Below are positions 1 to 64,000 of a stretch of 64,000 bases of DNA, piece by piece (position 1 is the first letter of the stretch; each line of letters starts with the position of its first letter). The stretch spans positions 1 through 64,000 of the forward strand of contig JAPKZA010000498.1 of assembly GCA_026394015.1 (NCBI GenBank). The letters run 5' to 3'. Source of the DNA: Acidobacteriota bacterium (GTDB lineage: Bacteria; Acidobacteriota; Terriglobia; Bryobacterales; Bryobacteraceae). A program made the position numbers and the translations under genes. The notes below the pieces were generated by a model. It was not told the DNA's origin. It did no database searches and saw only the letters and a list, made by a program, of their open reading frames with translations.

Positions 1-85
1 CCCCGTCGGGCTCGCCGAAATCAGATTCTAGGAGAGAGTAAGTGCTGTTTTGGACAGTAGTGAAGTCCAATACAGGAACCAAACC

Positions 86-2150
86 ATGCCCATCTCTCGC
101 ATCCCCATTTACGCGCTACTAACGGGACTTTCTCTATGTGCCTCCGCCCTGGCTCAGAATCCCGACAAACCCGAAAAAAAACTAGACGTTAAACCCTCCG
201 CGCCGCTCCCCGACGTCAAGGTGAATTGGCCGGTAACGACCACGCAGACTACGACGCAGACGTTTACGACTGCGAACGGCGCGTCGGGGCTTTTTAGTCG
301 TCCCGTCAATATGAAGCTGCTGGTGCTTACCGGCGACGGCAACGAGCCGAGTTTCGCCGCGCTCAAGTTTTACCTGGACTATCTGAATCTGCCATATGAC
401 GCGGTCGTATTAAAGGGCATCGCCTTGCCTGCGCTGGAAGACGCGACCGGCCAGCGCGGAAACTACCAAGGCATTATTCTGGCTACTGGCAGCCTGGGCT
501 ATTCCAACAACGGAGCCTGGGTGAGTGCGCTGAGCACGGCGGATTGGACACGGATGGATGACTACATGCGGAACTACGGGGTGCGGGTGGTGAGCTACTA
601 CACCTATCCGGAAGCCCGCTATGGGATGGTCCCCGTGTCAGCCATGGCGACGAGCGCGGCGGCACCGGCGAGCATGGCCTTCGCAAGCGCCTCGAGCACC
701 ATCTTCCCCTACCTCGTCCGAACGAACCCGCTGAGAGTAACGGATGCCTATCTCTACTTGGCATCCGCGGCACCGGCGGTCGGCGAAACGACCACCCCCA
801 TTCTCACGATCGGCACCGGAATCGCGGGTGTTACTCACACTAAGGCTGACGGGCGGGAATTCATGGCATTGACCTTTGACAACAACCCCTACCTGATCCA
901 TTCCCTGGCTCTGAATTATGGCATCTTCAATTGGGTGACGAAAGGGATCTTTGTGGGGGAGCGGCGCATCTATCTCACTCCCCAGAATGACGATTTCTTC
1001 CTGCCGAACGACCTGTTCGTGGCGTCCATCGCCGCCTGCAGACCGTCCGCCTTCACGGTGGATCCCACGTATGACCCGTCGGCTCAGTGTCCGACCGACC
1101 GCATGGACGGCGGCGACCTCTCCGCGCTGGACGATTGGCAGAAAAGCTGGCGGTCCAGGGCCCAAACGAAAGACTTCCGCGTGACGTACGCCTTTAACGG
1201 GTTCGGCGCAACCACGGCCGGCGGCTCGCCCAATAAAGACAGTCTGTTGACGGAACTACGCACGAGGCGGGATTCCTTCTTCTGGGTCAACCACACGTGG
1301 GACCATGAGAATCTGGACTGCAAAATCCAGTCCCGAACAGCGGCATCTGCACACCGGCAACCTTTGCCGAGTCGCAAAGCCAACTGAATCAGAACATCGC
1401 GATGGCGCAAACCCTGAGCCTTCCGTTCGACCGACCGAGTATGGTTACCCCGAACATATCCGGTTTGGCGAACACGAATTTCCTGTTGGCGGCGCAGGGA
1501 GTCGGCGTTAAGTATATGGTCTCGGACACTTCGCGGCCTGAGTGGATGCCGGCGAAACCGAACATCGGCGTGCGCAGCCCCTACGTTCCTTCTATTCTCT
1601 ATATCCCCCGTCGGTCGACCAATATCTACTACAACACCAAGTCGGGCCGCTGCCGGACGAGTACAACTACTTCTACGGCCCCAACGGCATCTTCCGGCTG
1701 CCGGGTGGCGCACCTTTCTTCTCGACCACCCAGACTTACGCGCAGATTGTGGATCGGGAGAGCACGACCTATCTAGGTTACATGTTGCGGTATGAATCCT
1801 ACCCGCTCATGTTCCACCAATCGAACTTCATTCGTTTTGACGGTAAGAGCTCGCTCTTCACGGACGTGATGGCGGCGACGTTTGACAAGTTCATGAAGAT
1901 CTCCAACTTACCCGTAACCAGCTTGTCGCAGACGGCACTGGGCAAGATGATGGAGGACCGCATGGCCTTCAACGCCGCCGGGGTGCAGGCGGTTTATAAC
2001 CCGGGTTCAGGAATCACCTTCACCGCTCAGGGAGCGGCGGCGATCCCCGTAACCGGTGTCTGCGCGGCCGGGTGCCAAACCTACGGCGGCCAGAGCATCT
2101 CGTTCATTCCAATCGCGGCGGGCGGAACGGTCTCGGTCCCGTTGCTCTAA
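86..2150 (+). pseudogene. Agd3/PelA-like secreted polysaccharide deacetylase, split over three frames by two apparent 1-nt deletions
   Basis: Signal peptide (MPISRIPIYALLTGLSLCASALA). N-terminal 'LVLTGDGNEPSFAALKFYLDYLNLPYD...NYQGIILATG', then 'TPQNDDFFLPND', 'FFWVNHTWDHENLDC' in frame 2, 'NPVPNSGICTPATFAESQSQLNQNIAMAQTLSLPFDRPSMVTPNISGL...RRSTNIYYNT' in frame 1, 'GPLPDEYNYFYGPNGIFRLPGG...' in frame 0. Consistent with the CE18/NodB-like Agd3 family layout. Confidence 0.65.
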
Positions 2151-2174
2151 TTCCGCCCACTGGGAGAAGAAGAC

Positions 2175-3482
2175 ATGAGTCGATTCCTCATCGCCATTCT
2201 GGGAGCCGCCTGCATCTTGCCGGCGGCTCCCCCCCCCCGCCATCTAAGCCTGGCGGAAGCGCTCCAAGCCGCGGTGGCCCGGGCGAAGGCCGAAAACTCC
2301 CGCAGCGAAGTCGCGGCCAGCCAATTGCGGGTTTTGGAGGCGGCGAACAAATGGAAGGTGGAGTTGCGGCCTTCGCTTGGCATCTTCTCGTTCTCGAACC
2401 CGGCGTTGTTGGCGGCGACCCTCGGCTCCAGCCTGTTAATGGGGAAGCGGAACGCGCCTTCGCATTTGACGATGGAAGGCGCCCGGTTCGACGTGCTGGC
2501 GGCGGATTTGGCAGCGGAACGACTCCGGTCCCGAACCGAGATTGAGACGGCGCGGGCCTTTTTTGACCTCCTCGAAAAGCAGCAGATCGCGCAGCAACTG
2601 GAACAGGCGCTCGCCGTCAAACGGGCGAAGGAACGGGAATTCGAACGTTTGTTGCGGGTTTCCCGGGTGACCGCGGTGGACCAGGTGGCGTTTCAGCAGG
2701 AAGTATTGGAAATGGAACAACAAAAAATCGACGTCGAGATGGAGCGACGCCTGGCCAGTGTCCAGTTAGCGTCGTTGACCGGCCGGCTGGACGAAGCCGA
2801 CAATCTCGAAGTCGAGGATGTGAAGATTTCGGGCGCGTCTTTGCATGCCAAACTGCCGCCGGTGGAGAAGATGTTCGAATCCGCACTGCTTTACCGACGC
2901 GAATCGAAACTGCTGCGGGAACGAATCGACGGGCTCCGCGAGAAAGCGGGTCTGCAAAAGCTGGTTTCGGTGGACTCGGTCTCGGCTGGCTACTCCTATC
3001 TGGCCAACGGGGTTAGCGGTCTCCTCAATACGACCCGACCGAACCTGATTGGCGGCCATAGCGGACAAAGCGGCATCAATCTAACGATTCCTTTGCGGCA
3101 GACAGGCGAAAAAGCGGCGGAACGGGATTTACTGATCGCCCGCATGCACGCGCTGGAACTGGAAGCGCGCATCATGGAAAACGAACTCCGCTCGGAGCTA
3201 CTGTCGATGCGGACGGTGGTGCAGGCGAGCATGGACCGGCTCCAACTTGCCAGCCGCCGCGTCGAGCTCAGCCGAAAGAAGAAAGAGATGGTGAAGGTGC
3301 GCGCTGACAATGGATTGGGCGGATTTGGGCTCACCGCTCACGCTGAGGAAGCGGACCTGCAGGCGGAAGCGGCGCTCGTGAAAGCAAGTTGTGCGCGCAA
3401 GAATACTCTGTTCACGTTGATGGTAGTTTGCGGCTTGCAAGATGAACGAGAAGAGCTGCAACAGCAAGTTACCGGCAACTGA
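2175..3482 (+). CDS. TolC-like outer membrane efflux/export protein
   Basis: Signal peptide, long coiled-coil helices, 'HLSLAEALQAAVARAKAEN' and repeated OEP-like architecture; SD-like gggagaag upstream of ATG 2175; lies in the EPS operon. Confidence 0.75.
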   Translation: MSRFLIAILGAACILPAAPPPRHLSLAEALQAAVARAKAENSRSEVAASQLRVLEAANKWKVELRPSLGIFSFSNPALLAATLGSSLLMGKRNAPSHLTMEGARFDVLAADLAAERLRSRTEIETARAFFDLLEKQQIAQQLEQALAVKRAKEREFERLLRVSRVTAVDQVAFQQEVLEMEQQKIDVEMERRLASVQLASLTGRLDEADNLEVEDVKISGASLHAKLPPVEKMFESALLYRRESKLLRERIDGLREKAGLQKLVSVDSVSAGYSYLANGVSGLLNTTRPNLIGGHSGQSGINLTIPLRQTGEKAAERDLLIARMHALELEARIMENELRSELLSMRTVVQASMDRLQLASRRVELSRKKKEMVKVRADNGLGGFGLTAHAEEADLQAEAALVKASCARKNTLFTLMVVCGLQDEREELQQQVTGN

Positions 3483-3529
3483 CGAGACAAGGCGACATCG
3501 ATACGCAGCGTGCAAATTAAGGAAATCCG

Positions 3530-4639
3530 ATGAAAGTTAAAATCAAGAGTGGCCTATTCACCGACGCGATCGCTTGGAAGTTCGTCAAGGGTTGGCTCCT
3601 GTTGGTGATGGTGTGGCTGACGCTCCCCCCCTTTCCAGAAAAGGTGTCCGGGCGGTTTGAAGGTGGGTCCAAGACGGTGTTGGCGGGACATATCCGTGCG
3701 GTACAACTGGTGCCGGTGACGGTGGAGTTTGTTGGACGCGCGGTTTCCGTCCGCGTTAAGCCGGGACAGGTAGTGGCGGAAGGGGAGCTACTGGCGGAGT
3801 TGGAGTCCCCGGAGGTGGTGGAACGTCTGGACCGGGCTCGGCGTCGGCTGGCCTTCGCCACTTCGCGACTGCGGAGCAAACCGCAAACGGCCGCGCTGCT
3901 TTGGCGCGAACAGCAGCAAAGCACGGTCCAACAGCACCAGGAGGCCCAGTCCCGGCTGGCCGCATATTCCCTGGATGTGGTGGAGGCAAACTATGCCCGT
4001 TCGCAAAGGGAGGTTACTACGATCAGCAACCTCGTCCAGCAGCATTTGGCGACTGTACAGGACCTGGAGGCCGCTCGCCGCCAACTCGACGTGGACCTTG
4101 CGACACTGGAGAATGCAAAGCGGACGAAGACCCGACTGGAACATGAAACGCGCGCCGCTGCCTCCCAGCTCAAGATGGTCATGATTCAGAAAGCAAACGG
4201 CGAACCCGCAGTGGATCCCGCGGCGGAACTGGAGTATGAGGACGCAACGACGGCCGTCGAAACGGCTGAACGACAGTTTAAGGCACTGCGGGTCGTGGCT
4301 CCGGTAAGCGGAACTGTGCTGACCGTTTCGGTGCAACCGGGCGAGGCCGCGGGTGGATGGGCTCCGTTGTTTCAAATGGCCGATCTCCAGAAATTGCAGA
4401 TCGAGGTACCGGTTACGGCGCGGCTCGCTGGCATGATTCGTGGTGGCAGTCCCGTCAATGTTGTAATTCCAGGAGATCCGCCGCAGGCGGTTCCCGCCAG
4501 CGTGAAAGACATTCAACTCGTCCCGGATCAACTCGAACGTTCGCACGTGGTTCGAATTGTCGTGCCGAATCCGCAGCCAGGGAGTATCTTGATAGGAATG
4601 GAGTGTACTGTTGAATTTGCCCATGGGGGCATGCTTTGA
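3530..4639 (+). CDS. HlyD/RND-type periplasmic adaptor (membrane fusion) protein
   Basis: Single N-terminal TM; biotinyl-lipoyl-like halves 'VSVRVKPGQVVAEGELLAELESPEV' and 'VVAPVSGTVLTVSVQPGEAAGGWAPLFQMADLQKLQIEVPV' flanking a coiled coil. Confidence 0.85.
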   Translation: MKVKIKSGLFTDAIAWKFVKGWLLLVMVWLTLPPFPEKVSGRFEGGSKTVLAGHIRAVQLVPVTVEFVGRAVSVRVKPGQVVAEGELLAELESPEVVERLDRARRRLAFATSRLRSKPQTAALLWREQQQSTVQQHQEAQSRLAAYSLDVVEANYARSQREVTTISNLVQQHLATVQDLEAARRQLDVDLATLENAKRTKTRLEHETRAAASQLKMVMIQKANGEPAVDPAAELEYEDATTAVETAERQFKALRVVAPVSGTVLTVSVQPGEAAGGWAPLFQMADLQKLQIEVPVTARLAGMIRGGSPVNVVIPGDPPQAVPASVKDIQLVPDQLERSHVVRIVVPNPQPGSILIGMECTVEFAHGGML

Positions 4640-6102
4640 CCAGATCGGTCCTCTTGACCACCGACGGCACCTATCCGCATTACAGCGGCGGGGTTAGCAC
4701 GTGGTGTGATCAACTGGTGCGGCATCTGGCCAACGTGGATTTTCATCTCTTATCCATCGTCCACTCGCCGTATCAGCCCCAGGTCTACAAGCTGCCCCAA
4801 AATGTTCGCAGCCTGGAGGCGATCTCCCTTTGGGGCAACGAGGATCCTGGCTTTCCGTCCGGCTCCTTCGCGGACTCGTACGAACGGAAGCTGCGAACGA
4901 CAAAGGAGAAGATCGCCGAGGGTTTTGTGCCATCGTTTGCAGTAGTCGTGCAAAGCGTCTTTGCTGGCTCTGCCGCCGATGCGATGGCGTTTGGGCAAGC
5001 GCTAGCGCGGTTGCAGCGTTACTTTGAAAGCTATGACTACGCGGAAACGATGACTTCATCGCTGGCGTGGGCATGCTTCAAGAAATGTAGCGCCCAACCG
5101 GCCGCTCTGTCGATGGAAGATGCGACTACCTGCATGCGTTGGCTCGTGCGGTATTTAACCATCACGGCTCGCCCGAACATTGTTACCGATGTGGTGCACG
5201 CCTCGATGGCCGGGTTGGCGGCCGTGCCGGGCGTGCTGTCAAAGATCCAGTACGGCACCTATTTTTTGATTACTGAACACGGGATTCACTTACGCGAGCT
5301 GTATATGTCCTTGTCGAGGATGAACGGGAGTGAGCCGTGTCGTCGCTTCCTGCTGGGCTGGAATCAGGCGATCGTCGGCATGAACTATTACTATGCCGAC
5401 CACGTGACTTGCCTGGGTGAATTCAATCAGAAATGGCAGGTGGCTTTTGGCGTCGATCCAGCGAAAGTGGAATTCGTCCCCAATGGCGTCGACCCGCTTC
5501 GCTTCTTCCCGGAGCCGAGGGCCCCGTCGGCCCGACCAACCGTGTTGACGCTGGCCCGTATCTTCCCCTTGAAAGGGATTGACACGTTGCTGCGCGCCGC
5601 GGCGATCGTACGCGATCAAGTCCCCCTCGTGAAGTTCCGTATTCTGGGCGATGTTGCCGATCCGGCGTATTTTGCGGAATGCCAACGGATTATTGCGGAG
5701 AACCAATTGGAGATGGCAGTCGAGTTTGGGGTGACCAAAGAGGCAGGATTGGAGCTGCGCAGGGCCGATGTGTTTTGCCTGCCGAGCGTGTCCGAAGGAT
5801 TGCCGTATACGATTCTGGAGGCGATGTTTTCCGGCTGCCCGGTGGTGGCCACCGATGTGGGGAACGTCAGCGATGCCCTGAGCGGGACCGGCTTGTTAGT
5901 CAGACCGAACAACCCGCCAGAGCTGGCTCGGGCTCTTTTGACCGTTTTGGATGGACCGGGGGCATCTGGCTTGCGGGACAAGTTATCCGCGGCGGCGTTG
6001 GAACGGGCGCGACAACACTATACATTGGAGAAGGCCATTCGCCCGTTCCAGTTTCAGTACGAGGGGAGGCAACATTGTCACCAAACACTCCAAAGTGCTT
6101 GA
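4636..6102 (+). CDS. pelF: PelF-like GT4 glycosyltransferase (DUF3492 type N-terminus)
   Basis: 'TTDGTYPHYSGGVSTWCDQLV' N-terminus typical of PelF; GT4 C-terminus 'PSVSEGLPYTILEAMFSGCPVVATDVGNVSDAL'; TTG start overlaps the upstream stop. Confidence 0.8.
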   Translation: MTRSVLLTTDGTYPHYSGGVSTWCDQLVRHLANVDFHLLSIVHSPYQPQVYKLPQNVRSLEAISLWGNEDPGFPSGSFADSYERKLRTTKEKIAEGFVPSFAVVVQSVFAGSAADAMAFGQALARLQRYFESYDYAETMTSSLAWACFKKCSAQPAALSMEDATTCMRWLVRYLTITARPNIVTDVVHASMAGLAAVPGVLSKIQYGTYFLITEHGIHLRELYMSLSRMNGSEPCRRFLLGWNQAIVGMNYYYADHVTCLGEFNQKWQVAFGVDPAKVEFVPNGVDPLRFFPEPRAPSARPTVLTLARIFPLKGIDTLLRAAAIVRDQVPLVKFRILGDVADPAYFAECQRIIAENQLEMAVEFGVTKEAGLELRRADVFCLPSVSEGLPYTILEAMFSGCPVVATDVGNVSDALSGTGLLVRPNNPPELARALLTVLDGPGASGLRDKLSAAALERARQHYTLEKAIRPFQFQYEGRQHCHQTLQSA

Positions 6103-7583
6103 CCGCTCCTCCTCCCGGCGGCAATCTTCGTCCGGCGCTGGACGCCTTCGACCTTGCCGTCCGACTGGAAATGGAAGGAGTGACCGACGAGGTCGCCCGC
6201 GTTGAATTCGGGTCCTCCTCGACGTTCGCACTCGCTCGGGAGCGTCTTCACACGGTCATTGGCGGTGACTACCCTGTAACCAAGCCCCCGGAGAAGCCTC
6301 GTTTGGCGCAATTCTTCAACGGAGTCGCTTTCGCGCTACCCATCCTTATCTGCACGATCACTTCGTTGTTGTACCGTATTTCCCTGTGGGGGGGCGATCT
6401 TTCCGCCGACCTTGCCACGGCCGTCGCGATTGGTACAATCTCGAGTTTTCTTGTCACTGGCGGGATCATCCAGGCCTCCGCCCGCCGGACGCTCTTCCAG
6501 ATTCAATGTGAACAGTGGGACGAGGCCTGCACTACCTGTTATCACTGGACATTTCTGGGTGTAAAGAGCTTGGTGGTTACCCTCGGGCTCGGGTGGGCCC
6601 TCAATCAGTATTTTCGCTGGGTGCCGACACCGATTGACGGGGTAGCGCTAGCCTTTCACTTTTTCCTCGGCCTACTCTGGCTGGCGGGCGGGATTCTTTA
6701 CGTCCTGGAGATGGGCTGGGCGGTAGGAGCGGCGGTGCTGGCGGGTATCGGAGTTGTTGCCTCACTGCACTGGGGCGCGGGTGTTTCGCTGCTGGGAGCC
6801 CAACTGGCCGGAGTGGCCGCCACTGCCGCGATCGCCTTCGCCGTCTCCGGCATTACGATGCGGCGGAAGCGGAAACAGAAGGGCCGTGGCGAACACTTTT
6901 CTCTTCGCGTGGCGCACAAGATCGGACCCTATTTTCTGTACGGCTCCTGCTACTACCTATTCCTGTTTGCCGACCGCATCCTCGCCTGGACCGCCCAAAC
7001 CACCACTTCCTCGCTGCCGCTGCAATTCCGCGGCGATTACGAGACGGCTCTGGATATCGCCATGATCGCTTTTATTGTGCAGGCCGGTTGGGTCCACCTG
7101 TCCGTCCTCGCTTTCTACCGGCGAATGAACACCGCTCAAGAAGGCTTCAATGTCCGGGAGTCGGTCGCCTTCAATGCCGAACTGCGGCGCTTCTATTGGC
7201 GACGGGCCGTATGGTTCCTGCCGGTCGCCAGTGCCTTGGGGCTGGCGACTTATTCGATTGCCGTTCACTACGGGTTGCTCCCCACCGAGGGTATGCGGAA
7301 GGTGGCCGGGGTGGCGGTGGCGTCCTATCCGCTGCTGGTTTTCGGGCTTTGGAATACCAGTCTTTTCTTTGCGCTCTCCCGTCCGGAAGGGGCATTGCGC
7401 TCCATCCTCGCCAGTCTGGTGGTCAACGTGATTGTTGGCTATGCCTGCTCGCGGGTCGGCCAGTACGATAGCGCTGTATACGGGTTCGCGGCGGGCAGCG
7501 CCGTCTTCGCTATTCTAACGACGGTCACCTATCTCCGGCTGAGTCGATCTTTGGACTATCACCACTTCGCCTCGGCGGCTTAA
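6075..7583 (+). CDS. pelG: PelG-like polysaccharide flippase (MOP superfamily-like) with N-terminal soluble extension
   Basis: Polytopic hydrophobic protein directly after pelF; TTG start 6075 preceded by SD GGGGAGG (6063-6069); overlaps the end of pelF by 28 nt; 'LFQIQCEQWDEACTTCYHWTFLGVKSLV' and 'GPYFLYGSCYYLFLFADRILAWTA' PelG-like segments. Confidence 0.6.
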   Translation: MSPNTPKCLTAPPPGGNLRPALDAFDLAVRLEMEGVTDEVARVEFGSSSTFALARERLHTVIGGDYPVTKPPEKPRLAQFFNGVAFALPILICTITSLLYRISLWGGDLSADLATAVAIGTISSFLVTGGIIQASARRTLFQIQCEQWDEACTTCYHWTFLGVKSLVVTLGLGWALNQYFRWVPTPIDGVALAFHFFLGLLWLAGGILYVLEMGWAVGAAVLAGIGVVASLHWGAGVSLLGAQLAGVAATAAIAFAVSGITMRRKRKQKGRGEHFSLRVAHKIGPYFLYGSCYYLFLFADRILAWTAQTTTSSLPLQFRGDYETALDIAMIAFIVQAGWVHLSVLAFYRRMNTAQEGFNVRESVAFNAELRRFYWRRAVWFLPVASALGLATYSIAVHYGLLPTEGMRKVAGVAVASYPLLVFGLWNTSLFFALSRPEGALRSILASLVVNVIVGYACSRVGQYDSAVYGFAAGSAVFAILTTVTYLRLSRSLDYHHFASAA

Positions 7584-7585
7584 CC

Positions 7586-9034
7586 ATGCAAATCTGGACT
7601 GACTTTCTTCGCGTCGCCGTGTCGATGTTTGGGCTCTTCTTGCTCCTTCCGGCGTTGGCGGAAAGGATGTCCCGCACGGGCGCAACGGCTCGATTTCCGG
7701 ATCTTCTCGCTGTTGGGTTTGTCCGCACAGCACTCTTTCTGGTCTTTCTCGGCTTGCTGCTCGGGCCTTGGAAACTGTACTTACCGGGCGTCGTACTCAG
7801 CGCCTACGCGGTCTGGATCTTGAGCACTGTGTTGCTCGCTTCCCGGAATGGGTGGCTCTACGACGGCGACGCTTGGACGACTGGCTATGCCCGACTATTG
7901 CGCAGCATCGAGCAACGCGGTCAACTGCGTCACGTGTGGAATACTACTGTCGAGTTATCTCAGGAGTACCTCGTGCTGACGATGTTGATCCTGGCGATGT
8001 TTCTGCATTTCGCGTGGTACCCGATTTCCAATTTCCGCTTCTCGTCGGCCGCGGGGTATGCGCAAACTCTGGCGTTGGGCACGCTGCTCAACGGTTCGGC
8101 TTCGACGCGGGACGCTTCGGTCGCGTTATTAGCACCCATTGCCCTCGCAAGTGGTTCGGATGCCGCCACCGTTGTCCGCCTCAGCGTTCCCCTGCTGTAC
8201 CTGCTTATCCTCAGCGCGATCGTCTGTTGTTGCTCTGCATATTCCCGTTCCCCTTGGGCGGCGGCGTTGGCGGTGATCCCGTTCTGGCTCTATTCGTCCG
8301 GACCAGGGAAAGAAGCGGCCACGACGCCTGATGGCACCCTTTGGGCGACCCTGGTGTTGGTTGCCGCCGTCGGGGCCGGACGCCGATCGGTTGGTACCGC
8401 TTGCTCCGGATTGCTGCTGACCTGGTTCTTGACGCCATCTTTTCCGGAGTTGCTCTTCGTCGCTCTGGCGAGCCTCGCGATTGGACTGGTGGGCGATGCG
8501 CTCATGCGCTTGGGGCCCCCCGTCGTGCGGAGAATCTGCGTCGCCGCGCTCGTCGTGTTTGGCCTTTTTTCGCTGGCTGCGCCGTTGCGATCGGTCCCGA
8601 GCCAAGGTCCGTTCCAGTATGAATCCGCCGCCCGGGCGGCGGATCGGATTGCGCGGGAGTTCCCGAGGAACCGTTGGATCGTGGTCTCTCCCATGCATGA
8701 GGCGGCGTTCGTCACCGGTCGTGGCTGGCATAAAGAGTTGCCGGAATTTCTTGAGGAGTTTCCCACCAGCGCGGCGACCGATAAGGCTTTTCGACTTCCC
8801 TTCGAAGTTGCCGACACTTTCTTTTTTGTTGAGAAACGGCCGTTGCCCCAAGGCGCAAGATTGGCGGTTCCCGGAAATTCGTCAAACAGCTTCTACTACG
8901 CAACCGGGCCAGGGAGAACCTCCATTGCCTTTCGCGCCGCCGAGTTCATCGCCGCTTATTCGTCGTCCCATCACGGCGTGACCGTCTTTCATGAGGACGA
9001 CGATCTGGTTGTCTACCAGATCCACCCGGAATGA
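7586..9034 (+). CDS. Polytopic membrane protein with C-terminal soluble domain, function unknown, in the EPS operon
   Basis: 482 aa, about 8-10 hydrophobic segments, starts 2 nt after the pelG-like stop; no recognised motif. Confidence 0.7.
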   Translation: MQIWTDFLRVAVSMFGLFLLLPALAERMSRTGATARFPDLLAVGFVRTALFLVFLGLLLGPWKLYLPGVVLSAYAVWILSTVLLASRNGWLYDGDAWTTGYARLLRSIEQRGQLRHVWNTTVELSQEYLVLTMLILAMFLHFAWYPISNFRFSSAAGYAQTLALGTLLNGSASTRDASVALLAPIALASGSDAATVVRLSVPLLYLLILSAIVCCCSAYSRSPWAAALAVIPFWLYSSGPGKEAATTPDGTLWATLVLVAAVGAGRRSVGTACSGLLLTWFLTPSFPELLFVALASLAIGLVGDALMRLGPPVVRRICVAALVVFGLFSLAAPLRSVPSQGPFQYESAARAADRIAREFPRNRWIVVSPMHEAAFVTGRGWHKELPEFLEEFPTSAATDKAFRLPFEVADTFFFVEKRPLPQGARLAVPGNSSNSFYYATGPGRTSIAFRAAEFIAAYSSSHHGVTVFHEDDDLVVYQIHPE

Positions 9035-9059
9035 GATCGGTGTTGAATCGATCCGCCGC

Positions 9060-9509
9060 TTACTCGGGAACGCTCAATCGGATCCCGTACGGCGGTAGGA
9101 TCGTCGCTGGGGGCGCCTTGGGAGGCGGCGCGGTGAGAAGAGCAATCCGCTTTCCGCGCAGTGCCTCCAGCACGGCAAGCACGCGCTGAAACGGGGCTCG
9201 AGCGTCAGCCTTAACGTAAACGGAACCCGAGGTCAGTCTGCTCAGCGTTTCCGGCGCAACGGACGTGACGCCGTCGAACACGGTGCCGTCTGCGGTGATG
9301 GCAATCACTTTGGCTTCGAGTGCATCCGCTTCGGGCAAAGGCACCGCGCGGGAAGCCACCGCCATCTTCACGGAAACGCCCGCCATCAGCACAGGCTCGT
9401 CGTTCTCGAAGGTGATCTGTCCGAGAGCAGCAGCGAGCGTCCATGCGGTCTGGATCGCGTCGGAGCCGTGCAGTGCCGGGTCGTTGATGTGGACGGCCTT
9501 GTCGGCGCA
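9060..9509 (-). pseudogene. Gene remnant: EtfB-like fragment fused in frame to an ExbD/TolR-like fragment
   Basis: Open frame without a good start: 'CADKAVHINDPALHGSDAIQTAWTLAAALGQI' resembles an internal EtfB segment; 'VIAITADGTVFDG...LTSGSVYVKADARAPFQRVLAVLEALRGKRIALLT' resembles the ExbD periplasmic domain. Confidence 0.45.
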
Positions 9510-9510
9510 T

Positions 9511-9532
9511 TATAGTGTACTAGTCCACTATA
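9511..9532. promoter_or_regulatory. Perfect inverted repeat TATAGTG-N8-CACTATA, candidate operator
   Basis: Sequence TATAGTGTACTAGTCCACTATA; 7-bp perfect arms. Confidence 0.5.
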
Positions 9533-9551
9533 ACAATTCCAGGAAAATGTG

Positions 9552-10574
9552 TTATTTGCCTGCGGCCTTGTCCACCACCAGCACGGCGAACGTTCCCGGC
9601 TTGATCGTCCGGCGGGCTGGCTTCGTGGGATCGGCCGCGGGCGTCATTTCATACTCGGCCGACGGCAGAAAAATCTTCTTGGTCTTAGCGTCGAAAGCCA
9701 TCGTCTTCGCGCTGGGTTGGGTCATCACGGCACCCGCGTCCTCGTACTTGTCCGCGGAGATCTGGCGGAACACGTTCAAGATTCCTTCCCCGGTCGAGAC
9801 AAAAATCAGCTTCGCGATCGGATCGAAATGGGCCCAGTCCGCTCCCTTCCCAATCGGAAAGCTCGTGATCTCTTTACCTGACTTCGCGTCCATGACGATC
9901 ATCTTCGGCGTATCGCGGGTGGCGATGAACAATCGTTTGTGCTTGGCGTCGTACGCCAAGCCCGTCGGGACCTTGGCCAAGCCGATCGGGAGGCGTTTGG
10001 TCACCAGGAGCGTTTTGGGGTTAAAAATGACGACTTCGTTGGTGTCTTCACTGTTCAGATAGATCACCCCGTCCGTCAGAATCGCTTGTTCGCCGTCGCC
10101 CTTCACCGCCACAGTCCCAACGACTTCCCCTTTTTCGGCGTCGATCGCGGTGACGTCGTGGCTGCCGTGGTTGTTGGAGAAGATGCGCTTCGAACCGGGG
10201 TCGTAGTAAATCCCGTCTGGGCCGCGGCCCACGTCGATGCGCTTGAGTTCCTTCAGGGTTGCGGGGTCGAACATCAATACCTTATGCTCGGCCCCGTTGC
10301 TGGAGAAGCCATGCTTGAACGGCGGGGCGAGCGCGACGCCATGCACCCCGGGTGTGTTGGCGATGGTGCCGGCGAGCGAGCCGGTGTCGGCGTCGATGAC
10401 GTCCACCTGGGTCCCATGGGAAAGGTAGAGGCGACGCGATGCCGGGTCGAGCGTGATGTAGTCGAAGCCACCGTTGCCGGGAACGGGGTAGCGGGCGACT
10501 ACCTTATATCCGCTCTGGGCTTGGAGCGATAGCGCCAAACAGGCGAACACGACGAGGAATTGTATTTTTTGCAT
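9552..10574 (-). CDS. YVTN/NHL-type beta-propeller secreted protein
   Basis: Signal peptide MQKIQFLVVFACLALSLQAQ, repeated 'GGFDYITLDPASRRLYLSHGTQVDVIDADTG', 'GPDGIYYDPGSKRIFSNNHGSHDVTAIDAEKGEVVGTV'. Confidence 0.85.
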   Translation of the reverse strand: MQKIQFLVVFACLALSLQAQSGYKVVARYPVPGNGGFDYITLDPASRRLYLSHGTQVDVIDADTGSLAGTIANTPGVHGVALAPPFKHGFSSNGAEHKVLMFDPATLKELKRIDVGRGPDGIYYDPGSKRIFSNNHGSHDVTAIDAEKGEVVGTVAVKGDGEQAILTDGVIYLNSEDTNEVVIFNPKTLLVTKRLPIGLAKVPTGLAYDAKHKRLFIATRDTPKMIVMDAKSGKEITSFPIGKGADWAHFDPIAKLIFVSTGEGILNVFRQISADKYEDAGAVMTQPSAKTMAFDAKTKKIFLPSAEYEMTPAADPTKPARRTIKPGTFAVLVVDKAAGK

Positions 10575-10663
10575 GGGCTTGGATCGACTGGCTTCATTAT
10601 GCGCAGATCGGGCAGGGAGGATCAGCATTGCGCCCCGCCCCTCACCACGCTACCCTAATAGGA

Positions 10664-11527
10664 ATGTCCTGGTGGACCCGCAAAACTCCGAGCCTTACCC
10701 CCGAACCCGAAGACCAACGAAACCTCAAAACCGAAGGTCTCTGGGAAAAATGTGATGGCTGCGGCCAGATCATCTGGAAAAAGGATCTCGACGAAAACCT
10801 CTCCGTCTGCCCCAAGTGCGGCTATCACTTCAAGCTCAACGCCGAGGAACGTCTCAACCTCCTGTTCGACGACGCCCAGTGGCAGGAACTCGACGCGACG
10901 CTTCGCTCCACCGACCCCCTCCACTTCGTCGACTCCAAACCCTACGCCGAGCGCATGGTCTCCATGGCCAAAGCCACCGGCCACCGCGACTCCATCATCT
11001 CCGCCGTCGGCCTGCTTAAAGGCCGCCGCGTCCAAGTCTGCGCCTTCAATATGAAGTTCATCGGCGGCAGCATGGGTGCCGTCGTCGGGGAAAAGATCGT
11101 CCGCGCCATTGAACGCTGCCTCGTCGAAAAGTGCCCCCTGATCATTATCTCGGCCTCCGGCGGGGCCCGCATGCAGGAAGGTGCCGTTAGCCTCATGCAA
11201 ATGGCCCGCACCTCCGCCGCCCTCATGAAACTCGATGAAGCCGGTATCCCCTTCATCAGCGTCCTCACTGACCCCACCACCGGCGGCGTCACCGCCTCCT
11301 TCGCCATGCTCGGCGACCTCAACATCGGCGAACCCGGCGCCCTCATTGGCTTTGCCGGCCCCCGCGTCATCGAACAGACCATCCGCCAAAAGCTCCCCCC
11401 GGGCTTTCAGCGCTCCGAGTTCCTCGTCGACAAAGGCTTCCTCGACGCCGTCGTCAAACGCCACGAACTTCGCGACTTCCTCGCCAACGCTTTCCACTTC
11501 TTCTTAGGCCCCGTAGCCAAAAGCTAA
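10664..11527 (+). CDS. accD: Acetyl-CoA carboxylase carboxyltransferase subunit beta
   Basis: Zinc motif 'CDGCGQIIWKKDLDENLSVCPKCGYHF', 'SASGGARMQEGAVSLMQMARTSAAL', 'DPTTGGVTASFAMLGDLNIGEPGALIGFAGPRVIEQTIRQKLPPGFQ'. Confidence 0.97.
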   Translation: MSWWTRKTPSLTPEPEDQRNLKTEGLWEKCDGCGQIIWKKDLDENLSVCPKCGYHFKLNAEERLNLLFDDAQWQELDATLRSTDPLHFVDSKPYAERMVSMAKATGHRDSIISAVGLLKGRRVQVCAFNMKFIGGSMGAVVGEKIVRAIERCLVEKCPLIIISASGGARMQEGAVSLMQMARTSAALMKLDEAGIPFISVLTDPTTGGVTASFAMLGDLNIGEPGALIGFAGPRVIEQTIRQKLPPGFQRSEFLVDKGFLDAVVKRHELRDFLANAFHFFLGPVAKS

Positions 11528-11537
11528 GGATCTCTTC

Positions 11538-13082
11538 ATGCGCCTGACTCTCCTCCTCTGCCTGGCCTTGGCGGCCAGCGCCGCCGACTTCGATCTGCTC
11601 ATCCGTAACGCCCGGATCGTCGACGGCACGGGTAATCCCTGGTTCCGCTCCGACCTCGGCGTCAAGGCCGGCCGCATCGCCGCCATCGGCAACCTCTCCG
11701 CCAAAACCGCCGACCAGACCATCGACGCCAAAGACCGCGTCCTCGCCCCCGGCTTCATCGATGTCCACACCCACATCGAAGGCGCCGTCGAACTCAATCC
11801 CCAAGCCGCCAACTTCCTCTATCAAGGCGTCACCTCCATCATCACCGGCAACTGCGGCGGCTCCCGCACCGATCTCGCCGCCTGGTTCACCCGCCTCGAA
11901 ACCACCAAAATCGGCCTCAACGTCGGCTCCCTCGTCGGCCACAACTCCGTCCGCCGCGACGTCATGGGCACCGCCAACCGCAAGGCCACCCCCGAAGAGA
12001 TCGTCAAGATGCAGGCCATCGTTGACCAAGCCATGCGCGAAGGCGCCGTCGGCTTCTCCACCGGCCTTATCTACATCCCCGGAACCTCCTCCGACACCGC
12101 CGAAGTCGTCGCCCTCGCCCAGGCCGCCAGCAAGTACAACGCCGTCTACGCCAGCCACATGCGCGACGAAGGCCGCAAGGTCAAGGAAGCGATCACCGAA
12201 GCCGTCACCGTCGGCAAACAGTCCGGCCTTCGCGTTCAAATCTCCCACTTCAAGATCGATACCCCCGCCATCTGGGGCTATTCGAAGGAGACCATCGCCC
12301 TCGTCGAACAGTTCCGCCGCGAGGGCGTCGACGTTGTCGTCGATCAGTATCCTTACGATCACTCTTCCACCAACCTCGGCATCACCCTCCCCAGTTGGGC
12401 CCTCGCCGACGGCCAGGCCGCGATCTCGGAACGCCTGAAATCCCCCGGAACCCGCCAGCGGATCACCACGGAAATGCTTGCCGGCCTCAAGAACCTCGGC
12501 CATAAGGATTACTCTTACGCCATCGTCGCCACCTATACTCCCAAGAAAGAGTACGAAGGCAAAAACATCGCCGAAATCGCCAAGATCGAGGGGAAGCCGG
12601 AGACCGAAATGATCCTCGACATGATCGAGAAAGGCGGCGCTCAAATGGTCTATCACTCGATGGGCGACGAGGACATGGAGCGCATCCTCCGCTACCCCAA
12701 CACCGCCATCGCCAGCGACGCCGGCGTCCGCGATTTCGGCGTTGGCATGCCCCATCCCCGCGGCTACGGCACCAACCCCCGCGTTCTGGCCGAGTACGTC
12801 CGGAAGCGCAAAATCCTTACGCTCGAAGACGCCATCCGCCGCATGACCTCGCTCCCCGCCCGGACTTTCAACCTCAAGGACCGTGGCCAACTCCGCGAAG
12901 GCTTCGCCGCCGACCTCGTCCTCTTCGACCCCGAAAAAGTCCAGGATACGTCCACCTATCAAGCCCCCCACGCCTACGCCGTCGGCTTCGATTACGTCAT
13001 CGTCAACGGCCAAGCCGCCGTCGCCGAAGGCAAAATCACCGAAACCCGCGCCGGCCGCATTCTCCGCCACCAAGCCCAGTAA
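11538..13082 (+). CDS. N-acyl-D-amino-acid deacylase family amidohydrolase
   Basis: 'DLLIRNARIVDGTGNPWFRSDLGVKAGRIAAIG', 'VLAPGFIDVHTHIEG', 'ITGNCGGS', 'YASHMRDEG', 'SDAGVRDFGVGMPHPRGYGT'. Confidence 0.93.
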   Translation: MRLTLLLCLALAASAADFDLLIRNARIVDGTGNPWFRSDLGVKAGRIAAIGNLSAKTADQTIDAKDRVLAPGFIDVHTHIEGAVELNPQAANFLYQGVTSIITGNCGGSRTDLAAWFTRLETTKIGLNVGSLVGHNSVRRDVMGTANRKATPEEIVKMQAIVDQAMREGAVGFSTGLIYIPGTSSDTAEVVALAQAASKYNAVYASHMRDEGRKVKEAITEAVTVGKQSGLRVQISHFKIDTPAIWGYSKETIALVEQFRREGVDVVVDQYPYDHSSTNLGITLPSWALADGQAAISERLKSPGTRQRITTEMLAGLKNLGHKDYSYAIVATYTPKKEYEGKNIAEIAKIEGKPETEMILDMIEKGGAQMVYHSMGDEDMERILRYPNTAIASDAGVRDFGVGMPHPRGYGTNPRVLAEYVRKRKILTLEDAIRRMTSLPARTFNLKDRGQLREGFAADLVLFDPEKVQDTSTYQAPHAYAVGFDYVIVNGQAAVAEGKITETRAGRILRHQAQ

Positions 13083-13178
13083 GTGCGCAAGCGAAACATT
13101 GTTTGAACCGCTGTGTTTCTAGTAGGGTAACTTTTCCCACCGGAACGCGGTCTTAGCTTCCAGCAAAGGATTTCTCCC

Positions 13179-13538
13179 ATGCGCTCAATTCTATTCACGC
13201 TCCTCCTCGCCACCGCCGCCTTCTCTGCCGACATCGACGGCAAATGGAAAGGCACGGCTCCCGGCCGCGACGGCAACACCCGCGAGATTGGCTTTGATTT
13301 CAAGGCCGACGGTGGCAAACTCTCCGGCTCCATGATGGGCCCGATGGGCGAAGTGCCCATCTCGGAAGGCAAAGTCGATGGCGGCGACGTGTCCTTCAAA
13401 GTTGTCCTCGAATTCAACGGCAACTCCATGTCGATGAGCTACTCGGGCAAGCTCGAAGGCACCGAACTCAAGCTCAAAATGCAGCGCGAAGGCGCCCCCC
13501 GCGCCATGGAAATGACGCTGAAAAAAGCCGGCTCCTAA
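13179..13538 (+). CDS. Small secreted protein of unknown function
   Basis: Signal peptide MRSILFTLLLATAAFSA followed by beta-rich 'DGKWKGTAPGRDGNTREIGFDFKADGGKLSGSMMGPMG'. Confidence 0.75.
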   Translation: MRSILFTLLLATAAFSADIDGKWKGTAPGRDGNTREIGFDFKADGGKLSGSMMGPMGEVPISEGKVDGGDVSFKVVLEFNGNSMSMSYSGKLEGTELKLKMQREGAPRAMEMTLKKAGS

Positions 13539-13548
13539 CGAACGCAAC

Positions 13549-16500
13549 GTGCGACTGATCTTTGTCCTCTCCTTGATTGCCGCCTCCTTGCAGGCGCAAG
13601 CCACCGGTCTCGTCCGCGCCGGCAATATCCCTATCCCCGGTGCCGTCGTTACCGCTAATCAAGGAGAGCAAAAGCTCGAAACCGTCACCGACGAACAGGG
13701 CCGGTACGAACTGCCCCTGCCCCCGGGAGAGTGGACCCTCACTGTTCAGATGTTCGGCTTCGCGACGGCTACCCAGAAGCGTAAATCCCCCGAAACGCAG
13801 CCCGCCCAATGGTCGCTCCAACTCCGTTCTGCCGGGCAAGCGGCCTCGGAAACGGTCGTCGCGCTTCCCGATCTCCCGGCCTCGGAGCCCCCTCCCGCCC
13901 CTGAACCCGGCGACAACAACGAAGCGTTTCTTCTCAACGGCAGCCTCTCCCGCGGCCTCATCGGTGGGGCGGCAGAAGCTCCTCCTGAGTTCGGTCGCCC
14001 CGATGGCCCTGGCGGTATGCGCCCCGAAGGCGGCCCCGAAGGCGGCGCGCCTCCTGGCGGCTTCGGCGGTGGTCCTCCGGGAGGGGGCGGCGGTTTTGGC
14101 GGCGGAGGCTTCGGCGGAGGACGCGGCGGCGGAGGCGGAGGAGGTGGCTTCGGCGGTCCGGGCGGCGGTCGCGGCCCCGGCGGTCCCCGAGGACCGGGTG
14201 GACCCGGCGGTCGAGACGCCATCCGCGCCCGCCAAGCCCGCGGCGGTGCTGCCACCGTCGGCATTCGGAAGCGCCAGAACAACGGAGTCCGAGGAGCACT
14301 ATCCCTCCAAGCCCGCAACGCCGATTGGAACGCCCGCCCCTACTCCCTCACCGGCCTCCAATACGAACGTCCCGACCAAGCCCAGTACCGCGTCAACGCC
14401 GTCCTCGGTGGCCCCCTCAAAATCCCGAAACTCATCATCGGCGATACGGCGAATTTCAGCCTCTCCTACAACCTCACCTACGGCCGCAACCCCTTCAACG
14501 GCGTCGCCACCGTCCCCACCGCCCTCGAACGTGCCGGCGATTTCTCCGCCTCCCGCACCAACCTTCCCGTCACGATCTACGACCCTCTCTCCGGCCTCCC
14601 CTTCGCCAACAACGTCATCCCCGCCAACCGGATCGACCCCGTCGCCCGCGGCCTCCTCGCCCTCATCCCCAACGCAAACTCGCCCGCCGCCGTCCAAAAT
14701 TACCAGTTCGTCACCGGCGTCCCCCAAAACTCCCAACAACTCAGCCTCCGCCTCAGCCAAGCCCTCAACCGTAAGGACCGCGTCTCTGCCAACATCGGCT
14801 GGCAGCGCCGCACCGGCCAAAACGCCCAACTCTTCGGCTTCCTCGACGAAGCCAACGGCTACGGCTACAGCCTCGACCTGTCCTGGAATCGCAACATCAC
14901 CCAGCGGCTCATCCAAGTCGTCCGCTACCGCCTCACCCGCAACGTCACCGAAAATACCCCCTTCTTCGCCAACACCCGCGACGTCGCCTCCCAACTCGGC
15001 ATCACCGGCGCCTCCCGCGACCCCATCAACTGGGGCCCCCCCACCCTCAACTTTACGAACTTCGGCCGCCTCTCTGACGGCGCCCCCCTCTTCCGCCGCG
15101 ACTTCAATAACAACGTCAACTACGGCCTTACCTGGGTCCGCGGCAAGCACACCGTCCAAACCGGCGCCGACCTCACCCGCAACCGCAGCAACAACCGCAC
15201 CGATTCCAACGCCCGCGGTACCTTCACCTTCTCCGGCCTCGGCACCAGCCGGGTGGATGCCTCCGGCGTCCCCGCCGCCGCCAGCGGCTATGACTTCGCC
15301 GACTTCCTCCTCGGCCGCCCCCAGTCTTCCTCCCTCCGCTTCGGCTCGCCCGCCAACTACTATCGCAGCACCAACTACTCCGCCTTCGTACAGGACGAAT
15401 GGAAGGCCCGCTCGAATCTGAGTTTCAACATCGGCCTCCGCTACGAACTCTTCGGCCCCTACTACGAGCGTTACGACCGCCTCGCGAATCTTGACTTTGC
15501 GTCCGGCCTAACCGCCGTAGCCGCCGTCACCCCGGCCAAAGCGGGCCCCTTCAGCGGCCAGTTTCCCCGCGCCCTCGTCGACGCCGACAACAATAACTTC
15601 GGCCCCCGCATCGGCCTCGCCTGGAAACCCTCCGGCCAGGGCCGCTTCACCGTTCGCGCCGGCTACGGCTGGTATTACAACGGCAACGTTTATCAAAACT
15701 TCGCGACGCGCTTGGCCTCTCAACCTCCCTTCGCCCAAACCGGTACCGTCCAGTCCACCGTCGCCCGTCCGCTCACTCTGGCAAACGGCTTCGCCCAGAC
15801 GCCTTCGCAGAGCATCCAGAATACCTTCGCCGTCGACCGCTCCTACCGCGTCGCCTACGCCCAAACCTGGAACCTTTCCATCCAACGGGACCTCTTCCGC
15901 TCCTACGTCCTCGAAGTCGTCTACCTCGCCACCAAAGGCACCCGCCTCGACATGCAGCGCTCCCCCAACCGCTCCGCTCCCGGCTCCCAACTCGACGCCG
16001 AAGCCCGCCGCCTCATTGGCAACGCCGTCGGCTTTACCCTCGATTCCGCTGAAGCCAACTCCATCTACCACTCCGCCCAAGTCCGCCTCACTCGTCGGTT
16101 TACGAAGGGCATCTCCGGCTCCGCCCAATACACCTGGGGCAAGTCCATCGATAACGCCAGTTCCATCGGCGGAGGCGGCGGCACCGTCGCTCAGGACGAT
16201 CGCAACCTCGCCAACGAACGCGGCCTCTCCAGCTTCGACATCCGCCACAACTTCAACGGCAGCTTCGTCTACGCCCCCATTAAACGCAACAAATGGCTGA
16301 AGGATTGGTCCTTCACCGGCAACATCCTTATGCGCACCGGCACCCCGCTCACCGCCCGCGTCCTCGGCAATCTCTCGGACTCCTCCGGCACCGGCGTCAT
16401 CGGCGCCGGCCGCGCGGATGCCACCGGCCAATCGGTCACCACCGGCGACGGCTTCTTCAATCTCGCCGCCTTCACCCTCCCTCCCTCCGGCCGCTTCGGC

Positions 16501-16737
16501 AACGCCGCCCGTAACGTCATCCCCGGCCCCGGACTCTTCACGATCAACGCTGGGCTCGGCCGTTCGTTCCGTCTCTCCGAACGCCGCCGCCTGGAAATCC
16601 GCTCCGAATCCACCAATCTCACCAATCACCCGGTTTATTCCAACCTCGGCACCACCGTCAACGCCTCCAACTACGGCCTCCCCCTCGCTGTCGCGAACAT
16701 GCGGACCGTCAATCTCCAAATTCGCCTCCGCTTCTAG
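13549..16737 (+). CDS. Carboxypeptidase-regulatory-domain TonB-dependent receptor (Oar-like) with Gly-rich insert
   Basis: N-terminal 'GNIPIPGAVVTANQGEQKLETVTDEQGRYELPLPPGEWTL', beta-barrel 'YSAFVQDEWKARSNLSFNIGLRYELFGP', C-terminal ...LQIRLRF. Confidence 0.93.
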   Translation: MRLIFVLSLIAASLQAQATGLVRAGNIPIPGAVVTANQGEQKLETVTDEQGRYELPLPPGEWTLTVQMFGFATATQKRKSPETQPAQWSLQLRSAGQAASETVVALPDLPASEPPPAPEPGDNNEAFLLNGSLSRGLIGGAAEAPPEFGRPDGPGGMRPEGGPEGGAPPGGFGGGPPGGGGGFGGGGFGGGRGGGGGGGGFGGPGGGRGPGGPRGPGGPGGRDAIRARQARGGAATVGIRKRQNNGVRGALSLQARNADWNARPYSLTGLQYERPDQAQYRVNAVLGGPLKIPKLIIGDTANFSLSYNLTYGRNPFNGVATVPTALERAGDFSASRTNLPVTIYDPLSGLPFANNVIPANRIDPVARGLLALIPNANSPAAVQNYQFVTGVPQNSQQLSLRLSQALNRKDRVSANIGWQRRTGQNAQLFGFLDEANGYGYSLDLSWNRNITQRLIQVVRYRLTRNVTENTPFFANTRDVASQLGITGASRDPINWGPPTLNFTNFGRLSDGAPLFRRDFNNNVNYGLTWVRGKHTVQTGADLTRNRSNNRTDSNARGTFTFSGLGTSRVDASGVPAAASGYDFADFLLGRPQSSSLRFGSPANYYRSTNYSAFVQDEWKARSNLSFNIGLRYELFGPYYERYDRLANLDFASGLTAVAAVTPAKAGPFSGQFPRALVDADNNNFGPRIGLAWKPSGQGRFTVRAGYGWYYNGNVYQNFATRLASQPPFAQTGTVQSTVARPLTLANGFAQTPSQSIQNTFAVDRSYRVAYAQTWNLSIQRDLFRSYVLEVVYLATKGTRLDMQRSPNRSAPGSQLDAEARRLIGNAVGFTLDSAEANSIYHSAQVRLTRRFTKGISGSAQYTWGKSIDNASSIGGGGGTVAQDDRNLANERGLSSFDIRHNFNGSFVYAPIKRNKWLKDWSFTGNILMRTGTPLTARVLGNLSDSSGTGVIGAGRADATGQSVTTGDGFFNLAAFTLPPSGRFGNAARNVIPGPGLFTINAGLGRSFRLSERRRLEIRSESTNLTNHPVYSNLGTTVNASNYGLPLAVANMRTVNLQIRLRF

Positions 16738-16739
16738 CC

Positions 16740-18671
16740 ATGCGCCCCTTCACCCTCCTCCTCGCTGTCTCCCTCCTCGCTCAAGAGCCTCGCGATCCTG
16801 GCCTCGCTACCTTCTCCAGCTCCTCTAACCTCGTCATCGTCAACGTCTCTCTCAAAGGTCGCGAAGACCTCAAAAAGTCCGATTTCAAAATCTTCGAAGA
16901 CGGCAAGCCCCAGGAAATCGCCGTCTTTGAATTCCAGAAGCTGGACTCCCGCCCCCTCCCCGCCGTCCCGATCCCCCCGCCCGCGCCGCTTGTCCCCAGC
17001 GACGAACCGCCGCCGCCGCGGCCGTCCTTCAAAGACCGCCGCCTCCTCGTCCTCTTCTTTGACTTCTCCTCCATGCCCCCCGCGGACCAGATCCGGACCC
17101 AGGAAGCCGCCGCCAAGTTCCTCGCGACCCAGCTAACTACCGCTGACGCCGTCGCCATCTACACCTTCTCCAACAAACTCAAGAAGGTCCTCGACTTCAC
17201 CGACGACCGCAAAACTCTCCTCGCTACCGTCCAGTCCTTCCGCGGCACCGATTCCCTGGATACCACCACCACCGACGTCGACCCCGACGACGACTCCTTC
17301 CAACTCGACGAGACCGAATTCGCCGTCTTCAATACCGACCGCAAACTCGCCGCCCTCGAAGACCTCGCCAAGGAACTCGCCGAAATCCCGGAGAAAAAGG
17401 CCGTCGTCTATTTCGCCAGCGGAGTCCCCAAAACCGGCGTCGAAAATCAATCTCAACTCGCCGCCACCACCAACGCCGCCGTCCGCGCCAGCCTCAGCTT
17501 CTATCCCGTTGACGCCCGCGGCCTCGTCGCCTCCGCCCCCGCCGGCGACGCCTCCGTCGCCTCCCCTCGTGGCTCCGGCGTCTTCTCCGGCCAATCCCAA
17601 CGCCAAAAACGCGACAAAAACGCCGACTCCCAGGAAACCCTTTTCACCCTCGCCAACGATACCGGCGGCAAAGCCCTCCTCGATTCCAACGACCTCTCCC
17701 TCGGCATCCGCCAAGCCCAGAAAGACGTCGAAAGCTACTATATCCTCGGCTACTACTCCTCGAATGAAGCCAAGGACGGCCGCTTCCGCAAGATCAAAGT
17801 CGAATCGACCGCCCTCAAAGCCAAACTCGAATACCGCCCTGGCTACTACGCCGACAAGGTCTGGGCCAAGCTCAACGATGCCGAACGCGAGAAGCAACTC
17901 GTCGACGCCCTCCAACTCGGCAACCCGGTTACGGACCTCCCCATGGCCGTCCAACTCCTCTATTTCCGCACCGCCGCCAACCGGTACTTCGTCCCCCTCG
18001 CCATCAAAATTCCCGGCTCCAGCCTCGCCCCCCAAACCGAACTCGACTTCATCGGCAGCGTGAAAGACTTGAAAGGCCGCACCGTCTCCGCTCTCCGCGA
18101 CACCCTCAAGCTCAAATCCGAACTCGGCGGCCGCAGCCTGCTCTACGACGCCGGCTTCTCCCTTGCTCCCGGCGAATACCGCGTTAAAGTCCTAGCCCGC
18201 GAGAACACGAAAGGCACCATGGGGACTTTCGAAACCCGCCTCGTCATCCCCAATCTCGATTCCGGCCCCGCCGCCCCTGTCTCCAGCCTGGTCCTCGCCA
18301 CCCAACGCGCCCCCTTCGTCGCGCCGAAGAAGGAACGCAAACTGCAGGACCTCCACCCCCTCGTCGCCGACGGCCAAAAGCTACTCCCCTCGGTCACCAA
18401 CGCCTTCCGCCGCTCCCAAACCCTCCGCGCCTTTGCCGAGGTCTACTCCCCGTCTACCACCTCGCTCGCCATCTACCGCGGCAACCGCAAGGTCTTCGAA
18501 TCCGCCCCCAAACAGTCCCAGAAAGCCGTCGAGTTCGTTCTCCCCCTCGCCAAACTTCTGCCCGGCGAATACACCGCTCAACTCAACGTCATCGCGCCCA
18601 CCACCCAGAAATTCGCCTTCGCCCGCGAACGATTCATCATCCTCCCCCCCGTCCTCAAACCGACTCCCTGA
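16740..18671 (+). CDS. VWFA-related domain protein (Acidobacteria type)
   Basis: 'ASSSNLVIVNVSLKGREDLKKSDFKIFEDGKPQEIAVFEFQK', 'RRLLVLFFDFSSMPPADQIRTQEAAAKFL', 'ESYYILGYYSSNEAKDGRFRKIKVE'. Confidence 0.88.
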   Translation: MRPFTLLLAVSLLAQEPRDPGLATFSSSSNLVIVNVSLKGREDLKKSDFKIFEDGKPQEIAVFEFQKLDSRPLPAVPIPPPAPLVPSDEPPPPRPSFKDRRLLVLFFDFSSMPPADQIRTQEAAAKFLATQLTTADAVAIYTFSNKLKKVLDFTDDRKTLLATVQSFRGTDSLDTTTTDVDPDDDSFQLDETEFAVFNTDRKLAALEDLAKELAEIPEKKAVVYFASGVPKTGVENQSQLAATTNAAVRASLSFYPVDARGLVASAPAGDASVASPRGSGVFSGQSQRQKRDKNADSQETLFTLANDTGGKALLDSNDLSLGIRQAQKDVESYYILGYYSSNEAKDGRFRKIKVESTALKAKLEYRPGYYADKVWAKLNDAEREKQLVDALQLGNPVTDLPMAVQLLYFRTAANRYFVPLAIKIPGSSLAPQTELDFIGSVKDLKGRTVSALRDTLKLKSELGGRSLLYDAGFSLAPGEYRVKVLARENTKGTMGTFETRLVIPNLDSGPAAPVSSLVLATQRAPFVAPKKERKLQDLHPLVADGQKLLPSVTNAFRRSQTLRAFAEVYSPSTTSLAIYRGNRKVFESAPKQSQKAVEFVLPLAKLLPGEYTAQLNVIAPTTQKFAFARERFIILPPVLKPTP

Positions 18672-18685
18672 TTTCCTTTCGCCTC

Positions 18686-18694
18686 TGGTATAAT
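18686..18694 (+). promoter_or_regulatory. Extended -10 promoter candidate TGGTATAAT
   Basis: TGn + TATAAT in the short intergenic region upstream of the glucosaminidase-like gene; no clear -35. Confidence 0.4.
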
Positions 18695-18715
18695 AAAGAC
18701 TTGTAACCGCCCCTA

Positions 18716-19261
18716 GTGGAGCTAATACTCCCGGGCTTTCTTTCTTCTCCCGCGTTTGAGCGAGGGCACAAGAGGTTTTATCGTTTGAAGCGTTGGATTA
18801 CTAAGGGTCTCGTCTTGCTTGCCGTTTCCTTTGTCCCCCCCACAGAGATCAAAGCTCAGGAACTGAAAGGCTTAACGACCCTCTCCGACCGTCGGCCCCT
18901 CCGCATCAAAACGTTCTTCCGCAAGCGGGTCTGCCCCGCTCACGAGTACGCAGCGGAGTTCCTCGCCGCCTCCGACAAACAGAAACTCGACTGGAAACTC
19001 CTCCCCTCCATCGCTTTCGTCGAAAGCACCGGAGGGAAGGTCTTCTCCAATAACAATATCTTCGGCTGGGACTCGTGTCGCCACCGCTTTCCGTCCGTCA
19101 TTGCAGGCATCCACACCGTCGCCGACCATCTGGCCAACTCGCCCCTCTACCGCGGCAAGTCCATCGACGAAAAGCTGAAAACCTATAACGCGCAGCCCCA
19201 CTATCGGATCGCCGTCAAAAAAGTTATGGCGCAACTCGAAATGGAACCGATTCCTTACTAG
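18716..19261 (+). CDS. Glucosaminidase-domain (peptidoglycan hydrolase-like) protein
   Basis: 'LLPSIAFVESTGGKVFSNNNIFGWDSCRHRFPSVIAGIHTVADHLANSPLYRGKSIDEKLKTYN'; exact start uncertain. Confidence 0.7.
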   Translation: MELILPGFLSSPAFERGHKRFYRLKRWITKGLVLLAVSFVPPTEIKAQELKGLTTLSDRRPLRIKTFFRKRVCPAHEYAAEFLAASDKQKLDWKLLPSIAFVESTGGKVFSNNNIFGWDSCRHRFPSVIAGIHTVADHLANSPLYRGKSIDEKLKTYNAQPHYRIAVKKVMAQLEMEPIPY

Positions 19262-19404
19262 CCCACTACGCGAATACCGTAGTAGAGCCCGCCAAACACC
19301 AGCACGCTGGCTGCCGCCACCACCAACCAAACCACCATCCGTTCGGAAGTGGAACTCGCCGACTTGGCGTCCTTCTTCATCGTCTCGTCAAGGCTATCAA
19401 ACAT
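19258..19404 (-). CDS. 48-aa single-TM small protein (not in the supplied ORF track)
   Basis: Translated by hand: MFDSLDETMKKDAKSASSTSERMVVWLVVAAASVLVFGGLYYGIRVVG*; SD GGGAGG upstream of the ATG; stop overlaps the stop of the convergent gene. Confidence 0.65.
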   Translation of the reverse strand: MFDSLDETMKKDAKSASSTSERMVVWLVVAAASVLVFGGLYYGIRVVG

Positions 19405-19528
19405 TGGAAACCTCCCTGTACTTTGCCTGTATGAATAAATAGGCCGTAGGAAAAACGGGAGTACCGGAGCTTCCTAAGCCGAATCTTACACCCAAATCAC
19501 CTCCCCGCAGCATCTTTATTTCACTACA

Positions 19529-21580
19529 ATGAACCTGATGCGAACCGCGCTCCTCCTCACCCTCCTCGCCCTACCCGGCTTCTCCAATCCGCTCCTCCAA
19601 TACACCGTCCCCCTCCCCTGGGACCTGATCAAACCAGAACACATAGTCCCCGCCGTCCAGCATCATATCAAGCAAGCCGAAGCCCGGCGCCTCGCTTTCC
19701 TCGCCCAAACCGGCACCCCAACTTGGGAAAACTCCATCGTCGCCCGCGACCTCATCGCCGAAGATCTCCAACGCACCTTCTCCCTCATTACCCATCTCAA
19801 CGGCGTCAACTCCTCCGCCGCCCTCCGCAAGGAATTCAACCTCGCCCAACCCCTCGTCAACCGCTTCCAGTCTTCCCTCACTCTCGACCCCGCTATCTAC
19901 GCCCGCGTCAAAGCCTACGCCGCCACCCCCGAAGCCAAAGTCCTCACCGGCCCCCATAAACGCTATCTCGCCGTGATCCTCGATGACTATCGCCGCTCCG
20001 GCGTCTCCCTCTCCCCCGAAGCGCGCGCCAAAGTCCTCGAACTCCGCCAGGAACTCTCCAAGCTCCAAACCCAGTACGCGCAAAACTCGCTCGACAGCCT
20101 GAACTCCTTTGAACTCCTCGTTACCGACGAAGACGAACTCGCCGGCCTCCCCCTGCCCGCCAGGCAAGCCGCCGCCGCCAGCGCCAAAAGCAAGGGCTTA
20201 ACCGGCTTCCGCTTCACCCTCCAAGCCCCCAGTTACTCCCCCGTCCAGGCCTACGCCGAAAACGCAGCCCTCCGCGAAAAACTCTTCCGCGCCCAAACCT
20301 CCATCGCCTCCCGCCCCCCTTATGACAACCGCCCCCTCGTTGCCCGCACCCTCGAACTCCGCCGCCAACTCGCCAAACTCCTCGGCTACGCCAACTTCGC
20401 CGACTACCAAACCGAACTCCGCATGGCCAAAACCGGCCAGAACGTCAAGGACTTCCTCGGCGACCTCGAATCCAAAACCCGACCCTTCTTCGAAGCCGAA
20501 AAAGCGACGCTGCTGAAATCCGCCCCCGATCTCCACGGGTGGGACACCGCCTTCTACACCCAAAAACTCCGCCAGCAACGGTTCCAATTCGGCCCCGAAG
20601 AACTCCGCCCCTACTTCGAACTCGACCGCACCCTCACCGGCATGTTCGCCCTCGTCAACAAACTCTACGGCATCCGCGTCACCGAACTCAAAAACGTCCC
20701 CGTCTGGCACCCGCAAGTCCGCGCCTACCGCATCGATGACGAATCCGGCACCGCTCTCGCCACCTTCTACGCCGACTTCTTCCCCCGCGAATCCAAACGC
20801 TCCGGCGCCTGGATGAACCAGTTGTTCATCGGGGAAAATGGCACCCCCCATATCGGCCTCATCGTCACGAACGTTACCCCGCCCAACGCCGCCGGCAAGG
20901 CCCTGCTCCTCCATCGCGAAGTCTCCACCCTCTATCACGAGTTCGGCCACCTCCTCCATCTCGCCCTCTCCGCCGGGCCCCTCCGCCGCCTCAACGGCAC
21001 CTCCGTCGCCTGGGATTTCGTCGAACTCCCGTCCCAAGTCATGGAAAATTTCACCTGGGAAAAGGATGTTCTCAAATCCTTCGCCGTCCATTATGAAACC
21101 GGTGAACCCCTCCCGGACGCCCTCTTCAAGAAGATGACCGAAGCGCGCAACTTCGGCGCCGGTGCCGCCCAGATGGGCCAACTCAGCCGCGGCACCCTCG
21201 ATATCCTGCTCCATACCGACTACCAATCCAATGCCGATTACGGCACCCCCGACGCCTACGGACGCCAACTCGCCCAACGCTTCTCCGCCGCCAAAATCGA
21301 ACCCGAAGAGTGCCCCGTCTGTAACTTCTCCCACATCTTCGCCGGCGCCTATGCCGCTGGCTATTACTCCTATAAATGGGCCGAAGTCCTCGACGCCGAC
21401 GCCTTCACCAAGTTCAAATCGAACGGCGTGATCAGCCGCGAAATCGGCGACCAGTTCCGTCGCTCCGTCCTCTCCCAAGGCAACAGCCAACCTGCCGAAA
21501 CCCTCTTTGAAAACTTCATGGGTCGCAAGCCCGATCCCGGCGCTTTACTCCGCCGTAACGGCCTTGTCAAAAAGAACTGA
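19529..21580 (+). CDS. M3 family metallopeptidase (oligopeptidase A/Dcp-like), secreted
   Basis: Zinc motif 'LYHEFGHLLHLALS', 'VAWDFVELPSQVMENFTWE', signal peptide. Confidence 0.95.
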   Translation: MNLMRTALLLTLLALPGFSNPLLQYTVPLPWDLIKPEHIVPAVQHHIKQAEARRLAFLAQTGTPTWENSIVARDLIAEDLQRTFSLITHLNGVNSSAALRKEFNLAQPLVNRFQSSLTLDPAIYARVKAYAATPEAKVLTGPHKRYLAVILDDYRRSGVSLSPEARAKVLELRQELSKLQTQYAQNSLDSLNSFELLVTDEDELAGLPLPARQAAAASAKSKGLTGFRFTLQAPSYSPVQAYAENAALREKLFRAQTSIASRPPYDNRPLVARTLELRRQLAKLLGYANFADYQTELRMAKTGQNVKDFLGDLESKTRPFFEAEKATLLKSAPDLHGWDTAFYTQKLRQQRFQFGPEELRPYFELDRTLTGMFALVNKLYGIRVTELKNVPVWHPQVRAYRIDDESGTALATFYADFFPRESKRSGAWMNQLFIGENGTPHIGLIVTNVTPPNAAGKALLLHREVSTLYHEFGHLLHLALSAGPLRRLNGTSVAWDFVELPSQVMENFTWEKDVLKSFAVHYETGEPLPDALFKKMTEARNFGAGAAQMGQLSRGTLDILLHTDYQSNADYGTPDAYGRQLAQRFSAAKIEPEECPVCNFSHIFAGAYAAGYYSYKWAEVLDADAFTKFKSNGVISREIGDQFRRSVLSQGNSQPAETLFENFMGRKPDPGALLRRNGLVKKN

Positions 21581-21622
21581 TATCCTATCTTCAAATTGGT
21601 TCGTAACAGAGGTCTAGGATTC

Positions 21623-24600
21623 ATGCGTCAAGTTATCGCATTCGCCACGTTGTGCTCCCTCGCGCTTTTTGCGCAGGAATATCGTTCCACCCTCGCCGGG
21701 CAGGTCTCGGACCCCCAGGGCGCCGCCGTCTCTGGCTCCAAGCTTCGCCTGCGCGAACTTTCCACCAACACGGCCTACGAAGCCATCGCCGCCGCGGACG
21801 GCACCTTCTCGCTTCCCTTTGTCCCCCCTGGTGACTACGAACTGACCGCGGAAGCCAACGGCTTCAAGAAGTACGTCCAGTCCGGCATCCGCATCGGCAC
21901 CAACCAGCGCCTCACCCAAAACGTCACCCTCAGCCTCGGCGCCATTACTGAAAGCATCACCGTCAATGCCGACGTTTCCCTGCTCAACACCGCCTCCGCC
22001 TCGGTCGGCCAGGTCATCTCCACCGCCCAACTCGAGTCGATGCCCATGAACGGGCGCACCCCGCTCTCGCTCGCCCAACTCGCCTTCGGCGTCGTCCCCG
22101 CCTCCGACCCCCGCTTCACCCGGCCCTTCGATAACGGCGGCCCCGCCGGCTTCTCAATGGGCGGCGGCCAGGGCCAGTCCAACGAACTCCTCCTCGACGG
22201 CGCGCCCGACATGACGCGCAATCGCCGCGTCGCCTACAACCCGCCCGCCGACTCGGTCGCCGAAGTCAAAGTCGAAGTGTTCCAGTCCGACGCCGCCTAC
22301 GGCAACACTGGCGGAGGCACCGTCAACGTCGTCATGAAGGGCGGCGCCAACGACTTCCACGGCACCCTCTATCTCTTCAATCAAGTCTCCGCTCTCAAGG
22401 CCACCCAGTTCTTCACCAACGCCGCCAGCCAGAAAAAGGCCGTCACCCGCTTCAATCAGTACGGGCTCACCGCCTCCGGCCCCGTCATGTTCCCCAAGCT
22501 CTTCAACGGCAAGAACAAAGCCTTCTGGTACTTCGCCTACGAAGGCATCAAACAGTCCGAACCGGAACCGACGTTTTCTACCGTTGCCACCGAAGCCCAG
22601 CGCGGCGGCAACCTCTCTGGACTGCTTGGCGTCAGCGCGAACTATCAGGTCTACGACCCCCTCACCGGAGTCCGCGAAGGCGCCCGCGTCCGTCGCCAGC
22701 CTTTCGCTAATAACATCATCCCCGCCAACCGCATCAACCCCGTCTCCCGGAACATCTTCGGCCTCATCCCCACCCCGAATACCACTGGTGCTCTCGACGG
22801 CAACAACAACTACTTCAACAACGCCATCCGCTCCGATACCTTCTTCTCCTACCTCGGACGCCTCGATATCAACGCCTCCGACAAACACAAGTTCTTCTTC
22901 TCCTACCGGCTCAACGACCGCGTTGAAGACCGCGGCCGCCGCTTCGGCACCAACGTCAACGGGAACTACCTCTCCCGGGTGAACAACGGTGCCACCTTTG
23001 ACGACGTCTACACCCTCTCACCCTCGCTCCTCCTCAACACCCGCTTGAACTGGACCCGTTTCACCGAAGGCAACACCCGTCCTCACGACGGCTTCGATTT
23101 CCTCTCCCTCGGCTTCCCCGCTAACATGGGTGCGGCCAGCGCCAAACGCGTCATCCCCTTCATTGACTTCTCCAACTTCACCGACGTCGGAGACTCCGGC
23201 GGCGACCGGACCCCCTTCGATAGCTTCCAACTCTTCACGACCCTGACCAAGATCACCGGCAAACACTCCCTCAAAACTGGCATCGATATCCGCCAGCAGC
23301 GCGAAAGCTCGAATGGCTTCGGCAACTCCTCCGGTCGGTTTGTCTTTAATAATTCCTACACCCGCGGCCCCCTCGATAACTCCCCCGGCGCTCCGCTCGG
23401 TCAGGATCTCGCCAGCTTCCTCCTCGGCGTCGTCGGCCCGGACGGCAATAGTAACTTCGACGTTAACGCCTCGCGCACCCAGCAAGCCAAATATGTCTCC
23501 ACGTTCTTGCAGGACGATTGGCGGGTTCGCTCTAACTTGACCATCAACCTGGGCGTCCGCTATGAGATCGAAACCGGTACCACCGAACGCTTCAATCGCA
23601 CGACCATCGGCTTCGACCCTACCGCCGTCAACTCCAGTACCGCCGCTGCTCGCGCCGCGTATGCGCTCGCCCCGAACGCCGCGCTCCCAGCCTCCGGCTT
23701 CAATCCCACCGGCGGTGTCCTGTTCGCCACGCCCAGCCGGAACTCGATCTATAACCCGCCTAACACCTCCATCAGCCCCCGCTTCGGCTTCGCCTGGACC
23801 CCGTCCAAAATCGGTGGCAAAACCGTCCTCCGCGGCGGTGCCGGGGCGTTCTTCTCGACCTATGGCCCCACCGGCGTCCTGCAACCCGGCCTCAGCCAAC
23901 GCACCCTCGTTCCCGCCCACGACAACGGCGACCTCAGCATCCCCACGGCCTACATCAACAACCCCTTCCCCCGCGGAATCCTGCAGCCCGTTGGCTCTTC
24001 ACTCGGCGTCAACACCTTCCTAGGCCAGAACGTCAGCTACATCGAAAATAAACTCGCCCAACCCATCACCTGGCGTTGGAGCTTGAACATCCAGCGCGAA
24101 CTCGGCAAGAGCATCCTCCTCGAATTCGGCTACATCGGCAGCGCCGCCAGTCGCCTCGTTGAAGGCCGCGACCTCAACTTCATCCCCCTCGGCAACCTTT
24201 CGACCACCGGCGCCCGCGACCAGGCCAATATCGATCGTGTTCGTGCGAACGTCCCCAACCCCTTCGCCGGGCTTCTCCCTGGCACGAATATTAACGGTGG
24301 CAGCATCGGGCTTGAGCAGCTTCTCCGCCCCTATCCCCAATTCGCTGGCGGCAACGGCGTCCGCGTCGAAGGCCAGAACAACGGCAGTTCCATCTTCCAC
24401 ATGTTCCAAGCCCAGCTCCAGAAACGGTTTACTAATGGGGTCAGCTTTATGACGAACGTCCAGCGTTCGAAGCTCATCGAAGCCACCGACCGCCTCAACG
24501 CCGCCGACCCCTTCTTACAACGCCGCATCGCCGACGAAGACCGTCCCTTCCGCTTTGTCTTCTCCGGCAGCTACGAACTGCCGTTCGGCAAGGGCAAGTC

Positions 24601-25069
24601 GATGGCGACGAACGCCAACCGCTTCGTTGATGCCGTCATCGGCGGCTGGCAGCTCAATACCATTTACACGAACCAAGCCGGTCCGCCCGTCGAGTGGGGT
24701 AATGTGATTTACAACGGCGGCAATCTGAATTGGAACCGGCATCCCACCGATGGGGCGCTGGTTGCCTTTGATCGGACCCGGTTCAATACCAACAACCAGC
24801 AGCAGCTCGACCTGAATCGCCGCAACTTCAACACCCGTTTCAGCACGTACCGCGCCGATACGATCAACAACGTGGATATGTCGGTTCTCAAGAACTTCAA
24901 GCTGTTTGAACGGTTCCAAGCCCAGCTCCGCGGCGAGGCTTTTAACTTACTCAATCGCGCCTCGTTCAACGGACCTGATCTCGGCCCGACCAGCGCAAAC
25001 TTCGGCCGCATCACGAGCCAAGCGAATCTCAATCGAGCCATCCAGCTAGCCATCCGCATTAAGTGGTAG
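21623..25069 (+). CDS. Carboxypeptidase-regulatory-domain TonB-dependent receptor (Oar-like)
   Basis: 'STLAGQVSDPQGAAVSGSKLRLRELSTNTAYEAIAAADGTFSLPFVPPGDYELTAEANGFKK', plug domain, barrel, C-terminal LAIRIKW. Confidence 0.95.
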   Translation: MRQVIAFATLCSLALFAQEYRSTLAGQVSDPQGAAVSGSKLRLRELSTNTAYEAIAAADGTFSLPFVPPGDYELTAEANGFKKYVQSGIRIGTNQRLTQNVTLSLGAITESITVNADVSLLNTASASVGQVISTAQLESMPMNGRTPLSLAQLAFGVVPASDPRFTRPFDNGGPAGFSMGGGQGQSNELLLDGAPDMTRNRRVAYNPPADSVAEVKVEVFQSDAAYGNTGGGTVNVVMKGGANDFHGTLYLFNQVSALKATQFFTNAASQKKAVTRFNQYGLTASGPVMFPKLFNGKNKAFWYFAYEGIKQSEPEPTFSTVATEAQRGGNLSGLLGVSANYQVYDPLTGVREGARVRRQPFANNIIPANRINPVSRNIFGLIPTPNTTGALDGNNNYFNNAIRSDTFFSYLGRLDINASDKHKFFFSYRLNDRVEDRGRRFGTNVNGNYLSRVNNGATFDDVYTLSPSLLLNTRLNWTRFTEGNTRPHDGFDFLSLGFPANMGAASAKRVIPFIDFSNFTDVGDSGGDRTPFDSFQLFTTLTKITGKHSLKTGIDIRQQRESSNGFGNSSGRFVFNNSYTRGPLDNSPGAPLGQDLASFLLGVVGPDGNSNFDVNASRTQQAKYVSTFLQDDWRVRSNLTINLGVRYEIETGTTERFNRTTIGFDPTAVNSSTAAARAAYALAPNAALPASGFNPTGGVLFATPSRNSIYNPPNTSISPRFGFAWTPSKIGGKTVLRGGAGAFFSTYGPTGVLQPGLSQRTLVPAHDNGDLSIPTAYINNPFPRGILQPVGSSLGVNTFLGQNVSYIENKLAQPITWRWSLNIQRELGKSILLEFGYIGSAASRLVEGRDLNFIPLGNLSTTGARDQANIDRVRANVPNPFAGLLPGTNINGGSIGLEQLLRPYPQFAGGNGVRVEGQNNGSSIFHMFQAQLQKRFTNGVSFMTNVQRSKLIEATDRLNAADPFLQRRIADEDRPFRFVFSGSYELPFGKGKSMATNANRFVDAVIGGWQLNTIYTNQAGPPVEWGNVIYNGGNLNWNRHPTDGALVAFDRTRFNTNNQQQLDLNRRNFNTRFSTYRADTINNVDMSVLKNFKLFERFQAQLRGEAFNLLNRASFNGPDLGPTSANFGRITSQANLNRAIQLAIRIKW

Positions 25070-25680
25070 CGGATCTCATCATCATTCCAGGCGGAGGGCT
25101 GCTGGCCGACGGCAGCCTCCCGCCGTGGACCGTCGCCCGTCTGGAGGCGGCTTTGACCCTGCGGGCGGTCGAGCCGATTCTAACCCTCAGTGCCGGCTCC
25201 CCCCACAAACCCGGCAATACGATTTCCGAGGCGAAGGCCGCCACGGCTTACTTACTCGGTAAAGGCGTGGCCCCCACCGACTTACTCGAAGAGAATCTCT
25301 CCCTCGATACGATCGGCAATGCGCTTTTTGCCCGCCTGCTGCACACGAGCCCGCGTGGTTACCGTCGCCTCCACGTAATCACATCCCAGTTCCACTTACC
25401 CCGCACCCAAGCCTGTTTTGACTGGATCTTTTCTGCCGAAGGCCCCGACGCGGGCTACGTTCTCACCTACCAAGCCTCCCCGGACGTCGGCCTGGCCCCG
25501 GCCGCCGTAGCGGCCCGCCAGGCGAAGGAAAGAGCCGCCATTGACCTCCGAGCCCCCGAGCGCGCCCGGCTCCGGACTCTAGCCGCCATCCACGAATGGC
25601 TCTTCACTCACCACGCAGCCTACGCCGTCGGCCTCCGGCCCACCCCGGTCACCGACCCCCTACTCCTAGCCTCCTACTAG
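25063..25680 (+). CDS. YdcF/DUF218-family protein
   Basis: 'DLIIIPGGGLLADGSLPPWTVARLEAALTL', 'ISEAKAATAYLLGKGV', 'ENLSLDTIGNALFAR', 'RRLHVITSQFHLPRTQACFDWIF'; GTG start overlaps the upstream stop. Confidence 0.85.
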   Translation: MVADLIIIPGGGLLADGSLPPWTVARLEAALTLRAVEPILTLSAGSPHKPGNTISEAKAATAYLLGKGVAPTDLLEENLSLDTIGNALFARLLHTSPRGYRRLHVITSQFHLPRTQACFDWIFSAEGPDAGYVLTYQASPDVGLAPAAVAARQAKERAAIDLRAPERARLRTLAAIHEWLFTHHAAYAVGLRPTPVTDPLLLASY

Positions 25681-25685
25681 CCACG

Positions 25686-25714
25686 ATCACATCCTCCCGT
25701 GCCCCCAATGTGAT
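25686..25714. repeat. Inverted repeat ATCACAT-N15-ATGTGAT
   Basis: Perfect 7-bp arms 15 bp upstream of ATG 25729. Confidence 0.4.
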
Positions 25715-25728
25715 AGCATCTCCCTAAA

Positions 25729-27678
25729 ATGAAGGGATTGTTACTTTTCGCCCTGCCGCTCTCCCTCGCCCTGGGTGCCGACCCCGTCCAGCATCGCCTT
25801 CCCATCGCCGCCGCCATCTATCCCATGGGCGCGCAACCCGGCTCCACTTTCGAAGCCGAGATCCTGGGCGAGCACCTCGACCGCGCCCAGTCCATTCTCT
25901 TCCATCAGCCTGGCGCCTCCGCCGAAATCCTCTCCGTCCAACCCACCCTCCTCCGCCTCCGCGTCAACGTCGCTAAAACCGCCGCCTACGGCCAACACCC
26001 CTTCCACGTCGTCACCCCCCGCGGCGCGAGTGGCCCGCTCCTGCTCCGTGTCAATGACCAACCCCGCGTCCTCGAAAACGAACCCAACTCAATCGCCTCC
26101 CAAGCTAATCTCGTCCCTATCCCCGCCACCGTCATGGGCCGCCTCAACGTCGACGGAGACTTCGACTTCTTCAAATTCCGCGTCGAAAAAGGCTCCCGCT
26201 GGATCTTTGACCTCCGCTCCTCCCGCAACGGCAACAGCCTCGACGCCGCTATCTTTCTCCTCCACGCCAATGGCGCCAAAATCGACTACAACGAAGAACG
26301 CTTCATCTGGGACCCCTTCCTCTCCCACCAGTTCGCCGAAGCCGGCGAATACATCCTCGTCGTCCAACCTACCCACGTCCGGCTCGATCCTTCGTTCGCC
26401 TACGAACTCGATATCCGCCAAGCTCCCCATCTTGATACCGTCTCCCCCCTCGTCATTCCTCCCGGCCTCGACCAGGAAGTGACTCTCCTCGGCGAAGGTC
26501 TCTCCGGCGAAGCCCGCCTGGAAGGGGCGCCAGGAACCGTCCTTTCCATGGAGGGCAACTCCGCCCGCGTCCGCCTTCGGGTCCCCGCCAATACGCCGGA
26601 CGGTCCCGTCGAACTCACCCTCCTCACCCCCGGTGGCCGATCCAACTCCATCGAACTCCTCGTCGATTCCACGCCCCGCCACTCCGGTGGAGACCGCATC
26701 TCGCCCCCCACCTCCATCACCGGCGTTGCCAAATACCGCCAACCCGACCTCTACCGCTTCACCGCCCAGGCCGGCCAAACCTTGGTCTTTGAAGTTCGCG
26801 GCCAACGGTTCGGCTCGCCCGTCGATCTCACGATGCGCCTTCTCGATTCCGTCGGCAAGCAGGTCGCGCTGAACGACGATTTCACCTTCGTCGGCGGCAA
26901 GTTCTACCAGCGCGATCCCCGCATCCTACACACCTTCAAGGAGGCTGGCGAATACGCCGTCGAACTCCGGAACGTCGTCCAAGTCGTCGGCGAACGCTCC
27001 CCCTACCAACTCCTCGTCCGGCCCCCCAAGCCCTCCTACACGCTCCAACTCTCAAACGAACGCCCCCACGTCTATCCCGGTGGCGAATCGCCATGGAAGG
27101 TCTCTGCCCAGCGCCTCGACGGCCACAACGATCCCATCGCGCTCACCCTCTCCGGCCTCCCCGCCGGCATCACCGCCGATCCGGTCACCATCCCCGCCGG
27201 CAAGGACGAAGCGGCCTTTCTCCTGCGTGCTACCGGCAAACCCGGCACCGCTGGATTCGTTACGGTCAAAAGCGATCGCCAAAACGCTTGGCGATCGGTC
27301 CGCGTCAGTAGCGGCGGCGGGGAAGGCGCGGCTTTCACCCGCCTCGACCAAGCCCTCCTCTCGATCAGCGAAAAGCCCAACTTCTCCCTCGAAGCGCAGG
27401 CCACAAACGTCAATATCCCCCGGGGCGGTTCGGCTGTTATCCCGGTCGCCATCCGTCGAGAAAATGGCTTTGTCACCCCCATCGCCTTCGCCGCCGAAAA
27501 CCTTCCGCCCGGCGTAACCCTTGAAGCCGTCAGCGCCCCCGGCGACTCGAACGTCGTCCAACTGAAGATCACCGCCGCGCCAGACGCTACGCTCGGACGA
27601 GCCCCCCGCGTCGCCATCCTCGGCTCTGCCGCCGGGGAATCCCACGAAGCTCCTAAAATCACTGTGCAGGTCGATTAA
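25729..27678 (+). CDS. Secreted PPC-domain (pre-peptidase C-terminal-like)/IPT-like protein
   Basis: 'PRVLENEPNSIASQANLVPIPATVMGRLNVDGDFDFFKFRVEKGSRWIFDLRSSRNGNSLDAAIFLL'; operonic with the DUF1549/1553 gene. Confidence 0.8.
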   Translation: MKGLLLFALPLSLALGADPVQHRLPIAAAIYPMGAQPGSTFEAEILGEHLDRAQSILFHQPGASAEILSVQPTLLRLRVNVAKTAAYGQHPFHVVTPRGASGPLLLRVNDQPRVLENEPNSIASQANLVPIPATVMGRLNVDGDFDFFKFRVEKGSRWIFDLRSSRNGNSLDAAIFLLHANGAKIDYNEERFIWDPFLSHQFAEAGEYILVVQPTHVRLDPSFAYELDIRQAPHLDTVSPLVIPPGLDQEVTLLGEGLSGEARLEGAPGTVLSMEGNSARVRLRVPANTPDGPVELTLLTPGGRSNSIELLVDSTPRHSGGDRISPPTSITGVAKYRQPDLYRFTAQAGQTLVFEVRGQRFGSPVDLTMRLLDSVGKQVALNDDFTFVGGKFYQRDPRILHTFKEAGEYAVELRNVVQVVGERSPYQLLVRPPKPSYTLQLSNERPHVYPGGESPWKVSAQRLDGHNDPIALTLSGLPAGITADPVTIPAGKDEAAFLLRATGKPGTAGFVTVKSDRQNAWRSVRVSSGGGEGAAFTRLDQALLSISEKPNFSLEAQATNVNIPRGGSAVIPVAIRRENGFVTPIAFAAENLPPGVTLEAVSAPGDSNVVQLKITAAPDATLGRAPRVAILGSAAGESHEAPKITVQVD

Positions 27679-30071
27679 TGCGTTTACTCACCGGACTCCT
27701 CGCCGTCACCCTCTGCGCCGCCCCCGCCAAGCTGAAAATTACGCCAGAAAACCCACTTCTGTTCGGCCAAGGCTCGAAGCAACGCCTCGTCGTTACCGCC
27801 GAATATCCCGACGGCACCGCCAAAGACGTCACCGCCGAAGCCGCCTTTACCGCCCACGGCCCAGCCGCCAGCATCGATCCGCAAGGCCTGCTCACCGCCC
27901 TCGCCAACGGCGGCAGCCCCGTCCGCGTCACCTGGCAAGGCCATACCGCCACCACCACCGCTCTCGTCCAACGCGCCGAAGCTCCCATCCCTCGCAGCTT
28001 CGCCAGCGATATCCTCCCCATCCTCACGAAGTACGGCTGCAACGGCGGCTCCTGCCACGGTGCCCTCAACGGCAAAAACGGCTTCAAGCTTTCCCTCTTC
28101 GGCTTTGAATCGGAACCGGACTACGACATGATTGCCACCGCCCACGAAGGCCGCCGCGTCAATCGGACCGACCCCGAAAAGAGCCTGCTCCTCCTCAAAC
28201 CCACCATGGGCCCCACCCCCCATGGCGGTGGCAAGCACTTCTCCGCGAAGTCCCCCGACTATCAAACCCTTCTCAACTGGCTCCGCGACGGCGCTCCCCG
28301 CGACCTCAAACACGAACGGAAAATGGTCGCCCTCCGCGTCACTCCCCCCCTTCTTACCCTCACCGGAAAAGACGCCAACCGCAAGCTCCTCGTCACCGCG
28401 CGCTTGGATGACGGCACCGAAGCCGACGTCACCCATCTCGTCAAGTTCTCCACCAACAACGATTCCATCGCCTCCATCAACGCCGCCGGCATCGTCAAAG
28501 CCGAGCGCGGCGGCGAAACGGCCATCGTCGTCCGCGGCCCCGGAGTCGCCGGCGTGGCCAAAGTCGCCGTCGTCATCGAACCCCGTAACGTCCCCCTCCT
28601 CCCCGTCAGCAATCTGATCGACGATCACATCAACGCCAAGCTCAAGCGCCTCCAGATTCCCCCGTCCGCCCTCGCCGACGATGCCACCTTCCTGCGCCGC
28701 GTCTACCTCGACGTCATCGGGACCATCCCCACCTCTGTCGAAGCCCGCGCGTTCCTGGCGAGCAAGGATCCCGCCAAGCGCACAAAGGTCGTCGACCAAC
28801 TGCTCCACCGCCCCGAGTATGCCGAATACTGGGCCATGTACTGGGGCGACCACCTCGATAACACCAAGCAGCAGATCTACAACAAAGGGCCCTACGCCTT
28901 CACCGAGTACTTGCAAAAGCAGTTCCGCGCCAACGTTCCTTACGATCAATTCGTGCGCTCGCTGCTCGTTTCCAGCGGCAACATGTACGAGGTACCCGCC
29001 ACCAACTTCTACCCCATCATGAAGAAGGAGCTCGACCTCGCCGAAAAGACAAGCCAACTCTTCCTCGGCGTCTCCATCGGCTGCGCGCGCTGCCACAACC
29101 ATCCGCTCGAACGCTGGAAGCAGAGCGACTTCGCCGGCCTGGCTGCCTTCTTCTCCCAGGTCCGCTACAAGGGCGGCGGCCCCCGCAACAACGAACGCGC
29201 CCTCTTCGTCGATTTCCCCCGCCAGTTCCAACACTCCGAAACGAAGAAGGTCTATCTCCCCAAAGCCCTCGACGGCCCCCAACTCGCGACCGTTGGTCTA
29301 TCGGACCGCCGCGAACTCCTCGCCGACTGGGTCACCGCGAAAGAGAACCCCTACTTCGCCCGCGCCATGGCCAACCGCATGTGGCGCATGTTCTTCGGCC
29401 GCGGCTTCGTCGAACCCGTCGACGATTTCCGCGCCACCAACCCCCCCTCGAACGAACCGCTCCTCGACGCCCTCGCCAAAGATTTCGCCGCCCATAACTT
29501 CGATCTCCACCACCTCATCAAGACCATCACCTTGTCGAGCGCCTACCAACTCTCGTCCGTCCCGGTCCCGGGCAACCGGCAAGACACCATGGCTTACTCC
29601 CGTTATTACCCGAAGCGGATTAGCGCCGAGCCGCTGCTCGATTCCATCTCTTTGGCGACCGCCGTCCCGGAGAAGTTCCGCGCCATGTACCCCGGCACCC
29701 GCGCCGCCGCTCTCCCGGAACCCGAAATCGAAAGCTACTTCCTGGAGGTCTTCGATCGCCCCTCCCGCCAACTCGTCTGCGAACGGAAAAACGAACCCAC
29801 GCTGAATCAGGCTCTCCACATGATCGGCGGCGACACCGCCCATCGGAAAGTCACCGATCCCACCGGCTACGTCAAGCAGGCTCTCGCACAGTTCCCCGAC
29901 GATGGGGCGCTGGTCGAAGAATTCTACCTCCGTACGCTCACCCGTTTCCCGGACGCCGAAGAGCTCGCCGCCGCCCGCAACGCCATCCGCAAGGCCAAAG
30001 GTCGCCAGCAAGGCGCCGAAGACGTCTTGTGGGCCCTTCTCAACACCAAAGAGTTTCTCTACAATCATTAA
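27678..30071 (+). CDS. DUF1549/DUF1553 domain protein with Ig-like N-terminal region
   Basis: '[30 protein letters not shown]'-like motif, '[23 protein letters not shown]', '[23 protein letters not shown]', '[33 protein letters not shown]'. Confidence 0.92.
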   Translation: [797 protein letters not shown]

Positions 30072-30086
30072 GGCCGGAGCAGAACG

Positions 30087-31376
30087 ATGAAAATCACCAA
30101 CCAGACCGACATCTTTGGACGCCGCGATTTCCTCCGCATCGGCTCGCTCGGCGTCGGCGGCCTCTCCATCGCCAATGCCCTCCGCGCCGCCAAGGACGCG
30201 AAGAAAAAGGACATCAGCTGCATCCTGCTTTGGCAAAGCGGAGGCTCGCCGCAGCTCGATACCTTCGACATGAAGCCCGACGCTCCGGCGGAAATCCGCG
30301 GCGAGTTCAAGCCCATTCCCACCAACGTCCCGGGCCTCCACATCTGCGAGCATCTCCCCGAAATGGCGAAGATGATGGACAAAGTCACCGTCCTCCGCTC
30401 CCTTCGTTCAAAAGAGAACAATCACGAACGAGCCATCAACTACCTGCTCACCGGCTACCTCCCGCTCCCTACCCTCGAGTTCCCGTCCATGGGCAGCGTC
30501 ATCTCTAAACAGCTCGGCCCCAAAAACGGCCTCCCGCCCTACGTTGCCGTCCCCAACACCTTCCCATCCTACGGTGCCGGCTACCTCGGCGGAGCGCATA
30601 ACCCCTTCATCGCCGGCGACCCCAACTCGACCGGATACCAGGTCCGCGATCTCACCCTCCCTGTCGACGTCGATTGGGCTCGCGTCGAAAACCGCCGCTT
30701 TCTCGTCCAACAGATGGACTCCAAATTCCGCAGCGTCGAAGCCAGCCCGGACTTCGCCGCGCTCGATGAGTTTTCGAAGAAGGCCTACGATCTTCTCAGC
30801 TCCCCGACCGCCAAGAAAGCTTTCGACATCCAGTCCGAACCCGCCGCCCTCCGGGAGCGATACGGTCGCACCCCCGTCGGGCAAGGCGCCCTGCTCGCCC
30901 GCCGTCTGGTTGAAAATGGAGTTCGCTTCGTCACGGTCGCCAAAGGCTGGTTAAACTACGACACCCATGGCGATAACTTCAATATCTGCAAGAAGGTTCT
31001 GCTCCCCGAATTCGATAAAGCTTACGCCGCTCTTGTCACCGACCTCCATGATCGCGGCATGTTAGATACGACCCTCGTCATCGGCATGGGCGAGTTCGGC
31101 CGTACTCCTAAGATCAATGCCGACGCCGGCCGCGATCATCATAACAAGGCGTGGTCCATTGTCCTCTCCGGTGCTGGCATGACCGGCGGACGCATACTCG
31201 GCGCGACGGACAAAACGGCCACCGAAGTCACCGACTTCCCGGTCGAACCCGAGGATCTGCTCCATACCTTCTATAACATCCTCGGAGTCGACGCGAGCCA
31301 CGAGTACCAGACACCCATCGGCCGCCCGGCGAAGATTATTAACGAGGGCAAGCTCCTCAAACAGTTGCTCGCTTAG
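30087..31376 (+). CDS. DUF1501 protein with Tat-like signal
   Basis: 'FGRRDFLRIGSLGVGGLSIANALRA', 'CILLWQSGGSPQLDTFDMKPDAPAEIRGEFKPIPTNVPG', 'VIGMGEFGRTPKINADAGRDHHNKAWSIVLSGAGMTGG'. Confidence 0.95.
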   Translation: MKITNQTDIFGRRDFLRIGSLGVGGLSIANALRAAKDAKKKDISCILLWQSGGSPQLDTFDMKPDAPAEIRGEFKPIPTNVPGLHICEHLPEMAKMMDKVTVLRSLRSKENNHERAINYLLTGYLPLPTLEFPSMGSVISKQLGPKNGLPPYVAVPNTFPSYGAGYLGGAHNPFIAGDPNSTGYQVRDLTLPVDVDWARVENRRFLVQQMDSKFRSVEASPDFAALDEFSKKAYDLLSSPTAKKAFDIQSEPAALRERYGRTPVGQGALLARRLVENGVRFVTVAKGWLNYDTHGDNFNICKKVLLPEFDKAYAALVTDLHDRGMLDTTLVIGMGEFGRTPKINADAGRDHHNKAWSIVLSGAGMTGGRILGATDKTATEVTDFPVEPEDLLHTFYNILGVDASHEYQTPIGRPAKIINEGKLLKQLLA

Positions 31377-31514
31377 CTGCCTATTTCTCCCTTCTTACTG
31401 TTGTTAGCGACTTGACCAAGTTTGTTGCTATTGTTGTATTCTTTACGAGCCGCGCTGAACCGCCGCGCAGCTCTCCCCGGCCTGCGGCGACCAATCTCCT
31501 GGAGTAACCCTACC

Positions 31515-31901
31515 ATGCGAATTACCAAGAACGATGTTCCCGAGAAGATCAATATTCCTGGCGCCATAGCTCGCCAAGTAACCGAATTTGGCGATGCGAC
31601 AGGCTACGGCAAAATCGCCGGCGAATACTTTTCGCTCGCGGCCGGTGTCGACATCGCGCCCCTGCTCAAGGGCCTCGAAGACGACCTCTGTCAGTCTCCC
31701 CATTGGGGCTATCTGATCGAAGGCGAGGTCACCGTAACCTACTTGGATGGCTCGAAAGACCTCGTCCTCGGCGGCGATCTTTTCTACTGGCCCCCCGGCC
31801 ATACCGTCGCGGTTTCCAAGGACGCCGAAATCATTCTCTTTAGCCCGCAACAGGAACACTGCGCCGTCGTCGACCACCTACGCAAGCAGCTCGTCGGCTA
31901 G
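31515..31901 (+). CDS. Cupin-domain protein
   Basis: 'SPHWGYLIEGEVTVTYLDGSKDLVLGGDLFYWPPGHTVAVSKDAEIILFSPQQEH'. Confidence 0.75.
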   Translation: MRITKNDVPEKINIPGAIARQVTEFGDATGYGKIAGEYFSLAAGVDIAPLLKGLEDDLCQSPHWGYLIEGEVTVTYLDGSKDLVLGGDLFYWPPGHTVAVSKDAEIILFSPQQEHCAVVDHLRKQLVG

Positions 31902-33142
31902 CGAAGCAAGGGAGCGGGGGAAGGACGACGTGAAGCCACATTCGCCCCCCGCAACTGCACTAGGAACGCTTCGACGTTGAAGTTCGGGTTCGCCGCCACG
32001 TTGCGAAACCACGGCTCCTCCGCGATCACGGTCCGTGACGTCGAACCCTCTGGCAGGCGGCCATAAAATTCGTCCATCCGTTCGACCACCCGCGGGCGCC
32101 AGTTCACGACGCCCGTCTCCGGTCGGGCCAACAGTTCCAAGTCCGCATCCTGCGCGACGAACTCCGCTAACCGCTCGGCCATCTCCATACACCGGTCAAT
32201 CCGGCTGGCGACCCCCGTGCCACCCCAAGCCAACAGCGTCGCCAGCAACGGCGTCGCCGCCGCGCCGTGCGATCCCAGCACCCCGATGTTGGGCGTGGCC
32301 AGATAAGCCCCCCCGAAGCTAACCGCCGCATGTGCCGACGCCACGTCCCGAAACAGCACGAAAGCCGACTCCTTCGGCTGAAAAAGCCATTTATGGGCCG
32401 AAACAGCCACTGAATCCGCGCGCTCAAGGCCCGCTAACCGATCTCCGTGCCGCGCCGACAAGCGTAGCGGTCCCGCCCACGCCGCGTCGATATGCGTCCA
32501 TCCCGCCCTGCCCGCGAGAGTCAACGGATCCAATCGGCCGCCGCTCGTCGTTCCCGCCGTCAGCACCAAAACCGTCCGGCTCAGGTCCCCCTCCAAAGCC
32601 TCGGCAATCATCGCCCCGGTTCGGTCTGAAGCAAGGGTCCGATAGCGCAACCCCAACAGGTGCGCCGCCTTGGCGATCGATAAGTGGGCGCCTTCGGAAG
32701 CGATCACCTCCGTTACCCCGGCGTTCTCACGAGCCGCCCACAGTGCGGTCAGATTCGCGACGGTACAGCCGGGGGTCATGTGCCCGCCCTGCATGCCAAA
32801 GTACGGGGCCAGCCAGCCGATCACAAGCTGCTCGATATTCCGTGCCACTGGCGCGGTCGCCGGATGCAGCAGGTTCTGATTCAGCGACGCGTTCCACAGC
32901 GTCAACGCCCACGTCACCCACGGCGTCGGCGGGTCCATGTGCGCAAACGCCGTCGCGGCTCCCAAGGGCGCGGCTTGCCCCAAGACAATTGGGGCCAGCA
33001 TGGCGAGCGTCTGGATTTCGCCCAGCCCGCTCTCCGGCATCCTCTCCGGTAGTGCCGTCGCCTGCCCCTGGCCGGGGCCCGCCCGTAGTAAATCCAGCGC
33101 TAATTGTAAGCCCTCGGCTTCAGCAGAAAAACTTCGGTCCAT
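31898..33142 (-). CDS. PLP-dependent group II amino acid decarboxylase
   Basis: 'VSAHKWLFQPKESAFVLFRD' Schiff-base lysine motif, 'TAGTTSGGRLDPLT', 'HIDAAWAGPLRLS'. Confidence 0.9.
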   Translation of the reverse strand: MDRSFSAEAEGLQLALDLLRAGPGQGQATALPERMPESGLGEIQTLAMLAPIVLGQAAPLGAATAFAHMDPPTPWVTWALTLWNASLNQNLLHPATAPVARNIEQLVIGWLAPYFGMQGGHMTPGCTVANLTALWAARENAGVTEVIASEGAHLSIAKAAHLLGLRYRTLASDRTGAMIAEALEGDLSRTVLVLTAGTTSGGRLDPLTLAGRAGWTHIDAAWAGPLRLSARHGDRLAGLERADSVAVSAHKWLFQPKESAFVLFRDVASAHAAVSFGGAYLATPNIGVLGSHGAAATPLLATLLAWGGTGVASRIDRCMEMAERLAEFVAQDADLELLARPETGVVNWRPRVVERMDEFYGRLPEGSTSRTVIAEEPWFRNVAANPNFNVEAFLVQLRGANVASRRPSPAPLLR

Positions 33143-33158
33143 CGGCGAAACCCTCGCG

Positions 33159-34139
33159 TCACTTCTTCCGCAACGACGCCCGCGGAATCAGCAACGCCAT
33201 CGATCCCCGCGCCGTCACCACTTCATATTTCCCCTGAAAAGCGATCAACAAATGGGCCGCCCACTCCTCCAACCCGTGTTCGGTCATCAAGTACTGCACC
33301 ATATCGGTCGTTGCCATCTCGAGCGCCCGGTCGAGCGAACTCTGGAACTCCGGCTGCGACCCGATGCTGATGATCGCCTCCGCCGTCTCCACCCGCGGCC
33401 CGGTCAAAGCCACACCCTTCCGCACACTCACCGAAAACTCAACGTCCATCGACGTTTCCACGCCATTCCCCGTCGGCTCCCCATCCCCCTGCAGCGCATG
33501 TCCATCGCCTAAAAACAGCATCGCTCCCGCATGATAAACCGGTAGGATCACCGTCGCCCCTTCGCCGATCCGGTTATAGTCCAAGTTACCCCCATACGGT
33601 CCCGAAGGACTCGACGTCGGTGCCCAATCCCCGGCCGCCGCCACCCCCACACACCCCAACATCGGTTTCGCCGGAAACTCCATCACGACCGCCTTGCTCC
33701 CCGGCTCCCGCAGACGAACTAACCCTTTCTCCCGGTCCAGATCCCACGGCACATAGTGCGCAAACCCCTTCCGGACTAAGTCACGCTTGTAAATCGGCGG
33801 GTAAGTCTTCTCGATATACTCCGGTGTCATCGCAAACAGTCCCAGCCGGTAGCCGGAGTATCCCCAATCCCGGTTCAAACGAACCTTCCGGAAGTGGATC
33901 ACCAGCGCATCGCCCGGCTCGGCACCCTCCACGTAAAAGGGCCCCGTCAACGGATTCGGCCCGTCCGTCACCTCGGTGCCCGTATGGTCCTTGCCGCTCG
34001 AATCGAGCGTCCGAGTCGCCACAATCTCGCCCGGCTTGATTCGCTGCTTCACCGGATGCTTGTGGAAAAAGGTGCGGTAAAAGGTCTCCGCCTGTAGATT
34101 CGTTATCACCAGACTGGCCAAAAAGAAGAGCAATCGCAT
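33159..34139 (-). CDS. Acetamidase/formamidase family protein, secreted
   Basis: Signal peptide MRLLFFLASLVITNLQA; 'GPNPLTGPFYVEGAEPGDALVIHFRKVRLNRDWGYSGYRLG', 'GGNLDYNRIGEGATVILPVYHAGAMLFLGDGHALQGDGEPTGNGVE'. Confidence 0.92.
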   Translation of the reverse strand: MRLLFFLASLVITNLQAETFYRTFFHKHPVKQRIKPGEIVATRTLDSSGKDHTGTEVTDGPNPLTGPFYVEGAEPGDALVIHFRKVRLNRDWGYSGYRLGLFAMTPEYIEKTYPPIYKRDLVRKGFAHYVPWDLDREKGLVRLREPGSKAVVMEFPAKPMLGCVGVAAAGDWAPTSSPSGPYGGNLDYNRIGEGATVILPVYHAGAMLFLGDGHALQGDGEPTGNGVETSMDVEFSVSVRKGVALTGPRVETAEAIISIGSQPEFQSSLDRALEMATTDMVQYLMTEHGLEEWAAHLLIAFQGKYEVVTARGSMALLIPRASLRKK

Positions 34140-34248
34140 ATCGGGAGTATAACCGGATCCAGTGCAAAACGGCACCTGTGTCAGTAACTGCAATGAAATC
34201 AAACACTTCCAGCTCGACCTTTCGCTTTTCGCCTCCTCCGAAATTCCG

Positions 34249-34263
34249 TTCACAAGGTGTGAA
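34249..34263. promoter_or_regulatory. Palindrome TTCACA-AGG-TGTGAA, candidate operator
   Basis: Perfect 6-bp arms in a ~300 bp divergent intergenic region. Confidence 0.35.
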
Positions 34264-34380
34264 AATAAAAAGAAGTCCCTATCCCTTCAATTACCTACAA
34301 GGAATTTCCAGCCACCCTCCGATCCGTTTTCGCCGCCTCGCCTGATAGCCTGAAATCAAAGTTCGTCTGTCTCTTCTGAA

Positions 34381-34416
34381 CGCCCCAGCCAACCAGCTGG
34401 GGCGTTCGCTTTTTTA
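34381..34416 (+). terminator. Rho-independent terminator-like hairpin in the leader of the next gene
   Basis: CGCCCCAGC-CAACCA-GCTGGGGCG (9 bp perfect stem) followed by TTCGCTTTTTT. Confidence 0.65.
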
Positions 34417-34441
34417 CCCCGAACTTTCTAAGGAGAACCCG

Positions 34442-35292
34442 ATGGAAACGCATCTCACTGACGAAGAGAAAAAGGCCCGCCGCGCCGAAATCAACCGCGC
34501 CAACGCCCAAAAAAGCACCGGCCCCCGTACCGCCTCTGGTAAAGCCAACTCGCGTCGCAACGGCCTCAAACACGGCCGCCACTCCGAGTTCATCGACTAT
34601 TCCAGCTCCGTCAACCCGGTCCTCCTCCCCGGCGAATCCATGGTCGACTACTCCCGCATGCTCGACGCCCTCATGGCCAAAATCGGCCCCCGCGACCATG
34701 CCGAAAAAGAGATCATCAGATCATCTACCGCCTCGCCGCCAGCCAATGGGAGACCCAGCGCTTTCGCTGCATCCGCCTCTTCCTCCTTGAAGACAAGTTC
34801 CAAACCGTCGAAGTCAAAGTTCAGCACGAAGTCCTGCCCGCCTGCGCCGGAGCCCTCAACCTGGCCCGCGCCTACCAGGCCGCCGCCGGCCCCGGGGGCG
34901 GTCTCGCCAGTCTCCGCCTCGAAATCGCCGCGGCCGAACGCTCCATCGCCGCCTGTTACCGCGAACTCAAACAGCTCCGCAGCTTCGACCCCTTTGACCG
35001 GCCCCCGGCCAATTTCAACCCGGCCACCGACATCGCCCAGCAGACCTACACCTCCGTCCCCAAGCCAGAAGATATACCGCCCGCCGCCCCGGCTCCCACC
35101 ACGGAAGTCGTTGCAAACACGGAAGAGGAACCCGCCGAAACCATCGAAAGCAGCGAAATCCAAAGCCAACCGAAGCCAGCCGCAACCCGGGAAGAAGCCC
35201 GCGCCGAACACGGCTATTCCATTGTCCTGCCCCCTCGCCGAGCGCCGCAGCGAGCGGCGCCCGTTCCCAAGGTCCGAACTGCCGCCGGCTGA
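34442..35292 (+). pseudogene. 'NRANAQKSTGPRT' family protein interrupted by an 8-bp tandem duplication
   Basis: Frame 2 'METHLTDEEKKARRAEINRANAQKSTGPRTASGKANSRRNGLKHGRHSEF...DHAEKEII', then open frame 1 'YRLAASQWETQRFRCIRLFLLEDKFQTVEVKVQHEVLPACAGALNLARAYQ...VPKVRTAAG*' after duplicated AGATCATC at 34710-34717/34718-34725. Confidence 0.75.
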
Positions 35293-35356
35293 AAACTAGT
35301 ACGGCCCAGGTCGCGCGAACGCGTCCTGGGCCGTTCCAGCTCGAAAGACCGCCGAT

Positions 35357-38300
35357 TTAGAACGTCAACCGCAGCGCAAACTGCACCTGACGCGGAGGTC
35401 CAATCAACGCCGTGATAATTCCAGCGCTCGGGTTCCCCACCGCCGAGTTCGGCAAGTCAAACTGCGCGTGGTTGAAGATGTTGAACAACTCGCTCCGGAA
35501 CTGCAGTTTGAACCGCTCGGTGATCTGGAAGTTCTTAAACAGCGAGAAGTCCACATTCGTCCGACCCGGTCCGCGCAGCACGTTCCTGCCGCCGTTGCCA
35601 AACGTGAACACCGTCGGCGTACCCCACGCGGCCGTGCCCGGCGCCGTCGCCAATGACGCATCAAACCAACGGGCAATCGTCGGGTTATCGATCTCCCCGC
35701 TCTTGTACCGGTCGGGACGGCTTCCGCCCGCATTCGATACCGAGTTCGCCAATTGAGGCGTAAACGGCAGCCCCGTCTGCTTCTGGAAGATCATATTGCT
35801 ATCCCAACCGCCCAGAATATTGTCCACCATCGCCTTGCCCGAACTAAACTTCCGGCCTTTACCGAAAGGCAGTTCGTAGTTCATGCTGTAAACGAAACGG
35901 TGCGCAATGTCGAAGCCCGACGTCGCCCGTTCCACGCTGCGGTAGCGCCGATCCTGCGGCAGAGGCCCGTTGTCGGCCCCGCCAAACTGGTTGCCGACGT
36001 TGTCGATCGAATGCGAATACGTGTAAGCGGCCAGGAAGCCCAGCCCATTCGCAAACCGCCGTTCAATCGTGCTTTGCAGCGAATGGTACGAGGACAACCC
36101 GTCCGAAACATTGTAGTCCACATTCACAATTCCCGGCGCTACGGCAAACAATGGCCGCCGCGGTCCCGGTGCGCCCGGCCCTGGGATTTGCTGGTTAAAG
36201 CCGTACACATTGTCCAGCTTCCGCCCCAAATTGCCCACGTAGCCGATTTTGAAAACAAGGTCCAGCGGCAACTGGTGCTGCACCTGCAAATTGAACTGTT
36301 GCGCATAGCCCGAAACGAAGTTCGAGGCCACACCCAGGAAGTTCCCCACCGGATTCCGCACCGCGGATTCCGCGGTCAAGGTCGGAATCGGCGGCAGTCC
36401 ATCGGAGACCCTCCGCGGGTTCGCCACAAACTGGTTGATGTCCAGCGCATTGATCGGGCCATACGGCAACTGCCGGTGACGCCGCATCAACACACTCTCG
36501 CTTCCGGCCGGCGTGAAGAAGATACCGCCGCCACCGCGAATCACCGTCCCCGGCCGCAACCGGTACGCGAAGCCTAAGCGCGGAGCAAAGTTGTTCTTGT
36601 CTCCTTTCACGCCCGTCCGCGAATCCGAGTTATATCCCGCCACCAACAACTTTGCCTGCACGACATCGTAGTTCGTCCAACGATCCGTTACTTCCGTCGT
36701 CGGCGTGTCGTACTCATAACGGATGCCGACGTTCACCGTCAACTTATCGGAAATCTTCCAATCGTCCTGCACGAAGTAGTTCGATTCCCACATGCGAATG
36801 CCCGGCGCGATCAGCGTAAAGTCCTGCTCAATCGTATTCGCCGTTCCCAGAATCAGCGCCGCCATCGCGTCGCCCGTCGCGCCCGCATTGTTCGGGTTGT
36901 CGGTAAACGTCCGGCCAAAGTTGAACCGGCCATTCCCGCGGTTGGTCTGGTACTGCGTCAACTGCCGACGGCGGAAGTCCACTCCAAATTTCACCGTATG
37001 CCGTCCCCGCAAATTCGTGAAGTTCACGCCCGGATGGAACGTGTTCTCAATCCGCTTAATCGGCAAAGACCGCGTCTGCCCAATGCCCGAGTAACCGGCC
37101 GGGCTGAAGATCGGAATGCCGTCCGAGTTCGGCCCCTGGTTCGATCCCCGCACGCCCAGCTTCTCGCCCAACTGCGCCCCGGCCGCCGCGCCTTCCTGCA
37201 GGAAGTTCAGGTTAAACCGGTTGAAGCCCATGCGCGCTTCCATCACGAAAGTCGGCTGAATCGTCCGGACCCAGTTCAACACCGAGTGGTACGCCTTCAG
37301 CGCCGAAGCCCCGGCAAACGTATCTTCGTTGCCCAGGCTCACCGGCCCGCTGATTCCCGCCAAGGTCACCGGCGCAAACGTCGATGGCCGCGTCGTCGTC
37401 GTATCCTGCCGCGAGAATCGGCCGAAGACCATGTTCTTCTCGTTCCAGTTCCAGTCCACGCGAATGTCGCCTTGGTCCCACTGCTGTTTCTCGCCGGGGT
37501 TGGTTATTTGGTTGTTCACAAGTCCCGCCCGCTGCGGCAGCGGATAAGCCAGCAACAACTTCGCCATCACCGGGTCAAACCGGTTCGCCGGAATCTGCCG
37601 ATTCGGAAACGGATCGCGCGTAAAGCCAGACGCCGTACCCGGCGCCGCCCGCAACGTGCTCGGGTCGAATATGTCCCGCACATCCGCGAAGTTGCCCGCC
37701 CGCATCCCTTCGGTCGGAACCGTGTTCACGAACGTCCGCTGCACACTCCGCCGATAGCCTTCATAGTTGCCGAAGAAGAACAGCTTGTTCTTGATCACCG
37801 GCCCGCCCAGGCTCGCCCCGAACTGGTTCTGTCGAAGCACCGGCTTCACCGGGCTGAAGAAGTTCCGCGCGTCGAACTTATCGTTCCGCAAAAAGTCATA
37901 AGCACTGCCATGAAACTCGTTCGCACCCGACTTCGTAATCACGTTCACGGTCGCCCCGGAATTCCGTCCTTGGTCGGCCGTAAACAGGTTTGTCTGAATC
38001 TTAAACTCCCGCACCGCTTCCACCGACGGTCGCAGCACAATCGACAGCGTCAGCCGTTCGTTGTTATCAATGCCGTCCCACAGGAAGTTGTTCGATCCTT
38101 CCCGGTTGCCGTTGGCGAAAATCTCGCTGCCCGGCCGTAAGTCGTCCGGACGCGTGCTGCTCATAATCGTGCCTTTGGCGCCAAAGCCCACCCCGGTCAC
38201 ACCCGGTCCAAGCGTCGCCAGTTGCACGAAGTTCCGGCCGTTCAACGGCAGCTCAGCCACTTGCCGCTGCTCGACAACTTGGCCGATCGAAGACGAGTCG

Positions 38301-38662
38301 CTCTCAATCAACGGCGTCGTCGCCTTCACTTCCACCGACTCACTCACCGTACCCACTTCGAGCGCAATATCAAAACGCGCCGTCTGGTTCACTTCCAAAG
38401 TCAGGTCTTGAAAAACCTGTCGAAACCCAGCCTTCGACGCTGTAATCTTGTACCGGCCCGGCGGCAACAGAGGCACCGTAAAGAAGCCGTTCGCATCGGT
38501 TTCCGCTTCACGCGCCACCTGCGTATCCTGGTTCTGTGCCACGACCTTGGCACCCCCCACGGCGGCGGACGTTTTGTCCGTAATCGTGCCCGTCACCGAC
38601 GAACTATTCTGTGCCCATGCCATGGCGCCGAGGCCCAGACATAAGACTATAAGACGTATCAT
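35357..38662 (-). CDS. Carboxypeptidase-regulatory-domain TonB-dependent receptor (Oar-like)
   Basis: 'SSVTGTITDKTSAAVGGAKVVAQNQDTQVAREAETDANGFFTVPLLPPGRYKITASKAGFRQ', plug 'VAELPLNGRNFVQLATLGPGV', C-terminal FALRLTF. Confidence 0.95.
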   Translation of the reverse strand: MIRLIVLCLGLGAMAWAQNSSSVTGTITDKTSAAVGGAKVVAQNQDTQVAREAETDANGFFTVPLLPPGRYKITASKAGFRQVFQDLTLEVNQTARFDIALEVGTVSESVEVKATTPLIESDSSSIGQVVEQRQVAELPLNGRNFVQLATLGPGVTGVGFGAKGTIMSSTRPDDLRPGSEIFANGNREGSNNFLWDGIDNNERLTLSIVLRPSVEAVREFKIQTNLFTADQGRNSGATVNVITKSGANEFHGSAYDFLRNDKFDARNFFSPVKPVLRQNQFGASLGGPVIKNKLFFFGNYEGYRRSVQRTFVNTVPTEGMRAGNFADVRDIFDPSTLRAAPGTASGFTRDPFPNRQIPANRFDPVMAKLLLAYPLPQRAGLVNNQITNPGEKQQWDQGDIRVDWNWNEKNMVFGRFSRQDTTTTRPSTFAPVTLAGISGPVSLGNEDTFAGASALKAYHSVLNWVRTIQPTFVMEARMGFNRFNLNFLQEGAAAGAQLGEKLGVRGSNQGPNSDGIPIFSPAGYSGIGQTRSLPIKRIENTFHPGVNFTNLRGRHTVKFGVDFRRRQLTQYQTNRGNGRFNFGRTFTDNPNNAGATGDAMAALILGTANTIEQDFTLIAPGIRMWESNYFVQDDWKISDKLTVNVGIRYEYDTPTTEVTDRWTNYDVVQAKLLVAGYNSDSRTGVKGDKNNFAPRLGFAYRLRPGTVIRGGGGIFFTPAGSESVLMRRHRQLPYGPINALDINQFVANPRRVSDGLPPIPTLTAESAVRNPVGNFLGVASNFVSGYAQQFNLQVQHQLPLDLVFKIGYVGNLGRKLDNVYGFNQQIPGPGAPGPRRPLFAVAPGIVNVDYNVSDGLSSYHSLQSTIERRFANGLGFLAAYTYSHSIDNVGNQFGGADNGPLPQDRRYRSVERATSGFDIAHRFVYSMNYELPFGKGRKFSSGKAMVDNILGGWDSNMIFQKQTGLPFTPQLANSVSNAGGSRPDRYKSGEIDNPTIARWFDASLATAPGTAAWGTPTVFTFGNGGRNVLRGPGRTNVDFSLFKNFQITERFKLQFRSELFNIFNHAQFDLPNSAVGNPSAGIITALIGPPRQVQFALRLTF

Positions 38663-38694
38663 TTGGAAGCTCCCTGGCGCTCTGTAACGTGATT

Positions 38695-38722
38695 TTGACA
38701 GAGCGCGGCTTGGGATATCATA
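38695..38722 (+). promoter_or_regulatory. Sigma70-like promoter TTGACA-N16-TATCAT
   Basis: Consensus -35 and near-consensus -10 upstream of ATG 38741 in a divergent intergenic region. Confidence 0.5.
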
Positions 38723-38740
38723 TCGCCTTATAATATCTTC

Positions 38741-40882
38741 ATGTGGAAGTCGCTCCTCCTGGCCGCCGTGGCCCTTTCCCTCATCGCCGCCTCAATCAAT
38801 CCGAAGGATGAAGCCTGGATCGGCACCCGCCGCTCCTACTGGGCCTTCCAGCCCGTCGTCCGTCCCGCCGTCCCCAACCTCAGCCCCAACCCCATCGACG
38901 CCTTCCTCCTCGAACAATTCCAAGCTAAAGGCCTTTCGCCCTCTCCCCCGCTCGATAGAGCCCGCCTCGTCCGCCGCGTCACCCTCGATCTCACCGGCCT
39001 CCCACCCACCGCCGCCGAAGTCCAACGCTTCGTTGCCGACCGTTCTCCCAATGCTTACGAGCAGCTTGTCGAACGCCTCCTCGCCTCCCCCGCCTACGGC
39101 GAACGCTGGGCCCTCCGCTGGCTCGATACCGTCCGCTACGCCGATACCAATGGCTACGAACTCGACGCCGAACGCCCCCACGCCTGGCGCTTCCGCGACT
39201 ACGTCGTCAATAGCTTCAACTCCAACAAACCCTACGACCGCTTCCTCAAGGAACAAATCGCCGGCGACGAACTCTACCCCGGCGACCAGGCCGCCCTCAT
39301 CGCCACCGGCTTCCATCGCGCCGGACCCATCCACCTCGTCGGGGGCAATCAGGACGAAGAGATGAACCGTCAAGAGGTCCTCACCGAAATGACTCTCGGC
39401 GTCTCCAACGTCTTCCTCGGCATGACCGTCGGCTGCGCCCGCTGCCACAACCACAAATTCGATCCCATCCTCCAAGCGGACTACTATCGCCTCCAAGCCA
39501 TCTTCGCCTCCGTCGCCCTGAAAGATTCTGAAATCGTCACCCCCGCCGAGAAGGCTGCCCACGAAGCCGCGATGAAGGCCTTCGAGGCCCGCCTCAAACC
39601 CATCACCGACGAAATCGCCGCCATCGAAAAACCCGTCCGTGAACGGATCAAGGAAGAACGCAAGGCCAAGCTCGAAAAACGCTTCCTCGACGCGATGGCG
39701 ATTTCCAAGGACAAGCGCACTCCCGAACAGGAGATGCTCGCCAAAGCGGGCAACGGCCAAATCTCCCCCACCTGGGACGTCGTCGTCAATGCCATCGAGC
39801 CGTCGGAAAAAGCCCGCCGCGTCGGCCTGCGCCAGCAGATGCATAAGCTCGAGTTCGAACGGCCCGAACCGCTCCGCACCGCCTACGCCGTCGCCAACCT
39901 CGACAAAGCCCCCGTCACCCACATGCTCAAGCTTGGCGATCACCGCCATAAGCTCGACCCGGTCGAACCCGGCTTCCTCACCGCCCTCGGCGCGATCGAT
40001 GCCCCCGGCGCGCCCACCGGTCGCCGCGCCGCCCTCGCCGAATGGCTCGCCCGTCCCGACCACCCGCTCACCGCCCGCGTCATGGCCAATCGCATTTGGC
40101 TCCTCCGCATGGGCTCCGGCATCGTGCCCACCCCGAACGACTTCGGCATCCTCGGCGGCAAAGCCTCCAATCGCAAACTGCTCGATTGGCTCGCCGCCGA
40201 ATTCGTCAGCTCCGGCTGGGACATCAAACACATGGACCGCCTCATCGTCTCCACCGCCGCCTACCGCCAGTCCGCCGACATCGACGCGAAGAAGGCCGCC
40301 ATCGACGGCGAAAATAAATACTACTGGCGCATGAACCGCCGCCGCCTCGAAGGCGAAGCCATCCGCGACTCCATCCTCCAAACCACCGGCCAACTCAACC
40401 CCCGCCTCGGCGGCGTCCCGGTGAAAGTTCCCATCGAACCCGAGATCTACGACATCATCTTCACTGAAGCCGAGCCCGATAACCTCTGGCCCGTCCTCGC
40501 CGACAAGCGCGAACACAATCGCCGCAGCCTCTACCTGCTCAACAAACGAACCGTTCGCCTCCCGCTGCTCAACAACTTCGACCAGCCCGACGCCGTCAGC
40601 TCCTGCCCCGTTCGCGCGAACTCCACCCACGCGCTCCAAGCCCTCACCCTCATGAACAGCGACTTCGTCTTCGACCAGGCCACCGCCTTCGCCGCCCGTC
40701 TCGAGCCCGGCTGTTCCACCCCGCAATGCCGCATCAACCGAGCTTATGAACTTGCCCTCCAGCGAGCCCCCAAGCCCGTCGAAATGCAACTTGGCCTCGA
40801 CTTTCTCAACCGCCAGAAAATGCCTCTGGTCGACTTCTGCCGCGCCCTTCTGAACCGCCATGAATTCGTATACATCCCGTAG
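38741..40882 (+). CDS. DUF1549/DUF1553 domain protein
   Basis: '[49 protein letters not shown]', '[21 protein letters not shown]', '[28 protein letters not shown]', '[37 protein letters not shown]'. Confidence 0.95.
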
Positions 40883-42260
40883 AAACATCCTCCGCCACGG
40901 CATGGGTGCCGTCGCCGCCGAATGGCTCCTCCAGCGCGATCTGCTTGCCCAAGCGCGCTCGAACCCCCTCGCGCCGAAGACGCCTCACTTCGAGCCCAAG
41001 GCAAAGGCCGTCATTTTTCTGTTCATGGTCGGCGCCCCCAGCTCGATGGATATGTTCGATCCCAAACCGGCGCTCGAAAAATACGCCGGCCAAAAGCTGC
41101 CCGATAGCTACGGCAAAATCTCCAGCCAGTTCACCGAGGGCAACACGCCCCTCTATCCGTCGCCCTGGAAGTTCAACCGCCACGGCCGCAGCGGCCTGCC
41201 CGTCTCCACGCTCTATCCCAACGTCGCCAAATGCGTCGACGATATCTGCTTCGTCCGCAGCTTCTATACCGAAAGCGTCGTCCACGCCCCGGCCATGTAC
41301 CAAGTGCACACCGGCCGCGTCCTCACCGGCTTTCCGTCCATCGGCTCCTGGGTCACCTACGGCCTCGGCAGCGCCGCCGACAACCTGCCCGCTTACGTCG
41401 CCATGCCCCAGCCCGAAGGCACCCCCGAAGGCGGCACCCCGTGCTGGGGCTCCGGCTTCCTCCCCGCTGTTTATCAAGGCACCCTCCTTCGCAGCGGCCC
41501 CTCGCCGATTCTGCATTTGAAGAACCCGCCCGGCGTCACCCCCCAACGCCAGCGCGCCACCCTCGATCTGCTGCAGAAGATGAACGACCTCGATTCCCAA
41601 CCCGAGGATTCCGAAATGGCCGCCCGCATCGCCAGCTACGAACTCGCCTTCAAGATGCAGGCCGCCGCCCCGGACGCCGTCGACATCACCAAGGAATCGG
41701 AAGAGACCCGGAAGCTCTACGGCATCGACAAAACCCAAACCCGCGACTTCGGCACCCGCCTGCTCCTCGCCCGTCGGATGGTGGAACGCGGCGTCCGCTT
41801 CGTCCAGGTCTACTCCGGCGGCGGCCCCGTCAGCATCCAGTGGGACGCTCACTCGAACCTGATCAATAACCACGAGAAGATGGCCGGCCTGACCGACCAG
41901 CCCATCGCCGCGCTTTTGCAGGACTTGAAATCGCGCGGCCTGCTCGATTCGACCCTCGTCATTTGGGGCTCCGAGTTCGGCCGCCTGCCGATGTCGGAAA
42001 ACGGCAACGGTCGTGACCACAACCCGCACGGCTACACCATGTGGTTTGCCGGCGGCGGCGCCAAGGGCGGCACCAGCGTTGGCGAAACCGACGAACTCGG
42101 CCTACGCGGCATCGGCGAGCGCTATCACATGCGCGATTTCCACGCGACCATGCTCCATATGCTCGGCCTCGATCAGCACAAGCTCTTCTATCTCCACAAC
42201 GGACGCAACGAAAAGCTCACCGACTTCGGCGGCAATCTCATCACGAAGCTCTACTCCTAG
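40860..42260 (+). CDS. DUF1501 protein
   Basis: '[19 protein letters not shown]', '[34 protein letters not shown]', '[46 protein letters not shown]'; overlaps the upstream gene by 23 nt. Confidence 0.96.
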
Positions 42261-42576
42261 CCCGCCAATACGCTGGGGTCCCAATACGCTTGTACCCGCG
42301 TCAGTTTACCGTCCGCCCGTCTTTCATCACGGCTTGGCCAACCCACGTGAACGCCGCGTCTTGCGGTCCGGTGGCATAAATCTTGGTCGGCGTGAGCGTC
42401 AACGACGCGAACCCCTGCGCCATCCCTTCAAACAGGCCACGAACCGCTTCCGGGCCCGTCACGGTCGGCGCGACCGGCTCGGTCCATTCGCCGTCGCTGG
42501 AAAAGCAATCCGCCAACGCAGCCCCGTCTAGAGCGCACAAAGCCGCACCGTACTTTTCAATCGCCTGTAGGATCAT
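42257..42576 (-). pseudogene. SnoaL/NTF2-like protein with internal deletion plus frameshift
   Basis: 'MILQAIEKYGAALCALDGAALADCFSSDGEWTEPVAP...DAAFTWVGQAVMKDGRTVN*', then in another frame '[15 protein letters not shown]', the typical family C-terminus. Confidence 0.65.
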
Positions 42577-42584
42577 GCCGGAAA

Positions 42585-43685
42585 TTATACACCCCGGTCT
42601 CGCCGCAAACCGCCAAACGCGATCAGCGCGATCCCTGCGGCCAGCAAGCCAATCGTCCCCGGCTCCGGAGTCGGAGTCGTGACGAGCGACGACGACGCGA
42701 AACTGTTTACGACCGCCGGCGGCGACAGCGGATTCAACAGCACCGCCATCTGCTGCCCGTTGAAGGTCCCCGTTCCCACAATCTGGCCCAGGTCGTTAAT
42801 GCCATAGGCGGCCTGCAAATCCCAGCCCGATCCGAGTTCAATCAGGTCATTCAGGTTCCGCATCGTCCCGTCTCTGTAAACAAACGCCGCCGTCGCCAGG
42901 TCGCCGCTGATCCACGAGTAACCCACCGTCGATCCACTCTGATTAATCCCGTACCCATAGCTCGCCGATCCGCCCAACGTCCCCAGCGGGGTCAAGAGCC
43001 CGGATTGATAAAGAAACGCCCAACTATAGCCCGCCGCATTCGTCGCGTGGCCCGTCGCCTGCCCCGCGTTGTTCAACGCCATGGCATAGCTCGAACCGCC
43101 GCCGAACGTCCCAATCTGCTGCAACTGTCCGTTGGCCGACACGAACGCCCGCATCGCGCCCGTCGCCGTGTTACCGTATCCGGCCACCTCGCCGCTCGCG
43201 TTGATGCCATACGCCGAAGCCCAGTTGCCGCCCATCAGCGTCCCCAGGCTCTGCACCTGACCGTTCACCGTCCGAAACGCCTGCCCGTTCAGCGTCCCCG
43301 CCACCGACCCGTTGTCATTGATCGCCATCCCGTTGCCTTCGCCCGACCCAATCGTCGAAATCGCCCCGTCCTTCCACTGCGTCGGCACGTAGCCGTTCGC
43401 CCCGGCCGCGGAACCAACAATCGTCCCGGAGTTGTTGATCCCCACCGCGTAATGCTGTAAGCTCAACGGCAACCCCGCCAGCGCAACCAGCGATCCACCA
43501 CTCCAGACAAAGCCTTTGTAGTCACCAAACGGCGTCCCGCTAGTCCCCGTTACCACCCCGTTGTTGTTGATCGCATAAGCCGTCGCCGGCCCGCCGAGAT
43601 TCCCCAGCCCGATCACCTGATACGAGGGCGCAGCCCACATCACGACGCTCGAACACGCCGCAGCCAACAAGTTCCAAACACGCAT
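42585..43685 (-). CDS. HAF-repeat extracellular protein with PEP-CTERM sorting signal
   Basis: Repeated 'GNLGGPATAYAINNNGVVTG', 'LGTLMGGNWASAYGINASGEVAGYG', 'LGTLGGSASYGYGINQSGSTVGYS'; C-terminal 'PEPGTIGLLAAGIALIAFGGLRRDRG'. Confidence 0.93.
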   Translation of the reverse strand: MRVWNLLAAACSSVVMWAAPSYQVIGLGNLGGPATAYAINNNGVVTGTSGTPFGDYKGFVWSGGSLVALAGLPLSLQHYAVGINNSGTIVGSAAGANGYVPTQWKDGAISTIGSGEGNGMAINDNGSVAGTLNGQAFRTVNGQVQSLGTLMGGNWASAYGINASGEVAGYGNTATGAMRAFVSANGQLQQIGTFGGGSSYAMALNNAGQATGHATNAAGYSWAFLYQSGLLTPLGTLGGSASYGYGINQSGSTVGYSWISGDLATAAFVYRDGTMRNLNDLIELGSGWDLQAAYGINDLGQIVGTGTFNGQQMAVLLNPLSPPAVVNSFASSSLVTTPTPEPGTIGLLAAGIALIAFGGLRRDRGV

Positions 43686-43741
43686 GAATTTTTGTCTTCC
43701 CAAGGCACGACGGATTTGGGGGGCTGTCGTGATGAACATCT

Positions 43742-43829
43742 CCAGTGTGACACTGGTACTTCCCCGAGAGGCCTCGGAGAAATCCGAGCCAAGACGGAAT
43801 TCTGCGTACTTGCCCGTACGGGATACACT
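43742..43829 (+). promoter_or_regulatory. Structured leader candidate with palindrome, alternative hairpins and GAAA tetraloop
   Basis: CCAGTGT-G-ACACTGG; CCGAG-AGGC-CTCGG versus CTCGGA-GAAA-TCCGAG; CGTAC-TTGCCC-GTACG; possible long-range AGTGT/ACACT closing pair. Confidence 0.45.
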
Positions 43830-43838
43830 AGTCAACTC

Positions 43839-45242
43839 GTGACCTCAAAGCTGCTTCGACTCCTGGCTCTCCTGGCGATCTACCTCCTCATCGCCTACCT
43901 CTGGCCGCCTCCCGCCGGCATCAAGCCCACCGATTGGCGCCTGTTTGCCGTCTTCGTCTCCACCGTCGTCGGCCTAATCCTCCAACCGATCCCCGGTGGT
44001 GCGCTCGTCCTCATCGGCGTCACCGCTTCGGCCGTCGTCGGCGGCCTGTCCATCAAAAGCGCCCTCGAAGGCTACTCCGACTCCACCGTCTGGCTCGTTA
44101 TGGCGGCCTTCTTCCTCTCCCGCTCTCTTCTCAACACCGGCCTTGCCCGCCGCATCGCCCTGCTCTTCGTCCGCGCCTTCGGCCACACCTCACTCGGCGT
44201 CACCTATGCCCTCGCCCTGAGCGACGTCACCCTGGCGACCATCATCCCTTCGAACGGGGCGCGCTCGGGCGGGGTGACCCTGCCCATCGTCCGCTCCATC
44301 GCCGAACTCTATGGCTCCAGGCCCGGGGAGACGGCCGGCAAGCTCGGCACCTATCTCATGCTGGCCGTCTACCAGTCGATCTGCATCAGCGCCGCGATGT
44401 TTTTAACCGGCCAGGCGTCGAACCCGCTAGCCGCCCAAATGGCCGCCCAACAAGGCTTTCCCGTATCTTGGACCAGTTGGTTCGTCGCCGGCGTTGTGCC
44501 GGGCGCCCTCTCGCTGTTGATCATCCCCCGCGTCGTCATGGCCATGGCGCCGCCCGAGGTCAAGCACACCCCCGAAGCCCGCGGCTTCGCCGCCGACGAG
44601 TTAACCAAGATGGGCCCCATGTCCAAGGCCGAATGGATTCTCACCGCCATCTTCATCGCCGTCTGCGGCCTCTGGGCCACCAGCGGCTGGCACAAGATGG
44701 ATATCACCCTCACCGCGCTGCTCGGCTGCGCCGCCCTGCTGCTCACCGGCGTCCTGCTGTGGGAAGACGTCAAAACCGAGACCGCCGCCTGGGATCTTTT
44801 CATCTGGTACGGTGGCCTGCTCCGCCTCGGCCGCGCGCTCAACGATGGCGGGGTGACCAAGGCCTTCGCCCAATCGATCGGCTCGCTATTCGGCGACTCG
44901 GGCTGGGTGATGCTCTTCGTCGTCGCCCTGCTGATCTACTTCTACGCCCACTACTTCCTGGCCAGCATCACCGCTCATCTCCTGGCCATGTACCCGCCGT
45001 TTCTGGCCCTGCTGATCCTGAAGGGTGCTCCGCTTGGCCTCGTCGTTTTCGCCTTTGCCTGCTTCACGAACTTCTCGGCCGGGTTGACCAATTACGGCAC
45101 CACCCCCAGCCCGATGTTCTTCGCCCAGGGCTATTCCAGCATGGCGCTCTGGTTCCGCGTCGGTTTCGTTTGCTCCGTCGTCAACATCGCTATCTGGTCC
45201 ACGTTCGGCTTCGGCTGGTGGAAGCTGCTCGGGATTTGGTAG
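43839..45242 (+). CDS. DASS/SLC13 family anion:sodium symporter
   Basis: 'WPPPAGIKPTDWRLFAVFVSTVVGLILQPIPGGALVLIGVTA', 'IIPSNGARSGGVTLPIVRSIAELYGS', 'NFSAGLTNYGTTPSPMFFAQGY'; GTG start. Confidence 0.93.
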   Translation: MTSKLLRLLALLAIYLLIAYLWPPPAGIKPTDWRLFAVFVSTVVGLILQPIPGGALVLIGVTASAVVGGLSIKSALEGYSDSTVWLVMAAFFLSRSLLNTGLARRIALLFVRAFGHTSLGVTYALALSDVTLATIIPSNGARSGGVTLPIVRSIAELYGSRPGETAGKLGTYLMLAVYQSICISAAMFLTGQASNPLAAQMAAQQGFPVSWTSWFVAGVVPGALSLLIIPRVVMAMAPPEVKHTPEARGFAADELTKMGPMSKAEWILTAIFIAVCGLWATSGWHKMDITLTALLGCAALLLTGVLLWEDVKTETAAWDLFIWYGGLLRLGRALNDGGVTKAFAQSIGSLFGDSGWVMLFVVALLIYFYAHYFLASITAHLLAMYPPFLALLILKGAPLGLVVFAFACFTNFSAGLTNYGTTPSPMFFAQGYSSMALWFRVGFVCSVVNIAIWSTFGFGWWKLLGIW

Positions 45243-45246
45243 ACCG

Positions 45247-46786
45247 TTACCGGGCTGCTTCGAGCTGCACCTGACGGGCCTTCTCAAACGCTTGCTTGTT
45301 CTGGTACTCGAACCAGAACTTGCTCGTCGCCGCCCAGAAGTAGCCGCCGACGAACAGCGACAGGAACGGGATCGCCAGGAAGTTGTAGGTCTCAACCGAA
45401 TACCAGATCATCAGCACGAAGTAGCTGCCCGCCAGCAGTTCGAAGTAGGGCAGGGAACCGATCTTGCTCTTGTACTTCTCTTTCGAGGCGATCTTGCCGA
45501 TGCCATACTTCGGCGTCCGCGCAAAGGCGGTCTGGTGCCCGACGAGCGCTTCCATCACGGCCTTGGCGTTGGACAACGTCAACGCGACGCCCGCCATCAT
45601 CAGCCACGGCAAATGCCAAATCGACTTCGACCAACCCTTGCCATGCAACTGCCGCTGGGCGACCAGGTAGAAAGCCGAGATCGACCAGAAACTGGCGATC
45701 ATCAGCGGGAGATCGACAAACACCATCTGCATCCAGCCCATGTAGAACCGGCAGATCATCACCGGCAGCATCAGCAGGCTCATCAAAATCATCAGCGGGT
45801 AGCTGATGTTCGGCGTCAGATGGCAGATCGCTTCGAGCTTAATCCGCCACGGCTGATCGCTCTTCAAAATCATCGGTAGAAGCTTCTTAGCGCATTGTGT
45901 CAGACCCTTCGACCAGCGCGTCTGCTGCACTTGAAAGCCGTGCATGTCCACCGGCAATTCACTCGGACATTCCACGTCCGGCAGATAAACGAACTGCCAA
46001 CCTTTCAGCTGGGCGCGGTAAGACAGATCGGAGTCTTCGGTCAGGGTATCGTGCTGCCAACCGCCGGCGTCTTCGATCATCTCCTTGCGAAGAATACCGG
46101 CCGTGCCGTTGAAGTTGAAGAAGAGTCCGCCGCCGGCCCGGGCGACATGTTCGAGCACAAAGTGACCGTCGAGCAACATCGTCTGCACTTCGGTCAGCTT
46201 GTTGACGCTCTGGTTGAGATAGGTCCAACGAGTCTGCACCACGCCAACTTTCGGGTCGGCGAAGTAATGAATCGTCTTCTGGAGAAAGTCGGTGGGGACC
46301 ACGAAGTCGGCGTCAAACACGGCGACGACGATGCCGGTGGCCGATTTCAAGCCTTCCTGCAAAGCGCCGGCCTTGTAGCCGTGGCGGTTGGTCCGGTGGT
46401 GATACTCAATCGGATGGCCCATCGCGCGATACTCGGCGACGAGCCGTTCGGTGAACGGGTGGGTCGACGATCGTCTCGATCAGCCGTTCCACCACGAAGC
46501 GCTCGTTAAAAAGCGGGAGTTGGATCGTGACCGGCGGGAGTTCGGCGAACAACTGGGGAGGGGTGGTGAGGAGGTTGCCGCGGAACTTGAAATAGCCGCG
46601 GATCATCGCGTAGCGGTGCATGCCGTAGAAGCTCAGCACGAGCAAAATCACAAAATACGGCACAATCAGCATGTAGTCGAACAGGGCCAGAGAGTGGACG
46701 CCGGCGAAGGTGTCGTCGAGCATCTCTCGCTTCATCTGGTCGAAGGTCGACTGGTTGGTGACGAATAACGCTAAGGTAGTGTTCAT
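45247..46786 (-). pseudogene. GT2-family (BcsA-like) glycosyltransferase interrupted by internal deletion/frameshift near 46463-46472
   Basis: N-terminal ORF 'PPVTIQLPLFNERFVVERLIETIVD' joins out of frame to 'THPFTERLVAEYRAMGHPIEYHHRTNRHGYKAGALQEGLK...FDADFV...TEDSDLSYR...QQTRWSKG'; the expected first Asp motif (DDSTDE-like) between them is missing. Confidence 0.8.
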
Positions 46787-47978
46787 GCGCGCGCTGGGTA
46801 TAGGCGGAACAATTTTAGGATGCGGCCTGGTTGGGCTGGTCGTGGCCGCACGGGATCATCTGCATCCTACCCCGGCCATTGCCCTTTATCTGTTCTGCTC
46901 TTTAGTATATCTGATCGTTGTAACAAAACTCTGTCCCCCCGGCAGGCTATTCTCGACCCGATTTGTAGTGATGTTCGCGCTGGCCTATCGCCTGACGACG
47001 TTCTCGATGGCCTCCGAGTTTAGCGACGATCTCTACCGCTACCGGTGGGAAGGGCGGCTGCAATTGGCCGGCGGCAACCCGTATCAAGAACGCCCAGGCG
47101 ACCCCCGTTGGAGCCAATTGCGGGACGAAACGTTTCCTCTCGTGGACGGAAAGGACTTCAAGGCCGTCTATGGGCCGCTCGTCGAGCACCTGCAGCGGGA
47201 GATGGCGCGGCTGTCGTCGACCGTGTGGGCGCAGAAAATTCCTTCGATTTTGGCCGATTTGGCGCTGTTGTTGCTCCTGGCTCGTTGGCACGGGGCCCGG
47301 GCGGCGTTGCTCTATGGCTGGTGCCCGCTGGCGATTGTTGAGTTCGCCGGGATGGGCCACAATGACGCCTTGCTGATCCTGAGTCTCACGCTGGCTATGC
47401 GCTACCGTTCGGCGGCGGCGCTGGGTGCCGCGATCGCCGTGAAGTGGTGGCCGGCCCTGCTCCTGCCGGCGTTCATCCGAGCGGACCGGAGCATGGCCTG
47501 GGCTGTGGTCGTGCCGGTGGTGCTGTTTCTGCCCTACGCGAGCGACATCCGGAACAACGCCGATTTTGCGAGCGGCTTCCTCGGCGGCTGGTCGAACAAC
47601 CCCAGCCTGTTCTGGATTATCGAGGCGATATCCCCTTCGAAGGCGGCGGCTAAGTACATCGTCATGGGGCTGGTCGGCGGGATCGCTCTGATTCCCCAGG
47701 AACTCGAACGAAGCGTGCTCACGACCACGCTGGCCATCCTGCTGCTATCGGCGAACGTGCATCCCTGGTACCTCACCTGGCTGCTTCCCCACTGGTCGGT
47801 TTTGACCGTACCACCGTTGGCCGTCTGGATGGCTTTAACCCCGCTGCAATACTGGGCACTCTCGGAGTGGCGCACAGCCGGGCGCTGGGTGGAGCGGGGG
47901 CCGTGGAACGCGGTCGTGTATAGTATTTCAGCCGGTACGCTTTTGTTGTGGCTACGGCAGCGCAGTCGGGTAGAATAG
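46785..47978 (+). CDS. GT-C/GT87-like polytopic glycosyltransferase
   Basis: 'SDDLYRYRWEGRLQLAGGNPYQERPGDPRW', 'EFAGMGHNDALLILSLTLAM', 'AIAVKWWPALLLPAF', multiple TM helices. Confidence 0.75.
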   Translation: MRALGIGGTILGCGLVGLVVAARDHLHPTPAIALYLFCSLVYLIVVTKLCPPGRLFSTRFVVMFALAYRLTTFSMASEFSDDLYRYRWEGRLQLAGGNPYQERPGDPRWSQLRDETFPLVDGKDFKAVYGPLVEHLQREMARLSSTVWAQKIPSILADLALLLLLARWHGARAALLYGWCPLAIVEFAGMGHNDALLILSLTLAMRYRSAAALGAAIAVKWWPALLLPAFIRADRSMAWAVVVPVVLFLPYASDIRNNADFASGFLGGWSNNPSLFWIIEAISPSKAAAKYIVMGLVGGIALIPQELERSVLTTTLAILLLSANVHPWYLTWLLPHWSVLTVPPLAVWMALTPLQYWALSEWRTAGRWVERGPWNAVVYSISAGTLLLWLRQRSRVE

Positions 47979-48409
47979 TTTTCGGAGTTTTTTTATTGCA
48001 AGAGCAGATCCGGGCGGTGGGTAAGATCTTTATAGCTTTCGGAGTTTTTGGGTTAGTCGTTTCGATCGGCTTGCTCATCGGGTTCGGAGGCTTCGGAGGG
48101 CTGTTGGCGTTTGATCCAGACGCTAAGAGAAACGACTTGTCGACGATTCCTCTCCAGCGTCTCGGCTTAATGGTCTATGTTGTTTTCAGTCTGGTGATGT
48201 CTCTACCGTTGATTCTGGTGGGACGAGGAATTCTGCGATGGCAGTTATGGGCCCACACCGGTGGGATTCTGACCGGCGCGGCGACGACGCTGCTGTTCCC
48301 CTTTGGGACTTGCGTGGGGATCTACGTGCTGTGGGTGATGCTGCTGCCCGAGACCGAACCGCTGTTTATGAACCCGCCGGCGCCCAATAGAAACGGGCGA
48401 GCAAGATAG
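47948..48409 (+). CDS. Small polytopic membrane protein, unknown function
   Basis: Four hydrophobic segments; start codon uncertain because the ORF overlaps the upstream gene. Confidence 0.55.
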   Translation: MATAAQSGRIVFGVFLLQEQIRAVGKIFIAFGVFGLVVSIGLLIGFGGFGGLLAFDPDAKRNDLSTIPLQRLGLMVYVVFSLVMSLPLILVGRGILRWQLWAHTGGILTGAATTLLFPFGTCVGIYVLWVMLLPETEPLFMNPPAPNRNGRAR

Positions 48410-49664
48410 CGGTTAAGGCGTAAAGGAACGGGCTGATCTGCCGGGCGCGGCCCGCAGCGACGGTCAATAGCGTGTGAGCGACCAAGCCGAGGGCGAGGCC
48501 GTTGGCGATGCTGAAGGTAAGCGGAATGGCGGCCAGGGTGAGAAACGCCGGGATGGCGACGGCAGGCTGGCGCCAGTCGATTTCGGCGGCGTGGGCCATC
48601 ATCAGGGCGCCGACCAGGATCAACGCCGGGGCGGTGGCGTAAGGCGGCACGGTGCCAAGCCAGGGCGTGAGCAGGAACGACGCCAGAAAGAGCAGGCCGG
48701 CGACGATGGCGGTGACACCGCTGCGCCCGCCCGCTGCCACCCCGGCCGCGCTTTCGATGTAGCTGACGACCGTCGAGGTGCCCAGCAGCGCCCCGCCCAT
48801 GGTGGCCACCGAGTCGGCGACCAGGATGCGTTCGACCCGCGGAATGCGTCCGGCCGCATCGAGTAGGCCCGCGCGTTTGGAAACCGCGAGCAGCGTGCCG
48901 AGGTTGTCAAACAGGTCGACAAACAGGAACGCGAAAATGATTTCGGCGAGGCCCAGGCGCAGCGCACCGGCAATATCGAGTTGCCCGGCGGTGGCGCCGA
49001 TCGCGGTGAGCGACGCCTGCGCGGCGGGAGGGTGACCCCAACCCGTGAGCAGCGCCGTGCCGGCCAAGCCGATCAGCATCGCACCGGGGACCTGCCGAAC
49101 CAGCAGGATCGCCGTCAAAAGCAGGCCGCCGAGCGCCGCGGCCTGCCCGGGCTGATGGAGGTTGCCAAGCGCGAGCGCCGTGGCCGGATGGGCCACCACG
49201 AGCCCCGCGTTCTTCAGGCCGATGAAGGCGATGAACAGGCCGATGCCGACGGCGACCGCGGCATAGAGGGAGGGCGGGACGCATTCGACGAGGCGGCGAC
49301 GAAGGCCGGTTAGCGTCAGCACCAGGAACGCCGCCCCCGAGACGAACACCGCGCCGAGAGCCGTCTGCCACGGCACGCCCATGCCGAGGACCACCGAATA
49401 CGTAAAATACGCGTTCAGACCCATACCGGGCGCCATCGCCAGCGGGTAGCGGGCGACGGCACCCATGAAAATGCTCGCCAGGCCCGCCGAAAGACAAGTC
49501 GCAGCGGTGACAGCGGCCACGGGCATCCCAGTGGCCGCCAGAATGGACGGGTTGACGAAGATGATGTAGGCCATCGTCAGGAACGTGGTGCAACCGGCCA
49601 GGACTTCCGTCCGCCAGTTCGTGCCCAATTCGGCCAATTCAAAATACTTCGCCAGCCAGTTCAT
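48366..49664 (-). CDS. NCS2 family (AzgA-like) purine/xanthine permease
   Basis: 'NWRTEVLAGCTTFLTMAYIIFVNPSILAATGMP', 'PGMGLNAYFTYSVV', 'DLFDNLGTLLAVSKRAGLL', 'GTSTVVSYIESAAGVAAGGRSGVTAIV'. Confidence 0.95.
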   Translation of the reverse strand: MNWLAKYFELAELGTNWRTEVLAGCTTFLTMAYIIFVNPSILAATGMPVAAVTAATCLSAGLASIFMGAVARYPLAMAPGMGLNAYFTYSVVLGMGVPWQTALGAVFVSGAAFLVLTLTGLRRRLVECVPPSLYAAVAVGIGLFIAFIGLKNAGLVVAHPATALALGNLHQPGQAAALGGLLLTAILLVRQVPGAMLIGLAGTALLTGWGHPPAAQASLTAIGATAGQLDIAGALRLGLAEIIFAFLFVDLFDNLGTLLAVSKRAGLLDAAGRIPRVERILVADSVATMGGALLGTSTVVSYIESAAGVAAGGRSGVTAIVAGLLFLASFLLTPWLGTVPPYATAPALILVGALMMAHAAEIDWRQPAVAIPAFLTLAAIPLTFSIANGLALGLVAHTLLTVAAGRARQISPFLYALTAILLARFYWAPAGS

Positions 49665-50593
49665 TAGTTGACGCGGAAGGAACTGATGCGGTTGTTCCAA
49701 TTACCGCGATTCAGGTTGCGCATGTTGGGGACGTCGCGGGTGATCGCTTCGCTTCGGCCGCGATGGTCTTCCTGGTCAAACACTTCGACGCGAGAGGCTC
49801 GGCCGAAGAAGCGGATGGAGGTGAACCGGTTGTTCCAATCGTTGCTCATGCGCCGACGCTGGTCGCCGGTGAAGACGCAGAAGGCATCGCCGTGAAAATC
49901 GGCGTCGTTGTAAAAGCAGGCACCATCGCCGTCGATCTTCCACATCTGGGCGTTCTGGTCGAAGTACTTCTGTTGATTGCCGACTCCGGCACCCATGCCG
50001 TTGTTTTTGGGCGGCAGGCGATTGTTGTTGTTATTGTTGTTGTTGTTATTATCGTCGTAGCGGTTTCGGCCCTGGCGAATGGGTCGATTGTTGTTGTTAT
50101 TGTTGTTATTGAAGTTACCGCCGGAAGCTTGGCGAAGGCTCCATTGCTGGTTGACTTCGTTATTACGGTCATAAGTGTTAATCTTCACGCCATTGTTCGT
50201 GGATCCGTTGGGGATATCGAGCGCCTTGCCGGAGGCGTTGACGAGAATCACCGAACCATTGTTGCCGGATTCCAGGCGCCAGCGCTGGGCGTCGCTGTTG
50301 TTGGCGGGTTGCCCCGCGACCGGCTCCGAATTGTTGCTCCGGGTCTGCGTGAGGGCGTAGCCATTCATCCCATTCCGGAGAATGACGAAGCCGCCGCCGG
50401 CATCCTGAATGTCCCACGTCTGGTTGTCGGTGCCACGGCTATCGAATTGAATGATTGTGCGCTGGTCGTTGCGGTCGAGGTCCAGCACCTTCCGTGAGAC
50501 GTTGCTCATGATTTCGTATCGGCCGGGGCCGTTGTAGCCGGCTTGACCGAACGCGGCCAAAGGGAGGAGAACGGTGAGGAGTAGTTTCTTCAT
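49664..50593 (-). CDS. Secreted RICIN-type lectin + poly-Asn linkers + beta/gamma-crystallin-like domain protein
   Basis: 'GRYEIMSNVSRKVLDLDRND..TIIQFDSRGTDNQTWDIQDAGGGFVILRNGMNGYALT', 'QRWRLESGNNGSVILVNASGKALDIPNGSTNNGVKINTYDRNNEVNQQWSL', Asn8 and Asn10 tracts, 'GACFYNDADFHGDAFCVFTGDQRRRMSNDWNNRFTSIRFFG'. Confidence 0.85.
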   Translation of the reverse strand: MKKLLLTVLLPLAAFGQAGYNGPGRYEIMSNVSRKVLDLDRNDQRTIIQFDSRGTDNQTWDIQDAGGGFVILRNGMNGYALTQTRSNNSEPVAGQPANNSDAQRWRLESGNNGSVILVNASGKALDIPNGSTNNGVKINTYDRNNEVNQQWSLRQASGGNFNNNNNNNNRPIRQGRNRYDDNNNNNNNNNNRLPPKNNGMGAGVGNQQKYFDQNAQMWKIDGDGACFYNDADFHGDAFCVFTGDQRRRMSNDWNNRFTSIRFFGRASRVEVFDQEDHRGRSEAITRDVPNMRNLNRGNWNNRISSFRVN

Positions 50594-50611
50594 GACAGTG
50601 GGATGCTTTTC

Positions 50612-52645
50612 CTAGAAGCCGAGTTCCTTCAGGACCGAATTTGCTTTGTAGACCTTGCGCAGGCTTTCGATAATTCCCTGGCTGGCGACATGGACCGAGC
50701 GTTCCCGGGTGTCGCGATAAAGGTACTGGTTGGGGAGGCCTTCGAGGTTCCCGTCGAAGAGAATCCCGATGAGTTCGCCTTTCGTGTTCACGGTGGGGCT
50801 GCCGGAGTTGCCGCCGTGGGTGTCGGCCGTGGAGACAAAGTCATAGGGCGTCTTGAGCTTCAGCGTGGATTTCGCCGCCAGCCAGTTGGGAGGAAGCGCG
50901 AAGGGCTCGACGCCAGTGGCACGGGCAAAGAGGCCGGAGAAATCGCTGGACCAAGGGACCGTCACGCCAGCGGCGTTGGTATAGCCCTTTATGGGGGCGT
51001 AGGTGAGGCGGAGGGTGAAGGTGGCGTCCGGGTATTCGCCATCGCCGTAAGCGGCGAAACGGGCTTGGGCAATGCGGGAAGCGCTGGCCGTCGTGACGGC
51101 CTGGACGCGATCTTCATAACGCTTGCGGGCGTTCCGGGCGGGCCCGTCAAGCGCTTGGACGACGGTCATCATCGGGTCGTCGAAAGCGGCCGGGGACTTG
51201 CGGACGGCGACATCGGCGAGCTTGGAGTTCGTCACGTAGAAATCGGCGGCGGCGGCGGGGGTGCGACCGGCGAGGATCGTAACGACGAACGGTTCGGTAG
51301 GGCCGAAGGTGGTGACGAGGTTTTCAAAAAACGTCGTCAGCGTGAGTTTTTCGAGGGCGGGATAGATGGGGGCGGTGGAATAGAGGCCCTGCTCCATGGC
51401 GTCCAGATTGGCGTCGTTCCACTCCCGGAGGCGGTCGCCGTTCGGTTTGGCCTTTTCGGTTTTGTAGCGCAGCAGGCCCTTGGCGAGGCCGAACAGTTCG
51501 GAGCCGGAGCCGGGGGCGCGCTCCAGGTACGTATACGTGGCATAGAAGGCCCTGTACTCGTCGAGGGCGGCGGCGATCTCGCCCCAGGTTTTGCCGAAGC
51601 GGGCTTGCTTGGCGGGGTCGTCGCCGATGGCCTTGCGCAGTTTGCTTTCCTGTTCCAGTTTGCGGCGCATGAGTTCGGGATCCTTCAACCCGCCGAGGAA
51701 GCCGGTCCGCGCCTTCACGCTGTTTTGCAGCCCGGCCAGGAGGTCGCGGGCAATGCGCTTGTTTTCGGGGTCGAGTTCGCCGAACGCGAGCAGTTTTTTG
51801 ATCAGGCGGCCGTTCGAGTCCAGAGAGAAGGGCTGGACCACGTCGCGCTGGAACTCGAGATCGGCGTAGGTGGCCAGGCGGTCCGTCGAGCCGGGGTGGC
51901 CGGAGGTGAACGTCAGCTCGCCGTTCTTCGCTCCGGTTTTCGACCAGGGGAGGAAGTTCTTGACTTGGACGGGCTTGCCGTTTTCGTAGGCGCGGAAGAA
52001 GGTGAAATCGAGGCAGTAGCGGGGGAAAGTAAAATTGTCCGGATCGCCGCCGAAGGCCGCGATGGCTTCTTCCGGCGCGAAGACCAAGCGCACATCGGTG
52101 TACTTCTTGTACTCGTAGAGATCGTATTGGCCGCCGGAGTAGAGCGTGACAACCTGGCACCGGTTGCCGGAGGCGGAGCAGTTCTTTTCGAGAGCCGAGG
52201 CGTTGGCGCGCCGGGTGCGGGCGGCGTCGGCGGGAGGCGTTGCGTCGGTTGTCCCGGCCTTGATTTTGTCGGTGACCGTTTCGATTTTGAGCAGGACGTT
52301 CACTTCCAGGTTCGGGCAGGGCTTTTCGTCGGCCGGAGAGGCGGAGGCAAAGCCATTCTTCATGTAGTCGTTTTGCTTGGTGGCGACTTGATAGATGCAG
52401 TCGGCACCGACGTGATGGTTCGTAAAGAGCAGGCCGCTGGGAGAGACGAAAGAGCCGGAGCCGCCGTTGTTGAAGCGAACCGAGGACAGCTGCAGCCGAT
52501 TCAGAAACTGGTCGGTGACCGTGAAGCCGTACGCCTTCTTGACCGCGGCGCGGGGGAACTTGTTGAAGAGCCACATGCCTTCGTCGGCGGCGCCGGGCAG
52601 GGTCAGAAACAGGACAATCGCAGGAAGAAGCAGGATTCGACGCAT
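50612..52645 (-). CDS. S46 family peptidase (dipeptidyl-peptidase 7/11-like)
   Basis: 'EGMWLFNKFPRAAVKKAYGFTVTDQFLNRLQLSSVRFNNGGSGSFVSPSGLLFTNHHVGADCI', catalytic 'DTHGGNSGSPTVNTKGELIGILFDGN'. Confidence 0.95.
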   Translation of the reverse strand: MRRILLLPAIVLFLTLPGAADEGMWLFNKFPRAAVKKAYGFTVTDQFLNRLQLSSVRFNNGGSGSFVSPSGLLFTNHHVGADCIYQVATKQNDYMKNGFASASPADEKPCPNLEVNVLLKIETVTDKIKAGTTDATPPADAARTRRANASALEKNCSASGNRCQVVTLYSGGQYDLYEYKKYTDVRLVFAPEEAIAAFGGDPDNFTFPRYCLDFTFFRAYENGKPVQVKNFLPWSKTGAKNGELTFTSGHPGSTDRLATYADLEFQRDVVQPFSLDSNGRLIKKLLAFGELDPENKRIARDLLAGLQNSVKARTGFLGGLKDPELMRRKLEQESKLRKAIGDDPAKQARFGKTWGEIAAALDEYRAFYATYTYLERAPGSGSELFGLAKGLLRYKTEKAKPNGDRLREWNDANLDAMEQGLYSTAPIYPALEKLTLTTFFENLVTTFGPTEPFVVTILAGRTPAAAADFYVTNSKLADVAVRKSPAAFDDPMMTVVQALDGPARNARKRYEDRVQAVTTASASRIAQARFAAYGDGEYPDATFTLRLTYAPIKGYTNAAGVTVPWSSDFSGLFARATGVEPFALPPNWLAAKSTLKLKTPYDFVSTADTHGGNSGSPTVNTKGELIGILFDGNLEGLPNQYLYRDTRERSVHVASQGIIESLRKVYKANSVLKELGF

Positions 52646-52779
52646 TGGCTCCATTGTCACACAGGGAAATTTACGGTGCTCTAAGTGATAGAAAAAAAGC
52701 ACGTTATGCAAAATGATGGGGCATCCTGAGTGTACAGCAAGCCCGTTCGTGTGAGATACTGCAAGTTCGGCGAACCGCA

Positions 52780-54138
52780 ATGAACCAAGTGGACGAGGCG
52801 ATTGCCCGTTATCACAAGATCCTCGAAACAGAACCTTTCCGCGATTTAGGCTGGGTAGAGCAGTTCCATGCTACTTTGCGATCTCGGCAGCTGGAACTCG
52901 CCGGTCGTCCGGTTTCTCCGTTCTTACGGCCGAACCTGGTGACGCGGAAGCAGTTTGACGCCTTGGTCATCGGGGGTCAGTTGCTGGCGTCGGCGGTGGA
53001 TAAGATCCGGCAGTTGGCGATGGCTGACACGGCGTTGATGGCCCGAATGGATCTGTTGCCGGCCGAGCGGATGTTAGCGGCGGTGAACCCGGGTTACAAG
53101 CATTTTGCGGTGACTGGTTTACTGGATACGGCCATTGAGAAAGGGCACATGCGGTTTTCCGACTACAGTGCGGCGACTCCCGTGGGTGTACATTACAGCG
53201 AAGTGTTGGGCGATGTGTTTTTCGAAACGGGTCCCGCCAAAGAGTTCCGCAAGAAGCATAAGTTGACGAAGTTAGGCGGGGTGAAGTTTTTGCAGGCCGC
53301 GCTGCTGAAGGCCTACAAAGAGTTTGGTGGAAAGAAAGCGCCCCAAGTGGCGATTCTGGAAATGAAGCACCCGTTCGAGACGCTGGAGAGCCGCGAGTAT
53401 CACCTGCTCGCCGAAGGCTTTACCGAGCACGGGGTTCCGACGATTGTCGCCTCGCCGGAGCAGTTAGAGTACAAGAACGGGGTTTTGCGCAAGGGCGAGT
53501 TCGTCATTGATATCGTCTACCGTCGGATGAAGACGCGCGAGTTTGTCGTGCAGTTCGACCCGAATAACCACCCCCTCGTGCGGGCTTACCGCGAAGGGGC
53601 CGTGTGTCTTGTCAATAGCTTCCGTTCCGACATGGCGCAGAAGAAGGCCATTTTTGACCTCCTGACGGACGACACTCTGTTAGCGCATTTCCCGGTGGCC
53701 GAACGAAAGGCGATTCGGGCGTTGATCCCAACGACGCGCGTGGTCAGCGAGCGGCACGTGGCCTGGGACGGCGTGAAACAAGTCGATCTGCCGCAATTCA
53801 TTCTCGACAAACGGGAACGCTTGGTCTTGCGTCCGAACGACGACACCGAAGAACGACAAACGTATGTGGGCACGGAGATGACGGCCGTGGCGTGGGAACG
53901 GGCGGTCCGGACGGCCTTACGGACTCCGTATGTGGTGCAGGAAAACGTGAAGGTGCCGACGTCGATGTTCCCTGTTTATAGTTACGGCTCTATGAGTCTG
54001 AAAGAGATGCGGGTAGACGTGCAGCCGCATGTGTATCTGGGTAAGGTGCAGAGCGCTTCGAGTTGGTTGACGCCGGCGGCGGGCACTTTCTCCACTGTCA
54101 CCGGACTTACTCCGACTTATATTCTCGAGCCGAAGTAA
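52780..54138 (+). CDS. ATP-grasp-like (circularly permuted type) protein of unknown function
   Basis: 'KAIFDLLTDD', 'LVLRPNDDTEERQTYVGTEMTAVAWERAVRTAL', 'YVVQENVKVP'. Confidence 0.6.
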   Translation: MNQVDEAIARYHKILETEPFRDLGWVEQFHATLRSRQLELAGRPVSPFLRPNLVTRKQFDALVIGGQLLASAVDKIRQLAMADTALMARMDLLPAERMLAAVNPGYKHFAVTGLLDTAIEKGHMRFSDYSAATPVGVHYSEVLGDVFFETGPAKEFRKKHKLTKLGGVKFLQAALLKAYKEFGGKKAPQVAILEMKHPFETLESREYHLLAEGFTEHGVPTIVASPEQLEYKNGVLRKGEFVIDIVYRRMKTREFVVQFDPNNHPLVRAYREGAVCLVNSFRSDMAQKKAIFDLLTDDTLLAHFPVAERKAIRALIPTTRVVSERHVAWDGVKQVDLPQFILDKRERLVLRPNDDTEERQTYVGTEMTAVAWERAVRTALRTPYVVQENVKVPTSMFPVYSYGSMSLKEMRVDVQPHVYLGKVQSASSWLTPAAGTFSTVTGLTPTYILEPK

Positions 54139-54142
54139 GGTT

Positions 54143-54886
54143 CTAGCGCCAGCGAATACGGCCGAAGTTGTAAGTGAGCCCGACGCCGTAGTGATGGTCG
54201 GGGACCCCATGCGTGAGCGTGTAGTGTTGGCCGTAGACGTTGGCGGCGAGCCGACTGGAGATCTCGTATTCGGCCCCCTCGAAGACGGATAGGTACGAGG
54301 GCAGGGCGGAGGAACGCTCCCACTGCACGCTGGCATAGGCCGTGATGTGGCGGGTGACCCGGCGGCCGAAGCCGGCGATGGCGTCGGCGGTGCCGGCCGG
54401 GTTGGAGGCCGAAGCGACGGTGGCCCCTGTCCAGCCGAAGGAGCCGGAGACCGAATTTTTGCCGAAGTCGTACCGGGCAATCAGGGTGGCACCGAGGCGA
54501 ACGCCGGAGTCGTTGCGGAGGAGGAACGTGGCTTGTGGGGCGACGGCGATATCAAGATGCGGACCGTTGTAGAGGACCGAGGTGGCGGTGGCGGTGAGGT
54601 GGTCCGAGAAGTGGGTCGCCCCACTTTCGTGAGCGATGGCGTCAAAACCGACGCTGTATTCGGTGCGGCCGACGGAGTACTTCCAGGTTTGCGGTTGGTA
54701 GTAGGAGCTAGGCCCGACGGTGTTATTCCATTCGACTTCGAGGGTGCCGGGATCCGAGATGAGCGGGTTGACGAAGAGACGCTGACGGAGGGCGATGGAA
54801 GACGCCCGGCGGACGACGTGGCCAAAGACCCGGCCGGCGACGGGGCCGGCCAGCAGGAGGGCGAGAATGAGCACGCGGAGCAGCAT
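54143..54886 (-). CDS. Outer-membrane beta-barrel-like secreted protein
   Basis: Signal peptide MLLRVLILALLLAGPVAG; alternating beta segments 'WKYSVGRTEYSVGFDAIAHESGATHFSDHLTATATSVLYNGPHLDIAVAPQATFLL'; C-terminal GLTYNFGRIRWR. Confidence 0.6.
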   Translation of the reverse strand: MLLRVLILALLLAGPVAGRVFGHVVRRASSIALRQRLFVNPLISDPGTLEVEWNNTVGPSSYYQPQTWKYSVGRTEYSVGFDAIAHESGATHFSDHLTATATSVLYNGPHLDIAVAPQATFLLRNDSGVRLGATLIARYDFGKNSVSGSFGWTGATVASASNPAGTADAIAGFGRRVTRHITAYASVQWERSSALPSYLSVFEGAEYEISSRLAANVYGQHYTLTHGVPDHHYGVGLTYNFGRIRWR

Positions 54887-56532
54887 TATTTTGGGTGGAC
54901 GGCGGGGGGCGGGAAGCGCCGTTTGGTCGCCTGCTCGAAACTGTAGCCGAGTTCGATGAGACGGGGCTCCGAACAAGCCGTGCCGGTGAAACTGACGGCC
55001 AGGGGCGATGGCTTGGGATTGAAGCCTTCCGGAGCGGGGGGCTTCAGATCGTTGGGCACCTCGCCGAACGGGACCATGACGGTGGGGTAGCCGGGCTTGG
55101 CGGCGATGCCGGCACCGGCGCCGCCGGGGAAGAGAAGCGCGTCGAGCTTATTGGTCGTCATCGCGACGTCGATACCTTCGGCCGCGCTGAGTTGGATGTC
55201 CTTGGCGCGGTCGGCGTCGTAACGGGCGCGGTCGGCGACCAGATCCATCTCGTCGGAGATGTCGAGGTTGGACTGGCCGTATTTCAGCGAGCCAGCCGCG
55301 GAGTGGGCGAGGTTCCATTCGCGGAGTTCGGTGAGGGTTTTGACGGGGGCGGTAGGGCCGAGCGTCGCGAGCCAGGCGTTGAAATCGCGCTTCATGCCGT
55401 ACTTGAAGACGGTGGAACACTCGGCGTCTTTGCCCTTGGCGCCGTTGACGCCGCTGCAGGTGCCCCAGCGTTGGAAGGCGCGGGAGGTGACAGACGGCAG
55501 GTCGACGGGGTCGATGATCACGGCGCCTTCCTTGACGAGGACGGCAATGGCGTCGGCCATCACTTGGGCGGCGGCGGGGTCCTGGCGATCATAGAACGAA
55601 GCGCGCGGGATGCCGATGCGAGCGCCTTTCAGGCCGTCGCGGCGGAGGAATTTTGTGTAGTCGTTTTTGGCCGGTGGGGTGCAACGTTTGGTGGCCGGGT
55701 CGTTAGGGTCGAGGCTTTCGAGGACGCCGAGGAGGACGGCGGTATCGGCGACGGACTTGGCCATGGGGCCGGCGGTATCCTGGTCGGCGGTGATGGGGAT
55801 GATGCCGTAGCGGGAGACGCGGCCGACGGTGGGCTTGATGGCGGCGAGGCGATTTTGGTTGGCGGGGGAGAGAATGGAGCCGGAGGTTTCCGTGCCGATG
55901 TTGGCGGCCCAGAAGTTGGCGGCGGTGCCGATGCCGGAGGAGGAGCCGCCGGTCATGAGGACGGGCCGGCCGTCGGCGGTGGGGCGGGGATCGCGGCGGG
56001 GGTCGTAGGGGTTGAAGCCGTAGCTGCCGACGGAGTTGTAGTTGGTGGGCATCGGCGTAGGGCCGCCGGCGACCCAGTTGGCGAGTTCGGTCATGCCGGT
56101 TTTGGCGATGATGATGGCACCGGAAGCGCGCAGGTTTTTGGTCAGGGTGGCTTCGTAGGGCGGGGTGTAGCCGGTGAAGGCGAGGGCGCCGCCGGTGGTG
56201 GGCATGTCGGTGGTGTGGATGTTGTCTTTGAGCGCGATGGGGATGCCGTGGAGGGGCCCGCGGAGGCGACCTTGTTTGCGTTCGAGGTCGAGTTGATCGG
56301 CTTCGGCGAGGGCGCGGGGGTTGACGTAGAGCGAGGCGTTGAGGAGGTCTTCGTAGGTGGCGATGCGTTCGAGGTACTGCTGGACGAGTTGCCGGGACGT
56401 GACTTTCTTCTTGCGCAGGGCTTCCTGCATTTGGGGGATGGTGGCTTCGATGACCGAGAATTTGGTTGGGCGCTGAGCGAAGGCGGGGGTCAGCGAGAGG
56501 AGGATAACAATGGGGAAGAGGCGAGAGAGCAT
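54886..56532 (-). CDS. Amidase signature family protein, secreted
   Basis: 'LHGIPIALKDNIHTTDMPTTGGALAF', 'MTGGSSSGIGTAANFWAANIGTETSGSILSPANQNRLAAIKPTVGRVSRYGIIPI' Ser-cisSer-Lys region. Confidence 0.95.
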   Translation of the reverse strand: MLSRLFPIVILLSLTPAFAQRPTKFSVIEATIPQMQEALRKKKVTSRQLVQQYLERIATYEDLLNASLYVNPRALAEADQLDLERKQGRLRGPLHGIPIALKDNIHTTDMPTTGGALAFTGYTPPYEATLTKNLRASGAIIIAKTGMTELANWVAGGPTPMPTNYNSVGSYGFNPYDPRRDPRPTADGRPVLMTGGSSSGIGTAANFWAANIGTETSGSILSPANQNRLAAIKPTVGRVSRYGIIPITADQDTAGPMAKSVADTAVLLGVLESLDPNDPATKRCTPPAKNDYTKFLRRDGLKGARIGIPRASFYDRQDPAAAQVMADAIAVLVKEGAVIIDPVDLPSVTSRAFQRWGTCSGVNGAKGKDAECSTVFKYGMKRDFNAWLATLGPTAPVKTLTELREWNLAHSAAGSLKYGQSNLDISDEMDLVADRARYDADRAKDIQLSAAEGIDVAMTTNKLDALLFPGGAGAGIAAKPGYPTVMVPFGEVPNDLKPPAPEGFNPKPSPLAVSFTGTACSEPRLIELGYSFEQATKRRFPPPAVHPK

Positions 56533-56550
56533 TAGCCTTAGGCTAGCAGG

Positions 56551-57651
56551 CTAGGGCTTCAGTTCGTAGGGTCCAAACCTATTTGGCGGCTCTTTTCCTG
56601 TGGCGGCGAGCGTAAACTTCAGTGGGCCGTGGGCGGAGAGTTCGGCGACGAAATAGAGGCCGTCCGAAGGGCGGAAAGCGGCGGCTACGGCACGGTATTC
56701 GATCCCTTCGATGCCTCAGACCTCGAAGGCGCCAGTGGGAGCGGAAGGGTGGGAGCGCTGGAGTTTCCTGATTCCGGAGAAGAGGAAGACGCGGACATTT
56801 TCGGCGGGCGTGCCGTCGGGCCAGGAGACCGTACCCGAGAATCGGCGGTCCTCGAGGCGAGCGGGCAGCACCCACTCCGGGAGGTCGACGACCGTTCCGT
56901 TTTCGACTCGTATCGTCCGCGCTGCCGACTTCTGCCGGACGCCGGGATAGTAAGTGGCGGGGAACGGATTAGGGGAAAACGCATCAAGAAGCGGACTTTT
57001 AGGCGACGTCGGGAGTCCGTCGGTGCCGACGCTCAGAATATAGTCTCCCGGCCACAGGTCATCGAACGCGAACTCCCCGTTCGGCTTTAGCGAGACCGTG
57101 GCGTTTGTCTTTTCACTTGAGGCGCTGATCGTTACTTTGCCTGGGGCGGCAGCCATGCGGCCGTGCACCTTGCCGAGCGTCTGACGCATCGACAGGTATT
57201 CGAGCGCACAAGGGCGCTTGGCTAGGTCGACAGTGGTTTCGGATGAGTTCTTCTGGAACGCTGATTTCCAGCCGGGTCGGCTGGCGGAGAGGGTGTAGCT
57301 GCCTGGGATGAGATCGCGGAAGGCGAACATGCCCATGTCGTCGGTGGTCGCTTGGAGATCGAATCCTGACCCTTGCAAGCGAACCGAGAACGACCTCTCT
57401 TTCGGATCTCCGTCGGGATTGCGGGTGTAGTCGGAGACCGCTCCATAGATCGCCGGGAGTTCCTTGATCCCTCGTTTCCAGGCTCGCAACGATGGCAAGT
57501 TGTGAGCTTGATTCTTCGCCAAGTCCGTTCCGTGACAAATGCTGGTCACCCACTCTCCGTTCCACCGCGACGCATTCAAGAGGTATTGCTTGCCGATTTC
57601 GGCACCAATGCTACAGAATCCCCTCTACTCAGGATAACTTTTCGGGTCGCG
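56551..57651 (-). pseudogene. Carboxypeptidase-regulatory-like repeat protein; 5'-truncated and interrupted by in-frame TGA at 56716-56718
   Basis: 'GFCSIGAEIGKQYLLNASRWNGEWVTSICHGTDLAKN...AIYGAVSDYTRNPDGDPKERSFSVRLQGSGFDLQATTDDMGMFAFRDLIPGSYTL...TGAFEV' TGA 'GIEGIEYRAVAAAFRPSDGLYFVAELSAHGPLKFTLAATGKEPPNRFGPYELKP*' in the same frame. Confidence 0.65.
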
Positions 57652-57659
57652 TGCCCAAC

Positions 57660-58279
57660 TTATTGCAGGAATGTCGCATAGCCGCACCGTCTGCGCCGTT
57701 GATCGAGCTCTTGAGAAACAGTTTCACCGGGCAACTTGGCGCGGACGGTGAAAACGTCAGACGGTAGGTCGAAAAAACTAAACCGCCCGTCGGCGTCGGT
57801 GACCGCCGTTCGACGAGTCCGCGGCCCGACCAGTTGAATCTCGATTCCTGGACGGGGAGCCGCCGCGGCTGGTCTTGATCGCGCTAGGAGCACTTGACCG
57901 TATACGAGGCTCTTCGCAAAACCGATGCTTCGTTGGCCGCGGAGCAGGGCCAAATCACGGGTCATTTCCGCCGCTGTCCTCAGCTCACAAGCCCGAGGTA
58001 CCCAGCCGTGCTCCTCATGATCGGCGACCACGAGGTAGGCCTCGCCGACAGAAAAACGCACCGCACAATCGGCATCGCCGCCGCCCTCGAGAATGGCGGC
58101 GCCTGCCGCGGCGCGTAGTTCGTACTCCTTAACGCCCGGCTTAGCGCGCGCCACCATCGCCTCCATAGCGTTCTGACACAGTACGCCGGCCTTGCGCACG
58201 CAATCGAGGCCGCGCCATCGCAGAAGCACGCGGCCAGCGAACTCGCCAGCATGAGAAACAGAACGGCTAACCGCATCAC
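57660..58279 (-). pseudogene. Degenerate N-terminal part of a related carboxypeptidase-regulatory-like secreted protein
   Basis: Signal-peptide frame 'MRLAVLFLMLASSLAACFCDGAASIAC' and a second frame 'CVRKAGVLCQNAMEAMVARAKP...CAVRFSVGEAYLVVADHEEHGW...CELRTAAEMTRDLALLRG...GPRTRRTAVTDADGRFSFFDLPSDVFTVRAKLPG'. Confidence 0.5.
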
Positions 58280-58482
58280 TTAAGGATACTCGCACGCTTA
58301 GAGTGGCGACGATCGACAGGAAGTGGATGGTTCCGGCATATCGCGGAGGTTAGGTGCGGGTCGGTGTCGGGGTAGTTGAGGGAGGTGGGGAAGAGTTCGG
58401 AGGAGGCGATGGAGAGGGCCTGGCGAGAGAAGACAGTGCTCTGCTCGTCGGTGGTTGCCGACGAGCAGAGCCAGCTCGTTGC

Positions 58483-61400
58483 TTAGAAGATGAACTTCAA
58501 AGCGATCTGCATGTTACGCGGTTCGCCGAAGCCGAGGCCAGGAGCGGAGCCGCCGTTGCGGGTATTGGTCATCACGCCGAAAGTCGCGGCGCTGGCCAGG
58601 GAGGTGCCGGGGTTGGCCCAGTTGGTGCGATTGAACAAATTGAAGATTTCAAAGCGCAACTGAGTCGAGAGTTTCTCGGTAATCGGAGTCGCCTTGAACA
58701 CCGAGAAGTCGACCGAACCGAAGCCCGGGCCGTAGATCGCGTTGCGGCCCAGGTTGCCGAAAGTGCCCTGAGCGGGGCGACCGAAGGCAGCCGGGTTGAA
58801 CCAGCGTTGGGTGCGCACGGCCGGGTTCTGCACGACGCCACTGAACGGGTCACCGACCAGATCGACGCGGTCGCGCGATTCGCCGGTGCCGCTGACGTTG
58901 GTGCCAGCCAGGATGTTGAGCGGGCTACCGCCGTGGAAGGTCATCAGCGAGTTCACCGTCCAGCCTTTGGTGAGGAGCGGGAGCGCCTTGCCGAAGCGGG
59001 GGATGTCGTAGGAAACGAAGCTGGTGACGATGTGGCGGATGTCGAAGGTGGAATTACCGCGTTCGTTGCGGAGATCATTCGAGTTAGTCGGCATATTATT
59101 GCGCACGTCCGAGGTGTTGTCGATGGCGTGGCCGTACGTGTAGTTGAAGTTAGCCGTCATCCCTTTGAACAGAGACTGCCGAATGGACGCCTGCAGCGAG
59201 TTGTAGCCGCTGTTGGTCGCCGAATTGAGCTCGTTGATCGCGGCCAAGTCCGGGTATTGGTTGAAGAACGGACGACGCTGCTGCGCACCGGCGACGGGGC
59301 CCGGAGTCGGCATGTTGATGTTCTGCAACACGCTAAGCTTGCGGCCGCCGCTGGCGACATAACCGACCTGCACGAGCGTGGAGCTGGTGAGCTGATGCTG
59401 CACGTTGAGGTTGTAATTCATCACGTACGGGATGCGGTAGTTCTGGTCGATGGCGTAAGCACCGAACGGCGGGCGGGGTTGGGCGCTGCCGAAGATGGAC
59501 TGGTTCAGCACGAGATCGACGCTGGAGAGAGCGATCGAATAAACCGGGGACGAGCCACCAGGGTTGGCGTGCACACCAGCGGAGCCGCCGTTCGGGGCAC
59601 CGGTGTTGGCCACGATGAAATTCAGCGGCGGCACATCGTAGAAGAAGCCGAAGCTGCCGCGAATGACCGTCTTGCCGCCCTTGATCGGGGTGTAAGCGAA
59701 GCCCATACGGGGCGCGAAGTTGTTCAGGTCGCGTTGATAAAGCGTATCGAGACCGCTGCCCGGTCCGACGAAGCCCTTGCCGGCCACAAAGGTGGTGATG
59801 CTGTTTTTAGCGTCGTGCAGGGGACCGTGGTAGGTGTAGCGCACGCCGAAGTTCAGATTCAGCTGCGAATTGACTTGCCAGTTATCGTGCGCCCACCAGT
59901 CGAACGAGTTCTGGTAGTAGTCGCGTTGCAGCTGGCCGCGAGTGATCTGCGCACCGTTCGCATTCGAGGTAAAGCCGGCGAGGAAGTCGGCCATGGCACG
60001 TTGGTTGGAGTTGAGGGTCGAATCCGAAGCCCAAGGGCCGCGGGCGCCATCGAAGGTGAACCGACCGCGCTTGTTGGTGTCGTAGAAGACGTCCAGGCGG
60101 GCGCGACGGAATTCGCCGCCGACCTTGAACTGATGACGGCCGACGGTGTAGGAAAGGTTCTCGACCAAGTGGCCGGTGGTGTCAATGCGACCGAGCGGTT
60201 GGGTTTGACCAACGCCAGCGAAGCCGCTGATGGAGGTGGTGGGGGCGCCGAGCAAGGTCGCTTCGGTGACGCCGGTGTTCAAGCCGATGGCAACGGGATT
60301 GGCGCTGGTATCGAAGTCGTTGAAGGTCTGCTTGAAGTAGTTCACGCCAAGAGTGATTTGGTTGACGAGGCGCGCGCCGAAGACGCTGTTCTGCACGACG
60401 GAGATGTTGTGCATGCGGCTGGGGGCGACCTGGAAGTACTCTTTGTACGGCGAGCCGGAGTCCGCGATCTGCTTCCCGGTACCGCCGAAGTAGCGGCCGG
60501 AGATCGTATGGTTATCGCTGAAGCGGTGATCGATTTTGACGATGCCGTTGTAGGAGTCGTAGATGTTCTGGTCGGTGGACAGGAAGTTGTTCACCGCGCC
60601 CGAAGCGGAGTTGAAGCGCGAGGGCCAAAACGAGCGCATGTTGACGGCGACCTGACTAACCGGCACGCCGTAGCGGCCGAGGATGCTACGCGCATCGGCG
60701 ACCCAGGCGTCGGACGGGTGCGTGCTGGCGAACGAGTTGTTCGCGATGGCCTTCTGCGCTTCGCCCGTGGCGAAGAAGAAGGTCTTGTTCTTGATGATCG
60801 GTCCGCCGACGGAGAAGCCGTATTGGTTCGAGCGGACGACGCGCGGCTTGGAGCCGACGGCCTGCAGCGGGGACGCTTCGGCAAAGGCCTCATTCCGATT
60901 GAAGAAGAACGCCGAACCATGAAGGGCATTGGTGCCCGACTTGATCACGAGGTTGACCGACGCTCCGCCGTTGCGGCCGGCTTCGGCGCTGGCGTTGGTT
61001 TGGACGGAGAACTGGTCGATCGCTTCCACCGGCAGGAGCGTGCCAGCGATGCCGGAGACGCCGCCCTGGTTCACGGCCGAGGAGTTGTGGAAAGCATCAT
61101 TATTATCGGCGCCGTCGATCTGGTAGTTGTTGCCGGAGGTCCGCATGCCGTTGACGGAAGTGGAGGCGGGCGAAACGCCCGGGGTGAGCTTCAACATCTG
61201 ACGGAAGTCGCGGCCGTTCATAGGGAGGTCAGCTACGAGCTTCGGGCCGACGACGCCGATGAGGGCGGAGGACGTGGTTTCCAGTGAAACCGACTGAGCG
61301 GAGACTTCGACGGTGGCGGCTTGTTGGGCGACGCCAAGGGAGACGATGACGTTCGTGGTTTTTGACACCGCGACTTCAACGTTGTCGTACTTGCTGGTGG

Positions 61401-61641
61401 CGAAGCCGGCGCGGGTGACGCTGAGGTTGAACTTGCCGACGGGAAGTTCGGCGAAGAGGAACTCGCCGGTGGCGGAGGCTAGAGTGGAGCGGGTGAGGCC
61501 GGTGGAGGGGCTTTCGATTTTTACCGCGGCGCCGGGGATAGTTGCACCGGACGCGTCCTGGACGGTTCCGGCGATATTGCCATTGAAAGTCTGGGCGTAG
61601 AGGCCGCCAAAGGCGACGAGAAGGAGCGCAAGTGCTCGCAT
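58483..61641 (-). CDS. Carboxypeptidase-regulatory-domain TonB-dependent receptor (Oar-like)
   Basis: 'GNIAGTVQDASGATIPGAAVKIESPSTGLTRSTLASATGEFLFAELPVGKFNLSVTRAGF', plug 'VADLPMNGRDFRQMLKLTPGVS', C-terminal IALKFIF. Confidence 0.95.
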   Translation of the reverse strand: MRALALLLVAFGGLYAQTFNGNIAGTVQDASGATIPGAAVKIESPSTGLTRSTLASATGEFLFAELPVGKFNLSVTRAGFATSKYDNVEVAVSKTTNVIVSLGVAQQAATVEVSAQSVSLETTSSALIGVVGPKLVADLPMNGRDFRQMLKLTPGVSPASTSVNGMRTSGNNYQIDGADNNDAFHNSSAVNQGGVSGIAGTLLPVEAIDQFSVQTNASAEAGRNGGASVNLVIKSGTNALHGSAFFFNRNEAFAEASPLQAVGSKPRVVRSNQYGFSVGGPIIKNKTFFFATGEAQKAIANNSFASTHPSDAWVADARSILGRYGVPVSQVAVNMRSFWPSRFNSASGAVNNFLSTDQNIYDSYNGIVKIDHRFSDNHTISGRYFGGTGKQIADSGSPYKEYFQVAPSRMHNISVVQNSVFGARLVNQITLGVNYFKQTFNDFDTSANPVAIGLNTGVTEATLLGAPTTSISGFAGVGQTQPLGRIDTTGHLVENLSYTVGRHQFKVGGEFRRARLDVFYDTNKRGRFTFDGARGPWASDSTLNSNQRAMADFLAGFTSNANGAQITRGQLQRDYYQNSFDWWAHDNWQVNSQLNLNFGVRYTYHGPLHDAKNSITTFVAGKGFVGPGSGLDTLYQRDLNNFAPRMGFAYTPIKGGKTVIRGSFGFFYDVPPLNFIVANTGAPNGGSAGVHANPGGSSPVYSIALSSVDLVLNQSIFGSAQPRPPFGAYAIDQNYRIPYVMNYNLNVQHQLTSSTLVQVGYVASGGRKLSVLQNINMPTPGPVAGAQQRRPFFNQYPDLAAINELNSATNSGYNSLQASIRQSLFKGMTANFNYTYGHAIDNTSDVRNNMPTNSNDLRNERGNSTFDIRHIVTSFVSYDIPRFGKALPLLTKGWTVNSLMTFHGGSPLNILAGTNVSGTGESRDRVDLVGDPFSGVVQNPAVRTQRWFNPAAFGRPAQGTFGNLGRNAIYGPGFGSVDFSVFKATPITEKLSTQLRFEIFNLFNRTNWANPGTSLASAATFGVMTNTRNGGSAPGLGFGEPRNMQIALKFIF

Positions 61642-61772
61642 GAAAAACACCTCAAAAGGGGATTGGGGTGCAGCGAGACAGGAGCTGCGGGTGGACGACG
61701 GCTAAGGACGGGCAGCCAACGTCGAGACGGGTAATCTATCAGTTTAGCACCCGAGTTGCAGAATTGAAACGT

Positions 61773-62018
61773 TTAGGCGCGGCGGAGGCCGCGGGGCAGG
61801 ATGGCGTTGAGACGGATTTCGGTGCGGGTGAGGGAGTAGTAGAAGTGGTGGGAATCCAGAAAGAAATGTCGATTTCCCTTCATCAACCCGAATCGCCGTA
61901 CCTCATGAATGCGTGGATGGAGGCAGATCAATTCGAGCAACTCGACAGCGCGAACGCGCGTTTGGTGAGGGAGGCCGTTGAATACTTCGTAGACCTCTTG
62001 AGGGATGATGAGCTTCAC
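61773..62018 (-). CDS. RelE-like toxin candidate
   Basis: 81 aa 'MKLIIPQEVYEVFNGLPHQTRVRAVELLELICLHPRIHEVRRFGLMKGNRHFFLDSHHFYYSLTRTEIRLNAILPRGLRRA'; 4-nt overlap with the upstream small ORF. Confidence 0.5.
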   Translation of the reverse strand: MKLIIPQEVYEVFNGLPHQTRVRAVELLELICLHPRIHEVRRFGLMKGNRHFFLDSHHFYYSLTRTEIRLNAILPRGLRRA

Positions 62019-62269
62019 AGCCCCATGTCGCGTTTCACTTGTTCGAAGGTAACGAAGCGGCCCTCGGCGAAGGCTGCCTCCGAGCGAGTCTTCATTTCGA
62101 GAAGGTAATCGTGGTTGTCCGCTTCAATTTGACCGAGCTCGCTTTCGTCAAAGCTATGCCGTAGCAGCAGCGATTTGAAGGCGGCGTTCCGGTCGCCTTC
62201 AAACGATTCGATTAGGGCGTTAAGAGCGTTTTCGCTTTCTTCGTCGATCTCAAACTGTACGAGTGCCAT
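62015..62269 (-). CDS. Antitoxin-like partner protein
   Basis: 84 aa acidic 'MALVQFEIDEESENALNALIESFEGDRNAAFKSLLLRHSFDESELGQIEADNHDYLLEMKTRSEAAFAEGRFVTFEQVKRDMGL'. Confidence 0.5.
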   Translation of the reverse strand: MALVQFEIDEESENALNALIESFEGDRNAAFKSLLLRHSFDESELGQIEADNHDYLLEMKTRSEAAFAEGRFVTFEQVKRDMGL

Positions 62270-62278
62270 GCAAATATT

Positions 62279-63829
62279 CTAACTCTTCGCTTGCGGAATC
62301 GGGTTCATCGCCAGGACCTGGCCGTCGGCCTGCAGTCGGGCGCGTAGGGGCTCGTAGGGGAGGCTCTGGAGAGGTGTCCGCGTCGCCAGAGCCTGCACCG
62401 AGGCAGTCGCCGCCGCCTGGCCGAGGAGGAAAAACGTCCATTCCAGGCGGATGGCCCCGTAGGCAACGTGTGAGGACGATAGACACGTCGGCGTAATAAG
62501 GTTGGTACACGCCGTCGCACGCGGCAGCATCGCCCGATATGAGATCGGAAACGCGCCCCAATCGTCGCCGCCGAAGACGAAGCCTTCGTTGTAGGCCGCG
62601 CCGTCCTTAATAATGCGGCGCACGTGATGGGTGTCCGGCGGCCAGCAAGAGATGCCGATCGGATCCGCTACGGTGGGCTGATCGAGGCGCCGGGTGTGGT
62701 GTTCGGTGATGACGAAATCCGAGACGAGACGGCGGGCGTCGCGGACGTAAAACTGGCGCGGCCATCCCCCGTTGTCGCTGAACTCGTCGGCGGCAACCCC
62801 CCAATCCTTCCAGTGCGGGCCGAAGGCGGGGTCGGTCGACAGGAGATAGACGAGGCCTTGAGTGAAGTGGAGATGCTCGTCGTAAACCCGCCGCCGAATG
62901 GCCGGCGAGCCGGCCGGGTAAGCGTAGTTCATCCCGTAGAGATTGGCCGACAGGTCGTGCCAGCTACCCTGATCGGTTTTGCCATTCGGCAGGTTGGCGA
63001 CGGGACGAAAGAGTTGGCCGCCGGCTTGAATGTAACGAAAGTAAATTTCGTAAAGCTTGCGGTCGAAGCCGGCGGGCTTGGCGAAGGGGATCCGGTTGGC
63101 CGGGTTCCTGGTCAGGCACATGCGGAAGCAGTAGCCCTGCAGACGGTGATCCGCCGCGCCCGGCGTGCCGAGGGGTTCGTTCTGGATGGTCGGGAGGACG
63201 CCGGAGGAGGCGACCCCGGGGTGCCAGTAGGGGTCGACGCCGACCTCGAAGTTGCGGTAAGTGTTCTCGGCGCGGATGCCGTTTTTGGTCTCGCCGTACT
63301 GGGCGTTGGCCTCGCGGCCGATCACAGTTCGGCAACCGGCGGCGTGGAGCAGGTCGCCTTCGATGGAGGCGTCGATGAACTGGGCGGCGGCGATACGTTG
63401 GCCGGAGGTCAGCGTGATGTGCGTGAGTTTTGCGTCTTGCTTCGATGCCGAGCGGAGTTGGGCATTGAGCTGATAGGGGACATCGTGCTCCTTGAGCCAG
63501 GCGAGCAGGACCCTTTCGGCGACCGAGGATTCGAACTTGTAGACGGGTTCCGATTTGCCGTAAGCGGCGCCGATGCGGCGATAGAACTCGGCGGCGAGGC
63601 CCCCGACGGCGGGCGAGTTCCGGAACCAGTGGTTGTCGATGTCGGAGCTGCCGAGACCTTCCACGGTGATGCCGCCGAGGTGGCGGCCGGGTTCGAGCAG
63701 CAGAACGGTACGGCCCATTTTGCGGGCCTGGATCGCGGCAGTGATGCCGGCGGCGGAAGCCCCGTAAATGCAAAGATCGGGTTGGCTCGTTTGGGCGGCG
63801 AAGGCGAGGAGCAACTCGCGGCGGTTCAT
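62279..63829 (-). CDS. FAD-dependent oxidoreductase (FAD_oxidored family)
   Basis: 'DLCIYGASAAGITAAIQARKMGRTVLLLEPGRHLGGITVEGLGSSDID', 'GYCFRMCLTRNPANRIPFAKPAGFD', 'DYVITEHH'-like region and 'YRAMLPRATACTNLITPTCLSSSHVAYGAIRLEWTFFLLGQAAATAS'. Confidence 0.9.
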   Translation of the reverse strand: MNRRELLLAFAAQTSQPDLCIYGASAAGITAAIQARKMGRTVLLLEPGRHLGGITVEGLGSSDIDNHWFRNSPAVGGLAAEFYRRIGAAYGKSEPVYKFESSVAERVLLAWLKEHDVPYQLNAQLRSASKQDAKLTHITLTSGQRIAAAQFIDASIEGDLLHAAGCRTVIGREANAQYGETKNGIRAENTYRNFEVGVDPYWHPGVASSGVLPTIQNEPLGTPGAADHRLQGYCFRMCLTRNPANRIPFAKPAGFDRKLYEIYFRYIQAGGQLFRPVANLPNGKTDQGSWHDLSANLYGMNYAYPAGSPAIRRRVYDEHLHFTQGLVYLLSTDPAFGPHWKDWGVAADEFSDNGGWPRQFYVRDARRLVSDFVITEHHTRRLDQPTVADPIGISCWPPDTHHVRRIIKDGAAYNEGFVFGGDDWGAFPISYRAMLPRATACTNLITPTCLSSSHVAYGAIRLEWTFFLLGQAAATASVQALATRTPLQSLPYEPLRARLQADGQVLAMNPIPQAKS

Positions 63830-64000
63830 AGCGTTTCGGCGGTGACTTGGGCGCGGAGGTTGGCGACGCCGGCGGTGTAGCGGGAGTCGGCGACGGCGAA
63901 GGCGAGGGCGTCCTCCATCCAGTCGTGCCAAACGCCGTCGGGATCGTGCGAGGCGGCGGTGAGGGTGTACTCCTGCGGAGACAGCAGACACGGGAATTGG
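63826..64000 (-). CDS. C-terminal part of a CDS truncated by the window edge
   Basis: Reverse-strand open frame '...QEYTLTAASHDPDGVWHDWMEDALAFAVADSRYTAGVANLRAQVTAETL*' with ATGA overlap to the FAD oxidoreductase start. Confidence 0.55.
   Translation of the reverse strand, partial: QFPCLLSPQEYTLTAASHDPDGVWHDWMEDALAFAVADSRYTAGVANLRAQVTAETL

Follow-up and report, generated by a model that had tools for sequence, protein, structure and literature searches.

How would a Pel-like exopolysaccharide leave the cell when the genes next to those for its PelF-type glycosyltransferase and PelG-like flippase encode a TolC-type channel and an HlyD-family adaptor instead of PelB and PelC? The question is raised by six genes at the start of a 64,000-nt stretch of DNA (hereafter, the window) from a soil Acidobacteriota bacterium, whose genome is represented by a draft assembly of 574 contigs (7.9 Mb, 97% completeness). 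The interpretation favored here, with a probability of about 0.6, is that these genes form an operon for a Pel/GAG-like, probably partly de-N-acetylated, GalNAc-rich exopolysaccharide in which an HlyD(-TolC) export route replaces PelB/PelC.

Gene content and organization of the locus

The six genes, which encode in this order CBM87-CE18, OEP/TolC, HlyD, PelF, PelG' and MP (Table 1), are tightly packed, with successive intergenic distances of 24, 47, -4, about -28 or -4 (according to which PelG' start is used) and 2 nt. The first-pass annotation had described six co-oriented genes with tiny gaps or overlaps, and this arrangement is present as named. The family names that it gave agree with Pfam and NCBIfam as well, except that the deacetylase gene consists of three frames, the breaks between which had been overlooked. 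The PelF and CBM87 profiles clearly exceed their curated cut-offs, as do those of the OEP and HlyD domains, and the CE18 and PelG scores are marginal; the glycosyltransferase and the flippase thus do match the PelF and PelG profiles, the latter by a narrow margin. All six genes evolve under purifying selection and five of them have intact frames; dN/dS is 0.09-0.15 for the five genes other than CE18 (0.09 for the TolC-type gene).

Table 1. Locations of the features discussed (curated Pfam/NCBIfam cut-offs, in bits: CBM87, 27.6; OEP, 22; HlyD_D23, 30; DUF3492, 23.3; PelF, 100; PelG, 29; TIGR01730, 94.9)
Feature	Location	Strand	Profile matches (bits) and other properties
CBM87-CE18 (Agd3-type) polysaccharide de-N-acetylase	window 86..2150	+	PF25116 71.9, PF25115 26-32.6; signal peptide at start; frame broken twice
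CE18 gene, first piece	window 86-1387	+	CBM87 and first CE18 motifs
CE18 gene, middle piece	window, frame of 1309-1776	+	
CE18 gene, end piece	window 1542-2150	+	
TolC-type outer-membrane efflux protein (OEP), 435 aa	window 2175..3482	+	PF02321 49, in two stretches; N-terminal signal
HlyD-family periplasmic adaptor, 369 aa	window 3530..4639	+	PF16576 56.5, PF13437 40.0; one TM helix at 14-32
PelF-type GT4 glycosyltransferase, 488 aa	window 4636..6102	+	NF038011 156.7, PF11997 (DUF3492) 147.9
PelG', PelG-like MOP-superfamily flippase with extra N-terminal three-helix domain	window 6075..7583 (TTG start 6075 or 6099)	+	PF16933 29.2
MP, polytopic membrane protein of an unnamed family	window 7586..9034	+	no Pfam/NCBIfam match
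MP member	L084:14862-16970		
MP member	L111:14394-16568		
MP member	L101:13932-15911		
DUF2194 protein, 1334 aa	L101:15908-19912		weak TPR match
GH114	C77 (L011) 290-1729		C-terminal TIG-like part
Putative hydrolase-like frame	C77 1729-2370		no Pfam match
HlyD fused to response-regulator receiver domain	L046:8163-9983		
HlyD fused to AAA ATPase domain	L020:12035-14437		

In PelF, the residues E387 and E395 of the EX7E motif and K313 are invariant in 15 homologues. The PelG profile score given in Table 1 is obtained from the likely TTG start at 6075, and falls to 28.2 bits from the mechanical start. A structural model of PelG' (pLDDT 86, pTM 0.82) retrieves MATE, WzxE and MurJ structures in a Foldseek search with E-values from 3e-6 to 9e-4, so that PelG' is, by its predicted fold, a MOP flippase. 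The additional three-helix domain occupies residues 24-62 and is common to PelG' across the recovered phyla.

Linkage of HlyD and TolC to PelF

A search of 85,488 species genomes with a PelF alignment as the query yielded 80 loci which, together with loci identified earlier and after removal of duplicates, gave 90 PelF entries; a contig scan with the window PelF sequence alone as the query recovered no loci. Of the 18 Acidobacteriota/Calothrix loci, 14 have a gene for an HlyD-family protein no more than 9 kb from PelF, whereas among the 72 other loci there is a single such case (L113), with HlyD about 8 kb away on the opposite strand, which was treated as chance. At least two of the four Acidobacteriota/Calothrix loci that lack a nearby HlyD are on short contigs. 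In most of the 14 loci HlyD immediately precedes PelF; it lies about 1 kb upstream in L024 and L041, and in L020 an MP gene and a hydrolase-like gene separate the two. Given that the genome analyzed here contains only 26 HlyD_D23 matches in 7.9 Mb, the chance of HlyD-PelF adjacency should be well under one per cent, and because the linkage is kept across several Acidobacteriota families, HlyD is very unlikely to be a chance neighbor of PelF, an explanation rejected on the 14/18 versus 1/72 distribution.

The HlyD-PelF-PelG-like core recurs across much of the phylum. Within it, only Bryobacterales loci (those of the window, L008, L042 and L043) have a linked TolC/OEP gene, and L009 and L045 have HlyD without TolC. 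TolC was accordingly rejected as a universal component of PelF loci, and the RND-HlyD-OEP set that L039 has about 4 kb from PelF, being part of an RND pump, was left out of the evidence for it. HlyD is the general feature of these loci in Acidobacteriota, and where TolC is unlinked it may be supplied from elsewhere. The earlier proposal that TolC and HlyD jointly replace PelB/PelC therefore stands as regards the non-canonical character of the locus, the conserved linkage of HlyD and the lack of pelB/pelC upstream in relatives (see below), and is narrowed to the Bryobacterales for linked TolC; passage of the polymer through TolC-HlyD is presumed.

Fusions of HlyD were also encountered: in Calothrix anomala (L046) the partner is a response-regulator receiver domain, and in a genome of the Acidobacteriota (L020) it is an AAA ATPase domain. 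These fusions hint at cytoplasmic control or energy input.

The strongest competing explanation, which nevertheless seems unlikely, is that HlyD and TolC are an efflux pair that happens to sit beside a polysaccharide operon, with the pump encoded elsewhere and the polymer leaving by an unrecognized route. The window HlyD is indeed closest to RND/DevB adaptor models (86.2 bits for TIGR01730, below the cut-off), the genome has 26 HlyD_D23 matches, L039 carries a separate RND-HlyD-OEP set in the vicinity of PelF, and TolC is shared widely between export systems. However, in each of three separate PelF groups (Bryobacterales; Blastocatellia-type with Calothrix; and gp7) HlyD is found on the PelF strand, either abutting PelF or preceding it; it has no accompanying pump gene, and in the window it overlaps the PelF start by 4 nt. 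Both the HlyD and the OEP domains of a tripartite exporter are present in the window, whereas an energized inner-membrane pump is absent from the operon, and no ABC, RND or MFS transporter was found among the neighbors read in the window, L008 and L009. These observations favor the export route proposed above. Points against the overall reading are the energized pump with which known HlyD-TolC systems pair and which is not seen here, the loci with HlyD but no linked TolC, the four loci lacking a nearby HlyD, the broken CE18 frame, and the marginal PelG and CE18 scores.

The deacetylase gene and its broken frame

Compared with the intact 694-aa CE18 gene of L008, a relative of the same genus (880-2964; CBM87 and CE18 profile scores of 64.0 and 61.0), the window sequence is short of 1 nt near 1321 and of 19 nt near 1647. 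The catalytic motifs, DD (nt 986), HxxxH (1292), an arginine segment (approximately 1573-1606) and FHQSN (1812), correspond to those described for Agd3 (PMC7229062), and are spread over three frames (Table 1); a single open frame with all four motifs is present in L008 and not in the window. One of the window pieces accounts for the PF25115 score of 32.6 bits.

These gaps, one of which is as long as 19 nt, could signify a decaying locus, with CE18 a pseudogene and the strain producing an acetylated polymer or none; in L045, and possibly in L042, CE18 is likewise split or short. This scenario is improbable, considering that all other genes are intact and constrained and that the CE18 pieces retain all the catalytic motifs and low dN/dS (0.12, 0.17 and 0.11), as would be the case if the draft assembly were in error here or the frame had been broken very recently. 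Because all three pieces are under purifying selection, the breaks would be either recent or sequencing/assembly errors, and judging from the sequence, a recent break or a draft error is the best fit.

The region upstream of the operon

The window starts at base 1 of its contig (C228), so that the upstream DNA is cut by the contig end. The first-pass annotation had suggested that further components could lie beyond the window, and such a component was identified: the only GH114 gene (endo-galactosaminidase) of this genome is on a 2.4-kb contig, C77. In L008, a GH114 gene is located upstream of CE18 in divergent orientation; positions 141-996 of C77 align to 856-2 of L008, and the window from base 77 aligns to L008 from 871 onward. 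From these alignments, C77 and C228 probably abut, which would place GH114 next to the window start. C77 also carries a second putative hydrolase-like frame that overlaps the GH114 stop codon by 4 nt. The order GH114/CE18-TolC-HlyD-PelF-PelG'-MP, with GH114 divergent, is the same in L008 and L043, and L042, with GH114 adjacent, agrees with it as far as its contig extends. The L043 locus is flanked by a sigma-factor-like gene and a polynucleotide-phosphorylase-like gene (both named by reading).

In the complete relatives L008 and L043, no pelB/pelC was found upstream, where GH114 stands instead, and L042 has none as far as its contig reaches. The PelD profile (PF16963) has no match in the genome analyzed here or in the PelF genomes of the phylum, although two other genomes of the phylum do match it (one above the cut-off; neither encodes PelF). 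The PelB barrel profile (PF24604) matches neither this genome nor any of the 396 genomes of the phylum, in a search without a positive control, and neither PelC nor PelE is evident among the neighbors, which were read without profiles. That a canonical Pel system with PelB, PelC, PelD and PelE is encoded elsewhere and the window operon is accessory, as the cut contig and the fragmented, 97% complete assembly might allow, is therefore highly improbable and was rejected on the searches for PelD and, without a positive control, PelB, all the more so with PelG' carrying an N-terminal domain and partnered by MP in place of PelD/PelE.

The membrane protein accompanying PelF and PelG'

The last gene of the operon had been described as encoding an unknown polytopic membrane protein. 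It has indeed no Pfam or NCBIfam name, but it is a conserved subunit, and the family to which it belongs spans many phyla and is encoded beside PelF/PelG'. Among the 396 genomes of the phylum, MP was detected in 7, all of which belong to the 8 genomes with PelF (naive hypergeometric probability of 3e-14, which is too small given that the genomes are related); in the eighth, G102, a divergent MP is encoded next to PelG'. MP is present in most of the PelF/PelG' loci recovered, which come from over ten phyla; with profiles extended by their own hits, it was found beside PelF/PelG' in Bacillota, Bacteroidota, Chloroflexota, Actinomycetota, Campylobacterota, Nitrospirota, Cyanobacteriota, KSB1 and others. 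Bacillota loci often contain two tandem copies of MP (e.g. L055, L077 and L096).

Many members of the family share a first-loop motif, D-x-YVxLxW...DGxYPxGxH, a pattern resembling that of GT-C glycosyltransferases. The first-loop aspartate is present in many Bacillota MP and absent in the window copy, which is shorter. The best Foldseek matches of the MP model (pLDDT 77) are GT-C proteins (DPY19 and AftD) with E-values of 0.14-0.36, none below 0.001; PF10131, which we take to be a family of the GT-C clan, matches 1 of 18 MP members (4.5e-4); and comparison of the MP profile with PDB sequences yielded chance matches only. MP is probably GT-C-like, which is a lead rather than an assignment.

The partners of this core differ between phyla. 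In Campylobacterota (L111), a clear OEP (72 bits) directly precedes PelF and an OmpA-type protein follows PelG'. Bacteroidota PelF loci end in a large DUF2194 protein (L101; Table 1), which may combine a deacetylase with an outer-membrane part. Tentatively, and with odds somewhat short of even, PelF, PelG' and MP could constitute a Pel-like synthase/flippase class of their own that extends across phyla. MP would serve in it as a catalytic or scaffolding GT-C-like subunit, and the envelope modules would be exchanged according to cell type: no module in monoderms, DUF2194-TPR in Bacteroidota, OEP plus OmpA-type protein in Campylobacterota, and HlyD(+TolC) in Acidobacteriota, the last amounting to a flippase-driven tripartite polysaccharide exporter.

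A proposed route of synthesis and export

The combination of PelF, CE18 and GH114 fits a Pel/GAG-like, partly deacetylated GalN/GalNAc polymer; those GH114 enzymes that have been characterized cleave GalN polymers (PMC12054363). Against this reading, the locus contains no gene that would supply UDP-GalNAc. In the proposed route, PelF would polymerize the chain in the cytoplasm, and PelG' and MP would carry it across the inner membrane; the HlyD adaptor would span the periplasm to the TolC channel, the latter in place of PelB/PelC. CE18 would deacetylate the chain outside the cytoplasm, and GH114, the product of the divergent gene, would trim it.

The locus thus points to a second way of Pel/GAG-type export in diderms, via the HlyD-TolC parts otherwise familiar from drug and protein exporters, and to MP as a conserved membrane subunit without a family name that accompanies PelF/PelG' in many phyla. 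Both points are directly testable, and would allow biofilm polysaccharide loci that currently go unrecognized to be annotated in abundant soil bacteria.

Comparison with known systems

In the open-access literature, no description was found of PelF, PelG and HlyD together, of an HlyD/TolC variant or of MP. Bacterial exopolysaccharide operons that contain Agd3 (CE18/CBM87) have been reported as a class, and the Gram-negative examples are Proteobacteria with homologues of Pel outer-membrane components (Bamford et al. 2020, PMC7229062). The present locus shares with this class the CE18-CBM87 deacetylase, a cytoplasmic glycosyltransferase, a multi-spanning membrane protein and GH114: PelF, PelG' and MP are encoded in the window, and GH114 is on C77 and adjacent to the locus in L008, L043 and L042. 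It differs in belonging to Acidobacteriota, in having HlyD and TolC instead of the Pel outer-membrane homologues, and in the addition of MP. Canonical Pel operons, pelABCDEFG in Pseudomonas and pelDEADAFG in Bacillus cereus (PMC7112168), likewise combine PelF, a PelG-family MOP protein, a deacetylase and a galactosaminidase. In contrast to these, the window has no PelB or PelD profile match, its PelG' is extended by an N-terminal domain, the locus further includes MP, HlyD and TolC, and CE18 and GH114 are separate genes whereas a single PelA is present in the canonical system.

Plasmid-borne GAG-like loci with PelF, PelG', CE18 and polygalactosaminidase were also noticed in Deinococcus (L025, L026 and L027), Streptomyces (L028) and Thermus (L029); most of them include epimerase and nucleotidyltransferase genes, and they lack MP and HlyD. 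The fungal galactosaminogalactan cluster consists of uge3, sph3, gt4c, ega3 and agd3. It resembles the locus described here in the GT4, CE18 and GH114 genes (and, in some relatives, a Spherulin-4-like protein), whereas the window has a bacterial PelF/PelG' synthase and flippase and a putative envelope-spanning exporter, and no epimerase.

Finally, known HlyD-TolC systems (type I secretion, RND/MFS efflux and DevBCA-HgdD) pair with an energized ABC, RND or MFS pump. The window encodes the same one-TM HlyD adaptor and OEP/TolC channel, but in place of such a pump, the inner-membrane partners appear to be a MOP flippase and MP.
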